Source: Chlorobiota bacterium
GTDB taxonomy: Bacteria; Bacteroidota; Ignavibacteria; Kapaibacteriales; UBA961
Length of the DNA: 64,000 bases
Direction of reading: 5' to 3'
Assembly (NCBI GenBank): GCA_014191195.1
Contig: BJGZ01000004.1
Coordinates: 124,001 to 188,000 of the forward strand
Shown piece after piece: positions 1 to 64,000 of the stretch. Numbering within the stretch: the stretch's first letter is position 1; each line of letters starts with the position of its first letter. A program made the translations under genes and the position numbers. The notes below the pieces were generated by a model. It was not told where the DNA came from. It ran no database searches and worked only from the letters and a program-made list of their open reading frames with translations.

Positions 1-3000
1 GTTTTACAGGAAAATACCCTTCTTTCATTTTTAGGATTTCTTGATCTGTTTTTTCCAAAATTGACTGAATTTTTTCTTCAATATCACCTTTTTTGTTAAA
101 TGCAGTCTTTGACTCAAATTTTTGCAGTGAATAATATGTGGGGTTTGCTGCTTTAGGATCTATACTATTGTATTGATGTTCTAAGATATATTGTGCAGCC
201 TTAATATAGAGAGGCATCTGCAATTTATTCCCGCTTTCTACATCTTTTTGGCTTATTAATAGGTTTCCTGTTTTATAATCAATAATCTTAAAAGTTGAAT
301 TATCTAAGGAGATATCAATTCTATCTATTTTACCTTGTAAAAGTATCTGATTGGTAATGTGTATTGGTGGAATCTGATTGCTTCTTTTATATGTATCTCC
401 AAAACTTGTTTCGAATAAAGCAGGGAATAATCCATCTTTTTGGGAATCGATTTCACCATCAAGCCATCTACTTAAAGTACCCTTTATACCTTGAGTGATA
501 TCACCAAACATAGTTCTTTTCTCAAGTTCCATAAAGGGATGATCATAATACATATATGATAATTCCTCTACAGCGATGCTGTGTAATAGTGCTTGATATT
601 CATTACGTTTAGCTGGTATTAATTGAACTTTAGGCACAATCGAATCACTATATTCTTTTTGAATGTATGTATAAAAACGATAGAAAATAGAATGATATAC
701 ATTACCTCGTTCTAAAGAAGAGAACCAATTTGATTCTGTTTCGGTAGAGGGTAACTTGAGTATTCTGTCTGCAAAATATTTATATCCACAATCAATATAT
801 TCATCTAATTCAGTAACTGAAAAAACTTTATGATCAGATATGGTTTTAATTGCGCTATCATGGAGTGGATTGGATAATCGTTCTGTAATTCCTTTTGCAG
901 ACCAATAATAAGCTGCATGAGTCATAATCGATTTCAATTCTGATTGATTATCATTTTCGTCATCTTCATTCTTTAATCGATAATAAATATGTTCAGCATG
1001 AGAAGTATAAGCTTGTAAAAAATCAGATTTGCCTGCAATTTTTTTAGTATCAGAAATTGTGCAAAGAGTCTGATTCTCAACTGTCATTTTAAGGATAGCG
1101 TCTACAAATTGAGAACGAATTAAATGCTCGCCATTTTTGCTATTAGTTGGATAACTAAATAAATAGGATCTTGGAAAATCAATAGGGGAATGATGAATTA
1201 ATGCCAAATAGAACTGCATCCTTTCTCTTCTGATATGCCTTTCTTCTGATTCTTTTAACTCTTTTCCCATAAATGTATCGGCTGTATAATGCAAGGGGAA
1301 AACTCCGTCAACCATGCCACACATAATGATAAGCTTAAAATCTAATTCACGAATTTGTTCTAATGAAGTAATTGTAATTCCTGTTCCATGTTTTTCTTTA
1401 ACTTGAAATTTAGCCCCGCGAATTGTTGTCTGTAAGCGTTTACAATATTCTTGAAATGTTAAAAATGTATGTGTTTGTGAATGTTCCAGAATAAAAGTTA
1501 ATTCTTGAACTGTATCGATAAATGTTTTTAATGCTCTGACATCTCTTTCAATTTCTTCTTTCATAGAAATTGACGTGAATGCTTCAGACAACACTTCTTG
1601 TTGTAATGGTAATTCTTCTATAGATTGTAGAATTCCAAAATGCTGCAAGGTTGTTTGTATACATCCAAGAAATTCTTTTGTTGAGCATGTTTTCTTAGCA
1701 CGTGGCAACAGTGATTGAATCGTTTCTATAGCTGAATAGATTCGTGTTGCAGAACTCAATAATCCTTCAAACTCTTTTACTTTTGCCATATCATTTTGGG
1801 TACGAAAAGCGTTCACATTATGCGTGTATTTAGCAATGATATGTTGTAATTGATTAAGCCAATTTGTTTCTGTATTATAATGTGAAAACTCACTTTTTAA
1901 TCGTTCTTTTCTGGTAATTAATTCAAAATCAATAGAAAGCCTATACATTTCTGCCGCAGAAGTATTGGGCAAACGGATATACGCACTACTAAATATTTTT
2001 TGAATATCCTTTTTTTGATATTGATATATCAAGAGATTTAGGATCGAGAAGATTGCTGTAATAAGAGGAGAATGAGTTAGTTTTGGCCTATCAGTTATAT
2101 TAACTGGTATCCCGTGCAAAGGTAGAATTTCTCGAAAAATACCAGAATAATCCTCTGGATTTCTTGTTGCAATTACCATTTCATGCAATGGAATATTCTC
2201 TTTTTCATGTTTCCATTTGATGAATTTTGCAATTGAATCAACTTCATTATGTACTGTTGTGCTTTCTAGTACTGTTATAAGATCTTCACTACCAGGATAT
2301 GATTTTGTTTGTTTGGTATTAAACAGCCATTCTCTTAAATGAGAGAATAATGAAGATTGAGGTGTGCTAAAAGCGTCTTGGATTGTATCTGATAGAAAAC
2401 CTGCTTGTTGAAGCAATTCAAATGTTTCATTTAAATTACCAAACATAGGCTGATTATCAGAAGAATACTCTAAATAACAAGCACATGGAGTGTTAGAATG
2501 TGCAAAAGCTGATAAAAATGTTAATTCTGGTACTCTGAATTCCGAAAATCCATCCAAGAGTATATTGCCAAATTGCTGACACAATGATGGATCTTGCTGA
2601 AGTTTTTTGATGACTAACTGTAATACTGCTGGATAATCTAGGATAGTATTGCCAATATACGATTCATATATCTTAAGAATTGAGGCTAAATCTTTTAGAC
2701 GACTAGGATCTTTGATAGAATGAGAAGAAATATTGTCTGGGTCTTCGATTGCTTGCTGAATATCGGCAAATAATGATTGCGAATCTATTCCATCCATTCT
2801 AACACCATATAGCAATTCTGCACATTTCTCTATCGTATGAATCGATAAATTTTCATTATTTCCTGAAAAAAAAGAAAGTGAACTTGCAGATGCGGCTTTC
2901 TCAAACAATAACAATCTATATGCATCCGAGATAATTGCATATTGTTCGCCTGGGTAAAGCGTATTGAAAATATGTAGGACAAAACTCTCTAATGTATAAC

Positions 3001-3208
3001 AAGAAAGCTGTTGGGTGGGTTTTGAATGTACTGTATAAAAATCACGAATAAGGGCCCTTTCCAGAGCCCTTATTCGTCTTCCAGTAGGAACAATTAAACA
3101 ATAGATACCAAGTTCATCTTGCTGTATAATATCACCAAGAACTTCTCTGAATCTCTTCTTTTTATTGCCTAAATTATTGAATGCTGTATTTGTAAGAATA
3201 TATGACAT
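1..3208 (-). CDS. AddB-like PD-(D/E)XK nuclease/helicase subunit, 3' end cut by window edge
   Basis: The minus-strand frame is open from an ATG at 3208 to the window edge, about 1069 residues with no stop, so the C-terminus lies outside. The large N-terminal part resembles the inactivated helicase half of AddB. Its first loop reads VPTGRR, where a working Walker A would have GKT. The C-terminal RecB-type nuclease domain shows a YHS helix (about residue 860), GKIDRID (about 957) and IIDYKTG (about 975), which hold the catalytic Asp and Lys. Cys807 in DCGYKYF fits the first cysteine of the AddB iron-sulfur staple; the other three should lie just past the edge. The likely role is double-strand break end processing with an AddA partner, not seen here. 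The start sits 2 bases after the slipin stop, which suggests translational coupling. Confidence 0.8.
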   Translation of the reverse strand, partial: MSYILTNTAFNNLGNKKKRFREVLGDIIQQDELGIYCLIVPTGRRIRALERALIRDFYTVHSKPTQQLSCYTLESFVLHIFNTLYPGEQYAIISDAYRLLLFEKAASASSLSFFSGNNENLSIHTIEKCAELLYGVRMDGIDSQSLFADIQQAIEDPDNISSHSIKDPSRLKDLASILKIYESYIGNTILDYPAVLQLVIKKLQQDPSLCQQFGNILLDGFSEFRVPELTFLSAFAHSNTPCACYLEYSSDNQPMFGNLNETFELLQQAGFLSDTIQDAFSTPQSSLFSHLREWLFNTKQTKSYPGSEDLITVLESTTVHNEVDSIAKFIKWKHEKENIPLHEMVIATRNPEDYSGIFREILPLHGIPVNITDRPKLTHSPLITAIFSILNLLIYQYQKKDIQKIFSSAYIRLPNTSAAEMYRLSIDFELITRKERLKSEFSHYNTETNWLNQLQHIIAKYTHNVNAFRTQNDMAKVKEFEGLLSSATRIYSAIETIQSLLPRAKKTCSTKEFLGCIQTTLQHFGILQSIEELPLQQEVLSEAFTSISMKEEIERDVRALKTFIDTVQELTFILEHSQTHTFLTFQEYCKRLQTTIRGAKFQVKEKHGTGITITSLEQIRELDFKLIIMCGMVDGVFPLHYTADTFMGKELKESEERHIRRERMQFYLALIHHSPIDFPRSYLFSYPTNSKNGEHLIRSQFVDAILKMTVENQTLCTISDTKKIAGKSDFLQAYTSHAEHIYYRLKNEDDENDNQSELKSIMTHAAYYWSAKGITERLSNPLHDSAIKTISDHKVFSVTELDEYIDCGYKYFADRILKLPSTETESNWFSSLERGNVYHSIFYRFYTYIQKEYSDSIVPKVQLIPAKRNEYQALLHSIAVEELSYMYYDHPFMELEKRTMFGDITQGIKGTLSRWLDGEIDSQKDGLFPALFETSFGDTYKRSNQIPPIHITNQILLQGKIDRIDISLDNSTFKIIDYKTGNLLISQKDVESGNKLQMPLYIKAAQYILEHQYNSIDPKAANPTYYSLQKFESKTAFNKKGDIEEKIQSILEKTDQEILKMKEGYFPVK

Positions 3209-3210
3209 AA

Positions 3211-4152
3211 TTAGCCATGTTTTCTTGCTTCTTTCATAATATCGCCCTGAGACACAGCTATCAATTCTTTTAATGTTTTATTCATGCCTTCGGTTGATCC
3301 GTCGATAAAGATGACATTTCCTTTGCCATGCTCTGCAACATGCCTTAATGTTTCATTCCACATAGAAAATAAGATTACTGAAGCATCAGCATTAGCATTA
3401 TCCATTGATTTAATCGCTTCACTCATGCCTTTGGCAACTTCCTGACGGAATAGTGATATCCCTTGTCCACGCATCTGAGCAGCTTCTTTTTCTGCAGTAG
3501 CACTAATTTTTATAGCATTACCTTCAGCTTCAGCTTGCTTAGTTTTGGTAATTAATAATGCCTGTCCTTCATTTTCTGCCGCAGCTTTTAAATTATTAGA
3601 AGCAACAACTTTTGCCATTGAATCCATAATTGCTTGGTCGAATATAATATCATTCATCTGTAAATCTAATAAATGATAGCCCCATGATTCTAAAGTAGAG
3701 TCTAATTGATCTTTTACATGCTCAATTAATTCTCTTCTAAGCAATAAAATTTCTGATTGTTTTTTTGTAGCTACATAGCTTCTTACAGCACCTTCAACTG
3801 TTCTTACTAAAGCTTGCATGAAATTACGATCATCAACAAATTTAAAAGCAACATTTACAATTGTATCTTCAAGCTGGTTTAACACAGAATATAATAACAT
3901 TGCTTTAAATTGAACAGTTGCTTGGTCTACAGTAATTGCTTGAAACTCAAGCTCTGCAGATCTATTTTGTACAGAAATCCTTTTATGAATGGTTTCAATA
4001 ATTGGAAGTTTAAGATTTAGCCCTGGCGCCATAACTCTTCTGTATTTCCCAAATGTAGTAATAACGGCAACTGTACCCTGAGAAACAGTCCTTAAAGATC
4101 CCAATACGATAATGAGGCCAATAATCAGAAAAAAAATCAATAATTCAGACAT
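3211..4152 (-). CDS. SPFH-domain (stomatin/slipin family) membrane protein
   Basis: This 313-residue protein has one N-terminal membrane segment (residues 4-22). An SPFH/Band-7 domain follows directly (about 23-190), with the typical opening VSQGTVAVITTFGKYRRVMAPG. The C-terminal region is Ala/Glu/Lys-rich and helical (AEAEGNAIKISATAEKEAA), as in slipins and QmcA, which form large membrane-associated oligomers. The molecular role of this family is not settled; membrane quality control or microdomain scaffolding is usual. The NfeD partner often found beside slipins is not adjacent. It lies between an ABC exporter and the AddB-like gene on the same strand. The family call is firm; the function is not. 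Confidence 0.85.
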   Translation of the reverse strand: MSELLIFFLIIGLIIVLGSLRTVSQGTVAVITTFGKYRRVMAPGLNLKLPIIETIHKRISVQNRSAELEFQAITVDQATVQFKAMLLYSVLNQLEDTIVNVAFKFVDDRNFMQALVRTVEGAVRSYVATKKQSEILLLRRELIEHVKDQLDSTLESWGYHLLDLQMNDIIFDQAIMDSMAKVVASNNLKAAAENEGQALLITKTKQAEAEGNAIKISATAEKEAAQMRGQGISLFRQEVAKGMSEAIKSMDNANADASVILFSMWNETLRHVAEHGKGNVIFIDGSTEGMNKTLKELIAVSQGDIMKEARKHG

Positions 4153-4221
4153 AACATAACCCTTTGAAAAATGAATTAATTACAAAGTAATAATTTTGTT
4201 TGCGTGTTAAAAGTAAAAAGA

Positions 4222-5994
4222 TCAAAGCATAGTATTATCTACATATTGTAAACGATAAAGCCTTGCATATAAGCCATTTAAAGCCAGTAATTCTTGATGA
4301 TTTCCGCTTTCTTTTAATTCTCCTTGATGCAAAACTAATATCTTATCAGCTCTTTGAATTGTTGACAATCTATGAGCAATGACAATTGATGTTCTATTAT
4401 GCAATAATGTATCCAATGAAGTATTGATCAATTGCTCGGTTTCTGTATCAATACTGGAGGTTGCTTCATCTAAAATCAGGAGATCTGGATTAAATGCTAA
4501 AGCTCTACAAAAAGAAATGAGCTGCTTTTGTCCTACTGATAAAGTACCTGCTCTTTCTATCATTACGGTATCAAAACCTTGTGGTAATGATTGAATAAAA
4601 TCATAAGCTCCAAGTGCCTTTGCTGCTTGAATAATGTGATCTCTGGTAATATAAGGATTACCTAATGAGATATTATCAGCAACAGATCGAGAAAAAAGGA
4701 ATACATCTTGTAGTACTAATGCAATATGTGAACGTAATGATTGTTGTTGTAAAGTGCGTATATCAATTCCATCGATTGTAATTGTTCCTTGGTCTATATC
4801 ATAAAATCTACAGAGAAGATTAATCAAAGAGCTTTTACCAGAACCAGTAGCACCTACTATTGCTATCATTTCTCCTTTGTTTACAGTAAAGGAAATATTG
4901 TGTAATACTTGTTTATTTGATACATAACCAAAACTAACATTGTTAAAAGATATTTCATGTTGAATACTATCCATTTTAGCAGCATTAACGATATCTTTAG
5001 TTGGGATAGGTGTATCTAGGATATCAAAAATTCTTTCTGCAGCTGCAATAGCACTTTGAAGAGTATTATATTTTTCGGTTAAATCTCTAATGGGCCTGAA
5101 AAACATTTCTGCATATTGGGTAAAAGCTATCAAAATGCCTAATGTCATAATACCATTAAAAATATTCGTAGAAGTATACCATAAAATTAATGCTAAAGCT
5201 AAAGCGCTTGTAAACTCTACAACAGGAAAAAATAGGGCATAGTAAAAGATGGTTTTTAACTGAACATCACGATGCTCTGAATTTATCTCGTCAAAATGTT
5301 TAAATCTTGCTTTCTCTTGAGAGTATAATTGAATAGTTGTGATTCCGGTGATATATTCATTAAGGAATGCATTTAATTTTCCAATAAGTCTCCGTGATTC
5401 ACTATATACAACCCTTACTTTTTTTCTAAAAATAACTGTAGCTGTAAATAAAACTGGCAAAACACCAATCGTAACTAATGTTACTTCCCAACTTATTGCA
5501 AACATAAAGCTAACAATAAACAGAATGAGGAGAATATCAGAAAAAATTGTAACTACACCAGAAGAAAACAATTCGTTTAATGCTTCAATATCATTTGTTA
5601 CCCTTGTGACTAGTCTGCCTACGGGTGTTGTATCGTAGCTTCTTAAAGATAAAGACTGTATATGTGTAAATACAGCCATTCTAATATCAAAAAGGATTTT
5701 TTGTCCAGTTCTTTGCAATAATAATGTGGTTATATAATTCAAAAAGCTATGTAGTAAAAGTACACAAAGCACTAAGGCTACAATCATCAATAATCCTGAT
5801 TCATCTTTATTGGTGATGTACGTATCGATTCCAATTTTAGATAAATAGGGACGTAATGGAGATAATCCCGAGGCAATCACTGTTAAAAAGAATAAAAAGA
5901 AAAGGGTGAGCCTATAAGGTTTTACGAAATGAAGAAGTCTTTTGAGTAAAGTATAATCAACAGAACTATACAATTTCTCGTCATTGTTTTGCAT
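4222..5994 (-). CDS. MsbA-like ABC exporter (fused permease and ATPase)
   Basis: This is a half-transporter of about 590 residues with a six-helix membrane domain (about 1-320) and a C-terminal ATPase. The ATPase shows Walker A GATGSGKS (Lys387), signature LSVGQKQ (LSGGQ is usual), Walker B LLILDEATS (about 505-513) and an H-loop in IAHRLST. It resembles lipid or multidrug exporters of the MsbA/LmrA type and would act as a dimer in the inner membrane. I chose the ATG at 5994. The frame stays open to 6099, but that stretch runs into the pnp terminator hairpin and crosses a good -7 element at 6052-6059. The substrate cannot be read from sequence. Confidence 0.88.
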   Translation of the reverse strand: MQNNDEKLYSSVDYTLLKRLLHFVKPYRLTLFFLFFLTVIASGLSPLRPYLSKIGIDTYITNKDESGLLMIVALVLCVLLLHSFLNYITTLLLQRTGQKILFDIRMAVFTHIQSLSLRSYDTTPVGRLVTRVTNDIEALNELFSSGVVTIFSDILLILFIVSFMFAISWEVTLVTIGVLPVLFTATVIFRKKVRVVYSESRRLIGKLNAFLNEYITGITTIQLYSQEKARFKHFDEINSEHRDVQLKTIFYYALFFPVVEFTSALALALILWYTSTNIFNGIMTLGILIAFTQYAEMFFRPIRDLTEKYNTLQSAIAAAERIFDILDTPIPTKDIVNAAKMDSIQHEISFNNVSFGYVSNKQVLHNISFTVNKGEMIAIVGATGSGKSSLINLLCRFYDIDQGTITIDGIDIRTLQQQSLRSHIALVLQDVFLFSRSVADNISLGNPYITRDHIIQAAKALGAYDFIQSLPQGFDTVMIERAGTLSVGQKQLISFCRALAFNPDLLILDEATSSIDTETEQLINTSLDTLLHNRTSIVIAHRLSTIQRADKILVLHQGELKESGNHQELLALNGLYARLYRLQYVDNTML

Positions 5995-6051
5995 GTATAG
6001 AATTAGATAAATGTAGTAAGTAAGAGGGAAATAAGAGAATAATAAACAGAA

Positions 6052-6059
6052 CAAAAATA
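6052..6059 (-). promoter_or_regulatory. Candidate -7 element of the ABC exporter gene
   Basis: The minus strand reads TATTTTTG, a perfect match to the Bacteroidota -7 consensus TAnnTTTG. No clear TTTG lies 19-21 bases upstream, so only half the promoter is convincing. It lies between the pnp terminator and the ATG at 5994, where a promoter is needed, and it supports that start. Confidence 0.45.
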
Positions 6060-6084
6060 GACATTTATGTGCTAAATTGAGATA

Positions 6085-6115
6085 TAAAAAAAGCCCCATA
6101 TTTTCTATGGGGCTT
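6085..6115 (-). terminator. Rho-independent terminator of pnp
   Basis: A perfect 10-bp stem (6091-6100 with 6106-6115, arms AAGCCCCATA and TATGGGGCTT) encloses a 5-base loop. On the minus strand it is followed by a run of seven T. It begins 6 bases after the pnp stop and separates pnp from the ABC exporter. Confidence 0.9.
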
Positions 6116-6120
6116 ATGCA

Positions 6121-8511
6121 TTAAGCTTGAGGGTTTTCATTGCGATGTCTATCATCACCGCGATGTTCATCTCTAGGACGTTCATCTCTAGGATGTTCAT
6201 CTCTAGGACGGTCATCTCTAGGACGTTCATCTCTAGGACGTTCATCTCTAGGACGGTCATCTCTAGGACGGTCATCTCTAGGACGGTCATCATATCTTCT
6301 ATCACCACCACTTCTTCTGTCGCCGCTTCTTCTATCATCAAATCGTCTGTCATCTCTGCGAGGAGGTCTTTCGCTACGTTGTGGTTCTACATAACCTTCT
6401 GGGGGTGTTAATAACACTTTATGGCTTAGCCTAAATTTACCATCAGATTGAATTTCTAATAGTTTAACGTCAATATGTTGTCCTGGTTTAAGAACATCAC
6501 TAACATTTTGGAAATATTCATAGCTAATTTGAGAAATATGCAATAAACCTTTGGTTTTAGGCATAAATTCTACAATTGCACCAAGGCCTTCGCGTACATC
6601 TTTAACAGTAGCTGTATAGACTTTACCTATTTCTGGCGGACTTGTTATTGCACGTATTCTATCGATAGTTAATTGTGCAGCTTCTTTATTAGTAGCAGCG
6701 ATGATACAAGAACCATCATCTTCAATTGTTATTTCTACGCCAAATTCTCTTTGCATTCCACGTATTGTATCACCACCTGGCCCAATTACTGTTCCAATCA
6801 TATCATTTGGAATCATAATTGTAGTTAATCGTGGTGCATATTCAGATAAATCTTCTCTTGGGGCTGACAATGCTTCATTCATAACATTAAGAATATGAAG
6901 CCTTCCATTTCTAGCTTGTTCAAGGGCTTGACGCATTAAATGTGTAGAAAGGCCAGCAATTTTAATATCCATTTGGCAAGCAGTAATACCATCTAATGTT
7001 CCTGCAACTTTAAAGTCCATATCACCAAGAAAATCTTCATCTCCTAGGATATCGCTTAATATTGCAGCATCATCTTCTTCTTTAATAAGGCCCATTGCAA
7101 TACCAGCTACAGGTTTTTTTAATGGTACTCCAGCATCCATTAATGCTAGGCTTCCTGCGCATACAGTTGCCATAGAGGAAGAACCATTAGATTCTAGAAT
7201 ATCGGAAACGATTCTAACAACATAAGGGAAATCTTCATTATTCGGCAACATGATTTGTAAAGCTCTTTCAGCAAGTTTTCCATGCCCAATTTCACGTCTG
7301 CTAGTACCAGTCATTCGGCCAGCTTCGCCAGTACTAAATGGTGGAAAATTATAATGAAGCATAAATCGACGGTATTCGGTAGGGAATAGGCCATCAATTA
7401 ATTGTTCATCACTTTTAGTACCAAGGGTAACTGTAGTTAAACTTTGTGTTTCGCCACGAGTAAATAATGCAGATCCATGTGTTCTAGGAAGAACTGTTGT
7501 ATCGCAATTGATTGATCTAATATCTGTGGTTGAGCGTCCATCTAAACGCACTTTATCATCTATAATCATGCGTCGCATTTCATGCTTTTCAATTTTATAG
7601 ATATATCCTTTTGTTTTTTTAGCTCTTGCATCAATTTCAGATGTTTCCTCTAATGGTAACATTTCTTGCAATGATGAAAGAACTGTTTCTCTTAGCTGCT
7701 TTGCAAACTCTATTCTTTGTTCTTTAGTAGAACTTTTGCGTATTTGTTCGCGAATTAAAGGAGCCGCTATAGATGTAATAGCTTCTAACAATTCAGTATT
7801 TTCTTCGATACTTGGTATTTCTTGCTTTGCTTTACCAACTAATTCTTTGAGTTGAAACTGAAGAGCATTAAGCTTTTTGATATATGAGTGTGCATATTCC
7901 AAGGCATTAATAAAGTCATCTTCAGAAATTTCTTTTGAACTTCCTTCCACCATCATAATTGCATCATCAGTTCCAGCAACTATGATTTCTATATCGGATT
8001 CTAGTAATTGGCTTACAGTTGGATTAACTATAAATTCACCATTGATTCTTCCTATAGAAACTTCGGAATATGGTCCGCCAAATGGAATATCTGAAATAAC
8101 TAAGGCAGCTGATGCACCAACTGCAGCAAGTGTATCGGCATCAATCTCAGGTTCTGAAGAATATACAGAAGCAACTATTTGGGTTTCTTTTTGCCAACTT
8201 TTTGGGAAGAGGGGTCTAGCAGGACGATCAATCAATCGGGCTGAAAGTACTTCTTTTTCACTTGGCTTACCTTCTCTTTTGAAGAATCCACCAGGGATTT
8301 TACCAGCAGCAGCAGTTTTTTCGCGATACTCTACAGTTAAAGGTAAGAAGTCTAAATCAGTCCTTGGGACTTGTGCAGCACAAACTGTCACAAGAACCAT
8401 TGTATCACCATAACGAACCATAACTGAACCATTTGCCAATTTTGCAAAGCGGCCAGTCTCTATCGAATATTCCCTGCCATTTAATTCCAGGGAAACGGAA
8501 TGATGTGCCAT
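6121..8511 (-). CDS. pnp: Polyribonucleotide nucleotidyltransferase (PNPase)
   Basis: PNPase degrades RNA 3' to 5' by phosphorolysis and can add tails in reverse. The 796-residue product has two RNase PH domains (about 1-230 and 320-545), a KH domain (about 555-615, with the GPGGDTIRG loop) and an S1 domain (about 625-700). The second PH domain keeps the active-site block NGSSSMATVCAGSLALMDAG. The tail (about 705-796) is low-complexity Arg/Asp/Glu/Pro and contains a 5-residue tandem repeat. The ATG at 8511 is chosen because AGGA lies 6 bases upstream and the protein then starts MAHHSVSLEL like its homologs; the upstream in-frame extension is leader. It lies downstream of rpsO, the classic order. 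Confidence 0.97.
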   Translation of the reverse strand: MAHHSVSLELNGREYSIETGRFAKLANGSVMVRYGDTMVLVTVCAAQVPRTDLDFLPLTVEYREKTAAAGKIPGGFFKREGKPSEKEVLSARLIDRPARPLFPKSWQKETQIVASVYSSEPEIDADTLAAVGASAALVISDIPFGGPYSEVSIGRINGEFIVNPTVSQLLESDIEIIVAGTDDAIMMVEGSSKEISEDDFINALEYAHSYIKKLNALQFQLKELVGKAKQEIPSIEENTELLEAITSIAAPLIREQIRKSSTKEQRIEFAKQLRETVLSSLQEMLPLEETSEIDARAKKTKGYIYKIEKHEMRRMIIDDKVRLDGRSTTDIRSINCDTTVLPRTHGSALFTRGETQSLTTVTLGTKSDEQLIDGLFPTEYRRFMLHYNFPPFSTGEAGRMTGTSRREIGHGKLAERALQIMLPNNEDFPYVVRIVSDILESNGSSSMATVCAGSLALMDAGVPLKKPVAGIAMGLIKEEDDAAILSDILGDEDFLGDMDFKVAGTLDGITACQMDIKIAGLSTHLMRQALEQARNGRLHILNVMNEALSAPREDLSEYAPRLTTIMIPNDMIGTVIGPGGDTIRGMQREFGVEITIEDDGSCIIAATNKEAAQLTIDRIRAITSPPEIGKVYTATVKDVREGLGAIVEFMPKTKGLLHISQISYEYFQNVSDVLKPGQHIDVKLLEIQSDGKFRLSHKVLLTPPEGYVEPQRSERPPRRDDRRFDDRRSGDRRSGGDRRYDDRPRDDRPRDDRPRDERPRDERPRDDRPRDEHPRDERPRDEHRGDDRHRNENPQA
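6166..6285. repeat. 15-bp minisatellite, 8 units, in the 3' end of pnp
   Basis: Eight consecutive 15-base units of the form (T/G)TCATCTCTAGGA(C/T)G run without interruption. Only two positions vary: T or G at the first base, and C or T near the end. In the pnp frame each unit encodes Arg-Pro-Arg-Asp-(Asp/Glu), with one His-containing variant. Because 15 is a multiple of 3, unit gain or loss keeps the frame. Confidence 0.95.
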
Positions 8512-8574
8512 AATTTTCCTTTTGAATAGCACTAATAAATCATTCTGAGTATCATCCTTTTGTTTAGCTGCATA

Positions 8575-8620
8575 CTGAGCGGAGGACAACACCATCATAA
8601 AGATGCTCTCCTGCACTCAG
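8575..8620 (-). promoter_or_regulatory. Candidate structured leader of pnp mRNA
   Basis: The 222-base rpsO-pnp spacer can form a nested hairpin in pnp RNA. CTGAG (8616-8620) pairs with CTCAG (8575-8579), GGAG (8608-8611) with CTCC (8581-8584), and CATC (8602-8605) with GATG (8593-8596). It lies about 65 bases upstream of the pnp start. In enterobacteria a pnp leader hairpin mediates RNase III/PNPase autoregulation; the same role here is inference. Confidence 0.4.
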
Positions 8621-8695
8621 ATCAGCCCGAAAAGTTCACTTACTTAACAAAGAATATATCAAGAATGTGTAATTATAAAGGCACATTGCCAACAA

Positions 8696-8720
8696 TAAAA
8701 AAGGGCGCATTAAGCGCCCT
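8696..8720 (-). terminator. Rho-independent terminator of rpsO
   Basis: A 7-bp GC-rich stem (8702-8708 with 8714-8720, arms AGGGCGC and GCGCCCT) has a 5-base loop and a T run on the minus strand. It lies 13 bases past the rpsO stop and would uncouple rpsO from pnp, at least in part. Confidence 0.85.
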
Positions 8721-8733
8721 GAAATGAGTCAGA

Positions 8734-9000
8734 TTACTTTCGTATTGATAATGCACTTATTATTGTGCGATATCTACGAATATCATTTTTCATAAGATAA
8801 TTAAGTAATTTCTTTCTGTTACTTACCATTTGCATAAGGCCACGTCTTGAATGGAAATCCTTTTTATGAGTTTCCAAATGACCTGCTAACAGTGAAATAT
8901 GTTCTGTAAGTAAGGCAATCTGCACTTCTGGTAATCCGGTATTGGCTTCACTACCACCATATTGCTTTGCGATTTCTGCTTTACGAGCTTGATTAAGCAT
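8734..9000 (-). CDS. rpsO: 30S ribosomal protein S15
   Basis: The 88-residue length is standard for S15, a primary binder of the 16S rRNA central domain. The sequence shows the family pattern across its whole length: [20 protein letters not shown], then [25 protein letters not shown]. The ATG at 9000 gives [16 protein letters not shown], as expected. It is followed by its own terminator and then pnp. A tRNA gene lies upstream, between it and rpsT. Confidence 0.98.
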
Positions 9001-9047
9001 AATGTTTCTATCAAATGATAAGATATATTGAATATAATTCTATTATG

Positions 9048-9121
9048 TGCACCCGTAGGGATTCGAACCCCAAACCTTTTGATCCGTAGTCAAATGCTCT
9101 ATCCAGTTGAGCTACGGGTGC
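9048..9121 (-). tRNA. tRNA-Arg (anticodon ACG)
   Basis: The reverse complement folds as a complete cloverleaf of 74 bases. It has a 7-bp acceptor stem GCACCCG/CGGGTGC, a D-arm GCTC/GAGC, an anticodon stem TTTGA/TCAAA with loop CTACGGA, and a T-arm TGGGG/CCCTA with loop TTCGAAT. The anticodon is ACG, whose first base is normally edited to inosine to read CGN arginine codons. CCA is not encoded. It sits 10 bases after rpsT, so co-transcription is likely. Confidence 0.97.
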
Positions 9122-9131
9122 TTACGGAATA

Positions 9132-9398
9132 TTAGGCTTGAGCGGCTTTCATTTTATTAATATGAAGTGCAAGTTTGGATTTCTTATTAGCTACATTGTT
9201 CTTGTGTAATATTCCACGAGATGCTACTCTGTCTAATATACTTGTAGCAGTAACAAATAATGTTTCTGCTTCTTGAACTGATTTAGCTAAACGAACAGCT
9301 TTGATCGCTTCACGATAAAGCTTGCGATTTGCTCGATTATAAATTGTGCGCTTTTTATTTTGACGCGTACGTTTAATTGCTGACTTATGATGTGCCAT
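9132..9398 (-). CDS. rpsT: 30S ribosomal protein S20
   Basis: This 88-residue, very basic protein starts MAHHKSAIKRTRQNKKR and has the long helices typical of S20, an early-binding 30S assembly protein. I chose the ATG at 9398 rather than an in-frame TTG three codons upstream, because homologs begin MAxHKSA. It follows a strong promoter at 9442-9473 and leads into tRNA-Arg and rpsO. Confidence 0.97.
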   Translation of the reverse strand: MAHHKSAIKRTRQNKKRTIYNRANRKLYREAIKAVRLAKSVQEAETLFVTATSILDRVASRGILHKNNVANKKSKLALHINKMKAAQA

Positions 9399-9441
9399 AA
9401 CTACCAAATAATGCGATTAATTGCTTCTATATTAGAGATTG

Positions 9442-9473
9442 CAAAAATAAAGAGATTCGGTGTACTATGCAAA
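9442..9473 (-). promoter_or_regulatory. Promoter of rpsT
   Basis: On the minus strand TTTG (9470-9473) is followed by 20 bases and then TATTTTTG (9442-9449). This is an exact Bacteroidota-type -33/-7 promoter. Transcription would start near 9435, leaving a leader of about 37 bases before the ATG at 9398. Confidence 0.65.
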
Positions 9474-9510
9474 CTTTTTTATGATTCAAATGTTTGATTA
9501 CCTGAATCAA

Positions 9511-10587
9511 CTAAGCTAACATTGAAATTAGAAGAGATTGCAGAACCGAAACGGCTGGTTTTGAGCTTGATTTTAATGTAAGATCTGCATTTCTCAAAAG
9601 AAATAAAGCGTTTTCTAATCTTGTATTTGTAAATATTTTTAAGGCTGATTGATATTCGGGTATGAAGTAAGAACTAATTCCAGTCAATTTTGATAATTCA
9701 TAAGGATTTTGAGTGGTTTTTATGGAATCGGATAATTTAAAGAGTGAAAAAATATATCGAGTTATCATTGTGATGATTAACATTTCTTGTTTATCATCTT
9801 TCATCATAAAATGAATGATTTCGATTGCTTTAGCAGAATCACCTTTGCCAATACTTTTTTGTAATTCAAAAACATTATAGACTTTAGAGCTTCCTACAAC
9901 GCCAAGTACTTCTTGTATTGTATAGGTATGTACAGCAGGTGCATACAGAGTTAGTTTATCTATCTCATTCACTATATCTCTTAAAGATTGTCCTGCATTA
10001 GCAATAATATATTCTGCTGCTTCTGGTTGAATATCTTTATTATCATGTTTTAATCTATGAGTAATCCACGTAGATAATTCTTTTTCGGTTACTTTTTTAG
10101 ATTCATGACAAGGGATTGCATCGATTAATTGATCTAGAGGAAACTTTATAGTGGAGAGTATTTTTTTTGCTTTGTCTTGTTGCCTAGAATTCTGTTTCGT
10201 TGAAGAGATTCCCCACAATGCTTGAAAATTTCCTAATAACACTAAATATGTAGATGGTTGCGGGTTTTTTACATAGGAAAGTAAGGCAGATTTTTTGTCG
10301 CTTTTTGATGATTTTGACGTAAAAAGCTTATCTGCATTTTTGACAACAACAATTCTTTTATCAGATATAAATGGGAAAGCGCTTGCTATGTCTATAATTG
10401 CATGTTCTTTTATTTGTTCAGCATCTACAATATCAATATCAGGTTTTGAATTACATGAATTTTCTAACTGTTGTACAACAACATGATAAGCTTCTTCCTT
10501 TAAGAATTCTTCTTCTCCAAATAATAAGAGAGAATTTGGTAATTCTGTTGAATTATCAAAGAACTCTTGTAATGAATCAATTATCAT
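9511..10587 (-). CDS. holA: DNA polymerase III delta subunit
   Basis: HolA opens the sliding clamp within the replicative clamp loader. The 358-residue length fits. The N-terminus has the delta-type opening NSLLLFGEEEFLKEEA (residues 17-32), followed by the AAA+-like domain in which Walker motifs are not required. ELSTWITHRLKHDNKDIQPEAAEYIIANAGQSLRDIVNEIDKLTLY (about 170-215) is the typical lid-domain block. The C-terminal collar helices end at about 358. Overall similarity in this family is low, so the call rests on these blocks and length. It starts 9 bases after the permease gene, probably in one transcript. Confidence 0.88.
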   Translation of the reverse strand: MIIDSLQEFFDNSTELPNSLLLFGEEEFLKEEAYHVVVQQLENSCNSKPDIDIVDAEQIKEHAIIDIASAFPFISDKRIVVVKNADKLFTSKSSKSDKKSALLSYVKNPQPSTYLVLLGNFQALWGISSTKQNSRQQDKAKKILSTIKFPLDQLIDAIPCHESKKVTEKELSTWITHRLKHDNKDIQPEAAEYIIANAGQSLRDIVNEIDKLTLYAPAVHTYTIQEVLGVVGSSKVYNVFELQKSIGKGDSAKAIEIIHFMMKDDKQEMLIITMITRYIFSLFKLSDSIKTTQNPYELSKLTGISSYFIPEYQSALKIFTNTRLENALFLLRNADLTLKSSSKPAVSVLQSLLISMLA

Positions 10588-10596
10588 ACTTAGAAC

Positions 10597-11700
10597 CTAT
10601 CTTTGAATTGCTTTAGGATCGAATGCATCGCGTAGACCATCCCCTAAGAGGTTAAATCCATAAACGGCTGCAGCAATTGCAATACTTGGATATACAGTTA
10701 AGCCCCAATATTTACCAGCAAAAATATACCCATAATGATCTGAAATAAATATACCCCATGATGGTTCTGGCCTTTGAATGCCTAGCCCAAGAAAACTGAG
10801 TCCTGCTTCAGCAATAATAGCTGATGCAATGCCAGCAGTAGATAATACAATGATAGGTCCAATGGCATTTGGCAGAATATGTCTGAAAATTGTTCTCATA
10901 GAGCCAAAACCAAGGGCTCTAGTAGCTTCTACATATTCCATTTCTCTTAATGAAAAGAATTGTCCACGAACTATTCTTGCAATTTCAACCCAACTTGAAA
11001 TTCCGATTGCGATAAATGTTTGCCAAAAAGGGTTCAAGGAAAACCCCATGATATTATTGGTGAACTTTAATAAAGAAGAAAGCAGTATCGCCAATAGGAT
11101 AGTTGGATAAGACCAAATAACATTTGTAAACCACATAATTATATTGTCTACCCAACCTCTAAAGAATCCTGCTAATGCGCCAAGCACGATGCCAATGATA
11201 AGGGCAATTAATTGTGAAACAACCCCTACTAATAAACTAATACGAGCACCAAAAACTAATCTGCTAAATACATCTCTGCCTAATCTGTCTGTACCTAAAT
11301 AATAGGTAGGAGTAGTATGCCATTCAGATTCATTGTTTCCATATAATTGCTGAATCTGAATTGTTCCATTTAGTCCTTCAAAATCAATGTATTCGACGCT
11401 ATTTTTATATATTTTAAAGGTTTGTATAGGTAATACATTAGGCTGAGATTCATCTGAAGGGTTTTTTAATAATAAAACATTGCCTACAAATCCAGAAGGT
11501 TTTTCTGCATATTCAAGTACAGCTAAAGTAGGAGAAAATGGGCTAATAATATCAGCCATAGCTGCAATTAACACTAATAACCCTATGATTATCATGCCCG
11601 CAATACCAGCTGGATGTTTTTTTAGTTTTTTCCACGCTAATGCACCCAGACTTTCAGATCTTTTTATTTGTACAGAGGAAGTAACCAAATTTTTTGACAT
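10597..11700 (-). CDS. Oligopeptide/dipeptide-type ABC transporter permease (DppC/OppC family)
   Basis: This is an inner-membrane permease of a peptide/nickel-type importer. TM1 is at about residues 28-50. The core domain follows GTDRLGRDVFSRLVFGARISL (about 138-158) and carries the coupling-loop region EYVEATRALG and the family block AEAGLSFLGLGIQRPEPSWG (about 300-320). At 367 residues it is about 65 longer than usual. The extra length is a soluble insert between TM1 and the core (about residues 55-130). The partner permease is immediately upstream. No substrate-binding protein or ATPase gene is in the window. Confidence 0.9.
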   Translation of the reverse strand: MSKNLVTSSVQIKRSESLGALAWKKLKKHPAGIAGMIIIGLLVLIAAMADIISPFSPTLAVLEYAEKPSGFVGNVLLLKNPSDESQPNVLPIQTFKIYKNSVEYIDFEGLNGTIQIQQLYGNNESEWHTTPTYYLGTDRLGRDVFSRLVFGARISLLVGVVSQLIALIIGIVLGALAGFFRGWVDNIIMWFTNVIWSYPTILLAILLSSLLKFTNNIMGFSLNPFWQTFIAIGISSWVEIARIVRGQFFSLREMEYVEATRALGFGSMRTIFRHILPNAIGPIIVLSTAGIASAIIAEAGLSFLGLGIQRPEPSWGIFISDHYGYIFAGKYWGLTVYPSIAIAAAVYGFNLLGDGLRDAFDPKAIQR

Positions 11701-11721
11701 AATATCTTGAATATAAATGAA

Positions 11722-12648
11722 TTAGCTTAATTTAACTTTAGGGTCTAAGAATACATAAATGATATCAACTATTGCATTCACTACCACAAAAATGATAGCT
11801 GTTAATAATACAGTACCTTGAATAATTGGATAATCTAATTTTTCGATGGCGCTGATTGCAAGAGTTCCAATTCCCGGCCAATTAAAGATATACTCTACAA
11901 AAAAAGTACCAGCCAATAAACCAGAAAACCAAGCACTTACGGTTGTAACAACTGGATTTAAAGCATTTCTTAAAGCATGGCGCAGAATTACAGATGATTC
12001 AGATAAGCCTTTTGCCCTGGCAGTTCTTACATAATCTTGATTTAGTACATCTAACATGCTGCTTCGGGTAACCCTTGCAATGATAGATAATGGCCTAAAA
12101 GCTAATGTTATCATTGGTAAAAATAAATGACTTATCCCTTTGTCAATATATCCGGATGATGGCAATATTTTCCAAATTTCTCCAAAGAGTAAAAGCAATA
12201 ATAGTCCAAAAACAAAAGAAGGTAAGGAAATTCCTAATAATGCAAAACCCATCGTTGTAGCATCAATCCATGTATTTGCTTTTATTGCGGCAATAATTCC
12301 AAGAATGATTCCCAGTAATGTTGAAAAAAACATCGCAGTTATCGCCAATAATGCCGTGGCTGGAAATTTATCAACAATTGTTTCCAGAACATCTCTGTTG
12401 GTAGAATATGATACTCCTAAATCTCCCTGAATTAATCTTCCAATGTATTTTGTATACTGTTCATACATAGGTTTATCTAAGCCTAATTGAACTCTTAATG
12501 CTTGTATAGATTGTTCATCTGCCCTTTGGCCCAACATTAGACGGGCTGGGTCTCCGGGCAAAACAAAATTGATAAGGAATGCTGTTGTTACAACTCCAAA
12601 TAATACTGCTAAAGCATATCCACATTTGCGAATTATATAAGAAATCAT
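11722..12648 (-). CDS. Oligopeptide/dipeptide-type ABC transporter permease (DppB/OppB family)
   Basis: This partner permease of about 308 residues starts MISYIIRKCGYALAVLFGVVTTAFLINFVLPGDPA, the DppB-type first helix. It carries TARAKGLSE (coupling loop, about 205-213) and a C-terminal ending FLDPKVKLS that matches the family. The ATG at 12648 is preferred over an in-frame upstream start, because the extra 19 residues would precede the conserved first helix. It is followed after 21 bases by the DppC-type gene. The substrate is not determinable; peptides are the default. Confidence 0.9.
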   Translation of the reverse strand: MISYIIRKCGYALAVLFGVVTTAFLINFVLPGDPARLMLGQRADEQSIQALRVQLGLDKPMYEQYTKYIGRLIQGDLGVSYSTNRDVLETIVDKFPATALLAITAMFFSTLLGIILGIIAAIKANTWIDATTMGFALLGISLPSFVFGLLLLLLFGEIWKILPSSGYIDKGISHLFLPMITLAFRPLSIIARVTRSSMLDVLNQDYVRTARAKGLSESSVILRHALRNALNPVVTTVSAWFSGLLAGTFFVEYIFNWPGIGTLAISAIEKLDYPIIQGTVLLTAIIFVVVNAIVDIIYVFLDPKVKLS

Positions 12649-12743
12649 TGAAATAGAGTAATGATAAAAGGTGTAACATGTACGAAAGAGTTGTGAGATG
12701 TACATCGCAAATTAACAAAGTTTGATTTTTGATGCATAGATTA

Positions 12744-13631
12744 TTATTGTCTTACATGTTCAATGTCCAAATAACCAATATGTTTAGCATATTCCGAAGG
12801 ATGATGCTCCAAAACTTCTGTTGTAATATTGATTGGATCTTGTAATGCAAATCCAAGACAACGCTCAGCAATCACACTAAATGAATGGACTGTATCGGTG
12901 GTAAACAAGTGTATTCTTTTAGGCTTAGAAGAACTTACTTGATGCGAATGTATTCCTAACATTTTTGTTATAAGTTTTGATGCAGTATAACCACAGTCAA
13001 TCAAGGTGATATTGGGCAATATACCTGTAATTAAATCTTTTAATAAAGGATAATGAGTGCATCCTAAAACAAGTGTATCAATATTCTTTGATATAAGAGG
13101 TGATAAATATTCCTTTGCTATCACAGTTGCTGCTGGATGATTCACCCAATCTTCTTCTACTAATGGAACAAAGAGGGGACATGCTATACTAGTAATGTGT
13201 GTATCTTTATGTAATATATCTGCATATGTGCTTATTGCTTTTTCATAGGCCTGTGAATGTATTGTTGCCCTAGTGCCTATTATTCCTATATTCCCATTAA
13301 GCGATGATTCAATTGCATAGTGGGCTGCTGGTTCAATCATACCAATTATAGGAATGGGGGAATGTTTCTGTGCAATTTCTAAAGCTAAAGCAGATGCTGT
13401 ATTACATGCTATAACAATTGCTTTAACATTAAATCCTAATAAAAAATCGATGCATTGAATAGTATAATGCTCTATTGTTTGCTTAGACTTATTACCATAT
13501 GGAACTCTAGCGGTATCCCCTAAATAGACAAATTGTTCATCAGGCATTGCTTGTACTAGGTGTTTTAAGACGGTTAAGCCGCCTACACCAGAATCAAATA
13601 CACCAATAGGTTGATGAGCATCTGTTTTCAT
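12744..13631 (-). CDS. murI: Glutamate racemase
   Basis: MurI makes D-glutamate for peptidoglycan. The 295-residue protein has the opening block GVFDSGVGGLTVLK (catalytic-region Asp and Ser), first catalytic Cys in VIACNTASA (about residue 75) and second in LGCTHYPLL (about 190). No key residue is missing. It stands alone between the permease pair and a 158-base spacer. Two other peptidoglycan precursor genes, alr and asd, lie 40 kb away in the window. Confidence 0.96.
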   Translation of the reverse strand: MKTDAHQPIGVFDSGVGGLTVLKHLVQAMPDEQFVYLGDTARVPYGNKSKQTIEHYTIQCIDFLLGFNVKAIVIACNTASALALEIAQKHSPIPIIGMIEPAAHYAIESSLNGNIGIIGTRATIHSQAYEKAISTYADILHKDTHITSIACPLFVPLVEEDWVNHPAATVIAKEYLSPLISKNIDTLVLGCTHYPLLKDLITGILPNITLIDCGYTASKLITKMLGIHSHQVSSSKPKRIHLFTTDTVHSFSVIAERCLGFALQDPINITTEVLEHHPSEYAKHIGYLDIEHVRQ

Positions 13632-13789
13632 GAAACTATAAAAAATAAACTAAAGAAGAACCATATCTTAGAATGCAACCGAGATATGAACCATATATGA
13701 AGCCTTATGAAAACGTGAATATGTTTCACATTAAGCTATACATATTTTTAAGAATTACTAAATATAATAAACGATCAAACCAATAAATA

Positions 13790-14215
13790 CTAATTAACTT
13801 TAGAAAGGGAATCTAATTTAGTATCTAATTTTTTTATCGATTCTTCTAAATTTTTGGTTAAATCTTGATACTGCGTTTTTAGATTGGCATCGTTTTCTTT
13901 TGCTTGTTTTTCTAATTGACTAGATAAATCAGTTAAACTAGTTTCTACTCCAGATAACTCTTGCTTTAATTGTTGGATTTGTTTTTTATATCCATCAATA
14001 ATCTGCTTTGTTTGCCCTTCATATTGCCCTTTAAACTTCATTGTTTGATTATGAAAACTTTGAGCTAAATTCAAAATTTGAGATTTCATAATAGTAAGCA
14101 CTTGCTTAGCTGCTGATATGTCAGGATTGGATTTTGTATTCTGTTGAGCAAATGTTATAGTGGAAGTAATGATCATTACAAATAAGATCACGGAAATTCT
14201 ACTAATGTCTTTCAT
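13790..14215 (-). CDS. Secreted coiled-coil protein, function unknown
   Basis: This 141-residue protein has a signal peptide (residues 1-23, cleavage after TFA). The rest is almost entirely charged helix with heptad-like spacing (about 60-138), for example QIQQLKQELSGVETSLTDLSSQLEKQ. No enzymatic motif is visible. It resembles small periplasmic OmpH/Skp-like or structural coiled-coil proteins, but I cannot assign it to a family. Its ATG overlaps the stop of the EIIA gene in ATGA, so the two are translationally coupled. That is odd, since EIIA is cytoplasmic and this product should be exported. Confidence 0.75.
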   Translation of the reverse strand: MKDISRISVILFVMIITSTITFAQQNTKSNPDISAAKQVLTIMKSQILNLAQSFHNQTMKFKGQYEGQTKQIIDGYKKQIQQLKQELSGVETSLTDLSSQLEKQAKENDANLKTQYQDLTKNLEESIKKLDTKLDSLSKVN

Positions 14216-14673
14216 AAATCTTCTTCTTCTTTAGTAAAAAATTCAATTATTTGTTCAGGAGTATCTGCTTGTAAAATATTCTCTCTAAAGCTATCACTAT
14301 TCATTAATCTTGAGATTCTACTTAATAATCGTAAATGTGTCCCTACAGTATTCTCCCTTCCAATCAACATAAATACAATCGACACAGGTTCTTGATCTAA
14401 AGAGTTGAAATCTATAGGATGTTTAAGTGTTAGAAAGGCACCTACTGTCTCATTTATATGATTAGTTTTTCCATGGGGAAGTGCAAAACCTTTGCCAATG
14501 CCTGTTGACATTATTTTTTCTCTTTCCAAAACAGCTTTACGTGCTTCATCAGGCTTTGCTAATAAACCAGTTTTCTCCAAACAATTAAGCATGGTATCAA
14601 GTACTTGCTCTTTGCTTGTAATATCTTGTTTTAATAGTATTGCTGATGGTTTAAGAATTTCAGTTATTTTCAT
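14212..14673 (-). CDS. PTS EIIA domain protein (fructose/nitrogen type, PtsN-like)
   Basis: This single-domain EIIA of 153 residues has the phosphorylatable histidine in GFALPHGKTNHI (about residue 67) and the flanking block STGIGKG. No EIIB, EIIC, HPr or EI gene is nearby. It is therefore more likely a regulatory EIIA of the PtsN kind than part of a sugar transporter. PtsN proteins modulate potassium transport, stringent response and other targets by binding partners. The start ATG at 14673 gives MKITEILKPSAILL, the usual beginning. It is coupled to the coiled-coil gene downstream. Confidence 0.88.
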   Translation of the reverse strand: MKITEILKPSAILLKQDITSKEQVLDTMLNCLEKTGLLAKPDEARKAVLEREKIMSTGIGKGFALPHGKTNHINETVGAFLTLKHPIDFNSLDQEPVSIVFMLIGRENTVGTHLRLLSRISRLMNSDSFRENILQADTPEQIIEFFTKEEEDL

Positions 14674-14790
14674 GGCATTATTGGTATTTAAACATTCTAA
14701 CTAGCAACAATATCAATTATTTAGCCAACATTATATGGGTATATTCTTGAAGGCTTATGTGAATTTGAATGAAAATATAGGGAATTGATG

Positions 14791-17073
14791 TTAATGAACT
14801 ACTTTTAAAAGGCATGATGCCGAAGAAATTGGGTTATGTAATCGTACAATATAGATTCCATTTGCTAATAAAGAAATGCTATCATTAACTATTGACATTT
14901 CACCCGAATCTGCAAATCCATGATAGATTTCTTTTACAAATGCTCCGGTTATTGAATACATTTCAATAGAAATTTTGCCGCTTACTGGATTCTTTACAGA
15001 AATATGAATAATGTCTGAAGCAGGAATTGGTGAAATATTAATGGAAGCAATTTCATCAATGATTGTATTACCTGTATTCACTGGACTTTCTGGTATCATT
15101 TTGAACAATAATACCCCATGATCTGGTACTTGAGCAGAAAACGATCCTGAAAAAGTACCTATATTTTTACCTCGCCAAAGATCTCTAATGATAAATCTTT
15201 TATTAGGATCTGAAATTTGTAATTGCTCCCAATTAACTGTAATCGTTTGGTGAATGATATCATCTCTATTGAACATACCAATTGCTAGGGCATTACTATC
15301 CAATTTTTTTGCCCATACTTCTTGCCAGATATCTTTAAAAATTCTATCTCCTTGTTTTCCTAATTTATCTTGATTTATCGATAATACTTCTTCGTTTTTC
15401 AAAAGATTAAGTGAAAATGAATCTAATTCATCTACATAGCAAGATAAAATCAATGGAGAATTTAATAATGCCCATAAGGATACGTGGCTATATTGTTCTT
15501 GAGGAGTTAACTGCGTGGGCCTTTTATGAATACCGGGAAGTGAATTTCCAATTCTTAAAAAGTCCATATCATTCCATCCATTAAAACCAGAGTAAGCTTG
15601 CAATCCTTGCTGAGTAAATCCTATTGTATTTGATACACTCCACCAATTATCTTGAATATCAGTTGTGGTTCTCCATGAATTTCCTCCGGCAGATCTGGCC
15701 CATTTCCACACATCATTATTACCATACTGACATATATTAAAAAAAATATCGCGTGATGAACATTGTTGTAAATAGTTTGATAATATTTCAAATGGTCTTT
15801 TTGATTCTTTAATAATTGATGCATTGTTTTGTTTCATCAATGAATCATAGATTTGTTGATAATAGCACCAATCATATTTAACAAGATCTGCTCCTACTGA
15901 GCAAAAAAAGTCTGCATCTTGTAATTCATGTCCATATGATCCTGGTAATTGAACACATGTTAAAGGCCCGGGCGAAGAATATAATCCATATTTATATCCT
16001 AAAGCATGCAGAGTATCACCTAATCCTCTTAGATCAGGGAATCTACTTGATGCTTTAAGCCCAGCTTTACTTTGTTGAATACTTGTATCTTGCCATCCAT
16101 CGTCTACCATGATATAATTGAAGCCATAATCAGCTAGACCAGTTTTTTTAAGAGCTATAGCTTGACTTATTATATCTTTTTGAGTGACATATTCCCAATA
16201 TGTATACCAACTAGACCATCCTAAAATGGGTGTATAACTGATTGTGTCTCCAATGATGATATCAAGCTTTTTTGTTTGATTTCCATATTGATTAGTTGCT
16301 GTAATTAGTAAAGGATATATACCAGGAATAGATAATTGCCCTGAAATAATCTGTGATATTGGGTCATATGTAAGGCCTTTAGGTAATGTACTTACATCTA
16401 TATCTAATGGTTTTACGCCACTAATAGGAATATAATATAAGATCTGTTTATTAGGTTTAGCACCATAACTATGTACGCTATGAATCCTTGGTGAAAGTGG
16501 TTCTGCAGGAGTGAGGATAATGGCTGAATCAATGATTCTTTTATATGGTTTTGGTATTGTATTTTTATTCATGATAAAATATGCATCGGCCCAATTTGCA
16601 TGGTCTGAATAGATATTATCATCTCCATTAAACACTAATAATTCACAGAATTGCATAGAATCTAATAAGATATTGCATTCTTTTGCAGGCATCCCTCTTT
16701 TCATGATGCCAGAGCGCCATAATACTTTTCCATTTCCTAAAACAAGAAATTCTGCTGACCCAATATCAGGGAAAATATAATCATCAATACCTACAAATGC
16801 ATGAAATCTATGAGCATTCTTGTCAATTTCTAATGTGAGTTTACTTCCAGAATGAGTTCCTAAGCCTTTACTAAATATTATACCTGCAATGCTTATTTTA
16901 TTTCCAGTTACAGAACAATTTTTACATGGAATGCCAAAGTCTTGCTTCATATCAGAAATATCAATACGAGCAATATCTACTGTATCAAATTCTTGTGAAT
17001 ATCCAGTGTAATGAAGATATATTATAGAGAATATGATAGATAAAAATAGTGTAATTAGCCTTTTGATTCCCAT
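14791..17073 (-). CDS. Secreted GH27 alpha-galactosidase-like enzyme with NPCBM and T9SS sorting domains
   Basis: Domain order: signal peptide (about 1-26); NPCBM carbohydrate-binding domain (about 30-170); putative Ig-like PIG domain (about 195-275); GH27 barrel (about 280-650); and a T9SS type A-like sorting domain (about 680-760, ending NGIYIVRL...LLKVVH). In the barrel, Asp401 in LVKYDWCYY fits the nucleophile and Asp472 in WRTTTDI fits the acid/base. GWNDMDFLRIG is the conserved substrate-side loop. It should cleave terminal alpha-galactose or a related sugar at the cell surface; the exact substrate is inference. Its start overlaps the upstream nucleotidyltransferase gene by 19 bases. 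Confidence 0.9.
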   Translation of the reverse strand: MGIKRLITLFLSIIFSIIYLHYTGYSQEFDTVDIARIDISDMKQDFGIPCKNCSVTGNKISIAGIIFSKGLGTHSGSKLTLEIDKNAHRFHAFVGIDDYIFPDIGSAEFLVLGNGKVLWRSGIMKRGMPAKECNILLDSMQFCELLVFNGDDNIYSDHANWADAYFIMNKNTIPKPYKRIIDSAIILTPAEPLSPRIHSVHSYGAKPNKQILYYIPISGVKPLDIDVSTLPKGLTYDPISQIISGQLSIPGIYPLLITATNQYGNQTKKLDIIIGDTISYTPILGWSSWYTYWEYVTQKDIISQAIALKKTGLADYGFNYIMVDDGWQDTSIQQSKAGLKASSRFPDLRGLGDTLHALGYKYGLYSSPGPLTCVQLPGSYGHELQDADFFCSVGADLVKYDWCYYQQIYDSLMKQNNASIIKESKRPFEILSNYLQQCSSRDIFFNICQYGNNDVWKWARSAGGNSWRTTTDIQDNWWSVSNTIGFTQQGLQAYSGFNGWNDMDFLRIGNSLPGIHKRPTQLTPQEQYSHVSLWALLNSPLILSCYVDELDSFSLNLLKNEEVLSINQDKLGKQGDRIFKDIWQEVWAKKLDSNALAIGMFNRDDIIHQTITVNWEQLQISDPNKRFIIRDLWRGKNIGTFSGSFSAQVPDHGVLLFKMIPESPVNTGNTIIDEIASINISPIPASDIIHISVKNPVSGKISIEMYSITGAFVKEIYHGFADSGEMSIVNDSISLLANGIYIVRLHNPISSASCLLKVVH

Positions 17074-19565
17074 TCACTCCATTCCTTTACATAATGAGAA
17101 TATATATCAGCTTTAACTTTAGTCAAAGTTTCATCCATAGACTCAACATAAATCATAAATGCTGGCCGTTCTCTGTCTGGCAATAAGACAATCGTGCAAT
17201 CTTTTTCTACTATCTTTACTCCATCTATCAATGTTCTTTGAAGTCCTTCACTATATTCCATAGCTTTTCTCATCACAGTACCTTTCATATCCCATTTGCA
17301 TGGAATTGAAATCTGTTTTTGGGCATATTTGGGTAATTCTTCATGGAGGGCAGAAAATGTATAACCTGTTAAAGCAAGCATTTCAAGAACTTTTGCCAGG
17401 CTAAACATTCCGTCTGATGCAAATAAATATTCAGGAAAAATAAATCTTCCTCTTGTATCGCCTACAAATAATACATCTTTTTGCAGGGTTGCATCCATCA
17501 TTGCAGAGTGATTATTTTTAATTCTGATTACTTGAACATTATATTGTTTTGCAATAGCCTCTATTTCCATGCTTGCTAAAACAGGTACTGCTATAGAATA
17601 TGGTGCATGATCTTTATATGATTCTAATACTAATTTGGTTACTAATGTTAATAATCGATTAGGTGGATACCAATGTCCATGAGCATCTACAACTGCTATT
17701 TTTTCTGCAGAAGCGTCAATTTTCAATCCAAATTCATAATTCAATGCTTTTACTATGTCACCAGTTTCTGCAGCTTCAATATCTGTTCTTATATCAGAAA
17801 ACCCCTTGATTGTATCCATATAGCTATTAAGCGCTACCACATTTGCAGCTAATTTTCCAAGAAGAGTAGGGAATGTAACAGATGCTAAACCATTAGAATA
17901 ATCCACTAATAATTTAAAATGATGTTCTTTTATTGCATCTACATTCAAAGCATCAGTAAATCTAGCTGCATATGCTTCTGAACTTCTTTCAGGAAAAACA
18001 ATACTACCAACTTTATCATAAGAGACTCTTTTTATATCTTCACCAAAAAAGAAACGCTCTATTGATTTAGCTTTAGAAACAGGTAAATCTCTTCCATCTC
18101 CATTAAATAGAATGATATCTGTTGTTTCCGGGTGGCGAATAGATCTTCTGACATGGAATCCTGCAACTGCTTTACCATTTCTTAATTCTTGTCTGGCCAA
18201 TGGAATTGGTGTGATTTGTAAATCATTTACTGTAATACCGGTACTCATTAATCCGGCTAATAAAGCTCTTTGTGTCATTCTAGATACTGCATCAGCATCT
18301 CTACTAGCAACCACAGTAACACCTGCACCTAAAGCATTGCCGATAGATGCTCCTAATTTTGCTGCAAATTCTGGATTGATTTCCAGATTAGACAATCCAG
18401 TTACTCGAGAGCCTGTAAATAATTCTCTTAACCATTTTTCTTCTTGTACAAGTGACCGTGATAAAATAGCGCCTTTTTCTACTTGCTTTCTGGGCCATAA
18501 TTTGATATTAGGTAATAAAGTGGCATCATCTCCAATAGAGCAATCTTCTGCAATAAATACATTTTCGCTGATCGTTGCATTATTGCCAATTGTAGTACCA
18601 TGACAAATAACAGTATCTGTTAATGAAGCCCCGTCTCCGATTGTTATATTATCCCATAAAACACATCCAGACATCTGAACATTATTGCCAATCTTTACAT
18701 TATCTCCAATAGAGCAATATTGAACTTTAGAATAAGCGCCAATGCTAGTATGCTCGCCAATAACAACACTACCTTGAAGTGAAGATGTAGAATCAATATG
18801 TGAGCCTTGCCCCATATATGTATTACCATTGTTGGCCCCCTTTATGCTTACTTGTGCTTTTCCATGTAAAATATCTTCGCAAGCAATTTGATATTCATTT
18901 AAATTTCCAATATCTCTCCAATAACCATTAGCAATATAGCCATATAATGGCAGGCCAAGCTTAAGCATTAAAGGGAATAAGTCTTTACTAAAATCAAATT
19001 CTCTCTGAAATGGAACAAGATCTAATACTTCCGGTTCCAGAATATAAATGCCTGTATTAATAGTGTCTGAAAATACTTCGCCCCATGAGGGTTTTTCTAA
19101 GAATCGAGTTATTCGTGAAGATTCATCTGTCATAACAATGCCATATTGCAAAGGATTAGCAACACGGGTAAGCAATATTGTTGCCTTGGCATTATGTTCT
19201 TTATGAAATGCTAATGCAGCAGTCAAATCAAAATCTGTTAAAACATCGCCACTGATAATAATGAATGGCTCTTTTAAGATATCAGAAGCATTTCTTACAC
19301 TACCTGCTGTTCCATAATCAGCTGCAGCTTGAACATAATTCATTGATATTCCACATTCGCTACCATCACCAAAATGAGAGATTATATATTCTGGATGATA
19401 ATAGAGTAAGGAAACAATATCTGTTATATGGTGATTCTTTAATAAATGAACTATATGTTCCATCATTGGTACATTCATTAAAGGTACCATAGGTTTTGGA
19501 ATGCTCATCGTTAATGGACGCAGTCTTGTTCCAAATCCACCTGCCATAATTACTGCTTTTTTCAT
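17055..19565 (-). CDS. Mannose-1-phosphate guanylyltransferase fused to a degenerate phosphomannomutase domain
   Basis: Residues 1-235 form a nucleotidyltransferase with signature MAGGFGTRLRPLT and FLEKP. Residues about 245-370 are hexapeptide left-handed beta-helix repeats (GDNVKIGNNVQMSG). Residues about 375-836 have the phosphohexomutase fold. In that last part the catalytic loop reads VRRSIRHP, keeping one Ser (475) but not the usual TASHNP. The metal loop DGDGDR is replaced by DASAEK (617-622). Such fusions are known and usually annotated as bifunctional, but here the mutase half looks inactive for PMM. The first half should make GDP-mannose or another NDP-sugar. It is followed, with overlap, by the secreted galactosidase. 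Confidence 0.88.
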   Translation of the reverse strand: MKKAVIMAGGFGTRLRPLTMSIPKPMVPLMNVPMMEHIVHLLKNHHITDIVSLLYYHPEYIISHFGDGSECGISMNYVQAAADYGTAGSVRNASDILKEPFIIISGDVLTDFDLTAALAFHKEHNAKATILLTRVANPLQYGIVMTDESSRITRFLEKPSWGEVFSDTINTGIYILEPEVLDLVPFQREFDFSKDLFPLMLKLGLPLYGYIANGYWRDIGNLNEYQIACEDILHGKAQVSIKGANNGNTYMGQGSHIDSTSSLQGSVVIGEHTSIGAYSKVQYCSIGDNVKIGNNVQMSGCVLWDNITIGDGASLTDTVICHGTTIGNNATISENVFIAEDCSIGDDATLLPNIKLWPRKQVEKGAILSRSLVQEEKWLRELFTGSRVTGLSNLEINPEFAAKLGASIGNALGAGVTVVASRDADAVSRMTQRALLAGLMSTGITVNDLQITPIPLARQELRNGKAVAGFHVRRSIRHPETTDIILFNGDGRDLPVSKAKSIERFFFGEDIKRVSYDKVGSIVFPERSSEAYAARFTDALNVDAIKEHHFKLLVDYSNGLASVTFPTLLGKLAANVVALNSYMDTIKGFSDIRTDIEAAETGDIVKALNYEFGLKIDASAEKIAVVDAHGHWYPPNRLLTLVTKLVLESYKDHAPYSIAVPVLASMEIEAIAKQYNVQVIRIKNNHSAMMDATLQKDVLFVGDTRGRFIFPEYLFASDGMFSLAKVLEMLALTGYTFSALHEELPKYAQKQISIPCKWDMKGTVMRKAMEYSEGLQRTLIDGVKIVEKDCTIVLLPDRERPAFMIYVESMDETLTKVKADIYSHYVKEWSEWESKG

Positions 19566-19681
19566 ACCCTATTTTTTCTCCAAACAATTGAATCAATTGG
19601 TTTGTCTTTATTAATTCTATTAGTAAAATATAGATTATTTCTTGTTCTTTCAAGGAAGTAGAGATGTATATAAATAATTTC

Positions 19682-19759
19682 ACATTGATAATAAGCAAAA
19701 GGCCTTACTTTCTTATTTTTGTGTGATAAAACAGAGATATAAACATTGATAATAAGCAA
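19682..19759. repeat. Pair of 17-bp direct repeats upstream of accC
   Basis: ACATTGATAATAAGCAA occurs exactly at 19682-19698 and 19743-19759, with starts 61 bases apart. The copies flank a possible -7 element TATTTTTG at 19714-19721. The second copy ends just before the AAGGA-like ribosome site of accC. They could be paired operators or the scar of a small duplication. Confidence 0.8.
19714..19721 (+). promoter_or_regulatory. Candidate -7 element of accC
   Basis: TATTTTTG matches the Bacteroidota -7 consensus, 52 bases upstream of the ATG at 19773. No TTTG is found at the proper distance; the -33 position falls within or near the first 17-bp repeat. A protein bound to that repeat could activate or repress here. 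Confidence 0.35.
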
Positions 19760-19772
19760 GGATTTGAATACG

Positions 19773-21212
19773 ATGTTTTCTAAGATATTAATAGCTAATC
19801 GTGGTGAAATTGCTTTAAGGGTTATTGCAACATGTAAAAAAATGAATATTGCAACAGTTGCAGTGTATTCTGTTCCAGATGCACATGCTTTACATGTTAA
19901 ACAAGCAGATGAAGCTATTGCAATTGGGGGTTTTACACCAAGAGAAAGTTATTTAGTGATAGATAAAATTATTCAAGCAGCAATTGATACTGGTGCAGAT
20001 GCGATTCATCCAGGCTATGGCTTTTTATCTGAAAATGCTGTATTTGCTCAAGCTGTTGCAGATGCTGGTATCGTATTTATTGGGCCTTCTCCAAAAGCTA
20101 TCCATGCCTTAGGAGATAAAACTGCAGCAAGGGCATTAGCAATTCAATCTAAAGTACCTATTTCGCCTGGTTCTGATGGGGCTGTATCGAATCTAGATGA
20201 AGTAATAACTATTGCCTCATCAATTGGATATCCAGTTATTTTAAAGTCTGCTGCAGGTGGCGGAGGTAAAGGTATGAGAATGGTAGAAAAAGAGGAAGAC
20301 GTATTGGCTGCTTTGCATGGAGCTCAAAGTGAAGCTTTACATTCATTTGGCGATGATAGGGTATTTATCGAAAAATTTATTGTTTCACCAAGGCATATTG
20401 AAATTCAAATCTTAGCAGATAATCATGGAAAGATCCTCTATTTTCCAGAAAGGGAATGTTCTATTCAAAGAAGACATCAAAAAGTTATTGAAGAATCTCC
20501 GTCTACTGCAATTACTCCTGAAATTAGGTCCAAAATGGGTGAAGCTGCCGCACGATTAGTAGCTGAATCTGGTTATACAAATGCTGGTACATTAGAATTC
20601 TTGTTAGATGCTGATGGTAACTTTTATTTTATGGAAGTTAATACTAGGTTGCAAGTAGAGCATCCTATTACAGAAATGGTAACTCGTATAGATTTAGTAG
20701 AACATCAGATTAATATTGCTGCTGGACTTCCATTATCGATATGTCAAGAAGATATTTATCCTATTGGACATGCCATTGAATGCAGAATTTGTGCAGAGGA
20801 TGTGTATAATGATTTTTTACCAGAAACTGGAATAGCTGATGCTATAATTCTGCCTGAAGGCGAAGGTATAAGAAATGATACTGCCTTATTTGAAGGATTT
20901 GAAGTTTCTGTAAATTATGATTCTATGATTGCAAAATTAATTTGTTATGGTTCAACCAGAGAAGAAGCAATTGAGAAATCATTGAAAGCACTTGATATAT
21001 ATCAAGTAGCTGGATTAAAAACTACTATACCTTTCTGTAGATTTACGATAGATAGTCAAGCTTTTAGGACAGGTAAGTATTCTACTAAATTTGTGGAATT
21101 ATTTTGGACAGGGGATATTCCTGAAGCAATTCATCCTATTTTATTTGCTGCTGCTGCTTTTGCTAAGCATCATCATGACAAAAGAAGGACTCCAGTTTTT
21201 AAGCGTGATTAG
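19773..21212 (+). CDS. accC: Biotin carboxylase (acetyl-CoA carboxylase subunit AccC or related)
   Basis: This ATP-grasp enzyme carboxylates biotin on its carrier protein. The 479-residue product has the N-terminal block SKILIANRGEIALRV, the glycine-rich ATP loop AAGGGGKGMRMV (about residues 160-172), and the catalytic block MEVNTRLQVEHPITEMVT (about 288-305). It is about 30 residues longer than a minimal AccC, owing to a C-terminal tail. No biotin carrier or carboxyltransferase gene adjoins, so an acyl-CoA or pyruvate carboxylase partner is also possible. The ATG at 19773 is supported by AAGGA upstream; an earlier in-frame TTG lies inside the second 17-bp repeat. Its stop overlaps the converging GT9 gene by 4 bases. 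Confidence 0.93.
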   Translation: MFSKILIANRGEIALRVIATCKKMNIATVAVYSVPDAHALHVKQADEAIAIGGFTPRESYLVIDKIIQAAIDTGADAIHPGYGFLSENAVFAQAVADAGIVFIGPSPKAIHALGDKTAARALAIQSKVPISPGSDGAVSNLDEVITIASSIGYPVILKSAAGGGGKGMRMVEKEEDVLAALHGAQSEALHSFGDDRVFIEKFIVSPRHIEIQILADNHGKILYFPERECSIQRRHQKVIEESPSTAITPEIRSKMGEAAARLVAESGYTNAGTLEFLLDADGNFYFMEVNTRLQVEHPITEMVTRIDLVEHQINIAAGLPLSICQEDIYPIGHAIECRICAEDVYNDFLPETGIADAIILPEGEGIRNDTALFEGFEVSVNYDSMIAKLICYGSTREEAIEKSLKALDIYQVAGLKTTIPFCRFTIDSQAFRTGKYSTKFVELFWTGDIPEAIHPILFAAAAFAKHHHDKRRTPVFKRD

Positions 21213-22333
21213 ATTTGATTATCTGATGTTTGCCATTCAACTTTAGGATAGATTTTACAAAAAGCTGTATAAATTTGATCTACAGTTAATGAATTAACGG
21301 AATGATGATCTGTATATGCTATTTCATGTAAAGTTTTATAAGGCGTCCAAAGGGCTGTATGTGAATTATCATTTAAAAATAAACCTAAGGTTGGGGTTTT
21401 CCATGCAGCAGCAAGATGAATAGCTGATGTATCAGGAGAAATAATCATCGAAGCAGATTCTAGCCTTGCTGCATATTGATGAAAAGATTGACTGAATGGG
21501 GCGATACCAATATTACAAGCTTGCTTGATTTCTTGCAAGATTGCAGAATGCCTTTGCTCTCCAAATACAATAATTTTTATCTTTCTATCTATGATATGAT
21601 CTTGTATTTTTTTTATCATAGGAATAGCTAATTCAGGCATAATTGTTCTTGCTTGAACACTACCGGCTATGTTTAATGCAATAATAGATGCACCATCAGT
21701 TAATGAATACATCTCTTTTTTTGCTTCTACAATGTCTTGTTCACTATGAGTATATTCTAAGTCCAGATTGCATAGGCTTGGATTAATCTTTAAAGAAAGA
21801 AGAATTTGCGCCGTTCTTTCTACGATATGGACAGAATCTCTGTCTTTTGCTATCACGCAATGAGAATACATATGAGCATTGTGTTTATAAATGCCTATTG
21901 AATGCTTTGCTTTTGCAAGCTTAACTAAATATCCAGAGGTTGTACTGGGATTATCCAAAGGATCTATAACAAGATCATATGAATGTTTGGGGAGTTGTAT
22001 CAGAAGAGTAAGTATAGACTTTAACGATTTGTCATAAACAAAAATAGAATTCACATATCGTTGAAATTGTGATATGATAGAAAGATTTGCTTTTCCTACA
22101 ACAATATCTATGATTGCATTAGGGTATGTAGCTCTGATAACTTTTATACTTGGAATGGTGATGAGCATATCACCAATGCGGTCTGGCCTAATGATAAGAA
22201 TACGAGGGTTTTGTGGTATAATAGGTGCATCATTAATATCATTAATCATAATGCCAGAAAAACGTACTTTTGGCTGAATAAGTAGTTTTCGAATATATAA
22301 TTCTGCTGATTTTAAAGCACCTGAACTTGCCAT
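21209..22333 (-). CDS. Glycosyltransferase family 9 protein (heptosyltransferase-like)
   Basis: This 374-residue GT-B enzyme has the GT9 N-terminal block ILIIRPDRIGDMLITIPSIKVIR (about residues 43-65). The C-terminal donor-binding block is SMIISPDTSAIHLAAAWKTPTLGLF (about 290-315). Family members move heptose or other sugars from NDP donors to lipopolysaccharide core or similar glycans at the cytoplasmic membrane face. It starts 23 bases after sprA and probably shares its transcript. A second GT9 is at 59707-60870. Its true sugar is unknown. Confidence 0.9.
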   Translation of the reverse strand: MASSGALKSAELYIRKLLIQPKVRFSGIMINDINDAPIIPQNPRILIIRPDRIGDMLITIPSIKVIRATYPNAIIDIVVGKANLSIISQFQRYVNSIFVYDKSLKSILTLLIQLPKHSYDLVIDPLDNPSTTSGYLVKLAKAKHSIGIYKHNAHMYSHCVIAKDRDSVHIVERTAQILLSLKINPSLCNLDLEYTHSEQDIVEAKKEMYSLTDGASIIALNIAGSVQARTIMPELAIPMIKKIQDHIIDRKIKIIVFGEQRHSAILQEIKQACNIGIAPFSQSFHQYAARLESASMIISPDTSAIHLAAAWKTPTLGLFLNDNSHTALWTPYKTLHEIAYTDHHSVNSLTVDQIYTAFCKIYPKVEWQTSDNQI

Positions 22334-22356
22334 TTTCAGAATTCCAGTATAAATAA

Positions 22357-25300
22357 TTATCTACCGCCTGATACAGATACTTTGATATCCATACCAACTT
22401 GATATTTACTAAATCCAGGGGAGGCTGCGCCTTGATTTATTGTTGTTTCATATCTCATAAAAAAGCGAGCAGTTACTCTATTGCTGATGCCATACCGTGC
22501 CGAAGGTTCAATAATAATTTGAGTATTACCATCTAATTTTTGGCCTTCAGCAGATGTTAAATTTAACACATCATATGTAGAACGTAAAGTTCTTTTGTAT
22601 GTGGCATTTAAGGCAAATTCCATATCATTCTGTAAATCCAAACCCAATAACTTAAGCTTAAATCCACGTCTATTATAATTAGCTTGAATAGTAGCATCAG
22701 TTACAGATTCACCTTGAATTACCGATGAAGTAGGTTGTAATGTATAGTTTTGTTTGGTTGTAAATCGGAAAGATCCAGTTAATAAACCATTTAATTTCGT
22801 CTCGTCAAAAGTCATTTGAATACCAAACAATGGTTCAAATCCAGATTGTATTTGCTGAGATCCAGGAATAGTACCATTATCTGTTCTGGTTGAACTTTCT
22901 TGATATGTAGATTTATAAGCATGTTCAAAAGTAACGCGTTTTGCCAAACCAGAGAATAGAGGAAGTTTTTCAACACCATCCCATCGTAAAGTCCAATTCA
23001 TGGATGGTAATATTCTTAATATTTCTCTTGGTAAAAACCCCATAAAGTTGGTTCCAAGCCCATCCTCAAAAGAATTAGAAAGAGCGTCTCTTAAAGCTTG
23101 ATTTTGCCTTAATGTATCGGTAGGATATAAAGCAGAAATTATTGGCTTTTGATTATTATATAATTCAATAACATGTTCTATGGAATTATTAAGCGGAGCA
23201 AAGATTAAAAATTTAGGTAAAGATAAGTATGTACGATTATAGGTTGAACTCATTACGATATTTGTAAAACGAGAATTTCCTTCAGAATCGGTACTGTCTA
23301 ATTGATTACGATTAAAACCAAATGATGATTTCCAATTAATATCAATGGTGGCACCTGCCCACAATGGACGATTTGTACGGAATTCTAATTCTGATTTTTG
23401 AAAGAAATTATCCGGTAAAATTGAGTTCTTTGGTCTTTTTCCATCATATGTTGTAAAACGTATAAATGGAAAGCTAGAGGATGGCAATACAGAAAATCCA
23501 CCATGTGGTTGGGATACCAATCCTAATTGATATGCTGCACTTGGCCCCATAGAATTATCTTCATTCATTCCAATGACTGGACGCCAAAAATTAGTCATTC
23601 CTGTTTCGCCCAATACTCCTTGATTGATCGAAGAATTTTCTTGTTTAACATTCAAAGTAATCGTTTCATAATCCAAAAAGATTGTCTTGAAAACTCTTCC
23701 AATAGATTTAAATATAGAATAAGTAGAATCATTTGTTTTTGAACCCGCCGAGATACCCCACCATTTATCAGTTAATCCTTTTAATCGCAGATTACTTGTA
23801 AATCGTATTGTATTTTGAAAAGAGGATTGTTTTACAGCATCAGATACTAAAGTGTCTCTTTGTAAAGGATTTCTCCATGTATACGTAGTTGAAAATGTAC
23901 CAGTATTATCCATATAATTATTAAGTCCACCGATATCAGGAAATTTAGGCTTAATATTTACTGTTACTGTCTGAGAATGATTCGTGTTCTGTCCAAAATC
24001 AATAATTCTATCACCATTCATTACAACTCTTCTTACTAAATCACTTCCTTCTCTTTGTCTACCTGCATCATCTAATTCTAAAGGAACAAGAGTTCCACCT
24101 GTAGTGAATGAATAATCTATAACTGGATTTAAGAGCCCATTCTCAGATATTCTCCATGTAAATTGAGCTTGCCTAATTGCGGCAAAATCTCTGATAACTG
24201 GACTTGGAAAACTTAGATATCTACTTTTTTCAGTTACTCGAGATCTATTAAACTGAACCGAGGTAGAGAAAGTAGTAGGTAAAAAGAAGATTTTCCAATC
24301 TTTATAAATACCTAAAATTGGTATATCACCAATCCATGTTAATGGTTTTACAGAAACTGAACTTGGTAATTGAACGCTATAATCAGCTTTCATTCGCCAA
24401 TTCCATTTGAAGCGCTCCTCTACAACAGGAGATCTTTCATAGGTTTGTGAATAATCATAGCTAAGATTAATTTTATTGATTGTTTCTTTGATCAACCAAT
24501 GATTAACCGGTATTCCAAATTTAAATCCAGATAATGCCCAACTATCTTGTACCCTAATAGTTTGAGATCTTCTTCTTACCGAATCAGCAACCCGTGCAGA
24601 TTCAATTTCATCTCCATTGGTTCTTACTAATTCACTTTCATAAGCAGCTTTTGTAGCAGCATCAATTTTCACATCACTTTGTGCTGCAAATTGAGGATTT
24701 TCAACAAGTTCACCATGTGTATAAGAAATAGGAATTTTCATTTCTTTAAGTTCTTTTGGTAATAATTTATCCAAAGAACCTTGCATTTGAACATTCCAAT
24801 TTAATGTCTGATTTCTATTACCAAAGCGTTCTTCTAATCTATGAAAATTTGGATTTGACTGATTATACGTGGCATTTACAGTACCTAAATCTGCTAATTT
24901 TAATTCTGCAGATCCAATTCCTGCCCAATCTGTTGAACTTTCTGGTTCGGTAAGTCTTAATTCGTCTACCCACATATATGTAGAGAGATCCTCGGGGAAG
25001 CTTCCTGTTGTTGGATTTGCTATACCATATCCAACAAACTGTATTCTTGTTAAAATCGGATTTCCTTTGATGATATACTGAGTTTCTACAGGGATAGCAA
25101 ATCCTGGATCAAAAACTGACGATGTATCAATAAATCGTTCGGATGGATCTACAGGAACTTTATTTTGAGCAGCAACTTGCGATCTTTTTTCTTTTACTGA
25201 TGTTAATGTTGGTAAATCAATTTCTATATCGCGCCATCCTTCTAATAGGGGACGTCTTATTTCATAATAATTAGCAGAATCTAAACCAAAGCGGACAAAT

Positions 25301-28300
25301 GCTTGTGCTTTTGTACTTGCCCCATAGGGAATTAAATTGGGCATAGATCCATCGCCATGTAAAAAGAACTTTAATTTTTTATAATAAAACACATCCAAGT
25401 TTCGCATGATACGAACTGCCATTCTTTCTTGTCCGGCTGGTAGATTTTTTACGCCTATCGATAAAGACTGTTCATTTAGGCGAACATCCTGCATTGGGTC
25501 TGGATTATTAATTTGCCTAGGGCGCTGAACTCCAGGTGGTAAGGAATATTTATCTGGTAATCCGCTATTTTCTTCAATACCTACATATTGAACACTTAAG
25601 ATGCTATCATTGGCATTTACATTTGGTTGATATCCATTATTTCTTATCCATTGTCCACCTGTAAATTTCCATTCAGCTATATTTAATACAATGGGTGCAC
25701 CCTTAAACCATACTCTAACATATTGAATATTAGAAAATGTTGGATTGCCTACTGTTCTGGTTGGACGTCTTAATGGAATCCTGAAAAAATACCAGCCGGC
25801 CCCTTGCTTTCCTTCACCTACAATCTGAGGATTTCTTCTTGCATCTAAATCGAGATTCACTTTATAGCTAAAGTAACTATTATCTAAAGCTATCGTTTGG
25901 CCATTATTATTATTAAGAATTTCTCTATCAGGAAATTGTCCAGATTCTGCAAGAGTTGCATTATTTTCAAAATTATTATAAAACCTAAACATCGTATCGG
26001 TTTGAAACTGCCTGTCAATCTGGAAATTAAAGTAATAATTATCTCTAGCAGGATCTTTTTCTTGATTGAGTGGATATGGATATGAAATGCCAGGTATAGA
26101 AGAATTCTTTTCATCTTGATCACTAATGGCATCATATCCTACATCTTCACCTAAATCTATAATATTATTTGGTATAGGGCTTTCTTTGGTAATGCCATCT
26201 TCAGTATTTAATGTAGAATTTCCAATCACATCTTCACTGATTTGTCCTAAATCTATCCACATCTCGGAATTAGAAAATAAGACATCGAATTTTACTACCA
26301 TTTCTAGATAATCAATATTCTCTGTTTCAAAATTGGTATTAAAAGTAGAAAATAATCGCTGAATTCCCCCCCAAGTTCTACTCTGATTCCTTGATAAATA
26401 GTCTAAATACTTAAGTGAATCTTGTTCAAAAACAGGATTTAATCTATCTACGAAATTTGGATTCCGATTATAAATACCGCGATATTCAGGGAAAAACCTA
26501 AGTTTTAAATCATTGATCGTTGTTAATCTGCCTCTGGTATCTCGATTTGGATATACATCTGTAATTGGAGTTTGCCCCAAGAAATATTGATACCAATAAC
26601 TTTGTCCTCTGAACCAAGATTCTGCTTTCGAAAGTGGATCATCATATAAAGTAGAATCTTCTGGTATTGATATATGAGCCCATTGCTGAGGAGTTAAACC
26701 AAGAGAAATACTTCTCTGAGCACCTTCAAAATCATCTACATATGCAACTGCAGCGCCATTATCAGAGGGTATATCAGAAATCCTTTTATTTGGTGTAGGT
26801 AGCATTGCTGCAACTTCGCCACGAAGTGTTAATGTGGATTTTTCTTTAGTATCATAAAAAGGCATCGCATCTAATGCTTTTGTTAAAAAAGGTAAAGTTA
26901 GATTTAGATTTCCATCTAAGCCAATCATCGTATTTGATACGGGCTCTTCATTTACTCTTACTCTATCAAAAATCAAAGCTTGATTATAATGCATAAATGT
27001 TAAACCAAGATTTCCACTTCCTGATCTTCTTTTGAACACTTCCATATCTGCTCTTAATCCAAGCATTGTTTTTGTTGCAAGATTGAATAAGTCATTTTGT
27101 TCATATTCAATGCTCAGATTAGCATTTGGTAATGATGCCCTTGGATTTGTTAATGTAACTTGTCCAGTAAAATATTCTACATAATAGTCTTGATTTTCTT
27201 TAAGTGGTGAGCCATCTAATGTAACTTTTACGCTTCCTGGTGATAAATTGAATGCTCCTAAAGAAATCTTACCTCCACCAGTATTCATGGTCCCTGTGGC
27301 TTCTCCACTGATTAAAAATCTATCTTTATCATTGGATCTTTTAGCAATTTCCACTATTTCATTATATACTTGGGGATACCGATATCGATTGGCTATTTGT
27401 GGTGAACCCTGCGCAGAAAAATAATGAACTAATCCACTATCAAAAGGCATCCTTTCAGGAAATATGATTTCGCCTCTTACTGGATTAAAAAATGGTGATC
27501 CTTGTTGTTGATATTGAACTGGCAATTGTGAAGTTGGTGTTGTAACTCCTGTTCCACCAGTATTTCCAGTATTCATTTGATTCTGTTGCTGCTGTTGCTG
27601 AGGACTCCCTAAATCGAACATTCCATCTGGTTTTGCTGTTCCATCAGAGTTATTTACTCTATCCACACCAAGTATTGTAACAACTTTATCACTAGAGCCT
27701 TCAAGTACATCAGAAGAGTCATTATTTGCCCTCATATACCATATATTTAATTTCAAATCTGCCAGATTTACATTTGTTTGGCCAATACTAAATATATTTC
27801 TCATTTGGCGTTTCCATATAGTAGAAAAACCAGGTTGCATATTTGGACGATATACCAATTTTAACAATAAAGTATCTTTAGGCTGTAATGTATTAGAAAT
27901 AGTTCCAAAATCAACATCATCTGATGCATTGCTGGTAAGGCCTTCTATTCTGTATGCAACGCCATAACTTCTATCTGTTTTAAGCCCCGTAATTGTTAAT
28001 CTTCCCAAATTCTCATCGTATTGATAGAATTTAGAATCTAATTTTAAATATTTTCCTCTTTCTGTAAATCCCGCTATAGGTGGAATACTTTTTAATGAAG
28101 CTGGATAATAAGAGGGGATTGCACCTACACGATTAATAGCACTTAAGGTATCAATTAAAATTCCTTCTGCTGCCTGCGATGCTTGCTGAACATCAACTGT
28201 TGATTCGTATACTTCTAGCAGTTTTATTCGATTATATCGTGCTTGCGCCGTATTTGGTAATAAGGGTATCTGAGCCTTATAATATGTATCCCAGATTCCA

Positions 28301-29388
28301 AAATATGCGGTATCTAAAAAGAAATTCTTTTTATCATAATCATATGCATTTAGTCTGAAAGGTTGTCTTAATGTACCACCACCCGATACATTTACTCGCT
28401 TTGATTCGCCGCGTCTTTGTGACACAACAGTTTTAAGATATACAGGTCCAAATTGAAAATCTGTCCTTATCCCAAATAAGCTTTGGCTTCCTCCAATTAG
28501 AGTAGATGGGGTTGGAAATTGAATATTTCCTACTTCTACTCTTTTGAAAATATCGTCATCATTACCAGAAAATCCAACATTAAATCTATTATTTAAGTCA
28601 AATTGCTGCCTGGTATTCCAATCTACACCTAGCTTTAACTTATCACCAATTTTTCCGGTTACATTTAAATTGATGTCTTGTGTAAAAAATGGTCCAGACT
28701 GCGTTTGCCCAAATGGAGAAGCTGTCCCCATTTTTTGTGAATCCCATTGCCATCCTGCCCTCACATTTACATCGCCTGCTACATTGATACTAATTTCAGG
28801 CTTTCCAAATATGCTGGAAATTGGATTGGGTGGAACCGGAATACTTAATCCTGTAGCTTGACTTAAAATTCCAGCTATATCGGATGTCGACATAGCTTTT
28901 TTTAAATCATATGATTTAACCATTGAATCCCATATTCTGCCTCTCTCTTTTTCTTTTCTAAGAGCTAAATATGTATCTAATTGTATGCTGTTTCCTGCTG
29001 ACATCGTTATATCATTATAAGATTCTGTCTTCCTTACATCCGTAAGTGTAGAATCTATTGTCACATTGATATCATAACCAGGGGGGATTTTTAAGGAATT
29101 GAATCTGTCTTTACCAAAATTTCCTCTGAAATTATTTTTGGGGACAAAAATTCCAGATAATGGTAATGGTTGTTTGGCTAATGAGTCTTCGGCAACTTGA
29201 TATTCAAGATAAGAAAAGGAGGGCCTTAAAAAATAGCTATTGCTTATTAAAAGTGCAGCCCTTATTGAAGTAAGAACTAAATCACTGCTTTCTATTTCTG
29301 CACTATGCATAGCATAGGAATTCATGCTCAACAGATATATTGAACCTAGAATTATAGAGAAAAAACATTGACCTATCGTTCGCTTCAT
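22357..29388 (-). CDS. sprA: T9SS outer-membrane translocon protein SprA (Sov)
   Basis: This product of about 2343 residues matches SprA in size; SprA is the giant beta-barrel pore of type IX secretion. It starts with a signal peptide (MKRTIGQCFFSIILGSIYLLSMNSYA). The conserved AYVDDFEGAQRSISLG block is present, with many amphipathic strands throughout. An N-terminal region (FSIFGKPEISINVAGDVNVRAGW... through KLGVDWNTRQQFD) is typical of the family. The tail (MRYETTINQGAASPGFSKYQVGMDIKVSVSGG) looks like closing strands. A Gln-rich stretch (QQQQQQNQ) is at about residue 600. The ATG at 29388 is chosen because the signal peptide begins there, with GAAAGA just before it. It pairs functionally with the five T9SS cargos listed here. 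Confidence 0.95.
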   Translation of the reverse strand: MKRTIGQCFFSIILGSIYLLSMNSYAMHSAEIESSDLVLTSIRAALLISNSYFLRPSFSYLEYQVAEDSLAKQPLPLSGIFVPKNNFRGNFGKDRFNSLKIPPGYDINVTIDSTLTDVRKTESYNDITMSAGNSIQLDTYLALRKEKERGRIWDSMVKSYDLKKAMSTSDIAGILSQATGLSIPVPPNPISSIFGKPEISINVAGDVNVRAGWQWDSQKMGTASPFGQTQSGPFFTQDINLNVTGKIGDKLKLGVDWNTRQQFDLNNRFNVGFSGNDDDIFKRVEVGNIQFPTPSTLIGGSQSLFGIRTDFQFGPVYLKTVVSQRRGESKRVNVSGGGTLRQPFRLNAYDYDKKNFFLDTAYFGIWDTYYKAQIPLLPNTAQARYNRIKLLEVYESTVDVQQASQAAEGILIDTLSAINRVGAIPSYYPASLKSIPPIAGFTERGKYLKLDSKFYQYDENLGRLTITGLKTDRSYGVAYRIEGLTSNASDDVDFGTISNTLQPKDTLLLKLVYRPNMQPGFSTIWKRQMRNIFSIGQTNVNLADLKLNIWYMRANNDSSDVLEGSSDKVVTILGVDRVNNSDGTAKPDGMFDLGSPQQQQQQNQMNTGNTGGTGVTTPTSQLPVQYQQQGSPFFNPVRGEIIFPERMPFDSGLVHYFSAQGSPQIANRYRYPQVYNEIVEIAKRSNDKDRFLISGEATGTMNTGGGKISLGAFNLSPGSVKVTLDGSPLKENQDYYVEYFTGQVTLTNPRASLPNANLSIEYEQNDLFNLATKTMLGLRADMEVFKRRSGSGNLGLTFMHYNQALIFDRVRVNEEPVSNTMIGLDGNLNLTLPFLTKALDAMPFYDTKEKSTLTLRGEVAAMLPTPNKRISDIPSDNGAAVAYVDDFEGAQRSISLGLTPQQWAHISIPEDSTLYDDPLSKAESWFRGQSYWYQYFLGQTPITDVYPNRDTRGRLTTINDLKLRFFPEYRGIYNRNPNFVDRLNPVFEQDSLKYLDYLSRNQSRTWGGIQRLFSTFNTNFETENIDYLEMVVKFDVLFSNSEMWIDLGQISEDVIGNSTLNTEDGITKESPIPNNIIDLGEDVGYDAISDQDEKNSSIPGISYPYPLNQEKDPARDNYYFNFQIDRQFQTDTMFRFYNNFENNATLAESGQFPDREILNNNNGQTIALDNSYFSYKVNLDLDARRNPQIVGEGKQGAGWYFFRIPLRRPTRTVGNPTFSNIQYVRVWFKGAPIVLNIAEWKFTGGQWIRNNGYQPNVNANDSILSVQYVGIEENSGLPDKYSLPPGVQRPRQINNPDPMQDVRLNEQSLSIGVKNLPAGQERMAVRIMRNLDVFYYKKLKFFLHGDGSMPNLIPYGASTKAQAFVRFGLDSANYYEIRRPLLEGWRDIEIDLPTLTSVKEKRSQVAAQNKVPVDPSERFIDTSSVFDPGFAIPVETQYIIKGNPILTRIQFVGYGIANPTTGSFPEDLSTYMWVDELRLTEPESSTDWAGIGSAELKLADLGTVNATYNQSNPNFHRLEERFGNRNQTLNWNVQMQGSLDKLLPKELKEMKIPISYTHGELVENPQFAAQSDVKIDAATKAAYESELVRTNGDEIESARVADSVRRRSQTIRVQDSWALSGFKFGIPVNHWLIKETINKINLSYDYSQTYERSPVVEERFKWNWRMKADYSVQLPSSVSVKPLTWIGDIPILGIYKDWKIFFLPTTFSTSVQFNRSRVTEKSRYLSFPSPVIRDFAAIRQAQFTWRISENGLLNPVIDYSFTTGGTLVPLELDDAGRQREGSDLVRRVVMNGDRIIDFGQNTNHSQTVTVNIKPKFPDIGGLNNYMDNTGTFSTTYTWRNPLQRDTLVSDAVKQSSFQNTIRFTSNLRLKGLTDKWWGISAGSKTNDSTYSIFKSIGRVFKTIFLDYETITLNVKQENSSINQGVLGETGMTNFWRPVIGMNEDNSMGPSAAYQLGLVSQPHGGFSVLPSSSFPFIRFTTYDGKRPKNSILPDNFFQKSELEFRTNRPLWAGATIDINWKSSFGFNRNQLDSTDSEGNSRFTNIVMSSTYNRTYLSLPKFLIFAPLNNSIEHVIELYNNQKPIISALYPTDTLRQNQALRDALSNSFEDGLGTNFMGFLPREILRILPSMNWTLRWDGVEKLPLFSGLAKRVTFEHAYKSTYQESSTRTDNGTIPGSQQIQSGFEPLFGIQMTFDETKLNGLLTGSFRFTTKQNYTLQPTSSVIQGESVTDATIQANYNRRGFKLKLLGLDLQNDMEFALNATYKRTLRSTYDVLNLTSAEGQKLDGNTQIIIEPSARYGISNRVTARFFMRYETTINQGAASPGFSKYQVGMDIKVSVSGGR

Positions 29389-29621
29389 TCTTTCAACAAT
29401 AAAAATGCAACCAAAACAGATTTGTACTGCTATTTGAATTGAATAATTAGAAAATCTATTCAATTGCTATTAACTTTATACAACTCAAAAACACAATAAA
29501 AAATTGTACCAATGGCGCAAATATTGACTCAATTTGTTGAAATAATGATATATAATTACTGCAAATTACTTTGTGAGAAGCAACCCAGCAAATATTTTAC
29601 AAAAAAACGATAGTTTTTTAC

Positions 29622-31979
29622 TTATCTATTAATTATTAATGGTTTACAGCTTGTATAAATTCCTGCCTTAAAGATGCAAAAATAAATTCCTGGAGACAAA
29701 AACTCTGTAGAAAACGGAAAAGAAATTTGCTCATTTGAAATCATTTGTCCATTATATAATTCTAATAATTCACCGCCTTGTACCGAACAAATAATAATCT
29801 TACTTGGCATATCATATGGTGAAGAACAATGGATAAGCGCTTGTTCCGAATGATTCATTGCCTGGTAAACATCAAATGTAAATCCTCCCTTAGCATTATG
29901 TACACCTTTATAGCCTTCTCCACATACTGAATCTAATGTAAAAGAGCCACTTATGGGTGGATTAACTTTGAAAAAATTAGGGCAATCTCCTCTTCCAAAC
30001 TGAGTTGGGTTCTTTATTTGATTTATATCATGCTTAATAATGATATCAACTGAACCTGGCGCGGCAATATATGTATCATACACTAAATTCGCCAAAATAG
30101 GATTGTCTATAAATGAATTACTTTTAGATTTTATATCTAATTCTATCTGTATACTAGATCCTAATGTTTTTTTTGTTATCGATATATTGCTATTTGCTGT
30201 TGCAGTTCCTTCGGTATATACTGTATCAAATCGAAAAGCATAGGTACTATCAAATTGTATAGATGTTTTGAAAGATGATGAATATATTAAAGACTTTGAG
30301 CCTGAATCAATATATATGGGAATAAGTACTTTTTTGCTAGGTGCGCTTTTTACTTTGCCAATTGAAAGTGAAATTGAATCTGGTACAATACCATTTCCGC
30401 TAAGAAAAACTGTATCTCTTTGTGGTAATTTAGCATTAGCATCCCTTACAGAATTTGATATAAAGATGAGAGTATCTTTGCTTATGCCTGAAGTTTTGGA
30501 TTTTGGTAGAAAACTAAGTAAATAACTTTGACTTTTGTTAGGTTCAATTGTTAATTTACTTTTTGGAGAGATATCATAATCTCCTTTACCAACAGGCGAC
30601 AAAAACTCTGGAGTAGATACTTCCAAAAGTAAATTCCCAGTATTCGTAATCTTAATTGTTCGAATTTTTGAAATACTATCACATACATTATTCTGTTCTG
30701 ACGGAACCACAATATCTTCGAATTCTATTGCAACTTGATCTTTTATTAAAACTGGGGCTTGTCCTATTCCTTTAATGTCGAATCTAATAATACTATCTGT
30801 TGGGCTATTCCTCACTCTAGATCTAATATCTGTATGTAATTCTAGTGTACAATTTATATCTCCAGATTCTTGAGGTTTAACAAATAAAGTGATTTTTGCA
30901 GTTTTAGAATTAGCGGGAATAATGATGATTTTTCCAGTATCTAGAGAGCTATACGATGGACCTTTTGGGGCAAATTCTTTCAGAATTAACTTTGCATGAA
31001 TAGGAATATTACCTGTATTTTCAAACACTACTTCAACTTCACTCAATTTTCCTACATTAATACTATCCACATTGATTCCGCGGAAATTAGCATCAACAGT
31101 AATAGGAATACCTGATTTTCCTTGTGACAAACGAGAAATGAGAGCGTCATGTTTTACCCCAAATCCTTTGATAATAACGCTATTACTATCAGCAACATTA
31201 TCAATATTTGGTGAATAATATGTTGTCACTTTAGCAGAGTCCCAGCCGAGCTTTTGTGGTTGATAGTCTATATCTACAGAATAAAGCCCATTTGGATTTA
31301 CTATCTTATTTGGATTTTGACTAATTGAGATAGAACTGCTATCAATATATGTATCTATTGAAGTTTTTGAGACAGTTAAATCAGCTTTTGACACATTTCT
31401 AAGATTCCATTGTGTTGGAGGATTATATTGTCCTACTAATACAGAATCAAAATTGATAAGAGTATCCCTTTTTGCTAAAAAATCTTTGGTTTTCCAACCT
31501 CTAACATAAAAATATCTGGTATATGATGTAGTATCAGTAGTATCAATGTTAGACAAGGTTAGTTGAATCTTAGCGGTTTTAATTCCTAATCTATCATCAC
31601 CAGATGTATCAATGACTGGTTTGAATCTTATTGGAAATGCTTTGGGTTTCGAATTTTCCGTAATTGTAAAAGGAAAAATGATATTATCTGGGTAAAACTC
31701 TCTAAACTGTTCTGGATTGGCTTTGTCAGATTCTAACACAAAATTTGGGGCAAATCCATCTTTTATCCAAATATCACCTTTGCCCAAATTTTCCATATAA
31801 AAATTGAGGATTTTTGGTGAATCTTTAAAAAACAGAATATCATAATCTAAAGTATCTGCATTTTTATTAGTAGAGTCAATCCAAATAGCAGCCTTTACTT
31901 GAGCATAACACACAGAATGATGTACGGATAAACAACTTATCAGTAAACATAAAATCCCAAAAAACATAACCCTTTTCAT
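29622..31979 (-). CDS. T9SS cargo protein with repeated Ig-like (ASH/choice-of-anchor type) domains
   Basis: This is a 785-residue secreted protein with a signal peptide (1-26). It has at least three beta-sandwich segments of the ASH/choice-of-anchor D kind, visible as recurring patterns such as VVFENTGNIPIHAKL and IKITNTGNLLLEVS. The C-terminal domain ends ELLELYNGQMISNEQ...LSPGIYFCIFKAG, a T9SS sorting domain. No catalytic motif is seen; a surface structural or adhesive role is a guess. Its ATG shares one base with the stop of the upstream ridA-like gene (TAATG), so it is translationally coupled to an enzyme gene, an unusual pairing. Confidence 0.85.
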   Translation of the reverse strand: MKRVMFFGILCLLISCLSVHHSVCYAQVKAAIWIDSTNKNADTLDYDILFFKDSPKILNFYMENLGKGDIWIKDGFAPNFVLESDKANPEQFREFYPDNIIFPFTITENSKPKAFPIRFKPVIDTSGDDRLGIKTAKIQLTLSNIDTTDTTSYTRYFYVRGWKTKDFLAKRDTLINFDSVLVGQYNPPTQWNLRNVSKADLTVSKTSIDTYIDSSSISISQNPNKIVNPNGLYSVDIDYQPQKLGWDSAKVTTYYSPNIDNVADSNSVIIKGFGVKHDALISRLSQGKSGIPITVDANFRGINVDSINVGKLSEVEVVFENTGNIPIHAKLILKEFAPKGPSYSSLDTGKIIIIPANSKTAKITLFVKPQESGDINCTLELHTDIRSRVRNSPTDSIIRFDIKGIGQAPVLIKDQVAIEFEDIVVPSEQNNVCDSISKIRTIKITNTGNLLLEVSTPEFLSPVGKGDYDISPKSKLTIEPNKSQSYLLSFLPKSKTSGISKDTLIFISNSVRDANAKLPQRDTVFLSGNGIVPDSISLSIGKVKSAPSKKVLIPIYIDSGSKSLIYSSSFKTSIQFDSTYAFRFDTVYTEGTATANSNISITKKTLGSSIQIELDIKSKSNSFIDNPILANLVYDTYIAAPGSVDIIIKHDINQIKNPTQFGRGDCPNFFKVNPPISGSFTLDSVCGEGYKGVHNAKGGFTFDVYQAMNHSEQALIHCSSPYDMPSKIIICSVQGGELLELYNGQMISNEQISFPFSTEFLSPGIYFCIFKAGIYTSCKPLIINR

Positions 31980-32425
31980 TATCCCACCTGTTTATTTTTT
32001 GAACTTCCCACAATAGCTAAACATTTTAACTCTACAGCAATTGGAGTTGGCAGAGCATTAATTTCGATAGTAGTTCTGCAAGCCTGAATATGTGTAAAAT
32101 ACTCAGCATATAGTTTATTTACAATAGGAAAATCTTTTTTCATATTTGTAAGAAAAATAGTGATATCAACAATATCTTCAAAGCATGAGCCAGAATCTTC
32201 CAGCACATATTTAATATTTTGAAAAACTGATACAGTTTGAATAGCAATATCATACTCTTTTATATTACCCGAATCATCTAATTCTACCCCAGGAATAGAA
32301 GAACTACCTCTTAAACGAGGACCAACACCAGAAATAAATAAAAAATCACCAATACGCCTTGCATGAGGATATGCACCAACTGGTTCTGGAGCATGAATAG
32401 AATTCAAAATAAGATTTGGACCCAT
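31979..32425 (-). CDS. RidA/YjgF/Rid family protein
   Basis: This 148-residue Rid-family protein keeps the pattern PVGAYPHARRIGDFLFISGVGP near the start. The C-terminal ACRTTIEINALPTPIAVELKCLAIV contains the Arg that contacts the substrate carboxylate in RidA. Canonical RidA is about 128 residues; the extra length is in a central loop (SSIPGVELDDSGN). Rid proteins hydrolyse reactive enamines/imines or have related roles, including in tryptophan catabolism; which applies here is unclear. It has a strong promoter at 32520-32550 and is followed at once by the T9SS cargo gene. Confidence 0.88.
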   Translation of the reverse strand: MGPNLILNSIHAPEPVGAYPHARRIGDFLFISGVGPRLRGSSSIPGVELDDSGNIKEYDIAIQTVSVFQNIKYVLEDSGSCFEDIVDITIFLTNMKKDFPIVNKLYAEYFTHIQACRTTIEINALPTPIAVELKCLAIVGSSKNKQVG

Positions 32426-32472
32426 GATAAAAAGGAGAAAATGGTGAAAAATAAAACTATAAAGTCAGCAAT

Positions 32473-32490
32473 TATAAAACTAGTTTTATA
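32473..32490. promoter_or_regulatory. 18-bp perfect palindrome, candidate operator
   Basis: TATAAAACTAGTTTTATA is a perfect inverted repeat in the divergent spacer between ridA-like and pfkA-like genes. It lies about 20-40 bases downstream of the predicted ridA transcription start, and about 115 bases before the pfkA-like ATG. It may bind a dimeric regulator; no T run follows, so it is not a typical terminator. Confidence 0.35.
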
Positions 32491-32519
32491 TAGAAAGAAA
32501 GTTTCTTGATTTGTTCGGT

Positions 32520-32550
32520 CAAAAATACGATTTTGGCAAGTGCAAGCAAA
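32520..32550 (-). promoter_or_regulatory. Promoter of the ridA-like gene
   Basis: On the minus strand TTTG (32547-32550) is followed by 19 bases and TATTTTTG (32520-32527). This is an exact Bacteroidota-type promoter. The start would be near 32513, giving an untranslated leader of about 88 bases that includes the 18-bp palindrome. Confidence 0.65.
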
Positions 32551-32604
32551 TCATTGATGCAATTTAAAACGATAGTACATTATTTATTCATAAGCGAAAT
32601 TACC

Positions 32605-33564
32605 ATGAAAAGAATTGGATTATTATGTAGCGGAGCAGATGCACCCGGAATGAATGCATTTATTAGATCTGTTATTAGGTCTGCAGAAGCAAAAAAGATA
32701 GAAATTATCGGTATTTCTCAGGGTTTTAAAGGTTTAGTAGAGGAACAGTTTAAACTTGTAACAAGAATGGACACGGCAAATATTGTTGGAACAGGTGGCA
32801 CAATTCTTAAAACTGGAGTTTATGAACCATTTATGGATCAAGCAAATCGTACTATTGCAGCATTAAACCTAAAAAAAGCAGGAATTGATGGCTTGATAGG
32901 ATGTGGTGGAATAGGCTTATTAAAAGTATTACATGCATTAGCCAAGGAACATAATATCTCGGTTGTTGGTGCCCCTGCAACAATTGATAATGATATTTAT
33001 GGAACAGATTATACAATTGGTTATGATACTGCATTAAATACTGCTGCAGATGCGATTGATAGAATTAGAGATACAGCAGAATCAGAAGGTAATGTATACA
33101 TCATTGAAGTTATGGGAAGTGAGGCGGGCTATATAGCCATTAATGTTGGAATAGGTTGTGGCGCCGAATATATTGCTATCCCAGAAACAATTACGAATAT
33201 TCCTGATTTACACAGACGAATAACCACCAGACAAAAAAATAAAAGATATATTATTGTTATTGGTGAAGGCGATGAAGTAGGTGGTGGTATAGATTTAGCA
33301 AATATTTTAAAAGATTCCTATAATATCGATAGTAGAGTGGCAGTACTAGGAGCATTGCAAAAAGGGGGGCGTCCTTCAATTGCCGATCGTGTCCTTGCTA
33401 GCCGACTAGGATCTGCTGCCATCGATGCAATGCTTAGTGGTAATGTAAATGCTATGGTTGGGGTTGTTAATGGAACAATTCAACATACACCATTACCAAT
33501 GACATTTGACAGAAAAAAAATCTTACCAGATTATCTCGTTTCTTTATCTGATTTATTAGCTTAA
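32605..33564 (+). CDS. pfkA: PfkA-fold phosphofructokinase family protein with divergent active site
   Basis: The 319-residue length and overall sequence are clearly PfkA family, including SGADAPGMNAFIRSVIR, TIDNDIYGTDYTIGYDTA (about residues 126-143), IEVMG and the C-terminal RPSIADRVLASRLGS. However, many catalytic positions differ from E. coli PfkA: Gly11 is Ala, Arg72 is Val, the Mg-ATP Asp103 is Ile (GGDGS is GGIGL), Arg162 is Asn, Arg171 is Ser, His249 is Ala and Arg252 is Lys. The catalytic-base Asp in TIDND remains. It may be a low-activity, regulatory or differently specific paralog. I chose the ATG at 32605 because the protein then begins MKRIGLL like all homologs. It leads a cluster with DUF1844 and nadK. 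Confidence 0.88.
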   Translation: MKRIGLLCSGADAPGMNAFIRSVIRSAEAKKIEIIGISQGFKGLVEEQFKLVTRMDTANIVGTGGTILKTGVYEPFMDQANRTIAALNLKKAGIDGLIGCGGIGLLKVLHALAKEHNISVVGAPATIDNDIYGTDYTIGYDTALNTAADAIDRIRDTAESEGNVYIIEVMGSEAGYIAINVGIGCGAEYIAIPETITNIPDLHRRITTRQKNKRYIIVIGEGDEVGGGIDLANILKDSYNIDSRVAVLGALQKGGRPSIADRVLASRLGSAAIDAMLSGNVNAMVGVVNGTIQHTPLPMTFDRKKILPDYLVSLSDLLA

Positions 33565-33579
33565 TTATTTGATATTATT

Positions 33580-33867
33580 ATGAAAATTGACTTTAGTGGA
33601 ATTATCCAAATGTTTCAGTTTGAGGGATTTACTGCATTAGGTAAAATTGCTCATCCAGTATCTGGAAAAACTGAAAAAAATACAGAACACGCATCATTTA
33701 TCATTGATTTATTAGCTGTTTTGCAACAGAAAACTCAAGGAAATCTTACAGATTCCGAGCATAAATTACTAGATACTACTCTCAGAGATTTACGTTTGAA
33801 TTTTATTGCAGATATGAATACTTCTCCAGCTTCTCAGCAACCAGATTCTGATGGCCTTCAAGCATGA
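33580..33867 (+). CDS. DUF1844 domain protein
   Basis: This small helical protein of 95 residues matches DUF1844. An N-terminal phenylalanine-rich helix is followed by ALGKI, then ASFIIDLLAVLQQKTQGNLTDSEHKLLDTTLRDLR (about 38-72), the family core. The function is unknown. Its last codons overlap the nadK start (ATGA), so the two are coupled; it lies 15 bases after the PfkA-like gene. Confidence 0.85.
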   Translation: MKIDFSGIIQMFQFEGFTALGKIAHPVSGKTEKNTEHASFIIDLLAVLQQKTQGNLTDSEHKLLDTTLRDLRLNFIADMNTSPASQQPDSDGLQA

Positions 33868-34748
33868 AACATATAGGAATATATGTTAATTCAGAAAAAG
33901 ATTATGCCATTACAATTGCAGGTAAAGCCATAGCTTATTTACTGGAATTAGGTGCATTATGTTGCGCAGAACAGGAAATTATCAATGGATTACCACTGCA
34001 CATACAATCTGATATTACAATATTACCTGCATCTGAATTTGACAGATTTGCAGACATTGTAATTGCATTTGGTGGTGATGGAACAATGCTAACTGCAGCC
34101 AGACAATTTATTGGAAGCGATATGCCTTTAATGGGTGTAAATGTTGGAAGATTAGGCTTCTTAGCAGAATTTAATGTCCAAGAATTAGAACATGCATTAA
34201 AAGATCTTTTATCAGGTGGCTATAGAGTAGTAGATAGATCTATGCTGGAAGCCGAAATTCATGGTAAACAGTATCATGCTTTTAATGAATTCGTATTTGA
34301 AAAAAAAGATTCTTCTCGATTAATCACTATGCATATTGCTAATCATCAACATCTAATAGCTTCTTATAGAGCCGATGGAGTAATAATTGCAACTCCTACT
34401 GGTTCAACGGCATATTCTCTTTCTTGTGGAGGGCCAATAATAACTCCTTCGGCCGAAGTATTATGTATTACTCCGATTTCTGCACATACTCTTAATATGC
34501 GACCACTTATCATCCCGGATACTCTTGAACTGACAGTTACACTAGAAACCATGCGGGGTGAAGCAAGAATGGTAGCAGATGGACAAATTGAAATTCCATT
34601 ATCTGATAAAGATATAGTGATATTAAGACGGTCTAAGCATATGGTAAAATTAGTAAAGCATGCTGATAGTACTTTTTTCGATTTATTAAGAAATAAACTC
34701 TTATGGTCTATGGATGCATCTATAATTGACACTCCACAACTTTTTTAA
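33864..34748 (+). CDS. nadK: NAD kinase
   Basis: NadK phosphorylates NAD to NADP. The 294-residue protein keeps all signature blocks: FGGDGTML (about residues 71-78), NVGRLGFLAEF (about 95-105), the AFNEFV block (about 134-139), and DGVIIATPTGSTAYSLSCGGPII (about 170-192). It overlaps DUF1844 upstream by 4 bases. Downstream, it overlaps the HAD gene by 23 bases if the first start of that gene is used. Confidence 0.96.
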   Translation: MKHIGIYVNSEKDYAITIAGKAIAYLLELGALCCAEQEIINGLPLHIQSDITILPASEFDRFADIVIAFGGDGTMLTAARQFIGSDMPLMGVNVGRLGFLAEFNVQELEHALKDLLSGGYRVVDRSMLEAEIHGKQYHAFNEFVFEKKDSSRLITMHIANHQHLIASYRADGVIIATPTGSTAYSLSCGGPIITPSAEVLCITPISAHTLNMRPLIIPDTLELTVTLETMRGEARMVADGQIEIPLSDKDIVILRRSKHMVKLVKHADSTFFDLLRNKLLWSMDASIIDTPQLF

Positions 34749-35412
34749 CAATAGATTGAGCACTTCTTTATTATTCGATTTAGATGGAACATTAACTGAT
34801 TCCAAAGATGGAATTATTAATTCTGTCCTATATTCATTACATAAATTAGGTATCTATAATATCTCGCAAGAAACCCTGATTTCTTTTATTGGACCGCCTC
34901 TTCGTGAGTCATTTACCAAATCATTGGGATTATCACATAAGGACTCTGAATTAGCAGTACAATATTATAGGGAATATTATATGGATAAAGGGATGTATGA
35001 AAATTCAGTATATGAAGGAATTCCAGAATTATTAACTTTCTGTAAAAAAAAGAGCATTAATTTATACGTAGCAACAGCAAAGCCTGAACATTATGCTGGT
35101 AAAATTATTGAATATTTTAATTTAGATTCTTATTTTATAGATATCTGCGGTTGTACTTTAGATGCAACAAGAGATAATAAAACTGCTGTTATTGGATATG
35201 TATTACAAAAGCATGGTTTATATACAGATAATACAATTATGATAGGCGATAGAGAGCATGATATTAATGGTGCCCATTCCCATAATGTACGATCTATCGC
35301 AGTAGGATATGGTTATGGAACTAGAAAGGAACTCCAAGACTGCAATCCAAGTTATTATGTAGTTACGGTTAATGAGTTACAGCAATTGATTAGCACATTC
35401 ATCATAGTTTGA
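34726..35412 (+). CDS. HAD-family phosphatase (phosphoglycolate phosphatase-like)
   Basis: This 228-residue HAD hydrolase has motif I DLDGTLTDS (nucleophile Asp), motif II near ATAKPEHY, and motif III/IV IGDREHDINGAH. The helical cap between about residues 30 and 85 fits the Gph/PpaX type. The substrate is uncertain: phosphoglycolate, pyrophosphate or other small phosphates. No ATG precedes motif I in frame. The start is a TTG, either at 34726 (overlapping nadK by 23 bases) or at 34756; I give the longer form. Confidence 0.85.
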   Translation: MTLHNFFNNRLSTSLLFDLDGTLTDSKDGIINSVLYSLHKLGIYNISQETLISFIGPPLRESFTKSLGLSHKDSELAVQYYREYYMDKGMYENSVYEGIPELLTFCKKKSINLYVATAKPEHYAGKIIEYFNLDSYFIDICGCTLDATRDNKTAVIGYVLQKHGLYTDNTIMIGDREHDINGAHSHNVRSIAVGYGYGTRKELQDCNPSYYVVTVNELQQLISTFIIV

Positions 35413-35480
35413 CTGTGATTGCATATTCGATATTCTTTTAAGATTATGTAATTGAAAATTATTAAACATTATTCTTTTTT

Positions 35481-36488
35481 ATGAATACTTTTGAGAATAA
35501 ACAAGACTTTTCTGAAGAGTTAAAAGCTTATAGATTGCTTGTAGATACATGCCTTGAATCTGTATATAAGGATATTTATCCTCGGAGCTTATATGAACCA
35601 ATAGAATATGTATTGTCTTCTGGTGGAAAGCGTTTAAGACCTATAGTAACGATGTTATGTGCTGGTGCAGTTGGACAAAAGCCTGAAGATGCTGTGCAAT
35701 GTGGCTCTGCCTTAGAGATATTGCATAATTTTACTTTGCTTCATGATGATATTATGGATAGTTCACCCCTACGTAGGGGTAGGCAAACAGTGCATGTAAA
35801 ATGGGATGATGCAACTGCAATTTTAAGCGGTGATGTCATGTTAGGTGTCGCTTATAGATTACTTCTATCTTCCATTAAGGGCAAAGAAAGAAGTTTAGAT
35901 ATGTTAGATGCTTTCACTCAAGGATTAATTGACGTATGTGAAGGGCAAGCACTTGATTTAGATTTTCAATCTCTATCCGATATTTCAATGAATCAATATA
36001 TGCAGATGATTGAGATGAAAACATCTCGATTATTAGAAATATCTGCTATAGTGGGGGCATTCTATGGCAATGCAAATGATGAAACTGTTCATTCAATAAA
36101 AGAATTTGCAAGACATCTGGGCTTAGCTTTTCAAATACAAGATGATTTATTAGATCTGACTGCAGATTCAAGTGAATTTGGAAAATTAACAGGACAAGAT
36201 TTAATTGAAGGTAAAAAGAGTTATCTCATTGTAAGGGCATCAGAAAAAAATCTACCCCTAAAAGACAAAGAATTATTAGATATGTATATTAGAAAAAAAG
36301 GGATCTCCATGGAGGAAATCCCCGGTATGATTAGAATGCTATCTAGCAATGATGTATTACTTGATGCTCAGAATGCGATTAAGTTTCATGGAGAACAAGC
36401 AAAGCTACATTTAAGTACTTTAGTAGAATCTACACATCAAAAGGCTCTTATGTGGCTTACCGATAAAATGTCCCAAAGAACAATGTAA
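35481..36488 (+). CDS. Polyprenyl (geranylgeranyl/farnesyl-type) diphosphate synthase
   Basis: This all-trans prenyl diphosphate synthase of 335 residues has the first Asp-rich motif DDIMD followed by SSPLRRGRQTVH (about residues 90-106) and the second DDLLD (about 217). A Phe sits five residues before the first motif (LHNFTLLHDDIMD). In known type I enzymes an aromatic residue there limits the product to about C15-C20, so a short chain is likelier than the quinone tail; this is inference. It precedes the thrS convergent boundary by only 11 bases. Confidence 0.88.
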   Translation: MNTFENKQDFSEELKAYRLLVDTCLESVYKDIYPRSLYEPIEYVLSSGGKRLRPIVTMLCAGAVGQKPEDAVQCGSALEILHNFTLLHDDIMDSSPLRRGRQTVHVKWDDATAILSGDVMLGVAYRLLLSSIKGKERSLDMLDAFTQGLIDVCEGQALDLDFQSLSDISMNQYMQMIEMKTSRLLEISAIVGAFYGNANDETVHSIKEFARHLGLAFQIQDDLLDLTADSSEFGKLTGQDLIEGKKSYLIVRASEKNLPLKDKELLDMYIRKKGISMEEIPGMIRMLSSNDVLLDAQNAIKFHGEQAKLHLSTLVESTHQKALMWLTDKMSQRTM

Positions 36489-36499
36489 TACATCACTCA

Positions 36500-38413
36500 T
36501 TAGTGTATTTCTAATTGTTTAAATAAATCTAATACTTCTTCGATGGACATTACACCTTTGTCGCCTTTGCCATGTTCTCTTAAGGATACTTGATTATTTT
36601 CTGCTTCACGCTTACCTATAACTAATGCAAAAGGCACCTTCTTTTGCTCGCTTTCAGCAACTTTTCTTGATATTTTTTCACTTCTACTATCAAGCTTAAC
36701 CCGATATCCTCTATTTTCTAATTGTATGTTTAATGCTTCTGTATAAGGTAATTGTTCATCACTTATTGGCAAGAGAGAAATCTGAACTGGTGCAAGCCAA
36801 AAAGGGAAATTCCCTGCATAATGTTCAATCAAAATAGATAAGAATCTCTCCATAGATCCAAAAGGGGCTCTATGTATAATTACCGGTTTATGTTTTGCAT
36901 TATCAGCTCCGGTATATTCAAGCTGGAATCTATCAGGCATTACATAATCAACTTGAACTGTCCCTAATTGCCATTTACGTCCAATAGCATCTTTTACAAT
37001 AAAATCGATTTTAGGACCATAAAAAGCTGCTTCACCTAAGCCAATGAAATAATCCATATTCATTTCATCGGCAACATCTTTAATTTCTTTTTGTGCCCTT
37101 TCCCAGAGTGATATATCGCCGCCATATTTATCTTGATTATCATCTCTAAAAGAAAGTCTAGTACTCACTTCCATTTGAAAAGTAGAAAATACTTTTTGAG
37201 TTAACTCAACTACATTTTTGATTTCAGCTTTCAATTGATCTTCGGTGCAATAAATATGCGCATCATCTTGAGTAAAGCCTCTTACGCGTGATAATCCATT
37301 TAATTCACCAGATTGTTCATATCGATAAACGGTACCAAATTCTGACAATCGTACTGGTAAATCTCTGTATGATCTTGGCTTAGATGCATATATTTGATGA
37401 TGATGAGGACAATTCATTGGTTTTAACATATATTCTTCATCATCAACAGTAATAGGAGCAAATTGAGATTCGGCATAATATGGATAATGTCCACTTGTTC
37501 TGTATAAATTTAAATTGCCAATATGAGGCGTAATAACCTCTTGATATCCACGTTTCTTTTGCTCATTTCTCAAGAAATTTTCTAATGTTCTTCTTATAAT
37601 GGTTCCATTAGGTAACCAAACAGGAAGTCCGCCTCCAATCAAAGGAGTAATCATAAATAGTTCTAAATCTTTACCAATTTTTCTATGATCTCTTTTTTCG
37701 GCTTCTTCTCTTAATCGTAAGAATTCTTCTAATTGATCTTTTTTAGGAAAGCTAATGCCATAAATTCTTGTTAATTGCTTTTTCGTAGAATCTCCTCTCC
37801 AATAGGCTCCTGCAACTGATAATAGTTTAGGAAACTTTATTGATCCAGTAGATAGCACATGTGTTCCTCGGCAGAGGTCTGTAAAATTACCTTGAGTATA
37901 AAAAGTAATATTAGAGCCTTTTAAGCCATCTAATAATTCTAATTTATATTCATCACCTTTTTGCTGAAAGTATGTCACAGCATCTTGCCAAGTTATATCT
38001 ACACGCTTAAATTCAGAATCTACTTTTACTAATTCCTTCATTTTTTGCTCTATAGCTGGCAAATCATCAAGTGATATGTTAATATTATGTGGAAGGTCTA
38101 TATCATAGTAAAAGCCTGCTTCTATCGATGGGCCAATTCCAAGTTTAACTCCTGGGTATAATGCTTCTAAAGCTTCGGCCATTATATGAGCAGTTGAATG
38201 CCAAAAGATTTGTTTGCCTTCATCATCATTCCATGTCAGAATGTTAATTGAAGAATCTTCAATAATAGGCGAACTTAAATCTAAAGTCATACCATTTACT
38301 TTAATGCCAATAGCTGCTCTACCTAAGCCTTCAGATATGGATTTAGCTATTTCTAAGCCTGTGATGCCTGTTTCGAATTGTCTTAATGAGCCGTCTGGAA
38401 AAGTAATATTCAT
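36500..38413 (-). CDS. thrS: Threonine-tRNA ligase
   Basis: This 637-residue class II synthetase has a TGS domain (1-62) and an editing domain with HSTAHIMAEAL (about 72-82) and DLCRGTHV (Cys and His of the zinc-like editing site). The catalytic core has MKPMNCPHHHQIY (zinc Cys, about 330). The C-terminal anticodon-binding domain (about 535-637) begins at PVQISLLPISDEQ. All expected blocks are intact. It is downstream of meaB and has its own candidate promoter in the 96-base spacer. Confidence 0.98.
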   Translation of the reverse strand: MNITFPDGSLRQFETGITGLEIAKSISEGLGRAAIGIKVNGMTLDLSSPIIEDSSINILTWNDDEGKQIFWHSTAHIMAEALEALYPGVKLGIGPSIEAGFYYDIDLPHNINISLDDLPAIEQKMKELVKVDSEFKRVDITWQDAVTYFQQKGDEYKLELLDGLKGSNITFYTQGNFTDLCRGTHVLSTGSIKFPKLLSVAGAYWRGDSTKKQLTRIYGISFPKKDQLEEFLRLREEAEKRDHRKIGKDLELFMITPLIGGGLPVWLPNGTIIRRTLENFLRNEQKKRGYQEVITPHIGNLNLYRTSGHYPYYAESQFAPITVDDEEYMLKPMNCPHHHQIYASKPRSYRDLPVRLSEFGTVYRYEQSGELNGLSRVRGFTQDDAHIYCTEDQLKAEIKNVVELTQKVFSTFQMEVSTRLSFRDDNQDKYGGDISLWERAQKEIKDVADEMNMDYFIGLGEAAFYGPKIDFIVKDAIGRKWQLGTVQVDYVMPDRFQLEYTGADNAKHKPVIIHRAPFGSMERFLSILIEHYAGNFPFWLAPVQISLLPISDEQLPYTEALNIQLENRGYRVKLDSRSEKISRKVAESEQKKVPFALVIGKREAENNQVSLREHGKGDKGVMSIEEVLDLFKQLEIH

Positions 38414-38462
38414 GTAGGTAAAAGTGGAAATATATGAAGTAAGTTATCTTTAGAATTTTTTG

Positions 38463-38493
38463 CAAATGTACAAGTTTGATAGTAAAAAGCGAA
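38463..38493 (-). promoter_or_regulatory. Candidate promoter of thrS
   Basis: On the minus strand TTCG (38490-38493), 19 bases, then TACATTTG (38463-38470). The -7 box is a full match to TAnnTTTG and the -33 box matches 3 of 4. The leader to the ATG at 38413 would be about 43 bases. Confidence 0.45.
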
Positions 38494-38509
38494 GTGAACC
38501 TTTATATGT

Positions 38510-39520
38510 CTAATCTAATTGAGATGAAGAAATAAATTCTTTTATCATATTTTTTGCAGTAAACGAGGGTACATTATTACTATGTATGATCTTATGCATT
38601 GCATCGATTTTTAATGTTTTCCATAATGTGGTATTTTCTACTATTCTCATTAATTCTTTTTCTGCTGCTGTTTCAAACCATTCTATGTGCTGATGAGTGC
38701 GCCTAGACTGAATATGTTCATTAAGTTGAGCATCTGTGTAAAAGTAATCCAGACACTTATTCCACAAATCAGATATACCATTTCCATGCAAACCACTACC
38801 AATAAGAACTGGAACATTCCAATGTTCAGTAGGAGAAGTCATTAACGTTAAAGAAGAAGCGATTTGTGATTTTGCAATTTCTGCTAAAGGAAGTAAAGAA
38901 CCATCGGCTTTATTAATAAAAATTATATCAGCTAATTCCATAATCCCTCTTTTTATTCCTTGTACTTCATCACCCGCAGTTGGAAGTAATAATAGCAAAA
39001 AGAGATCTGTCATAGATCGCACATCAACTTCTGATTGGCCAACACCAACAGTTTCTATTATGATGATATCAAATCCTGCGGCTTCACATAGTAATATTGC
39101 CTCACGAGTAGAATTTCCAACACCACCAAGGGTGCCTTTTGATGGGGAAGGACGAATAAAAGCAGATTGATTTCTGGATAATTCTGGCATTCTTAGTTTA
39201 TCGCCTAAAATACTTCCTCCATGTGACTGACTACTGGGATCTACAGCTAATATCGCCGGTTTTTTATCCTGTTGTACACAATACAATCCAAATTTTTCAA
39301 TAAATGTACTTTTACCAACACCTGGTGATCCTGTGATGCCTAAACGCATAGAATTTCCAGTAAAAGGTAAAACCATTTTTAAGAGATCCTCTGTTTTATC
39401 TCTATCCTCTTCTAAAGAACTTTCTATCATAGAAATACCTTTTGCTAATGCTCTTCGATTTCCAGATAGAATATGTTCTGCTATTTCATCTACAGAATTA
39501 AATGTTTGATCTTTATACAT
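38510..39520 (-). CDS. meaB: MeaB/ArgK-family GTPase (methylmalonyl-CoA mutase chaperone)
   Basis: This G3E P-loop GTPase of 336 residues has P-loop GITGSPGVGKSTFIEK (about residues 57-72), DPSSQSHGGSILGDKLRM (about 94-111, switch region), ETVGVGQSE (about 156-164) and NKADGS (about 203). MeaB loads and protects adenosylcobalamin in methylmalonyl-CoA mutase or a related acyl-CoA mutase. The mutase genes are not in this window, so the partner is inferred. It is followed by thrS. Confidence 0.93.
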   Translation of the reverse strand: MYKDQTFNSVDEIAEHILSGNRRALAKGISMIESSLEEDRDKTEDLLKMVLPFTGNSMRLGITGSPGVGKSTFIEKFGLYCVQQDKKPAILAVDPSSQSHGGSILGDKLRMPELSRNQSAFIRPSPSKGTLGGVGNSTREAILLCEAAGFDIIIIETVGVGQSEVDVRSMTDLFLLLLLPTAGDEVQGIKRGIMELADIIFINKADGSLLPLAEIAKSQIASSLTLMTSPTEHWNVPVLIGSGLHGNGISDLWNKCLDYFYTDAQLNEHIQSRRTHQHIEWFETAAEKELMRIVENTTLWKTLKIDAMHKIIHSNNVPSFTAKNMIKEFISSSQLD

Positions 39521-39595
39521 TTCAGATAATTATTTTGGTACTAAAAGTATATCTCATAAGAATATTAAGTAAGATATAAACATAATTACACAGTT

Positions 39596-39627
39596 TAAAC
39601 CTATAAAATAATGCGTAAATTTACAAA
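39596..39627 (-). promoter_or_regulatory. Weak candidate promoter of meaB
   Basis: On the minus strand TTTG (39624-39627), 20 bases, then TAGGTTTA (39596-39603), which matches 7 of 8 of the Bacteroidota -7 box. It would start transcription about 70 bases before the meaB ATG. Confidence 0.3.
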
Positions 39628-39698
39628 GTTGAATACCGAGTACTCTAATAATAATGATCAATTTGTACATATACATAAAGAAATTTAAGGAAAACACA

Positions 39699-40562
39699 AT
39701 GTTCGCTATTCATGTTTTTAAAATTATCTGTGTCTTAGCAATTTCTATAACTATTAGTTCTTGTGTTGTAGCAACATCTACATATGAGGGGGTGGTTAAG
39801 AAATCTGATTCATTGCAAGAATATGTATCGGTAGTAAAAAGACAAAATATGATTTTGGAAAATCAAAATAGAGCTCATATTTCTTTGATCGAAGATCTAC
39901 AAAATGAGATGCAATCTAGTAAAAAACGTGTTAATATTATTGAACAACAATTTGAACAAGCAAAATCTGCAAATTCAGAGGAAATCAAATTACTATTAAA
40001 TCAATTAGAATCTGCTGAAAAGGATTTGTTTACTCGCGAAGCAAAACTAAGAGAAGTAGAGTTAATTGTTAAGCAAAGAGATTCTGCAATGAATTTTCTC
40101 AAGTCTGGTCTTGAAAAATCATTATTAGGATTTAAGGAAAGTGGCTTAGAGGTAGAAGTAAAAAATGGTAAAGTATATGTAAAAATGTCGAATCAATTAT
40201 TATTTAAATCTGGCTCAGCTTCAATTGATAAAATGGGTAGAGAAGCGCTTAAAAATCTTGCGGATGTTTTATTAGTGCAAGAAGATATATCTGTATTGAT
40301 AGAAGGTCATACAGATAATGTTCCTATAAATTCTCCCAAATTTGCTGATAACTGGGATCTTAGTGTGCTAAGATCTACCGAAGTTGCCAGAATTCTAACT
40401 TTAGAAAATGGTATCGATCCCAAAAGAATAACTGCATCTGGTAGAAGTGAATTTATTGCTGTACTAGAAGGTGATTCACCAGAGATACGAGCAAAAAATA
40501 GAAGGACAGAGATTATATTAAGTCCTAAGCTTGATGAATTATTTTCCATTGTAAAACAATAA
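39699..40562 (+). CDS. OmpA-family peptidoglycan-associated lipoprotein
   Basis: This exported protein of about 287 residues has a lipoprotein-type signal peptide ending ISSC (lipidated Cys about residue 22). A long coiled coil follows (about 35-140), then a C-terminal OmpA domain (about 165-285) with GHTDNVPIN and NRRTEIILSP. The OmpA fold binds peptidoglycan, so the protein probably links the outer membrane to the cell wall through a coiled-coil spacer. The ATG at 39699 has AAGGA upstream and starts the signal peptide directly; an earlier in-frame start would add 15 residues before it. Confidence 0.92.
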   Translation: MFAIHVFKIICVLAISITISSCVVATSTYEGVVKKSDSLQEYVSVVKRQNMILENQNRAHISLIEDLQNEMQSSKKRVNIIEQQFEQAKSANSEEIKLLLNQLESAEKDLFTREAKLREVELIVKQRDSAMNFLKSGLEKSLLGFKESGLEVEVKNGKVYVKMSNQLLFKSGSASIDKMGREALKNLADVLLVQEDISVLIEGHTDNVPINSPKFADNWDLSVLRSTEVARILTLENGIDPKRITASGRSEFIAVLEGDSPEIRAKNRRTEIILSPKLDELFSIVKQ

Positions 40563-40576
40563 ATCAATATATCATA

Positions 40577-41374
40577 ATGACTGCATTACAAAAACTTCTT
40601 CATGCTCAATTTCAACACCAAAGTAGATTATGTATTGGCTTAGATTCTGAATTATCAAAGATACCAATCCATATCAGAAATCATGAAGATGCATTATTAG
40701 AATATAATCGTGAAATTATTTATTCTACCCAGCAATATGCTTGTGCTTATAAATTGAATACGGCTTTTTACGAGCAATATGGTTCAAAAGGTTGGAATAT
40801 TCTTAAAGAATCCGTTTCATCTATTCCACAAGATGTATTATCAATTGCAGATGCAAAAAGAGCTGATATTGGCAATACTTCATCTGCATATGCTAAAGCT
40901 GTTTTTCAAGATTTACAATGCGATGCTATCACGGTAAATCCATATATGGGATATGATTCTTTGGCTCCTTTCTTAGAATATGAGAATAAAATGGTAATCG
41001 TATTAGCATTAACATCAAATCCAGGCTCAGAGGATTTTCAACGGTTAATGTGTAATGGCAAGCCACTTTATATGCATGTGGTTGAGACTGTTATGTCTTG
41101 GAAAAGAAATGCTGATATAGGCTTTGTAATTGGTGCTACCCACCCTGCAGAATTATCAGAATTAAGGAGAATGGCTCCGGACATTCCATTTTTAATTCCT
41201 GGAATTGGTGCTCAAGGTGGAGATATTGAAGCAACTATGAAGGCAAATGCAAATGGACCAGTAATGATAAATGTTTCTAGGGGAATACAATATGCAGGGG
41301 ATTCTATAGATTTTGGGGAGAAAGCTAAAAATGCAGCGCAAGAATATTGTCAAAAAATCGGGTTCCATTCATGA
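40577..41374 (+). CDS. pyrF: Orotidine 5'-phosphate decarboxylase
   Basis: PyrF makes UMP. This 265-residue member belongs to the longer type 2 subgroup: the active-site block reads DAKRADIGNTSSAYAKA (about 94-110), with the Asp-Lys-Asp charge network in DAKRADI. C-terminal LIPGIGAQGGDI (phosphate loop) is intact. It starts 14 bases after the OmpA gene and overlaps the DUF2851 gene by 44 bases. Confidence 0.95.
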   Translation: MTALQKLLHAQFQHQSRLCIGLDSELSKIPIHIRNHEDALLEYNREIIYSTQQYACAYKLNTAFYEQYGSKGWNILKESVSSIPQDVLSIADAKRADIGNTSSAYAKAVFQDLQCDAITVNPYMGYDSLAPFLEYENKMVIVLALTSNPGSEDFQRLMCNGKPLYMHVVETVMSWKRNADIGFVIGATHPAELSELRRMAPDIPFLIPGIGAQGGDIEATMKANANGPVMINVSRGIQYAGDSIDFGEKAKNAAQEYCQKIGFHS

Positions 41375-42314
41375 AACCCAGCTTCAAGAGATTGTCCATA
41401 CAACAATTACTCTTGTAGATAAACACTATGTTTCTGTAAAAGGGCATTCCATACAAGTATTGTCTTGTGGAAGAATTAATCATCATGAGGGACCAGATTT
41501 TATTAATATGGCTATCATGATTAATGGAATCATTCATATTGGAAATGGTGAATTTCATAGAAGAAATAGTGATTGGATTAAGCATAAACATCATCTCGAC
41601 CCACGATATAATAATCTTATTATTCATATAGTTCAATCCTATGATATTGAATCTGATTTTGCTAAAGAAACTGTGATTGTAGATGAAGTGTTGGATGAAA
41701 ACATATACAATAAACAATATGTTGATCAATCTTTTGATATAGAGGACTTACAAGTATATGCTCTACAAAGATTATTAAGAAAAACATCCGAAATCAAGGT
41801 TTTGTGCACATCTATATCATCTAAGAATGAAGTTTTATATGCATCTATTATTCTATTGATCCATAAACGCCAAAAAGGGAAAAGAAGGCCACATCATCAT
41901 TCATTCACAACAGAATATCTAGTTTATCATCTGGTTCATCATGAAAGCATTCAATGTTTGATTCATAATCACATAAATTCATTAGAACAATTAAGAAAAG
42001 TATTTGCACTTTCTTTTCAAAATGTAGGACATCATTTATACACTGAAATTATTGTGAATTGTATTATTCCATTGTTGATGAGCAATGCACATGAGAATGA
42101 AAAAAACATCATGTTAGATTGGTATTGGAGTGCTAAAAGTGTAACTGAATATGCTTATTTACGAAGACTTAATGCCAGTATAAAGCAGGATATGATTTGG
42201 AAACAGCAGGGATTATTGGAATATTACCATAAAGAATATAATCGAGGAATTCTATGTAAAGAAGCATTGACACTTTATTCAATTAATAGTATCAATCAAT
42301 TCTTGTTTATATAA
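41331..42314 (+). CDS. DUF2851 family protein
   Basis: This protein of about 327 residues matches DUF2851, found mostly in Bacteroidota and relatives. The hallmark region is GRINHHEGPDFINMAI...GNGEFHRRNSDWIKHKHHLDPRYNNLIIHIV (about 45-102), rich in His/Glu and suggestive of metal binding. The function is unknown. I prefer the ATG at 41331, with GGAG upstream, over an in-frame TTG at 41313. Either way it overlaps pyrF, so it is translationally coupled. A bidirectional terminator follows. Confidence 0.85.
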   Translation: MQRKNIVKKSGSIHETQLQEIVHTTITLVDKHYVSVKGHSIQVLSCGRINHHEGPDFINMAIMINGIIHIGNGEFHRRNSDWIKHKHHLDPRYNNLIIHIVQSYDIESDFAKETVIVDEVLDENIYNKQYVDQSFDIEDLQVYALQRLLRKTSEIKVLCTSISSKNEVLYASIILLIHKRQKGKRRPHHHSFTTEYLVYHLVHHESIQCLIHNHINSLEQLRKVFALSFQNVGHHLYTEIIVNCIIPLLMSNAHENEKNIMLDWYWSAKSVTEYAYLRRLNASIKQDMIWKQQGLLEYYHKEYNRGILCKEALTLYSINSINQFLFI

Positions 42315-42316
42315 AA

Positions 42317-42348
42317 AAAGGCTCCGTCGTAAAAAACGCGGAGCCTTT
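42317..42348. terminator. Bidirectional rho-independent terminator
   Basis: A 10-bp stem (42317-42326 with 42339-42348, arms AAAGGCTCCG and CGGAGCCTTT) has a 12-base loop. There are T residues after it on the plus strand and an A run before it, which is T on the minus strand. It sits between the converging DUF2851 gene and the beta-propeller gene and serves both. Confidence 0.88.
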
Positions 42349-42365
42349 GATTGTTTGTTAGCCAA

Positions 42366-45300
42366 TTAATGAATAATAGCTATTTGTTTAGAACTAGTTT
42401 GATTGCCAATTTTAGCAATAAGCCAATAAATACCAGAAGGTAATCCATTTGGAAGAGGGAATTGACGTGATTCATTGATGATTGACATACCTTTATAGAG
42501 AGTAGCAACAGTTTCACCCATATTAGAAACAAGTGAAATTGATGCATTTCCTTGGATATTAGTTTCTACTGTACAATACATATTATCGTCATTAGTATTG
42601 TTAAGAACTTGTAATGCAATTCCATTCGAATGAGAATCTTGCGTAAAATCATGAACTGAACTAGCAGGATTAACAATAACTTCAGCTAAAGCACTTGTAT
42701 CTACTCCACATTCACCGCGAACAATTACACGATATTTACCAGCATTTCCGGTATTTGATGTAGGTATGGTGTACACTGAATCTATTGCATTACTAATCTT
42801 AAACCCATCAACTTGCCATTCATAGGTTAATTTTAAACCTTTACAGTTAACGCTTAATATAATTGGATTACCAGCAGTTACTGTAGTATTCTGTGGAGGG
42901 TTTAATACTTTAGTAGTTGGCTTGATAATTAATGCCGCAAGTTGACTAGTTGTTGCAGCGCAACCTGTATTGACTACTGCTGTATAATCTCCTTTGTCTG
43001 ATTCTTTAACTGATGCAATTATATATACAGAATCACGAGCACCTTGTATTAAATTACCATTAAATTTCCATTCATAAGTACCTTTCCCATTACCTTGAAC
43101 AACCATTCTGAAGCGAGAGCCAACACATAATGAGTCGCCTTGTGGTTGTTGGGTAATTACGGTACCTAAACCAATTAAGAAAGTAGTATCTGATTCATCA
43201 CGTAAGCCAGATGCAATATTGAGAACTCTTGCTCTATATACAGTTCCAGCTTTTACAGTATCAGGAACTTTCCAATTATAACTTGTCCCTTGAACATTGT
43301 TAGCAATAGTATTCCATGTAATCCCTTTATCGGAAGAAATTTGAATAGCAACTAATTCAGTTACAGTTACACCTTCTTTTGTCCAATTAAAAGATACATT
43401 AGTACCTTGACAAAACACTCCATATGAGCTAGGACTTGTCATAGCGATAGTTCCAAAGGCAATTTTACCAATAAAACCATTTTTATTTGCAGAGCCAGTT
43501 TTTTCCAAAGATTCTTGAAACACTTTTAAATCTTCAGAAGTAGTGTAACCACCAATAAAGATATCACCTCTTGGAGTATCTGTTACTCCCATAGCTTCAT
43601 CTTCACCAGCTCCACCATAAAGACTAGAAAAACTGACATCTGATAAATCATTGGAAACTTTCATGACGATGGCATCTTTAGTACCTCCACCATAATCACC
43701 ATCAGTAACAGCACTTCCAGATTGAGTATTAGAAAAATCTCTAGAATTAGTATAACCTGCAACCAAGATCTGAGTTGTTTCTTTAATAAACTTTATATCG
43801 TTTGCAGATTCTTTTCCACTTGTTCCAAAAACGCCAGAATTTTGAATAGATCTTCCATTAACTGATATTCTTGTTATAAAAATATCGAAACCACCCTTTC
43901 CAGAAGTAGTGGATCCAGTTGTTGGGAATGTTGTTGTGCCCGAACCAAATTCGGTCTCACCGGTAACTACAACTGTACCATCATCTAAAGGAATAAGAGC
44001 ATTTACTCTGTCATTTAAATTGCTACTTAAATATCCTAAATAATGTCCATTAGTTTGTGATGGTGTACCGGCAATATTAAACTTACCAACAAAGCCATCA
44101 TCTTTACCTCTAAAAATATTATTCCATGGTTTACGGCTTGGATCACCAAACATACCTGTTGTGGGCACAGGATATGTTGCTGATAATCCAGATGCGGTGG
44201 TTCCAGCAAAAAATACAGACAAATAAGCTGGATCATAGCCAACACCAGTTATCTTATCTTCACCATCTCCACCAATGAATGTTGAAAAATTAACGCCAGA
44301 GCTAGCCGTAGGTTTTAATTCAAGTAGAAATCCATCATTTAATGATTTTTTTAACCTTTGAAATGCGCCATTATCAGTAGGAAAATTTTGGGAATTTGTC
44401 ATACCACCAACTAAAACACTTTCATTATCTCTTGGAGCGATTGCAAGCACTTTATCATCACCACTACCATTTAAAAAAGTAGAGTATTTTAGCTGCGTAC
44501 AATCAGAAGATAATTTTGCTACAAAGCCATCAATTCCACCTGCATACTCATCTTTCCATGCAGTAGAAATTGGGAAATTTGCAGATGATGTTTCGCCACC
44601 TAAAAAGATATTACCAGAAGCAGAAACTGCTATAGAATTGACTGCATCATCTCCGCCACCACCTATATAGGTATAACTTAAAGCTTTGCTTAATTGCGGT
44701 GTAAAACGTATAACTATTCCATCTAAACTACCATTATACACTGCATCATAAGATCCAGTAACAGTAGGTAAATCTGGTGAATCAGAGTATCCACCTGCTA
44801 AAATATTACCAGATAAATCCATTGTTATTTTATTTATCACATCAGTACCTGATCCTGTGATATATGTGCTGTACACTAATGGATCTATAACAAGAGTACG
44901 CTTTGTATCATAATTTCCAACTGTAAATCTTAATGCATTGTTTTCTTGCTTAAAGGAACACTGTACTTGATGCTTAGTTCCATTTTCATCTACTTGAAAT
45001 GCATATAACTGACCATTCTTTAAGGATCCAAATCGAGTTTGTAATTCAACAGCTCCATTTTGAATAGATGTGGAATTGGCACCTTCGAATGCTATGGAAA
45101 TTTTATTTGGGTCTATACCAGGTTTTACATGAAAATCATATCGAGGAGCACTGTTATCAAATGAATAAACAATATCTATACCATCATAAACATTATCAAG
45201 TGAAACACTTTCATAAGAGTTAATTCCTGTAAACCATGAATCAGGATTTTTACCTTTAAAATAATTCATGATTGTTCCGGAAGAATTCATGCCTTTCACT

Positions 45301-45593
45301 GAAGAAATAATTCCACCTAAAAAATTCATTTTAATGGCATGTCCATGCTTCATGAAAGAAGATTTCTTTGCTTTTGTTTTTTGGATAGAATACAAATCGT
45401 GAATGATGCCCTTATTGGTTATCCAAAGGTTCATGGTTGGGGTTTTAGCCATAAATTTTACTTCTTTTGGCCATTGTCCTGCATTAGGAACAAATATACC
45501 TTTGTCTGAAGGTGTTTGAGTTGCCTTTAGACTTAAAGAAAAAATAAAAAATGACACAAACATTGAAAAATGTAGAATTCTTCTACAATTCAT
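42366..45593 (-). CDS. T9SS cargo: SBBP beta-propeller and Ig-like domain surface protein
   Basis: This product of about 1075 residues has a signal peptide. An N-terminal DUF7948-like domain follows (NAGQWPKEVKFMA..., about 35-240). Tandem SBBP-type blades run about 240-720, repeating patterns such as YSTFLNGSGDDKVLAIA and IFIGGYTTSEDL. Two Ig-like domains lie at about 800-980 and a T9SS sorting domain at about 1000-1075 (ETVATLYKGMS...SGIYWLIAKIG). Such proteins are surface-exposed; adhesion or polymer binding is a guess. The ATG at 45593 has GGAG just upstream and removes an apparent overlap with the protease gene. It follows the subtilase in one transcript. Confidence 0.9.
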   Translation of the reverse strand: MNCRRILHFSMFVSFFIFSLSLKATQTPSDKGIFVPNAGQWPKEVKFMAKTPTMNLWITNKGIIHDLYSIQKTKAKKSSFMKHGHAIKMNFLGGIISSVKGMNSSGTIMNYFKGKNPDSWFTGINSYESVSLDNVYDGIDIVYSFDNSAPRYDFHVKPGIDPNKISIAFEGANSTSIQNGAVELQTRFGSLKNGQLYAFQVDENGTKHQVQCSFKQENNALRFTVGNYDTKRTLVIDPLVYSTYITGSGTDVINKITMDLSGNILAGGYSDSPDLPTVTGSYDAVYNGSLDGIVIRFTPQLSKALSYTYIGGGGDDAVNSIAVSASGNIFLGGETSSANFPISTAWKDEYAGGIDGFVAKLSSDCTQLKYSTFLNGSGDDKVLAIAPRDNESVLVGGMTNSQNFPTDNGAFQRLKKSLNDGFLLELKPTASSGVNFSTFIGGDGEDKITGVGYDPAYLSVFFAGTTASGLSATYPVPTTGMFGDPSRKPWNNIFRGKDDGFVGKFNIAGTPSQTNGHYLGYLSSNLNDRVNALIPLDDGTVVVTGETEFGSGTTTFPTTGSTTSGKGGFDIFITRISVNGRSIQNSGVFGTSGKESANDIKFIKETTQILVAGYTNSRDFSNTQSGSAVTDGDYGGGTKDAIVMKVSNDLSDVSFSSLYGGAGEDEAMGVTDTPRGDIFIGGYTTSEDLKVFQESLEKTGSANKNGFIGKIAFGTIAMTSPSSYGVFCQGTNVSFNWTKEGVTVTELVAIQISSDKGITWNTIANNVQGTSYNWKVPDTVKAGTVYRARVLNIASGLRDESDTTFLIGLGTVITQQPQGDSLCVGSRFRMVVQGNGKGTYEWKFNGNLIQGARDSVYIIASVKESDKGDYTAVVNTGCAATTSQLAALIIKPTTKVLNPPQNTTVTAGNPIILSVNCKGLKLTYEWQVDGFKISNAIDSVYTIPTSNTGNAGKYRVIVRGECGVDTSALAEVIVNPASSVHDFTQDSHSNGIALQVLNNTNDDNMYCTVETNIQGNASISLVSNMGETVATLYKGMSIINESRQFPLPNGLPSGIYWLIAKIGNQTSSKQIAIIH

Positions 45594-45630
45594 AAGAGCT
45601 CCATATAAAGAAAATATAATGTCACTTTGA

Positions 45631-48438
45631 TTATTTAACGCAAGACATCGTAACACTCATTTTGTTACATTTTTTATCAGTTATAAGAACCTGATATATT
45701 CCTGATGTACACGCTGCAAATTCATCTTGTATTGAATGATTATTATCAAGACTAATAAACACCCTTTCACCTTGCACATTAAAAATTTCTATTGAGTAAA
45801 AATTAGGAAAAATTTGCAATTCATTATCCAAATTAGCAAAATCAATATATCTTCCAACACAAAATTTTAAAGTATTACTATCATTAATAACAGAAGAAAT
45901 ATATTCTAAATCATTAATCGTGTTTCTGATAATTTGTCCTACATTATTCTTAAGTGTATCTGCAGCAAAAATGATATAAAATTCTGCAGAATCTCCTTTA
46001 GATAATACCTTTTTAAAACTACCTCCACTAAAAATAGAAATATCGCCTTTAGAGGGAAATTGTACAGAAGAATTGCTATTAAAAAGCCCAGCGAAATCTG
46101 CATCTAATCCTTCGAATGTTCCTGAATTAATACCAGCGGATTGAGGAAAGAAAGAAGATTCTTTGCTGGATGCTATCGTTACTATTCCAATAAATGGATA
46201 AGGTTTATTATTATATGTTCCTTCACGATATGCAATTTCTGCTTGAGCTCTCATTCTAAGTTCTTCTGGGATACTTTCTGTAAAAAGTTCAACTTTATTT
46301 TCTCTTCCATAATTTCCTATATCCCAATCGGCATATAATGCTAATCCAGGATTGACTATTGGTTGATCACTGGTGTTATACAGAGTATATTTTATCGTTA
46401 CTGAATTACTTTTTAAAGAGGTAATAGTTTGTTTAACAGTTAATCCAATTTTTAGATAATCAGGATTTAAACTGTCTGTAAGCAACATTGATGCTCCGAT
46501 TGAGTTGTTTTCGAAGCGTTTGCTTGGCTCAAAATTAGATTCAGATGCAAAACCTTTAAGAATTTTATCACCTGAATTGGCAATAATTCCTCCAGAATAA
46601 AGTATCGACCCAATATTTTTTATCAAAAAACCTAATCCATCAAAACTTTCATTTCCTGTATTGCCTATCGTTCTATCACCTATAAATCCTAAAGACCCAT
46701 AATCACCTAAAGAAAAAGATAGATTATCTGTATGAAAAGTTGTGATTGATGGTATAGGACGATAAGGAATGAGTGTATATGGAAACACTTTATTTTCAGA
46801 TGAAATATCTGCTTTTAATAAAAAAGATGCATCGCTGGACTCTTTGATGACAATTCGTATACTATCAATGATAATCGTTGAATAGGGATCTATCTTATCT
46901 ATATATATTACTGAATCAATAATACGAACAGGTTCAAAAAAATCTGTGAGTGAAGAAATGTTAACAGTAGTATTTTTTGCAATGGATGTGAAAATATTTT
47001 CTAGTGAAAGCTTTAAAAATACTGTGTCACCAACCTTAAATCGAGTACCTTTTGTATGATACATATTCCAATCCTTTATGGAAATGATTGGAAAGGTATT
47101 TGGATGATAATCCAGCGCTTTTTTAAAGTTTACTCTGCCGGGAATCATTCCAGGGTAAAGAGTATTAGACAAAGAAATATTATCACTTGTTTGTTGTATA
47201 TGTTTATGAATCATGTGCATAGTAGCATCTGGAAATTTTCCTTTTACTAAAGCAGCACAAGCAGAAATTATTGGTGATGCAAATGAAGTTCCACTTGCTA
47301 TTGTATAGGAATCAATATCATTATCTGTTGTTTGAACCATATATCCCGGAGCCATAATGCCAATATGCCAACCATAAGACGAACCATTAGTCTTTGCATC
47401 ACTTAAATCTGTTTCCCCAACACCAAGTACTCCTTTATATCCAGCAGGATAAAAAGGGGCCCTATTCCTATCATTTCCGCCACTTGCAATTATTAGTACA
47501 TCTTGCTCGCTGGCAAAATCAATGATAGATTGATTGATTTCAGAAAATGAATTTGCAGAACCCCAACTACAATTTATGATATGAAAACCCCGTAACACAG
47601 CATATAGAATACTTTCATAGCCATATTCCACACGGTCCGAACCTTCTTTTCCAGCTTTGATTGGAAAAAACCTACACTTTGCAGCTGCTCCTGCTATGCC
47701 TATGGAATTATTCCATGTTGCAGCAGCAACGCCAGCCACCATTGTTCCATGACCATCTGTAGAATTATAGGTACTTCCAGCTTGAGAACCATCATTTGGC
47801 CAAGCCATATTTGCGCCTTTATAATCGTCTACAATGCCATTCTTATCATCATCTATGTCATTATTCTCGATCTCTTTCCAGTTAATTGCAATATTATCTT
47901 TTAAGTCAATGTGATTTTGTTGAAATCCATTATCGACAATAGCAATTACTATTGAAGTATCGCCTTGATAGATATCCCATGCAGAAAATGCTTTTACTGT
48001 TTCAAAAAAGGATTGCAAATGTATATTCGCATCATTTGGCGTGTATTGAGAAAATTCAAGATATCGAGGTTCAGCAATGTCTATAATGTCTATATGTTTT
48101 TTTACATAGTCACAAATAAAAATAGGGGATATTGATTGAGTAAATGTACATGAATAAGTTCTTAATATATTATCAAAAGCACGTGATTTCATGTAAAGAG
48201 CTTGAGAACTAGTGTGCTCTTGATCGATTATGGAAGTGGGTACAAATGATTGAAGAGTATACTGTTCAAAAATTGGTAAAGTAAGAGCGTCTAAAGCAAG
48301 AATTAATTGCTGTTTTGAGCTTCCTTTCTTCAATCTGATATTGATACTTCTATCTTGAACATTTTGAGAGAATATATCTTCATATATGAAGAAATGTAAT
48401 AGACAGAAGATGCTTAGTATATGTATCTTTTTATTCAT
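45631..48438 (-). CDS. Secreted subtilisin-like serine protease (S8) with shortened T9SS-type C-terminus
   Basis: This 935-residue protein has a signal peptide (1-24) and a prodomain-like segment (about 25-155). The S8 domain (about 160-440) has a full catalytic triad: Asp169 in AIVDNGF, His230 in DGHGTMVAG and Ser385 in SGTSFASP, plus oxyanion Asn in SGGNDRN. A long beta-rich region (about 450-850) follows. The C-terminal sorting domain reads IFPNFYSIEIFNVQGERVF, where about 20 residues usual between the PN turn and the IEIF strand are missing. It lies between a lipoprotein gene and a second T9SS cargo on the same strand. Confidence 0.92.
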   Translation of the reverse strand: MNKKIHILSIFCLLHFFIYEDIFSQNVQDRSINIRLKKGSSKQQLILALDALTLPIFEQYTLQSFVPTSIIDQEHTSSQALYMKSRAFDNILRTYSCTFTQSISPIFICDYVKKHIDIIDIAEPRYLEFSQYTPNDANIHLQSFFETVKAFSAWDIYQGDTSIVIAIVDNGFQQNHIDLKDNIAINWKEIENNDIDDDKNGIVDDYKGANMAWPNDGSQAGSTYNSTDGHGTMVAGVAAATWNNSIGIAGAAAKCRFFPIKAGKEGSDRVEYGYESILYAVLRGFHIINCSWGSANSFSEINQSIIDFASEQDVLIIASGGNDRNRAPFYPAGYKGVLGVGETDLSDAKTNGSSYGWHIGIMAPGYMVQTTDNDIDSYTIASGTSFASPIISACAALVKGKFPDATMHMIHKHIQQTSDNISLSNTLYPGMIPGRVNFKKALDYHPNTFPIISIKDWNMYHTKGTRFKVGDTVFLKLSLENIFTSIAKNTTVNISSLTDFFEPVRIIDSVIYIDKIDPYSTIIIDSIRIVIKESSDASFLLKADISSENKVFPYTLIPYRPIPSITTFHTDNLSFSLGDYGSLGFIGDRTIGNTGNESFDGLGFLIKNIGSILYSGGIIANSGDKILKGFASESNFEPSKRFENNSIGASMLLTDSLNPDYLKIGLTVKQTITSLKSNSVTIKYTLYNTSDQPIVNPGLALYADWDIGNYGRENKVELFTESIPEELRMRAQAEIAYREGTYNNKPYPFIGIVTIASSKESSFFPQSAGINSGTFEGLDADFAGLFNSNSSVQFPSKGDISIFSGGSFKKVLSKGDSAEFYIIFAADTLKNNVGQIIRNTINDLEYISSVINDSNTLKFCVGRYIDFANLDNELQIFPNFYSIEIFNVQGERVFISLDNNHSIQDEFAACTSGIYQVLITDKKCNKMSVTMSCVK

Positions 48439-48467
48439 GATATAATAAAAAAAATGATAAGATCACA

Positions 48468-49235
48468 TTAATTAGGAAGTAAAAAAAAACTAACAAATGC
48501 AGGTGAGCTATAATTCCAAAAAATCGTTTTACCATTCAGAGGATTTTGAGAAACAAAAGAACCTTCTGAAGTAGCTTCAAATCTGGAGATACCATAGGCA
48601 GCAACATATACTTTTGATCCATTAGAAAATCCATTGAGAATTAATCTCTGAATAGGAATTTTTAATACACCGGAATTTTCATTTGCTGGAATTGTTAAAT
48701 CGATAGAATAGAAATCATAAATCTGTGGGTTTATATATGATTCATTTAATTTATCAAAGAAAAGAATTACTCTTCTTGTTTGAGAAGCATATTTAGAAAC
48801 TGAACAATTGATCTGGACAAAAGTATTATCGTCCGTTAAAAATGTTTCAATATTATTAACAGTAAATTGAGGTATTTGAGCTAATGTAATTTGTGAAAGA
48901 TCATTAGATTTATTTCCATCAACAACTATATTAAAATATCGAAATTCAGAAAAACCACTTTTTACAAATGATAATGTATACACACCTTTAGGGATATTCT
49001 TTAGAGTCCATTTACCAGAAGAATCAGAATTTGTGGAATTATTTGTCCCAACTTGATTTATAATAACACCATTTTTGATAATCTCAATCGAATTATCCTC
49101 TCTCAATAACTTAACCGAACCCGAAATTGTATATAAAGGTTCTTCAATTCTAATATCGCTTTCTACAGGATTACATCCGATGCATATCATGCATATACAT
49201 GAAATTATCGTGATTTTTGATAAATAAATATTCAT
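48468..49235 (-). CDS. Lipoprotein with carboxypeptidase-regulatory-like domain
   Basis: This 255-residue lipoprotein has a signal ending MICIGC (Cys about residue 21). A carboxypeptidase-regulatory-like beta domain follows (about 32-115), with the pattern SGSVKLLREDN...TNSDSSGKWTLKNIPKGVYTLSFVKSGF. The last 130 residues form another beta-rich domain of unknown family. No catalytic residues are seen. It is the first gene of the lipoprotein-protease-propeller run, 29 bases before the protease. Confidence 0.82.
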   Translation of the reverse strand: MNIYLSKITIISCICMICIGCNPVESDIRIEEPLYTISGSVKLLREDNSIEIIKNGVIINQVGTNNSTNSDSSGKWTLKNIPKGVYTLSFVKSGFSEFRYFNIVVDGNKSNDLSQITLAQIPQFTVNNIETFLTDDNTFVQINCSVSKYASQTRRVILFFDKLNESYINPQIYDFYSIDLTIPANENSGVLKIPIQRLILNGFSNGSKVYVAAYGISRFEATSEGSFVSQNPLNGKTIFWNYSSPAFVSFFLLPN

Positions 49236-49308
49236 ATAATTCGGTATAAGGACAATAATCAGGGTAAATTAGTGATAAAGTTGTCTTTAATAAAGAAACT
49301 TCATAAAA

Positions 49309-49339
49309 TTTGGTCTTGCAGTGTAATACTCTATTTTTG
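49309..49339 (+). promoter_or_regulatory. Promoter of the TolB-like gene
   Basis: TTTG (49309-49312), 19 bases, then TATTTTTG (49332-49339) is an exact Bacteroidota-type promoter. Transcription would start near 49345, which fits the ATG at 49368 and rules out the earlier in-frame start at 49272. Confidence 0.65.
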
Positions 49340-49367
49340 CGCTATACATTTATATACAGGAATATTC

Positions 49368-50441
49368 ATGGCTACGATAAGTAATAAACAATGCAGATAT
49401 TTTGTCACAGCATTATGTGTTTTAGTACTTGCACATCAATATGGTAAAAGCCAAGGAGTATTACTTACAGATTCTCAATATTTAGCTCAGGAAAAGCACT
49501 TTGCTAATATAAAAATGCTGACTTTTGAGGGCGAAAATGCAGAAGCATATTTTTCATTTGACGATAAAATGCTTTCATTTCAAAGAAGAGTAAAGTCCGA
49601 TGGATGTGATCAGATTTTTATTATGGATATTGACGGTAAAGGAATGAAACAAATTTCAAATGGCCAAGGAAGAACTACTTGTAGTTTTTTTATGCCAACT
49701 GGAGACGTTCTTTTTGCTACTACTGCTTATAATGATATTGATTGTCCACCGCCACCTGATATGTCTAAAGGATATGTATGGCCTTTATTACCATCATATG
49801 ATATTATGTATGCAGACACTGCTACCGGAAAACAGGTAAGGACAATTACACTCATCCCAGATTATGATGCCGAGGCTACTGTTTCACCAGATGGAAAAAA
49901 GATCATTTTTACTTCTATGAGGGATGGAGATATTGAGTTATATTCTTGTGATATAGATGGTTTAAATGTTAAAAGACTAACATTTGAACCTGGTTATGAT
50001 GGTGGCGCATTTTATAGTGCAGATTCAAAAAAAATTGTCTTTAGAGCATCCAGACCAAAAGAGGATCAATTAAAAGCATATAAAAATTTGCTTGATGAAA
50101 ATTTAGTAAAACCATCGAAGTTAGAAATTTATATAATGGATGCTGATGGGACGAATAAACAGCAAATAACCAATAATGGTGCTGCTAATTTTGCACCATT
50201 CTTTCATCCGGATGGAAAGCGCATTATATTTTGTTCTAATATGCAAGACTCTAAAGGTAGAAATTTTGACATATATATGATTAATATTGATGGCACAGGC
50301 TTAGAACGTATAACATTCGCAGAAGATTTTGATGGATTCCCAATGTTTACACGTGATGGAAAAAAAATTGTATTCTGTTCTAACAGATATAATAAAAAAC
50401 CAGGTGATACCAATATTTTTATAGCCGACTGGATCGATTAA
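49368..50441 (+). CDS. TolB-like / PD40 beta-propeller periplasmic protein
   Basis: This exported protein of about 357 residues has a signal peptide (MATISNKQCRYFVTALCVLVLAHQYGKS). PD40/TolB-type propeller blades follow, each with the pattern SPDGKKIIFTSMRDGDIELYSCDIDG and HPDGKRIIFCSN. At least five blades run from about 55 to 355. The role is probably protein-protein interaction in the periplasm; no Tol-Pal genes adjoin, so I would not call it TolB. It is followed 22 bases later by the symporter gene. Confidence 0.88.
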   Translation: MATISNKQCRYFVTALCVLVLAHQYGKSQGVLLTDSQYLAQEKHFANIKMLTFEGENAEAYFSFDDKMLSFQRRVKSDGCDQIFIMDIDGKGMKQISNGQGRTTCSFFMPTGDVLFATTAYNDIDCPPPPDMSKGYVWPLLPSYDIMYADTATGKQVRTITLIPDYDAEATVSPDGKKIIFTSMRDGDIELYSCDIDGLNVKRLTFEPGYDGGAFYSADSKKIVFRASRPKEDQLKAYKNLLDENLVKPSKLEIYIMDADGTNKQQITNNGAANFAPFFHPDGKRIIFCSNMQDSKGRNFDIYMINIDGTGLERITFAEDFDGFPMFTRDGKKIVFCSNRYNKKPGDTNIFIADWID

Positions 50442-50463
50442 TTGTTTACCTAATCAAATTATT

Positions 50464-51813
50464 ATGAATACTGCAATTCTACAAACAGAACAGAAAAAAT
50501 GGTGGCATCTATCATTAACTAAACAAATCTTTTTAGGCTTGATAGTTGGGATTCTTGCTGGTTGGCTTGCACCTCAATTTTCTTCACAATTATCCTTTGT
50601 ACGTGATATTTTTCTTAGCCTAATCAAATCTATTATTGCACCTCTAGTTTTTGCGACAATAGTTATTGGAATTGCAGGTGGGGGAGATTTAAAAAAAGTA
50701 GGAAGAATGGGAGCTAAAGCATTATTGTACTTTGAAATTGTTACTACAATTGCATTATTTCTAGGTTTAGCTATTGTCAATATTATTCGTCCTGGTGATG
50801 GTATTACCTTGCAAGGTGATCCCGGACTTCTTGGAAAAATCGCTGAAAATCATCCTAAAACATTGATTGAAACTATTATCCATGTTTTTCCTTCAAGTAT
50901 TATAGAATCAATGGCAAAGGGAGATGTTTTACAAATTGTAGCATTTTCAATTTTATTTGCAATGGCTGTTACTGCAATAGGTTCAAAGGGTAAGCCTATT
51001 GTTGAATTCTGTGAATCTTTAGCTCAGGTAATGTTTACATTTACTGGCTTTATCATGAAATTTGCTCCATTTGGTGTTGGGGCAGCAATGGCTGTTACGA
51101 TTAGCCATCAAGGATTACATATACTTTCAAATTTAGGATTACTTGTCATTTCTTTATATGCTGCATTAGTACTATTTGTTGTCTTTGTATTGGGTACTGT
51201 AATGTTAATTGCAAGGGTTCCTATTAAACCATTTTTAAAAGCGGTGAGAGAGCCTTTTATTTTAGCTTTTGTTACAACCAGTAGTGAGTCTGCTTTACCT
51301 AAAGCAATGGAAGCAATGGAAAGATTTGGTGTGCCAAAACGTATTGTTGGATTTGTAATGCCAGCTGGTTATAGTTTTAATTTAGATGGAACTACTCTGT
51401 ATTTGGCCATGGCATCTGTATTTGTTGCTCAAGCCGCATCTACCACTGTTGCAGGATTTACATTTACATTTGAACAACAGTTAATGATGATGCTTTCATT
51501 AATGATAACCTCTAAAGGTGTGGCTGCAGTACCAAGAGCTTCATTGGTTATTTTATTGGCTACTTTGTCTACTTTTTTACCACCTGGGATTGGCGCATTA
51601 GGCGTTGCAATGATATTTGGTATAGATGAATTAATGGATATGGCTAGAACATCTGTAAACCTTTTGGGGAATTGTTTAGCTACAGTTGTTATTGCCCGTT
51701 GGGAAGGTGAGTTCGATGATCAAAGAGCACGTGTATTTGGTACTCCAGATGAAATTTGGTTAGATACTCAAGAAGGTGAGATAGCCTTAGCAGAAGCTGC
51801 TAAACAAGGATAA
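50464..51813 (+). CDS. Dicarboxylate/amino acid:cation symporter (DAACS family)
   Basis: This 449-residue inner-membrane transporter has about eight helices plus re-entrant loops. Family signatures are present: the serine-rich hairpin TTSSESALPKAMEAMERFGVP (about 275-295), and PAGYSFNLDGTTLYLAMASVFVAQ (about 300-325), which includes the NLDGT substrate and cation site. GltP/DctA-type members import glutamate, aspartate or C4-dicarboxylates with H+ or Na+; which one is not clear. Its stop abuts the alr stop on the other strand with no spacer. Confidence 0.93.
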   Translation: MNTAILQTEQKKWWHLSLTKQIFLGLIVGILAGWLAPQFSSQLSFVRDIFLSLIKSIIAPLVFATIVIGIAGGGDLKKVGRMGAKALLYFEIVTTIALFLGLAIVNIIRPGDGITLQGDPGLLGKIAENHPKTLIETIIHVFPSSIIESMAKGDVLQIVAFSILFAMAVTAIGSKGKPIVEFCESLAQVMFTFTGFIMKFAPFGVGAAMAVTISHQGLHILSNLGLLVISLYAALVLFVVFVLGTVMLIARVPIKPFLKAVREPFILAFVTTSSESALPKAMEAMERFGVPKRIVGFVMPAGYSFNLDGTTLYLAMASVFVAQAASTTVAGFTFTFEQQLMMMLSLMITSKGVAAVPRASLVILLATLSTFLPPGIGALGVAMIFGIDELMDMARTSVNLLGNCLATVVIARWEGEFDDQRARVFGTPDEIWLDTQEGEIALAEAAKQG

Positions 51814-52923
51814 TTATTCAATTCTTCTTGGTACTCTACTGGATATAGCTGTTGTTATTTCATAGGGGATAGTGCCTATAATATTAGCTATATCTTTTGC
51901 ATTCTGAGAACATTCTCCCTGTGACCCAATAATAATAACTGTATCAGATACACTGCATGGATCATCTCCAATATTTACCATGCATTCATCCATACATATA
52001 TTGCCAATAACAGGATAAAATTTTCCATTTATGATAAATGATACTTTATTGGATAAATGTCTGAATAATCCATCACCATATCCAATTGGTATTGTAGCAA
52101 TTGTCGTATCAGTATGTGCTACAAAAGATCTACCATAACTTACAGATTCTCCTTTCTTTATTCTTCTAAGAGATAAAACCCTGGATTCAATGCTCATAAC
52201 AGGTAATAGATCTGGTACTTCAATATCACCAATGACATTATATCCATATAAAGACAAACCCAATCTTACCATACCAGCTGCATATAACGGTTTTCTAATC
52301 ATTCCTGCTGAATTACTTATATGAATTCTTGGTATAGTATATCCATGTTGTTTAAGCTGTTCTATGCATTGATAAAATATAGATAATTGCTTATCCATAA
52401 ATGAAGTATCAGATGAATCTGATGTTGCAAGATGTGTACAGATGCCCACCCATTGTAAATTCGAGAATGAATGTAGAAGCTCAATAAATTGAAGTGTATG
52501 TGATGGATCAAATCCATCTCTATGCATTCCAGTATCGATATAGGTATGAACTTTTATGAGTGCATTTTTTTCCTTTGCTTGCTTAGATAATTCCCTAAGA
52601 TGATGTTCCGTACATATAACAGTTTCAATTGAATTCTTGATAATTGCATATATATCTTCATCTTCTGGAGGTGTCATCATGATGATTGGCAAGGTTATCC
52701 CAGCTTGTCTAAGAAGTACAGCTTCCGAAGAAAATGCTACACCCAAGCAATCAATCCCTAAAGATGAAAGAATTCTAGATGTTTCTACTAATCCATGTCC
52801 ATATGCATTTGCCTTAACCATAGCCATAATATGGATATCAGAGCCAATCAATGCTCGGATTGATTGCACATTATGTACAAAGGCAGATTCCTTTATAATT
52901 GCTTGTGTGGAATGAAAAATCAT
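51814..52923 (-). CDS. alr: Alanine racemase
   Basis: Alr makes D-alanine for peptidoglycan. This 369-residue PLP enzyme keeps the PLP lysine in MVKANAYGHG (about residue 36) and the catalytic Tyr region in SYGRSFVAHTDTTIATIPIGYGDG (about 255-280). The C-terminal SSRVPR ending is typical. It is the last gene of a six-gene minus-strand run and starts 18 bases after manC. Confidence 0.96.
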   Translation of the reverse strand: MIFHSTQAIIKESAFVHNVQSIRALIGSDIHIMAMVKANAYGHGLVETSRILSSLGIDCLGVAFSSEAVLLRQAGITLPIIMMTPPEDEDIYAIIKNSIETVICTEHHLRELSKQAKEKNALIKVHTYIDTGMHRDGFDPSHTLQFIELLHSFSNLQWVGICTHLATSDSSDTSFMDKQLSIFYQCIEQLKQHGYTIPRIHISNSAGMIRKPLYAAGMVRLGLSLYGYNVIGDIEVPDLLPVMSIESRVLSLRRIKKGESVSYGRSFVAHTDTTIATIPIGYGDGLFRHLSNKVSFIINGKFYPVIGNICMDECMVNIGDDPCSVSDTVIIIGSQGECSQNAKDIANIIGTIPYEITTAISSRVPRRIE

Positions 52924-52941
52924 GATAATATCAATGGATAA

Positions 52942-54039
52942 CTAGAGAAGATGTTCCAAATCATTGTTTTTTAATTGCTGTACTATAAGCTTTACTTGTT
53001 GCGCTTGCTGGACTGGACACACTAATAGGGCATCTTTAGTAAGAATAATTGTCATATTCTCTGTGCCTACAGAAGTTAAGAGGATTTCAGGATGCTCATT
53101 CCATAGAATTGATTCTTTGGTGTCAATAGATATAATATTTCCATGTTCAATAGAATTATGATGATTACTTTCACCTAATCGTGCTAATGCATCCCAAGAC
53201 CCAACGTCATCCCATAGAAAAGATGCTTGTAATACTGCTACATTAGATATCTTTTCTAAGACACCATAATCTATACTTGTTGCTTCCATTTTATTAAAGA
53301 AAGAGGCTGTCTTTTCATCGTGAATGTCTCCAATTTCATTGCACAAATACTCAGTTATCTTATTCATGAACTCATAAGTTATTGGCATTGTACTACCAAT
53401 AGCCTGTGAAAATGTATCCAAACGATAAAAGAACATTCCGCTATTCCAAAAAAAAGTCCCTGCAGACATAAAAGATAAGGCAGTATTGATATCTGGTTTT
53501 TCTCTAAAACTGACCACAGACAAAACTGGATTTTGTGCTTCTATGGGGCTACCAGATTCTATATATCCATAGCCAATTTCGGGTCTACTAGGTGGAATAC
53601 CTAAAGTTACAAGATAAGGATGATTACCAGCACATTCATATGCTGTCTGTATATCATCAGCAAACTTGTTTAAAGGTCTAATAAAATGATCTGCTGTAAA
53701 AACGCCAGCAATTATCTCATGTGCAGGTAATGTATATCTAGACAACAACAAAGATACACCTAATGCCAAACAGGGTGCGGTATTCATTTTTGTGGGTTCT
53801 GCAATGATGTTTTCTTCAGGAAAATCAGGTAATTCTTTACTTATGCTAGTTTTTAACATCGTATTAGTAATGATATAAATATCTTGTCTATCTACAACAG
53901 AAGTAATTCGATCAATTGCTTCTTCTAACATCGTTTTATCTGAAAAAAGCTTTAATAATTGCTTAGGATTCTGTTTTCGGCTAAGTGGCCAGAAACGTTC
54001 TCCAGCACCACCTGCCATGATAATTGCTACGTTTTTCAT
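52942..54039 (-). CDS. Mannose-1-phosphate guanylyltransferase (short ManC type)
   Basis: This enzyme makes GDP-mannose from mannose-1-phosphate and GTP. The 365-residue protein has IIMAGGAGERFWPLSRKQNPKQLLKLF (about 6-32), a full ManC-type active site, then EKPD, WNSGMFF (about 195-201) and WDDVGSWDAL (about 278-287). It lacks the phosphomannose isomerase half found in bifunctional ManC. It overlaps asd by 4 bases. A second, unrelated-type guanylyltransferase is at 17055-19565. Confidence 0.93.
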   Translation of the reverse strand: MKNVAIIMAGGAGERFWPLSRKQNPKQLLKLFSDKTMLEEAIDRITSVVDRQDIYIITNTMLKTSISKELPDFPEENIIAEPTKMNTAPCLALGVSLLLSRYTLPAHEIIAGVFTADHFIRPLNKFADDIQTAYECAGNHPYLVTLGIPPSRPEIGYGYIESGSPIEAQNPVLSVVSFREKPDINTALSFMSAGTFFWNSGMFFYRLDTFSQAIGSTMPITYEFMNKITEYLCNEIGDIHDEKTASFFNKMEATSIDYGVLEKISNVAVLQASFLWDDVGSWDALARLGESNHHNSIEHGNIISIDTKESILWNEHPEILLTSVGTENMTIILTKDALLVCPVQQAQQVKLIVQQLKNNDLEHLL

Positions 54040-55037
54040 AATGCTGTATGGGCTATTAATAATTCTGCAATTTGAACAGCATTTGTGGCTGCTCCTTTTC
54101 TAAGATTATCTGCAACAATCCAAAACATAATGCCATTATCAGAAGAAGGATCTTTTCTTATTCTTCCGATAAATACTTCGTCTTTTCCTTGACAATATAT
54201 AGGCATTGGAGCAAATGCTGAGTTATCTTCATCTTGAAGAACGATTCCTTTACTATTACTGAATACTTTGATGATATCAGTTAATTCTACTTTATTTTCT
54301 AATTCTACCAGAACTGATTCACCATGTCCACCTATTGTTGGTATACGTACACAAGTAACTGCTATAGGTAAATGTTTAATCCCCATAATTCTTTTTGTTT
54401 CATAGATGATTTTATCTTCTTCTTCTGTAAAATGACCAATCTTATTTTCTTTTTTAGGATGAAATACCGTATTAAATGCCAATGGAAATTCTGAAATCCT
54501 TGCACTTGGTTCTTTGCCTGCTAATTCATCGGTTAATTGGTCAATCCCTTTTTGCCCAGCTCCACTTACAGATTGATAAGTAGATACAATTACTCTTTTG
54601 ATACCAAACATTGTATGTAAAGGCTGTAAAGCAAGAACTAATTGTATTGTAGAACAATTAGGATTAGCAATAATATTCTTGTGAAAGGGGATTTGCTCGG
54701 GATTAACTTCAGGAACAATCAATGGAACATCTGGATCCATTCTCCATGCGGATGAATTATCAATCACAATGCAACCATTACTAGCAGCAATTTTTGCATA
54801 TTTTTTACTTATTGCACCACCAGCAGAAAATAATGCAATATCAATATGTCCAAAAGAATGCTCAGTTAATTCTTGAACAGGTATTGATTGTCCTTTAAAT
54901 ATTTGAGTCTTACCACTAGAGGCAGCTGATGCCAATAAAGTGAGTGAAGAAATAGGAAGATTTCTTTCTTCAAGAACCTTCAACATAGTTCTTCCAACTA
55001 AGCCAGTCGATCCTACAATTGCTATGTTCAAGCTCAT
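54036..55037 (-). CDS. asd: Aspartate-semialdehyde dehydrogenase
   Basis: Asd makes aspartate semialdehyde for lysine/diaminopimelate, threonine and methionine. The 333-residue protein has an N-terminal NADP loop GSTGLVGRTML, the catalytic Cys in NPNCSTIQL (about residue 129) and the catalytic His in PTIGGHGESV (about 245-252). It is translationally coupled to manC by a 4-base overlap and begins 100 bases after the methyltransferase gene. Confidence 0.96.
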   Translation of the reverse strand: MSLNIAIVGSTGLVGRTMLKVLEERNLPISSLTLLASAASSGKTQIFKGQSIPVQELTEHSFGHIDIALFSAGGAISKKYAKIAASNGCIVIDNSSAWRMDPDVPLIVPEVNPEQIPFHKNIIANPNCSTIQLVLALQPLHTMFGIKRVIVSTYQSVSGAGQKGIDQLTDELAGKEPSARISEFPLAFNTVFHPKKENKIGHFTEEEDKIIYETKRIMGIKHLPIAVTCVRIPTIGGHGESVLVELENKVELTDIIKVFSNSKGIVLQDEDNSAFAPMPIYCQGKDEVFIGRIRKDPSSDNGIMFWIVADNLRKGAATNAVQIAELLIAHTAL

Positions 55038-55137
55038 TATTTCTTATGCTGCAAAGAAAAAAAAGGAGAGAAATTGTATGCTAATATAAGAATTTGATTT
55101 CTGTAATAAGGATAGTATTTATACTGATGTTCTGCTT

Positions 55138-56619
55138 CTATAATATTCCCATTTTAATCCAAAATGGTAATGTTTCCATAAAAGTGGAATATTGAGCTTT
55201 TACTTGTAATTCTAGAAGCAAGCTATTATCATAACCTTGCAATTCCATCCATTCACAAATCCATTCTGATGCATAGTCAATTCCATGCATGCCTGTTGCT
55301 AAAAGAAATATTGCGGTATCTTGATTGATGATAATCCCAGATCCACTTACCTGACTTGCTACTACACATTCCTTTTTATGCAAAGATTGCTCTAACACTG
55401 ATTTATTATGTTGCGATAGTTTTAAAGATTCATAAGGTTTGATACGATGAAAAGGAGTAGATAATGGTTTGATTTGCTCTGCAATTACTAGATTTAAAAG
55501 CGCATCTTGTATGGTATCTTTACTTATATGGCCCTGTAAAAACTCATAGATTTGATGTACTGTATGATATCCTTGTTCTAAAGTATGTATAATCTGATTG
55601 TGAACATGATCATCTAAACTTATTACTCTGCAGCCTGGTAAGGATATAGAATGTACTTCAACTTTAGACGGACTAACAATACCAAATGGAAAATCATGAA
55701 ATTCTTCATTATGTATTCTATAGGTTTTACCAAAAATATCATGACGAAACATCGTATTTCTGATAAGATCTTTAAATGCTTCAAATGAAGTACGTTCAAC
55801 TGTATGTTCATTCATTTGTTGAAATTCTTCTGGTAAACATATTTCACCAAAATTTAAAAAAAGTGGCAAAGTACCAGCAAATGAAACATTCGCTTCTTTC
55901 ATTTCTTCATGCATTTCCCGAACCCAAAGCGGTTGCCAATGTTCTGCAAAATATTCGTGCACTATATATCGAAGATCTTGATTAGATAGCTCTTCTATCA
56001 ATGAAGCTGCAGATGGAACTGCTTGAAAATATTCAGTATTACATGATTTAACATACTCTATAAACGTTAATCCTTCTTCAGCATCTTCAAGCATATTATC
56101 TGTTAATCCTAATGCATATTCTCGCATCATCATACGTAATGGAGCATAGATATGCCATCCGGGAAAAGTATTATAACTAACGAGGGAAAGTCCTTGAGGC
56201 TTTAATCTTTTGTCTATAAATGATCTAATAGCTTTTTTTATATCTGTATGAACCCAAGAATATACTCCATGCATTACTATAAAGTCACAATCGGGCACAT
56301 CGTGATGAATATCTTCAATACTTTTTTCGATAAACAGAATATTTGTAAGATTACTTTTTTTAGCTGCTTCTTTTGCCTCTACAATATGATGCGTATTGAA
56401 ATCTACACCAATAAAAAAACCATGAGGATTTGCTGCAGCATATGTAAGTAATGAAAACCCACTACCACATCCTAATTCACAATAGGTAAATGGCTTATGC
56501 ATATTGGGGATTTCAAATCCCATGATATGCGCAGTATAGGCAAGTAAATGAGGATTTAACTCACTAAAGAATGAGTTTGTATATGTAATTTCTTGAAGAT
56601 ATGAGGTATGATTGGTCAT
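55138..56619 (-). CDS. Class I methyltransferase with methyltransferase regulatory domain (PKMT-like)
   Basis: This 493-residue protein has a SAM-binding N-terminal domain with motif I YCELGCGSGFSLLTYA (about residues 46-61) and GVYSWV and FPGWH (about 116-155). A methyltransferase regulatory domain (about 215-300) and a long C-terminal helical/winged region follow. The layout matches bacterial protein-lysine methyltransferases such as rickettsial PKMT1, which modify outer-membrane proteins, but the target here is unknown. It lies between rdgB-CMD and asd. Confidence 0.85.
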   Translation of the reverse strand: MTNHTSYLQEITYTNSFFSELNPHLLAYTAHIMGFEIPNMHKPFTYCELGCGSGFSLLTYAAANPHGFFIGVDFNTHHIVEAKEAAKKSNLTNILFIEKSIEDIHHDVPDCDFIVMHGVYSWVHTDIKKAIRSFIDKRLKPQGLSLVSYNTFPGWHIYAPLRMMMREYALGLTDNMLEDAEEGLTFIEYVKSCNTEYFQAVPSAASLIEELSNQDLRYIVHEYFAEHWQPLWVREMHEEMKEANVSFAGTLPLFLNFGEICLPEEFQQMNEHTVERTSFEAFKDLIRNTMFRHDIFGKTYRIHNEEFHDFPFGIVSPSKVEVHSISLPGCRVISLDDHVHNQIIHTLEQGYHTVHQIYEFLQGHISKDTIQDALLNLVIAEQIKPLSTPFHRIKPYESLKLSQHNKSVLEQSLHKKECVVASQVSGSGIIINQDTAIFLLATGMHGIDYASEWICEWMELQGYDNSLLLELQVKAQYSTFMETLPFWIKMGIL

Positions 56620-56639
56620 AAGTATAAATCAGTATAAAT

Positions 56640-57854
56640 CTATTGTGTTTTATCTTTTGTAAGTATGCTTAGAATTGCGATAGCAGAATGATATTCTGTT
56701 ATAAGTTTATAGATTAATAAATATGAACATGTTTCTTTGATAATTGCTGGCTTTATCCCAAGTAGTAAAGCACCCCTTATATGAGAGTATAATTGATTCT
56801 TCCAATTGCCAGCAGCAAGGATAGCGATAATACATAATTCTCTTTGTTGTAAACTTAATCCAGGCCGAGAAAGAGTTTTTCCATAACCCTCTATGATCAT
56901 CCATTCTGATATTTCAGGTGAGATCATGTGAAGTTTATTCATCATTGTATCATAAACATGAGTATAAATTTGTTTACAAGTAGCTTTACCTCTTTGAGTA
57001 AACAGTTCGACATTATATTCTTCTAACTTTTTATTCGATTGCCAACCATACACTTCATGTAAAACTGATAAAGCCTCTAAAGTAGCAGGAAATCCAGCAA
57101 ATAAGTAAACCTGTAATAATGCTTCATACATCATATCATATGTATATCCATATTCAAACGCTTTTTGCAACAATCTAGATAATTCTTCGGCCTTATTCAT
57201 TGATGCCAAAACTGAGATCAATATGCAATAGATAATCTCTTGTGGAATGTGATGTGAATGATGTATTGTAGATAAGTGCAATGCCATAGACTTTGCTGCA
57301 AGGGCTCTGTGGCTGATTTGATTTTTACTTATATCAGACATTTCTGCAAATGTTAATGATTGTTCGATGGGTATAAATAGCGAATCATATCCAAAACCAT
57401 TATTACCTCTTTCTCGATCAATAATATTACCCTGACATATCCCATCAATAGAAAATGATTGATGCGAATCTTTATAATGTAATACCGTTCTGAATCTTGC
57501 AGTTCGATCTGTCTTCTGTGCTAAAGCTATCAAAAGCTTATTGCGATTTGCACTGTCATTGCCATGTTCGCCAGCATATCTGGCACTATATACGCCAGGA
57601 GCAAAATCTAATGAAGATACTTCTAATCCAGTATCATCTGCAAGAACAGGTAATCCTGTTAGAGAATATATGGCATCTGCCTTTATCATTGCATTTTCTT
57701 GCAGAGTACTACCAGTCTCTTCGATATCTATATTATTATCACCTAAGAATTCTTTTTGTGAGATAATATATATGTCAAGATTATATTCAGTGAAAATTGA
57801 CTGAATCTCTTGTACTTTATGGGCATTATTACTTGCTAACACAATTACTTTCAT
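56640..57854 (-). CDS. rdgB: RdgB/HAM1 XTP/dITP pyrophosphatase fused to a carboxymuconolactone-decarboxylase-like domain
   Basis: Residues 1-200 are a complete RdgB: VLASNNAHKVQEI, LADDTGLEV (catalytic Asp pair), GVYSARYAGE, GFGYDSLF and MSDISKNQISHRALA. RdgB removes non-canonical purine nucleotides. Residues about 205-404 are a helical domain resembling carboxymuconolactone decarboxylase/AhpD: two copies of the helical core, the second with LSLQQRELCIIAILAAG...LYSHIRGALLLGIK (about 335-370). The usual CxxC redox pair is not seen. The reading frame is continuous, with no gap between domains. The fusion is unusual; the second part could be structural. Its ATG overlaps the aminotransferase stop (ATGA). 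Confidence 0.88.
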   Translation of the reverse strand: MKVIVLASNNAHKVQEIQSIFTEYNLDIYIISQKEFLGDNNIDIEETGSTLQENAMIKADAIYSLTGLPVLADDTGLEVSSLDFAPGVYSARYAGEHGNDSANRNKLLIALAQKTDRTARFRTVLHYKDSHQSFSIDGICQGNIIDRERGNNGFGYDSLFIPIEQSLTFAEMSDISKNQISHRALAAKSMALHLSTIHHSHHIPQEIIYCILISVLASMNKAEELSRLLQKAFEYGYTYDMMYEALLQVYLFAGFPATLEALSVLHEVYGWQSNKKLEEYNVELFTQRGKATCKQIYTHVYDTMMNKLHMISPEISEWMIIEGYGKTLSRPGLSLQQRELCIIAILAAGNWKNQLYSHIRGALLLGIKPAIIKETCSYLLIYKLITEYHSAIAILSILTKDKTQ

Positions 57855-58918
57855 AATACACCAGATACTTTCATTTCTTTAAATGCTCGTAATAAAGAAC
57901 TGATATCAGATTTATTATATGGTATCATATGTCCAATGCGGATATAAGATTGAGACCAATATTGTTGTCCAGGAGCTATCATAATATTATATCTACTTTC
58001 TAATATATTCCTGATTTCAATTGCATTTTTACATTTAATAACAGTTAATCCAGCAGCATTATGAAGCGATACATTATAATTGGAAATTATACCTAATTCC
58101 TTTTTTAGATATATATTCTGATTATTTAATGTTTTTTTATATCCAATAAAGTCATGTGAAATCTCCAGAAGCGAAGTATACAAACCACTAAATATTGGCA
58201 GTGGGGGAGTAAAGAAAGGAATTCTATTCTTGAAAGAATGATACATTTCTACTATATCTTTTGATAAGCCAGGAATAGGATCAATGCGTTTTTTTTGCTG
58301 TATATAATCCCATGCGCGTGCACTACAAAAAATAATACCAATGCCCGGAGGACCTGCTAATGCTTTTTGAGATGCAGTACATACACAATCTATATCACCA
58401 ATGTGTATCTCTTCGCATATAATACTACTTACTGCATCAATGCAAATCAATGTGTCTGGAGATAATGTTTTAATTATATGAATATATTCTTGTAGTGGAC
58501 AAGTTATTCCAGTAGAAGTTTCGGTATGAGTAATCCATATTGAATGTGGCTTATTTGTCTGTAAATATGCTTCTAATTGTTCAATTGATACATATTCACC
58601 CCATTGTGTTTGCAATACATGTGTTGTGATGTTAAGCGAATTAGCCATTGCAACCCATCGCTCAGAAAATCTTCCATTAACTAATATAATTTGTGTTTCA
58701 TTTTTGTTGTGTAACCATTGCATTGCCAATTCAATTGTTGAAGTTCCAGAACCAATACAAGGAATAATATGATGTGAATTACTAAATAAACTATGCAATA
58801 AAGTATCAATTTCTTGTAATACAAAAGAGTATTGCTTAGAATATTGATATGAAAGATCTGTTAAAGATGATTTTACTTTTTCGGATAATGGAACTGGCCC
58901 AGGAGTAAAAAGAATCAT
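57851..58918 (-). CDS. Class V aminotransferase (serine/alanine-glyoxylate type)
   Basis: This fold-type I PLP enzyme of 355 residues has the opening LFTPGPVPLSEKV (about 3-15), GSGTSTIELAM (about 57-67), DAVSSI (about 160) and the PLP lysine in TASQKALAGPPG (about 183-194). It matches the alanine-glyoxylate/serine-pyruvate/2-aminoethylphosphonate group; substrate choice is not readable. It is the first gene of the operon that continues into rdgB-CMD, the methyltransferase, asd, manC and alr. Confidence 0.9.
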   Translation of the reverse strand: MILFTPGPVPLSEKVKSSLTDLSYQYSKQYSFVLQEIDTLLHSLFSNSHHIIPCIGSGTSTIELAMQWLHNKNETQIILVNGRFSERWVAMANSLNITTHVLQTQWGEYVSIEQLEAYLQTNKPHSIWITHTETSTGITCPLQEYIHIIKTLSPDTLICIDAVSSIICEEIHIGDIDCVCTASQKALAGPPGIGIIFCSARAWDYIQQKKRIDPIPGLSKDIVEMYHSFKNRIPFFTPPLPIFSGLYTSLLEISHDFIGYKKTLNNQNIYLKKELGIISNYNVSLHNAAGLTVIKCKNAIEIRNILESRYNIMIAPGQQYWSQSYIRIGHMIPYNKSDISSLLRAFKEMKVSGVL

Positions 58919-58942
58919 ATTAGTTCATACTTTAAGAAATGC

Positions 58943-58973
58943 ACAAATAGAAAAACAACAGTATATTGCAAAA
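58943..58973 (-). promoter_or_regulatory. Candidate promoter of the aminotransferase-alr operon
   Basis: On the minus strand TTTG (58970-58973), 19 bases, then TATTTGTG (58943-58950), a 7 of 8 match to the -7 box. Transcription would start about 18 bases before the ATG at 58918. Confidence 0.4.
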
Positions 58974-59013
58974 TAAGTGTTTATTCTTGATTACTATAAT
59001 TCTTGGGATATAT

Positions 59014-59733
59014 ATGAATTTAAATAATGCTGTGATTCTTATAACAGGTGCAAGTAAAGGAATTGGGCTTGCCATGGCAGAACTATGTTTACAACATAAT
59101 GCATTCGTTTGTATGTTTTCCAGATCTGGTGCACCGATTGAATTAATTAGACAATACAAAGATAGAATAGTTGATATTCAAGGTTCGATACAACATGAAG
59201 ATGATATTATTAGATGTATTCAAACGATCAAAGAGAGATTTGGAACAATAGATATTATTATCAATAATGCGGGAGTAGCTTCATTTGCATCATTATGGGA
59301 TATTACATCAGAAGATGCTCATTCTATGATACAAACAAATCTTTTAGGACTTTTCTATTCTGTGAAACATGCATTCCCATTAATGAAACACGAGAATAAG
59401 CCAAAATTTGTGGTTACTATACATTCAATTGCAGCAACAACTATTTTTACGCAATCATCTGTGTATGCTGCTACAAAGTCTGGCGCATTAGCAATGATGA
59501 AATCTTTTAGAATCGAAGCTAGACCATTTGGAATTAGTGTGATTGATGTATTACCTGGCGCTACAGCAACAGAGATTTGGGATAAAGAATTTTTACAGCA
59601 GAATAAACATAGAATGATGAAGCCTGAAGAAATCGCACAGTGTGTTGTATCTGCATTACAATTAAGCAGAAATGAATCTGATACTTTATGTATAGAAGAG
59701 CTAGTATTAAGACCTTGGACGGGTGATTTGTGA
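59014..59733 (+). CDS. Short-chain dehydrogenase/reductase (SDR) family oxidoreductase
   Basis: This classical SDR of about 239 residues has the NAD(P) loop TGASKGIG (about 11-18), NNAG (about 84-87) and the catalytic YxxxK in YAATKSG (about 150-156), with Ser nearby. The substrate is unknown. The ATG at 59014 starts MNLNNAVILITGAS as SDRs do; an earlier in-frame start would add 16 residues. It runs opposite to the neighbours and overlaps the converging GT9 gene by 27 bases. Confidence 0.9.
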   Translation: MNLNNAVILITGASKGIGLAMAELCLQHNAFVCMFSRSGAPIELIRQYKDRIVDIQGSIQHEDDIIRCIQTIKERFGTIDIIINNAGVASFASLWDITSEDAHSMIQTNLLGLFYSVKHAFPLMKHENKPKFVVTIHSIAATTIFTQSSVYAATKSGALAMMKSFRIEARPFGISVIDVLPGATATEIWDKEFLQQNKHRMMKPEEIAQCVVSALQLSRNESDTLCIEELVLRPWTGDL

Positions 59734-60870
59734 TAATATAGATTCATGAAAATCTAAGCATTTTGATAAGATTTCTTGTGCTTCTATATCACATATAGAA
59801 GCACCTTTTGGGGAATTTATATAATGAAAAGGAACCATATAAGGCCACCATTCTCCTTGTTTTATAGTCCCTTTCTCTTGATACACAGCAAAAACGGGTG
59901 TATGAACAGCTGTGGCTATATGAATCATTCCAGTATCAGGCGTAAAAACCCACAGCGCTTTTTTGATTACTTCGCACACTTCAAATAAATGTCTGCCCTC
60001 TGGATAAGCAAGCGTATAAGGCGAATTACTGAGAAGTAATTGATCTGTTAATGCTTTATCTGCCGGCATCCACAAAAGTAAAACATGAATAGATAGATTA
60101 TTTAGCCCTGCAATAAGAGTTTCATATTGTTGTAAAGTACATGCATTCTTACTTTGACGCACTGATAAGTTTATGACAATAAATGATTTATCAAATAATT
60201 CTAATTGTTGCAATGTCTTTTTTGCAGAATATTCATAAGAAGAATCAATCAATAATTGTGGCATTCTTAATTCTTCTTGTGGAGAATCAATTCCTAGCAC
60301 ATCGGTAATAAGCTCGAACATTTTTTCCCACATATTAATTGTATCTGCAGATTTATATGATTGAGCATTATAATAACAAGCATATTGATCCCCTTCATAA
60401 CTTGAAACTCTTATACTGTTTTTCTTAGCAATTAAATTAACCAATACACCATTTTGAGAACTTGAACTAGTTAAACAATTAATGATAATATCAAATGAGT
60501 GCTTTCTTAATGAAAGAATATCTTGAATATGAGCTAAAGGCTTTTGTGCTAGGGAAATAGGGACAATATGTATTGCATCTATATATGGATTATCCTCTAT
60601 TAATACCTTGTTATTTACAGTGCACGCTACATGGATTTCTAATTGTGGATGATATTGTTTAATCAATTCAAAAATTGGAAGTGTAACAATCATATCACCA
60701 AGAGCATCATGGCGCATGATCAATACCTTTGCATGTGGCTTGAAATGCAAGGGCAAATGTATTTTTACAGGATTAAATAAAAGCTGAGGTATCACATAAG
60801 AGATTTTTCTAAAATAAGGGGTAAACTTTAGAGCAAGCGGTTTATATGTATTTTTTAACCAGGTAGCCAT
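59707..60870 (-). CDS. Glycosyltransferase family 9 protein (heptosyltransferase-like)
   Basis: This second GT9 protein of 387 residues has VLIMRHDALGDMIVTLPIFELIK (about 48-70) and WVFTPDTGMIHIATAVHTPVFAVY (about 305-328). The family transfers sugars such as heptose to lipopolysaccharide or other surface glycans. It is 21 bases after the GT2 gene and forms a glycosylation pair with it. The protein ends at the overlap with the SDR gene. Confidence 0.9.
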   Translation of the reverse strand: MATWLKNTYKPLALKFTPYFRKISYVIPQLLFNPVKIHLPLHFKPHAKVLIMRHDALGDMIVTLPIFELIKQYHPQLEIHVACTVNNKVLIEDNPYIDAIHIVPISLAQKPLAHIQDILSLRKHSFDIIINCLTSSSSQNGVLVNLIAKKNSIRVSSYEGDQYACYYNAQSYKSADTINMWEKMFELITDVLGIDSPQEELRMPQLLIDSSYEYSAKKTLQQLELFDKSFIVINLSVRQSKNACTLQQYETLIAGLNNLSIHVLLLWMPADKALTDQLLLSNSPYTLAYPEGRHLFEVCEVIKKALWVFTPDTGMIHIATAVHTPVFAVYQEKGTIKQGEWWPYMVPFHYINSPKGASICDIEAQEILSKCLDFHESILSQITRPRS

Positions 60871-60891
60871 AGAACTTCTATAATTATACGA

Positions 60892-61770
60892 TTAATCTAT
60901 GAGAGTGTAATTCTTGTATTCACCAATTCTATAACCAGTGATCTTTTCTATAATATCAAGTAATAAAACGATAAAAGGTCTTTTTTTTCTGATTGTAGGG
61001 TTAAATTGTTCGCACCATTGATGATCAGATTGAATTTTATTAGTCATTACTTTGGGATGAGTAGCTGTAAAAGTATCCAATTGATAACAAGAAGGAAATT
61101 CTTCACTTGTAGGTAAATATTCTTTTAGCCAGGTATCATCATGATATAATTTATGAAATGCTGCTTGTTTTTTAAGATAGTCTATTGGATTCCTTACCCA
61201 ACCATAATGATAAATAGAAACAGGTATAGAAGCCACTTTTAGTTTTCTCATTCCATTGGCATCCTTTGTCCTAAACCCTTGCGCATCTCTCCAAGAAAAG
61301 ACTCTATCAGTATTCTTAATCATCCTAATTTCAGATCTGTACCATTGTCTGCCTGAGCCGATATAATTATAGTTTCCAAAAAAATGATAATAGGAAAAAA
61401 GCAAACCTTCTATAGTTGGATGATGTAAAAATCTGTGAGCATATTGTTTAATTACATCATAATCTTTTTCATGGAGTACTTCATCAGCCTGTAAATATAG
61501 AAGCCAATCACCTGTACAATGTTGTAAAGCAATATCAGTTTGTTGTGCTAATATTGTTCCACCTTCTCTCAATGTTTCATCCCATATTGTCGATATGATG
61601 GTAATTTTCGGATTGCCTAGATTTTTAATACGTTCTTCTGTTTCATCATCAGAATTCCCAATTGCAATTACTACTTCATCACAAATATCTAATAAACTTT
61701 GTAGTGATTCTAAGACAGGATATCCAAGTTTAAAGCCATTTCTGACAAATGTGAAGCCGCTAATTTTCAT
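60892..61770 (-). CDS. Glycosyltransferase family 2 protein
   Basis: This 292-residue GT-A enzyme has an N-terminal domain (GFTFVRNGFKLGYPVLESLQSLLDICDEVVIAIG, about 4-37). A metal-binding-type acidic motif, QADEV (about 92-96), follows DWLLYL. The remainder is helical, ending at a basic stretch RKKRPFIVLLLDIIEK. It likely adds a sugar to a lipid or surface glycan; the substrate is unknown. It starts a two-gene unit with the GT9 gene. Confidence 0.85.
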   Translation of the reverse strand: MKISGFTFVRNGFKLGYPVLESLQSLLDICDEVVIAIGNSDDETEERIKNLGNPKITIISTIWDETLREGGTILAQQTDIALQHCTGDWLLYLQADEVLHEKDYDVIKQYAHRFLHHPTIEGLLFSYYHFFGNYNYIGSGRQWYRSEIRMIKNTDRVFSWRDAQGFRTKDANGMRKLKVASIPVSIYHYGWVRNPIDYLKKQAAFHKLYHDDTWLKEYLPTSEEFPSCYQLDTFTATHPKVMTNKIQSDHQWCEQFNPTIRKKRPFIVLLLDIIEKITGYRIGEYKNYTLID

Positions 61771-61887
61771 TATTATATATGAGAGTTAAAGTGAGTATGT
61801 AGCTAAAATTTACTTGAAAAATATCAGTCAATTTAAAAATGTGTTAATTTGTAAAAAAAAATCAATTCATCATCAGTCTTAAATATC

Positions 61888-62613
61888 ATGAAATATTATG
61901 TGCAAATAGCAGCAATTTTCCTATTTATTAGCCTAAGTTCAAACATATCAATAATTGCTCAAGGTTTCTCTTTTTTCCCTAATACTATCGAAGCAAATTG
62001 GGATTATAAAGAAGAACTTGTTATGAAAGTTAATGCCAAGAATATGTCTAGTTTAAATCTTAGTATTTCTTATACTGTATTAGAACTTACAATGACTCCA
62101 GCATGGTATGATGAGTTATTTACCCAATTTTGTGATGTGTCTTCTTGTTATACCCTTTCAACCTTCAAAAAAGGTGATTTAAAAGAAATGAATATTATGG
62201 CGAATACTGAAAAAGCTGTTATGGTAATGGATATGTATCAAAAAAATATTGATAGCGCTATAACTCCTGGAAGTGCATTTGTTTCATTTGGATTTCAAGT
62301 GAAAGGCATGGACAAAGTAGATACATTGACATTTTCAGTAAATAATTCTTCAACCGGAGTTAAAGAACTGATAAGTGTTTCTGATTTTTCAATTACTGCT
62401 CAGAATAATGAGTTGATAACCGCACATGTACCTTCTACAACTAAATCTTTACGTTTATATTCTTTGCAGGGGCAGCTTGTAAAGGAATATATTATTGATA
62501 ATGCACTGTATGTGATTTTAGGTATTTCAGATTTATCAAATGGCTTATATACTATTCTTGCAACACAGCATGATGGAAGTTCAGCAAGCACAACATTTAT
62601 TAAACATGATTAA
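61888..62613 (+). CDS. Small secreted protein with T9SS-like C-terminal domain
   Basis: This 241-residue exported protein has a signal peptide (1-24, after SIIAQG). A middle beta-rich domain (about 30-160) of no family I recognise contains two Cys close together (FCDVSSCYTL). The C-terminal 70 residues resemble a T9SS sorting domain (SLRLYSLQGQLVKEYI...LSNGLYTILATQ). Function unknown. It is isolated on the plus strand, with a 117-base spacer before it and 27 bases after it. Confidence 0.78.
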   Translation: MKYYVQIAAIFLFISLSSNISIIAQGFSFFPNTIEANWDYKEELVMKVNAKNMSSLNLSISYTVLELTMTPAWYDELFTQFCDVSSCYTLSTFKKGDLKEMNIMANTEKAVMVMDMYQKNIDSAITPGSAFVSFGFQVKGMDKVDTLTFSVNNSSTGVKELISVSDFSITAQNNELITAHVPSTTKSLRLYSLQGQLVKEYIIDNALYVILGISDLSNGLYTILATQHDGSSASTTFIKHD

Positions 62614-62640
62614 CATTATCTAAAAAAATGTAATCAATTA

Positions 62641-64000
62641 TTATGAAACAGTGCTAAAGTAATATTGGATATAACTTAGAATATTCATATTTGCTGAAAA
62701 ATATCCGATCATACATAATATTAATACTAAAAACATACCGCTACCTACCAAATAAACTGGCATTGATGGCACATCAAACACAACTGCTGTAGAACGTAAC
62801 ATTCTGTAGTAGTACCATATAAACATTATACATAAGATAATGATTAACCAATTAGCATTGCCAGAACCTAGAATTTTGTATAATGCTAAACCGATTGGTA
62901 ACATGATAATATAGGGTAAAGCAGACCACACAGAAATTGTAAAAGCATCTAAAAAGAATACTCTACTTCTGGAAAAAAAAGCAGCTGCTCTAATAATGCC
63001 AGCAGCAAAAACATGTGCTAGTAGTCCAACAATTATAAAAATAAAAACCCCTAAGCTTGGATTCCAAGTAATAGCATTTAGAATAGATCTAAGCAAGCCA
63101 GAAGGTAAAAAAATCATATATAAATATTCAGTACCAAAACTACTTCTGAATACATAAAGAAATGTTGACATAATAAGACCCAATGTAGCAGAACTTAAAA
63201 GTGCTACGCTCATTGTTTGTCCTATTGAAAGTATTCTTTGATCTCTAATGTCTGAATAGAAATTATATGGTCTAATCAATGCTCTAATGATATATTCTCT
63301 CAATCTCCTAAATCGAGTCATGAGGATTAAGAGAATTAATCCTAGGACAATTCCCAGTACAATGAAAATCAAAGGAGTATCTTGATTTACAGAGCCAGAT
63401 CGTAATAAAGGTTCTTTCTCATCATTCAATAAAGCTTTTAACATCGTAAATGCTAAACGTGGCTGTCTCTGAAAATCTGTTAGACCAGATGTACATAAAT
63501 ATTGATCTTCTGGATTGGTAGCTGTGATTGAGCGTTCGGTAATGAAATCGGAAAAACTCCATACTACGATACCAGCAGTTTTCCCTTGCTGTGCAGTTCT
63601 ATAACTGTCTCTAATAAATTGAGCTTGTGATTCAACCGAAAGGGGATCAGTATATCCTTGAAGATTATTAGGTTGTACTGGTTTACCAAAATGCACTAAA
63701 ATTGGCTTACTTGGTGCTAATTTTCGTAATCGTTCTATCTCATTTGCTTGAATATCACCAGGTTGCCATCTTGGAGAAGATCTCAATATCAAGAAATCAA
63801 ATGATTTCTCATCAATGACTCTGCTTCCAAATCGAACGGTTTTATACAATAGTTTATTACTGATTGCTCTAAATAAACCAATTAGAGAGTTATGAAACTT
63901 TTTAGTTTGAGAAGATCCTTCTTGAAATCCGTCTGATAAACCATAGCCCAAAATGCAGGGTTGCTTATCATAAGCACTTAACATTCTAGAACCAATATTA
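62641..64000 (-). CDS. Glycosidase-like (GH2 TIM-barrel type) domain fused to a multi-pass Yip1-like membrane domain, 5' end outside window
   Basis: The frame stays open to the window edge, so the N-terminus is missing. The visible first part (about 170 residues) looks like the end of a glycoside hydrolase TIM barrel: KPILVHFGKPVQP, Q...IRDSYRTAQQGKTAGIVVWSFSDF and a tail TSGLTDFQRQPRLAFTMLKALL. That tail matches the GH2 pattern (WNFxD, GLxxxxRxPK). The rest (about 205-450) has at least six hydrophobic helices in a Yip1-like arrangement. A soluble glycosidase-like domain anchored by a Yip1-type domain is an unusual layout. The key catalytic Glu pair is not visible in the fragment. Confidence 0.75.
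   Translation of the reverse strand, partial: NIGSRMLSAYDKQPCILGYGLSDGFQEGSSQTKKFHNSLIGLFRAISNKLLYKTVRFGSRVIDEKSFDFLILRSSPRWQPGDIQANEIERLRKLAPSKPILVHFGKPVQPNNLQGYTDPLSVESQAQFIRDSYRTAQQGKTAGIVVWSFSDFITERSITATNPEDQYLCTSGLTDFQRQPRLAFTMLKALLNDEKEPLLRSGSVNQDTPLIFIVLGIVLGLILLILMTRFRRLREYIIRALIRPYNFYSDIRDQRILSIGQTMSVALLSSATLGLIMSTFLYVFRSSFGTEYLYMIFLPSGLLRSILNAITWNPSLGVFIFIIVGLLAHVFAAGIIRAAAFFSRSRVFFLDAFTISVWSALPYIIMLPIGLALYKILGSGNANWLIIILCIMFIWYYYRMLRSTAVVFDVPSMPVYLVGSGMFLVLILCMIGYFSANMNILSYIQYYFSTVS

What the first reader, a model, noticed from the sequence alone, without database searches (positions are those of the whole stretch)
32605..33564. PfkA-family protein lacking key ATP- and fructose-6-phosphate-binding residues
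Numbering matches E. coli PfkA exactly up to residue 103 and with an offset of one afterwards. Gly11 is Ala, Arg72 is Val, Asp103 (Mg-ATP) is Ile, Arg162 is Asn, Arg171 is Ser, His249 is Ala and Arg252 is Lys, yet the TIDND catalytic loop and the fold are intact. Such wide loss at both substrate sites suggests a new substrate or phosphoryl donor, or a regulatory role. It leads a conserved-looking block with DUF1844 and NAD kinase.
Basis: partly seen in the sequence, partly recalled or inferred. Interest (0 to 1): 0.65.

Follow-up and report, generated by a model that had tools for sequence, protein, structure and literature searches.

The report
Bacterial phosphofructokinase turned probable pseudoenzyme
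A small group of uncultured Kapabacteria keeps, under strong selection, a copy of the glycolytic enzyme phosphofructokinase whose catalytic pocket has decayed step by step while its regulatory pocket stayed intact, so it is probably a free-standing sensor or scaffold rather than an enzyme.

Summary
Among 110 orthologs, loss of G11, R72, D103 (other than to E/N), H249 (other than to Y) or R252 occurs only in this family of Candidatus Kapaibacterium-like bacteria, as a graded series: canonical in the rest of the order; G11T/R72Q/R171S in one sister genus; plus D103A/G104T/G108V/R162K in another; complete in this genus (7/7 genomes); gene deleted in place in a further genome. It is the vertical ortholog, in an order-wide pfkA-(DUF1844)-NADK operon. 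It is not a dying gene: dN/dS is 0.008-0.11, while ATP-site residues drift (103 is I, T or P; 104 G or W) and the main effector-site residues never change. The genome carries two other PFKs with intact catalytic residues. A new phosphoryl donor is disfavoured (no GGDD/K124 PPi signature, pocket not conserved). Best reading: a PFK-inactive pseudoenzyme kept for a non-catalytic role, probably binding ADP/PEP-type effectors, comparable to the dead C-terminal halves of eukaryotic PFK-1. Catalytic death and ligand binding are inferred, not measured.

The parts
32605..33564 (+). degenerate PfkA (319 aa), PF00365; full-length PFK fold
32635..32637 (+). G11A (ATP phosphate loop); T in the six congeners
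32818..32820 (+). R72V (transition-state arginine); K in five congeners; Q or H in sister genera
32911..32913 (+). D103I (Mg-ATP aspartate); T or P in congeners
32926..32928 (+). G108V (adenine-packing glycine); Y in five congeners
   Evidence: role of this glycine from PMC12203962
32977..32979 (+). G124A
32980..32994 (+). TIDND loop retained (D127 base, D129); T125 becomes I in five congeners
33091..33093 (+). R162N (F6P phosphate ligand, given to the neighbouring subunit)
33118..33120 (+). R171S
33352..33354 (+). H249A (F6P)
33361..33363 (+). R252K (F6P/transition state)
32665..32679 (+). R21 and R25 of the allosteric effector site, retained in all genus members
33067..33069 (+). R154 of the effector site, retained
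33160..33168 (+). G185 to E187 of the effector site, retained
33580..33867 (+). DUF1844 protein (PF08899), same operon
33864..34748 (+). NAD kinase, same operon (overlaps DUF1844 by 4 bases)

Best explanation
The protein is a PfkA pseudoenzyme. It is the vertically inherited pfkA of the order, which in this family lost its Mg-ATP site and then its F6P site after the lineage came to rely on other phosphofructokinases. It folds as a normal PFK protomer and keeps the effector pocket at the subunit interface. It most likely works by binding a phosphorylated effector (ADP or PEP class) there and changing its assembly or its contact with a partner, without transferring phosphate. Shown: residue losses, graded decay, orthology and synteny, purifying selection, fold prediction, other PFKs in the genome. 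Inferred: no PFK activity (about 0.85), effector binding (about 0.5), regulation of a partner, perhaps a catalytic PFK or the operon's NAD kinase (low, no direct evidence).
For: Seven key substrate residues replaced, five of them never lost in this way outside the family among 110 orthologs. Graded series on a supported tree (family clade 98/97, genus 100/100): G009/G011 have T11 Q72 S171 only; G012 has A11 H72 D102 A103 T104 V108 K162 S171; the genus has all. In-place loss in G007: RidA and NAD kinase adjoin with no pfkA. dN/dS 0.041 to the nearest relative and 0.008-0.11 across the genus. Identity G000 to G002 is 76% for this protein, 70% for the C10 PFK and 69% for NAD kinase, so it is constrained like real enzymes. 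Active-site columns change more than others: 6/13 conserved substrate columns against 9/61 of the rest, Fisher p=0.019; 0/5 effector columns changed. Of 11 differences from L005, 5 line the substrate pocket (P=0.0014). Substrate-site positions hold 10-27% of the differences between the two genus lineages and between WIN and L005, against mean 2.0%, maximum 4.7%, in 4746 canonical pairs. Two other PFKs with D127, R162, R171, R243, R252 and GGDG/GGNG are in the genome, with PGI, a DeoC/FbaB-family aldolase candidate and FBPase.
Against: The catalytic base D127, D129, E222 and, in this genome, T125 and R243 persist; low or altered activity is possible. F6P-side replacements are nearly fixed, as a re-tuned ligand site would be. 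Effector-site residues may be kept for tetramer packing rather than ligand binding. The column tests rest on few independent lineages. No expression, binding or partner data exist.
Confidence: 0.62

Rival explanations
1. Neofunctionalised kinase or phosphotransferase: the base D127 still works, with another sugar phosphate or donor bound by the remodelled pocket.
For: D127, D129 and E222 retained in all seven genomes; F6P-side replacements nearly constant (A124, N162, S171, A/P249, K252).
Against: Donor side is not conserved within the genus (A/T11, V/K72, I/T/P103, G/W104, V/G/Y108), T125 is I in five of seven and R243 is I or T in five; no GGDD/K124 PPi signature.
Confidence: 0.15
2. Still a phosphofructokinase, only impaired or with an unusual pocket.
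For: Scores above the NF002872 'ATP-dependent 6-phosphofructokinase' cutoff (323.5 vs 253); fold intact; D127 and R243 present; R162 or R171 is absent in other PfkAs too.
Against: Below the TIGR02482 equivalog cutoff (313.8 vs 371); simultaneous loss of the Mg aspartate, R72, H249 and R252 is seen nowhere else among the orthologs; congeners carry P103-W104 and I125.
Confidence: 0.1
3. A redundant gene on its way out, with no present function.
For: Deleted in place in G007, absent in G008 and G010; family genomes have other PFK genes.
Against: dN/dS far below 1 after active-site loss, no stops or frameshifts in seven genomes, conserved as well as the neighbouring NAD kinase.
Confidence: 0.13

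Closest known systems
Bacterial ATP-dependent PfkA (E. coli 1pfk, Geobacillus 3u39/4pfk)
   Same: Length, fold (TM 0.94-0.96), effector-site residues, structural glycines, IDND loop
   Different: Mg-ATP and F6P ligands G11, R72, D103, G108, R162, R171, H249, R252 replaced
C-terminal regulatory halves of eukaryotic PFK-1 (e.g. human PFKM/PFKL)
   Same: PFK fold with ATP pocket lost and sugar pocket altered (PMC12203962); phmmer alignment shows parallel changes: G11 to A, D103 to F, G124 to A, R171 to G, R252 to Q
   Different: Those are fused to a catalytic half and have also lost the TIDND aspartates; this one is a separate bacterial protein that keeps them
Plant PFP alpha (regulatory) subunit (from general knowledge)
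   Same: A separate PFK-family polypeptide regarded as regulatory
   Different: PPi-PFK family with a dedicated beta partner; here no partner is known and paralogs exist without it
Group III / mixed PFK (TIGR02483), the C10 paralog in this genome
   Same: Superfamily; co-resident
   Different: Catalytic residues intact, GGDG with K124; only 39% identical

Membership tests
Phosphofructokinase superfamily (PF00365) | PFK domain and two-Rossmann fold | tested here: met
   295 bits vs cutoff 30.9; AF2 pLDDT 92.4, TM 0.96 to 3u39
ATP-dependent 6-phosphofructokinase PfkA (TIGR02482 equivalog) | Score above the curated equivalog cutoff | tested here: not met
   313.8 vs 371.35; orthology and synteny nevertheless place it in the pfkA lineage
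ATP-dependent 6-phosphofructokinase PfkA | Mg-ATP site: G11, R72, D103, G104, G108 | tested here: not met
   A, V, I, G, V
ATP-dependent 6-phosphofructokinase PfkA | F6P site: T125, D127, R162, M169, R171, E222, R243, H249, R252 | tested here: not met
   T, D, N, M, S, E, R, A, K: four of nine lost
ATP-dependent 6-phosphofructokinase PfkA | Allosteric site: R21, R25, R54, R154, G185, E187, K213 | tested here: met
   R, R, R, R, G, E, R (R213 is usual in the order)
PPi-dependent PFK | GGDD motif and PKTIDXD | tested here: not met
   GGIG and PATIDND; signature from PMC12203962
Pseudoenzyme | Catalytic residues lost while the gene is under purifying selection | tested here: met
Pseudoenzyme | No catalytic activity, with a demonstrated non-catalytic function | not testable with these tools
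   needs purified protein and genetics

The most novel reading that the evidence does not exclude
A free-standing bacterial PFK pseudoenzyme that senses ADP/PEP through the ancestral effector site and controls another enzyme (a co-resident catalytic PFK or the operon's NAD kinase), evolved by in-situ decay of pfkA, with living intermediates and an empty-locus genome preserved in one family.
Probability: 0.3. Interest if true: 0.72.

Novelty: new variant of a known kind. Interest (0 to 1): 0.52.

Why it matters
Loss of catalysis with gain of regulation in PFK is known from fused eukaryotic halves, where it happened long ago. The 2025 superfamily review (PMC12203962) describes that case and, searched for the terms 'pseudo', 'inactive' and 'regulatory subunit', holds no bacterial counterpart. 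Here intact, partly decayed, fully decayed and deleted states exist side by side in one operon context, so the order of residue loss and the point at which catalysis dies can be tested with a handful of proteins. It also warns against automatic annotation: this gene passes the NF002872 'ATP-dependent 6-phosphofructokinase' cutoff.

Tried and rejected
PPi-donor switch: no GGDD or K124. Gene decay without function: rejected as main account by dN/dS and open frames. Assembly or sequencing error: rejected, seven genomes agree in kind. Horizontal gain or a divergent paralog: rejected, it sits in the order-wide pfkA-DUF1844-NADK operon and groups with the family's own orthologs. Synteny as a clue to special function: rejected, shared with canonical PfkAs. 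Hetero-tetramer that completes a catalytic partner's F6P site: unlikely, because N162 (and R243I/T in congeners) cannot supply the phosphate ligands. A first alignment mis-read minus-strand loci; it was corrected and only forward rows are used. Literature searches found no bacterial PFK pseudoenzyme (open-access papers only).

Full report
Observation. The ORF at 32605-33564 (+) encodes a 319-aa protein. It is a PFK by Pfam (295 bits, cutoff 30.9) and by NCBIfam subfamily NF002872 (323.5 vs 253), but falls under the TIGR02482 ATP-PFK equivalog cutoff (313.8 vs 371.35). D127, D129, E222, T125, M169, G170 and R243 are kept. AlphaFold2 gives mean pLDDT 92.4 and pTM 0.90; the model matches Geobacillus PFK 3u39 at TM 0.96, rmsd 1.5 A, and E. 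coli 1pfk at TM 0.94.

Host and distribution. A 97%-identical copy lies in 'Candidatus Kapaibacterium sp.'. In the whole-genome sets the gene is present in all seven genus genomes, in three of the seven other family genomes, and as canonical PfkA in many order members. It is the vertical ortholog: pfkA-(DUF1844)-NADK order is shared across families of the order, with RidA upstream within this family, and the tree places all family copies together (98/97) and the genus copies together (100/100).

Graded decay. Order-level orthologs are canonical. In sister genus g4 (G009, G011) G11T, R72Q and R171S have occurred. In G012 (g2) G11A, R72H, G102D, D103A, G104T, G108V, G124A, R162K and R171S. In the genus all of G11, R72, D103, R162, R171, H249 and R252 are gone; five of seven genomes add G104W, G108Y, T125I and R243I/T. 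In G007 RidA and NAD kinase are neighbours with no pfkA between them, and G008 lacks it too. Among 110 orthologs no sequence outside this family has lost G11, R72, H249 (other than to Y), R252, or D103 beyond E/N; R162 alone is replaced in seven further sequences, most of them labelled Bacteroidales or relatives, and in G019.

Selection. Nei-Gojobori dN/dS is 0.041 for the window copy against G004 (73 synonymous, 12 nonsynonymous differences) and 0.008-0.11 for other genus pairs; dS above about 1.5 is near saturation, so the upper values are rough. Identity between G000 and G002 is 76% here, 69% for NAD kinase and 70% for the catalytic-looking C10 PFK. Yet the changes fall in the substrate pocket: 5 of 11 differences between the window copy and G004 line it (P=0.0014 with my 29-position set; 3 of 11, P=0.025, with a stricter 20-position set). 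In 4746 canonical ortholog pairs on average 2.0% (maximum 4.7%) of differences lie at those 20 positions, against 9.6-27% in the pairs WIN-L005, WIN-L006, WIN-L008 and L005-L006. Of 74 columns conserved in at least 95% of 98 canonical orthologs, 6 of 13 substrate-site and 9 of 61 other columns are changed in the genus (p=0.019) and 0 of 5 effector columns. The site lists follow the E. coli literature numbering from memory. These tests rest on few independent lineages and are indicative, not conclusive.

What replaced it. The genome has two other PFK-domain genes. The C10 gene is of the mixed group (TIGR02483 411 bits, slightly under its 430.55 cutoff), with GGDG, K124, R162, R171, R243, H249 and R252. 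The C1 gene has GGNG, S125 and Y249 and keeps the arginines. PGI, FBPase I and a DeoC/FbaB-family aldolase candidate are present, so the F6P/FBP node exists. In the order, genomes carrying the C10 type of family f1, f7, f8 or G036 have either no PfkA or a decayed one (G019 only mildly: V124, Q162), while families with PfkA alone (f2) keep it canonical; G082, with a more distant mixed-type gene, keeps a canonical PfkA. This suggests replacement followed by decay, though it is confounded by shared ancestry, and two incomplete genus genomes (G004, G005) show no C10 gene.

Mechanism. R162 (and, from general knowledge, R243) serves the neighbouring subunit's F6P site, and the effector pocket lies at the other interface (PMC12203962). 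With N162 this subunit cannot complete a partner's F6P site, but the residues of the effector interface are those of active PfkAs. I therefore favour a protein that binds an ADP/PEP-class effector at the old allosteric site and acts by assembly or contact, not by phosphoryl transfer. The human PFK C-terminal half offers a precedent: catalysis and ATP pocket lost, sugar pocket turned into an effector site (PMC12203962), with parallel replacements visible in the alignment (G11 to A, D103 to F, G124 to A, R171 to G, R252 to Q). The partner is unknown; the C10/C1 PFKs and NAD kinase are candidates only.

Novelty. The open-access literature searched holds no bacterial PFK pseudoenzyme and the 2025 review has no such entry. 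Absence there is weak evidence. I rate it a new variant of a known kind (a PFK pseudoenzyme, previously known as fused halves or plant subunits).

Noticed in passing
L135 (G000:C1:286328-287173) and relatives L185, L186, L125: A second divergent PFK clade (GGNG, S125, Y249, A108), below the NF002872 cutoff, is widespread in the order and is the only PFK-domain gene found in families f6, f4-g7 and f3-g24, so it may be an unrecognised main phosphofructokinase.
   Followed up: partly
L200 (G012:C34:10516-11370): The NAD kinase next to the half-decayed PfkA of G012 shows an in-frame TAA in the search result; could be an assembly error or a real break in a normally essential gene.
   Followed up: no
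G000 whole genome: No class II FBP aldolase (PF01116) found in a 100%-complete genome although the control genomes ring; a DeoC/FbaB-type class I aldolase candidate is present.
   Followed up: partly
window 22357-29463 (-): Very large SprA-like (type IX secretion/gliding) protein, identified by eye only; 83% identical to congeners over the stretch compared, near a fast-evolving 785-aa protein at 29622-31979 (22-26% between congeners).
   Followed up: no
L016 (G019): A single-genome family (f7) with both other PFK types shows a mild, possibly independent onset of PfkA pocket change (D103E, G124V, R162Q).
   Followed up: partly
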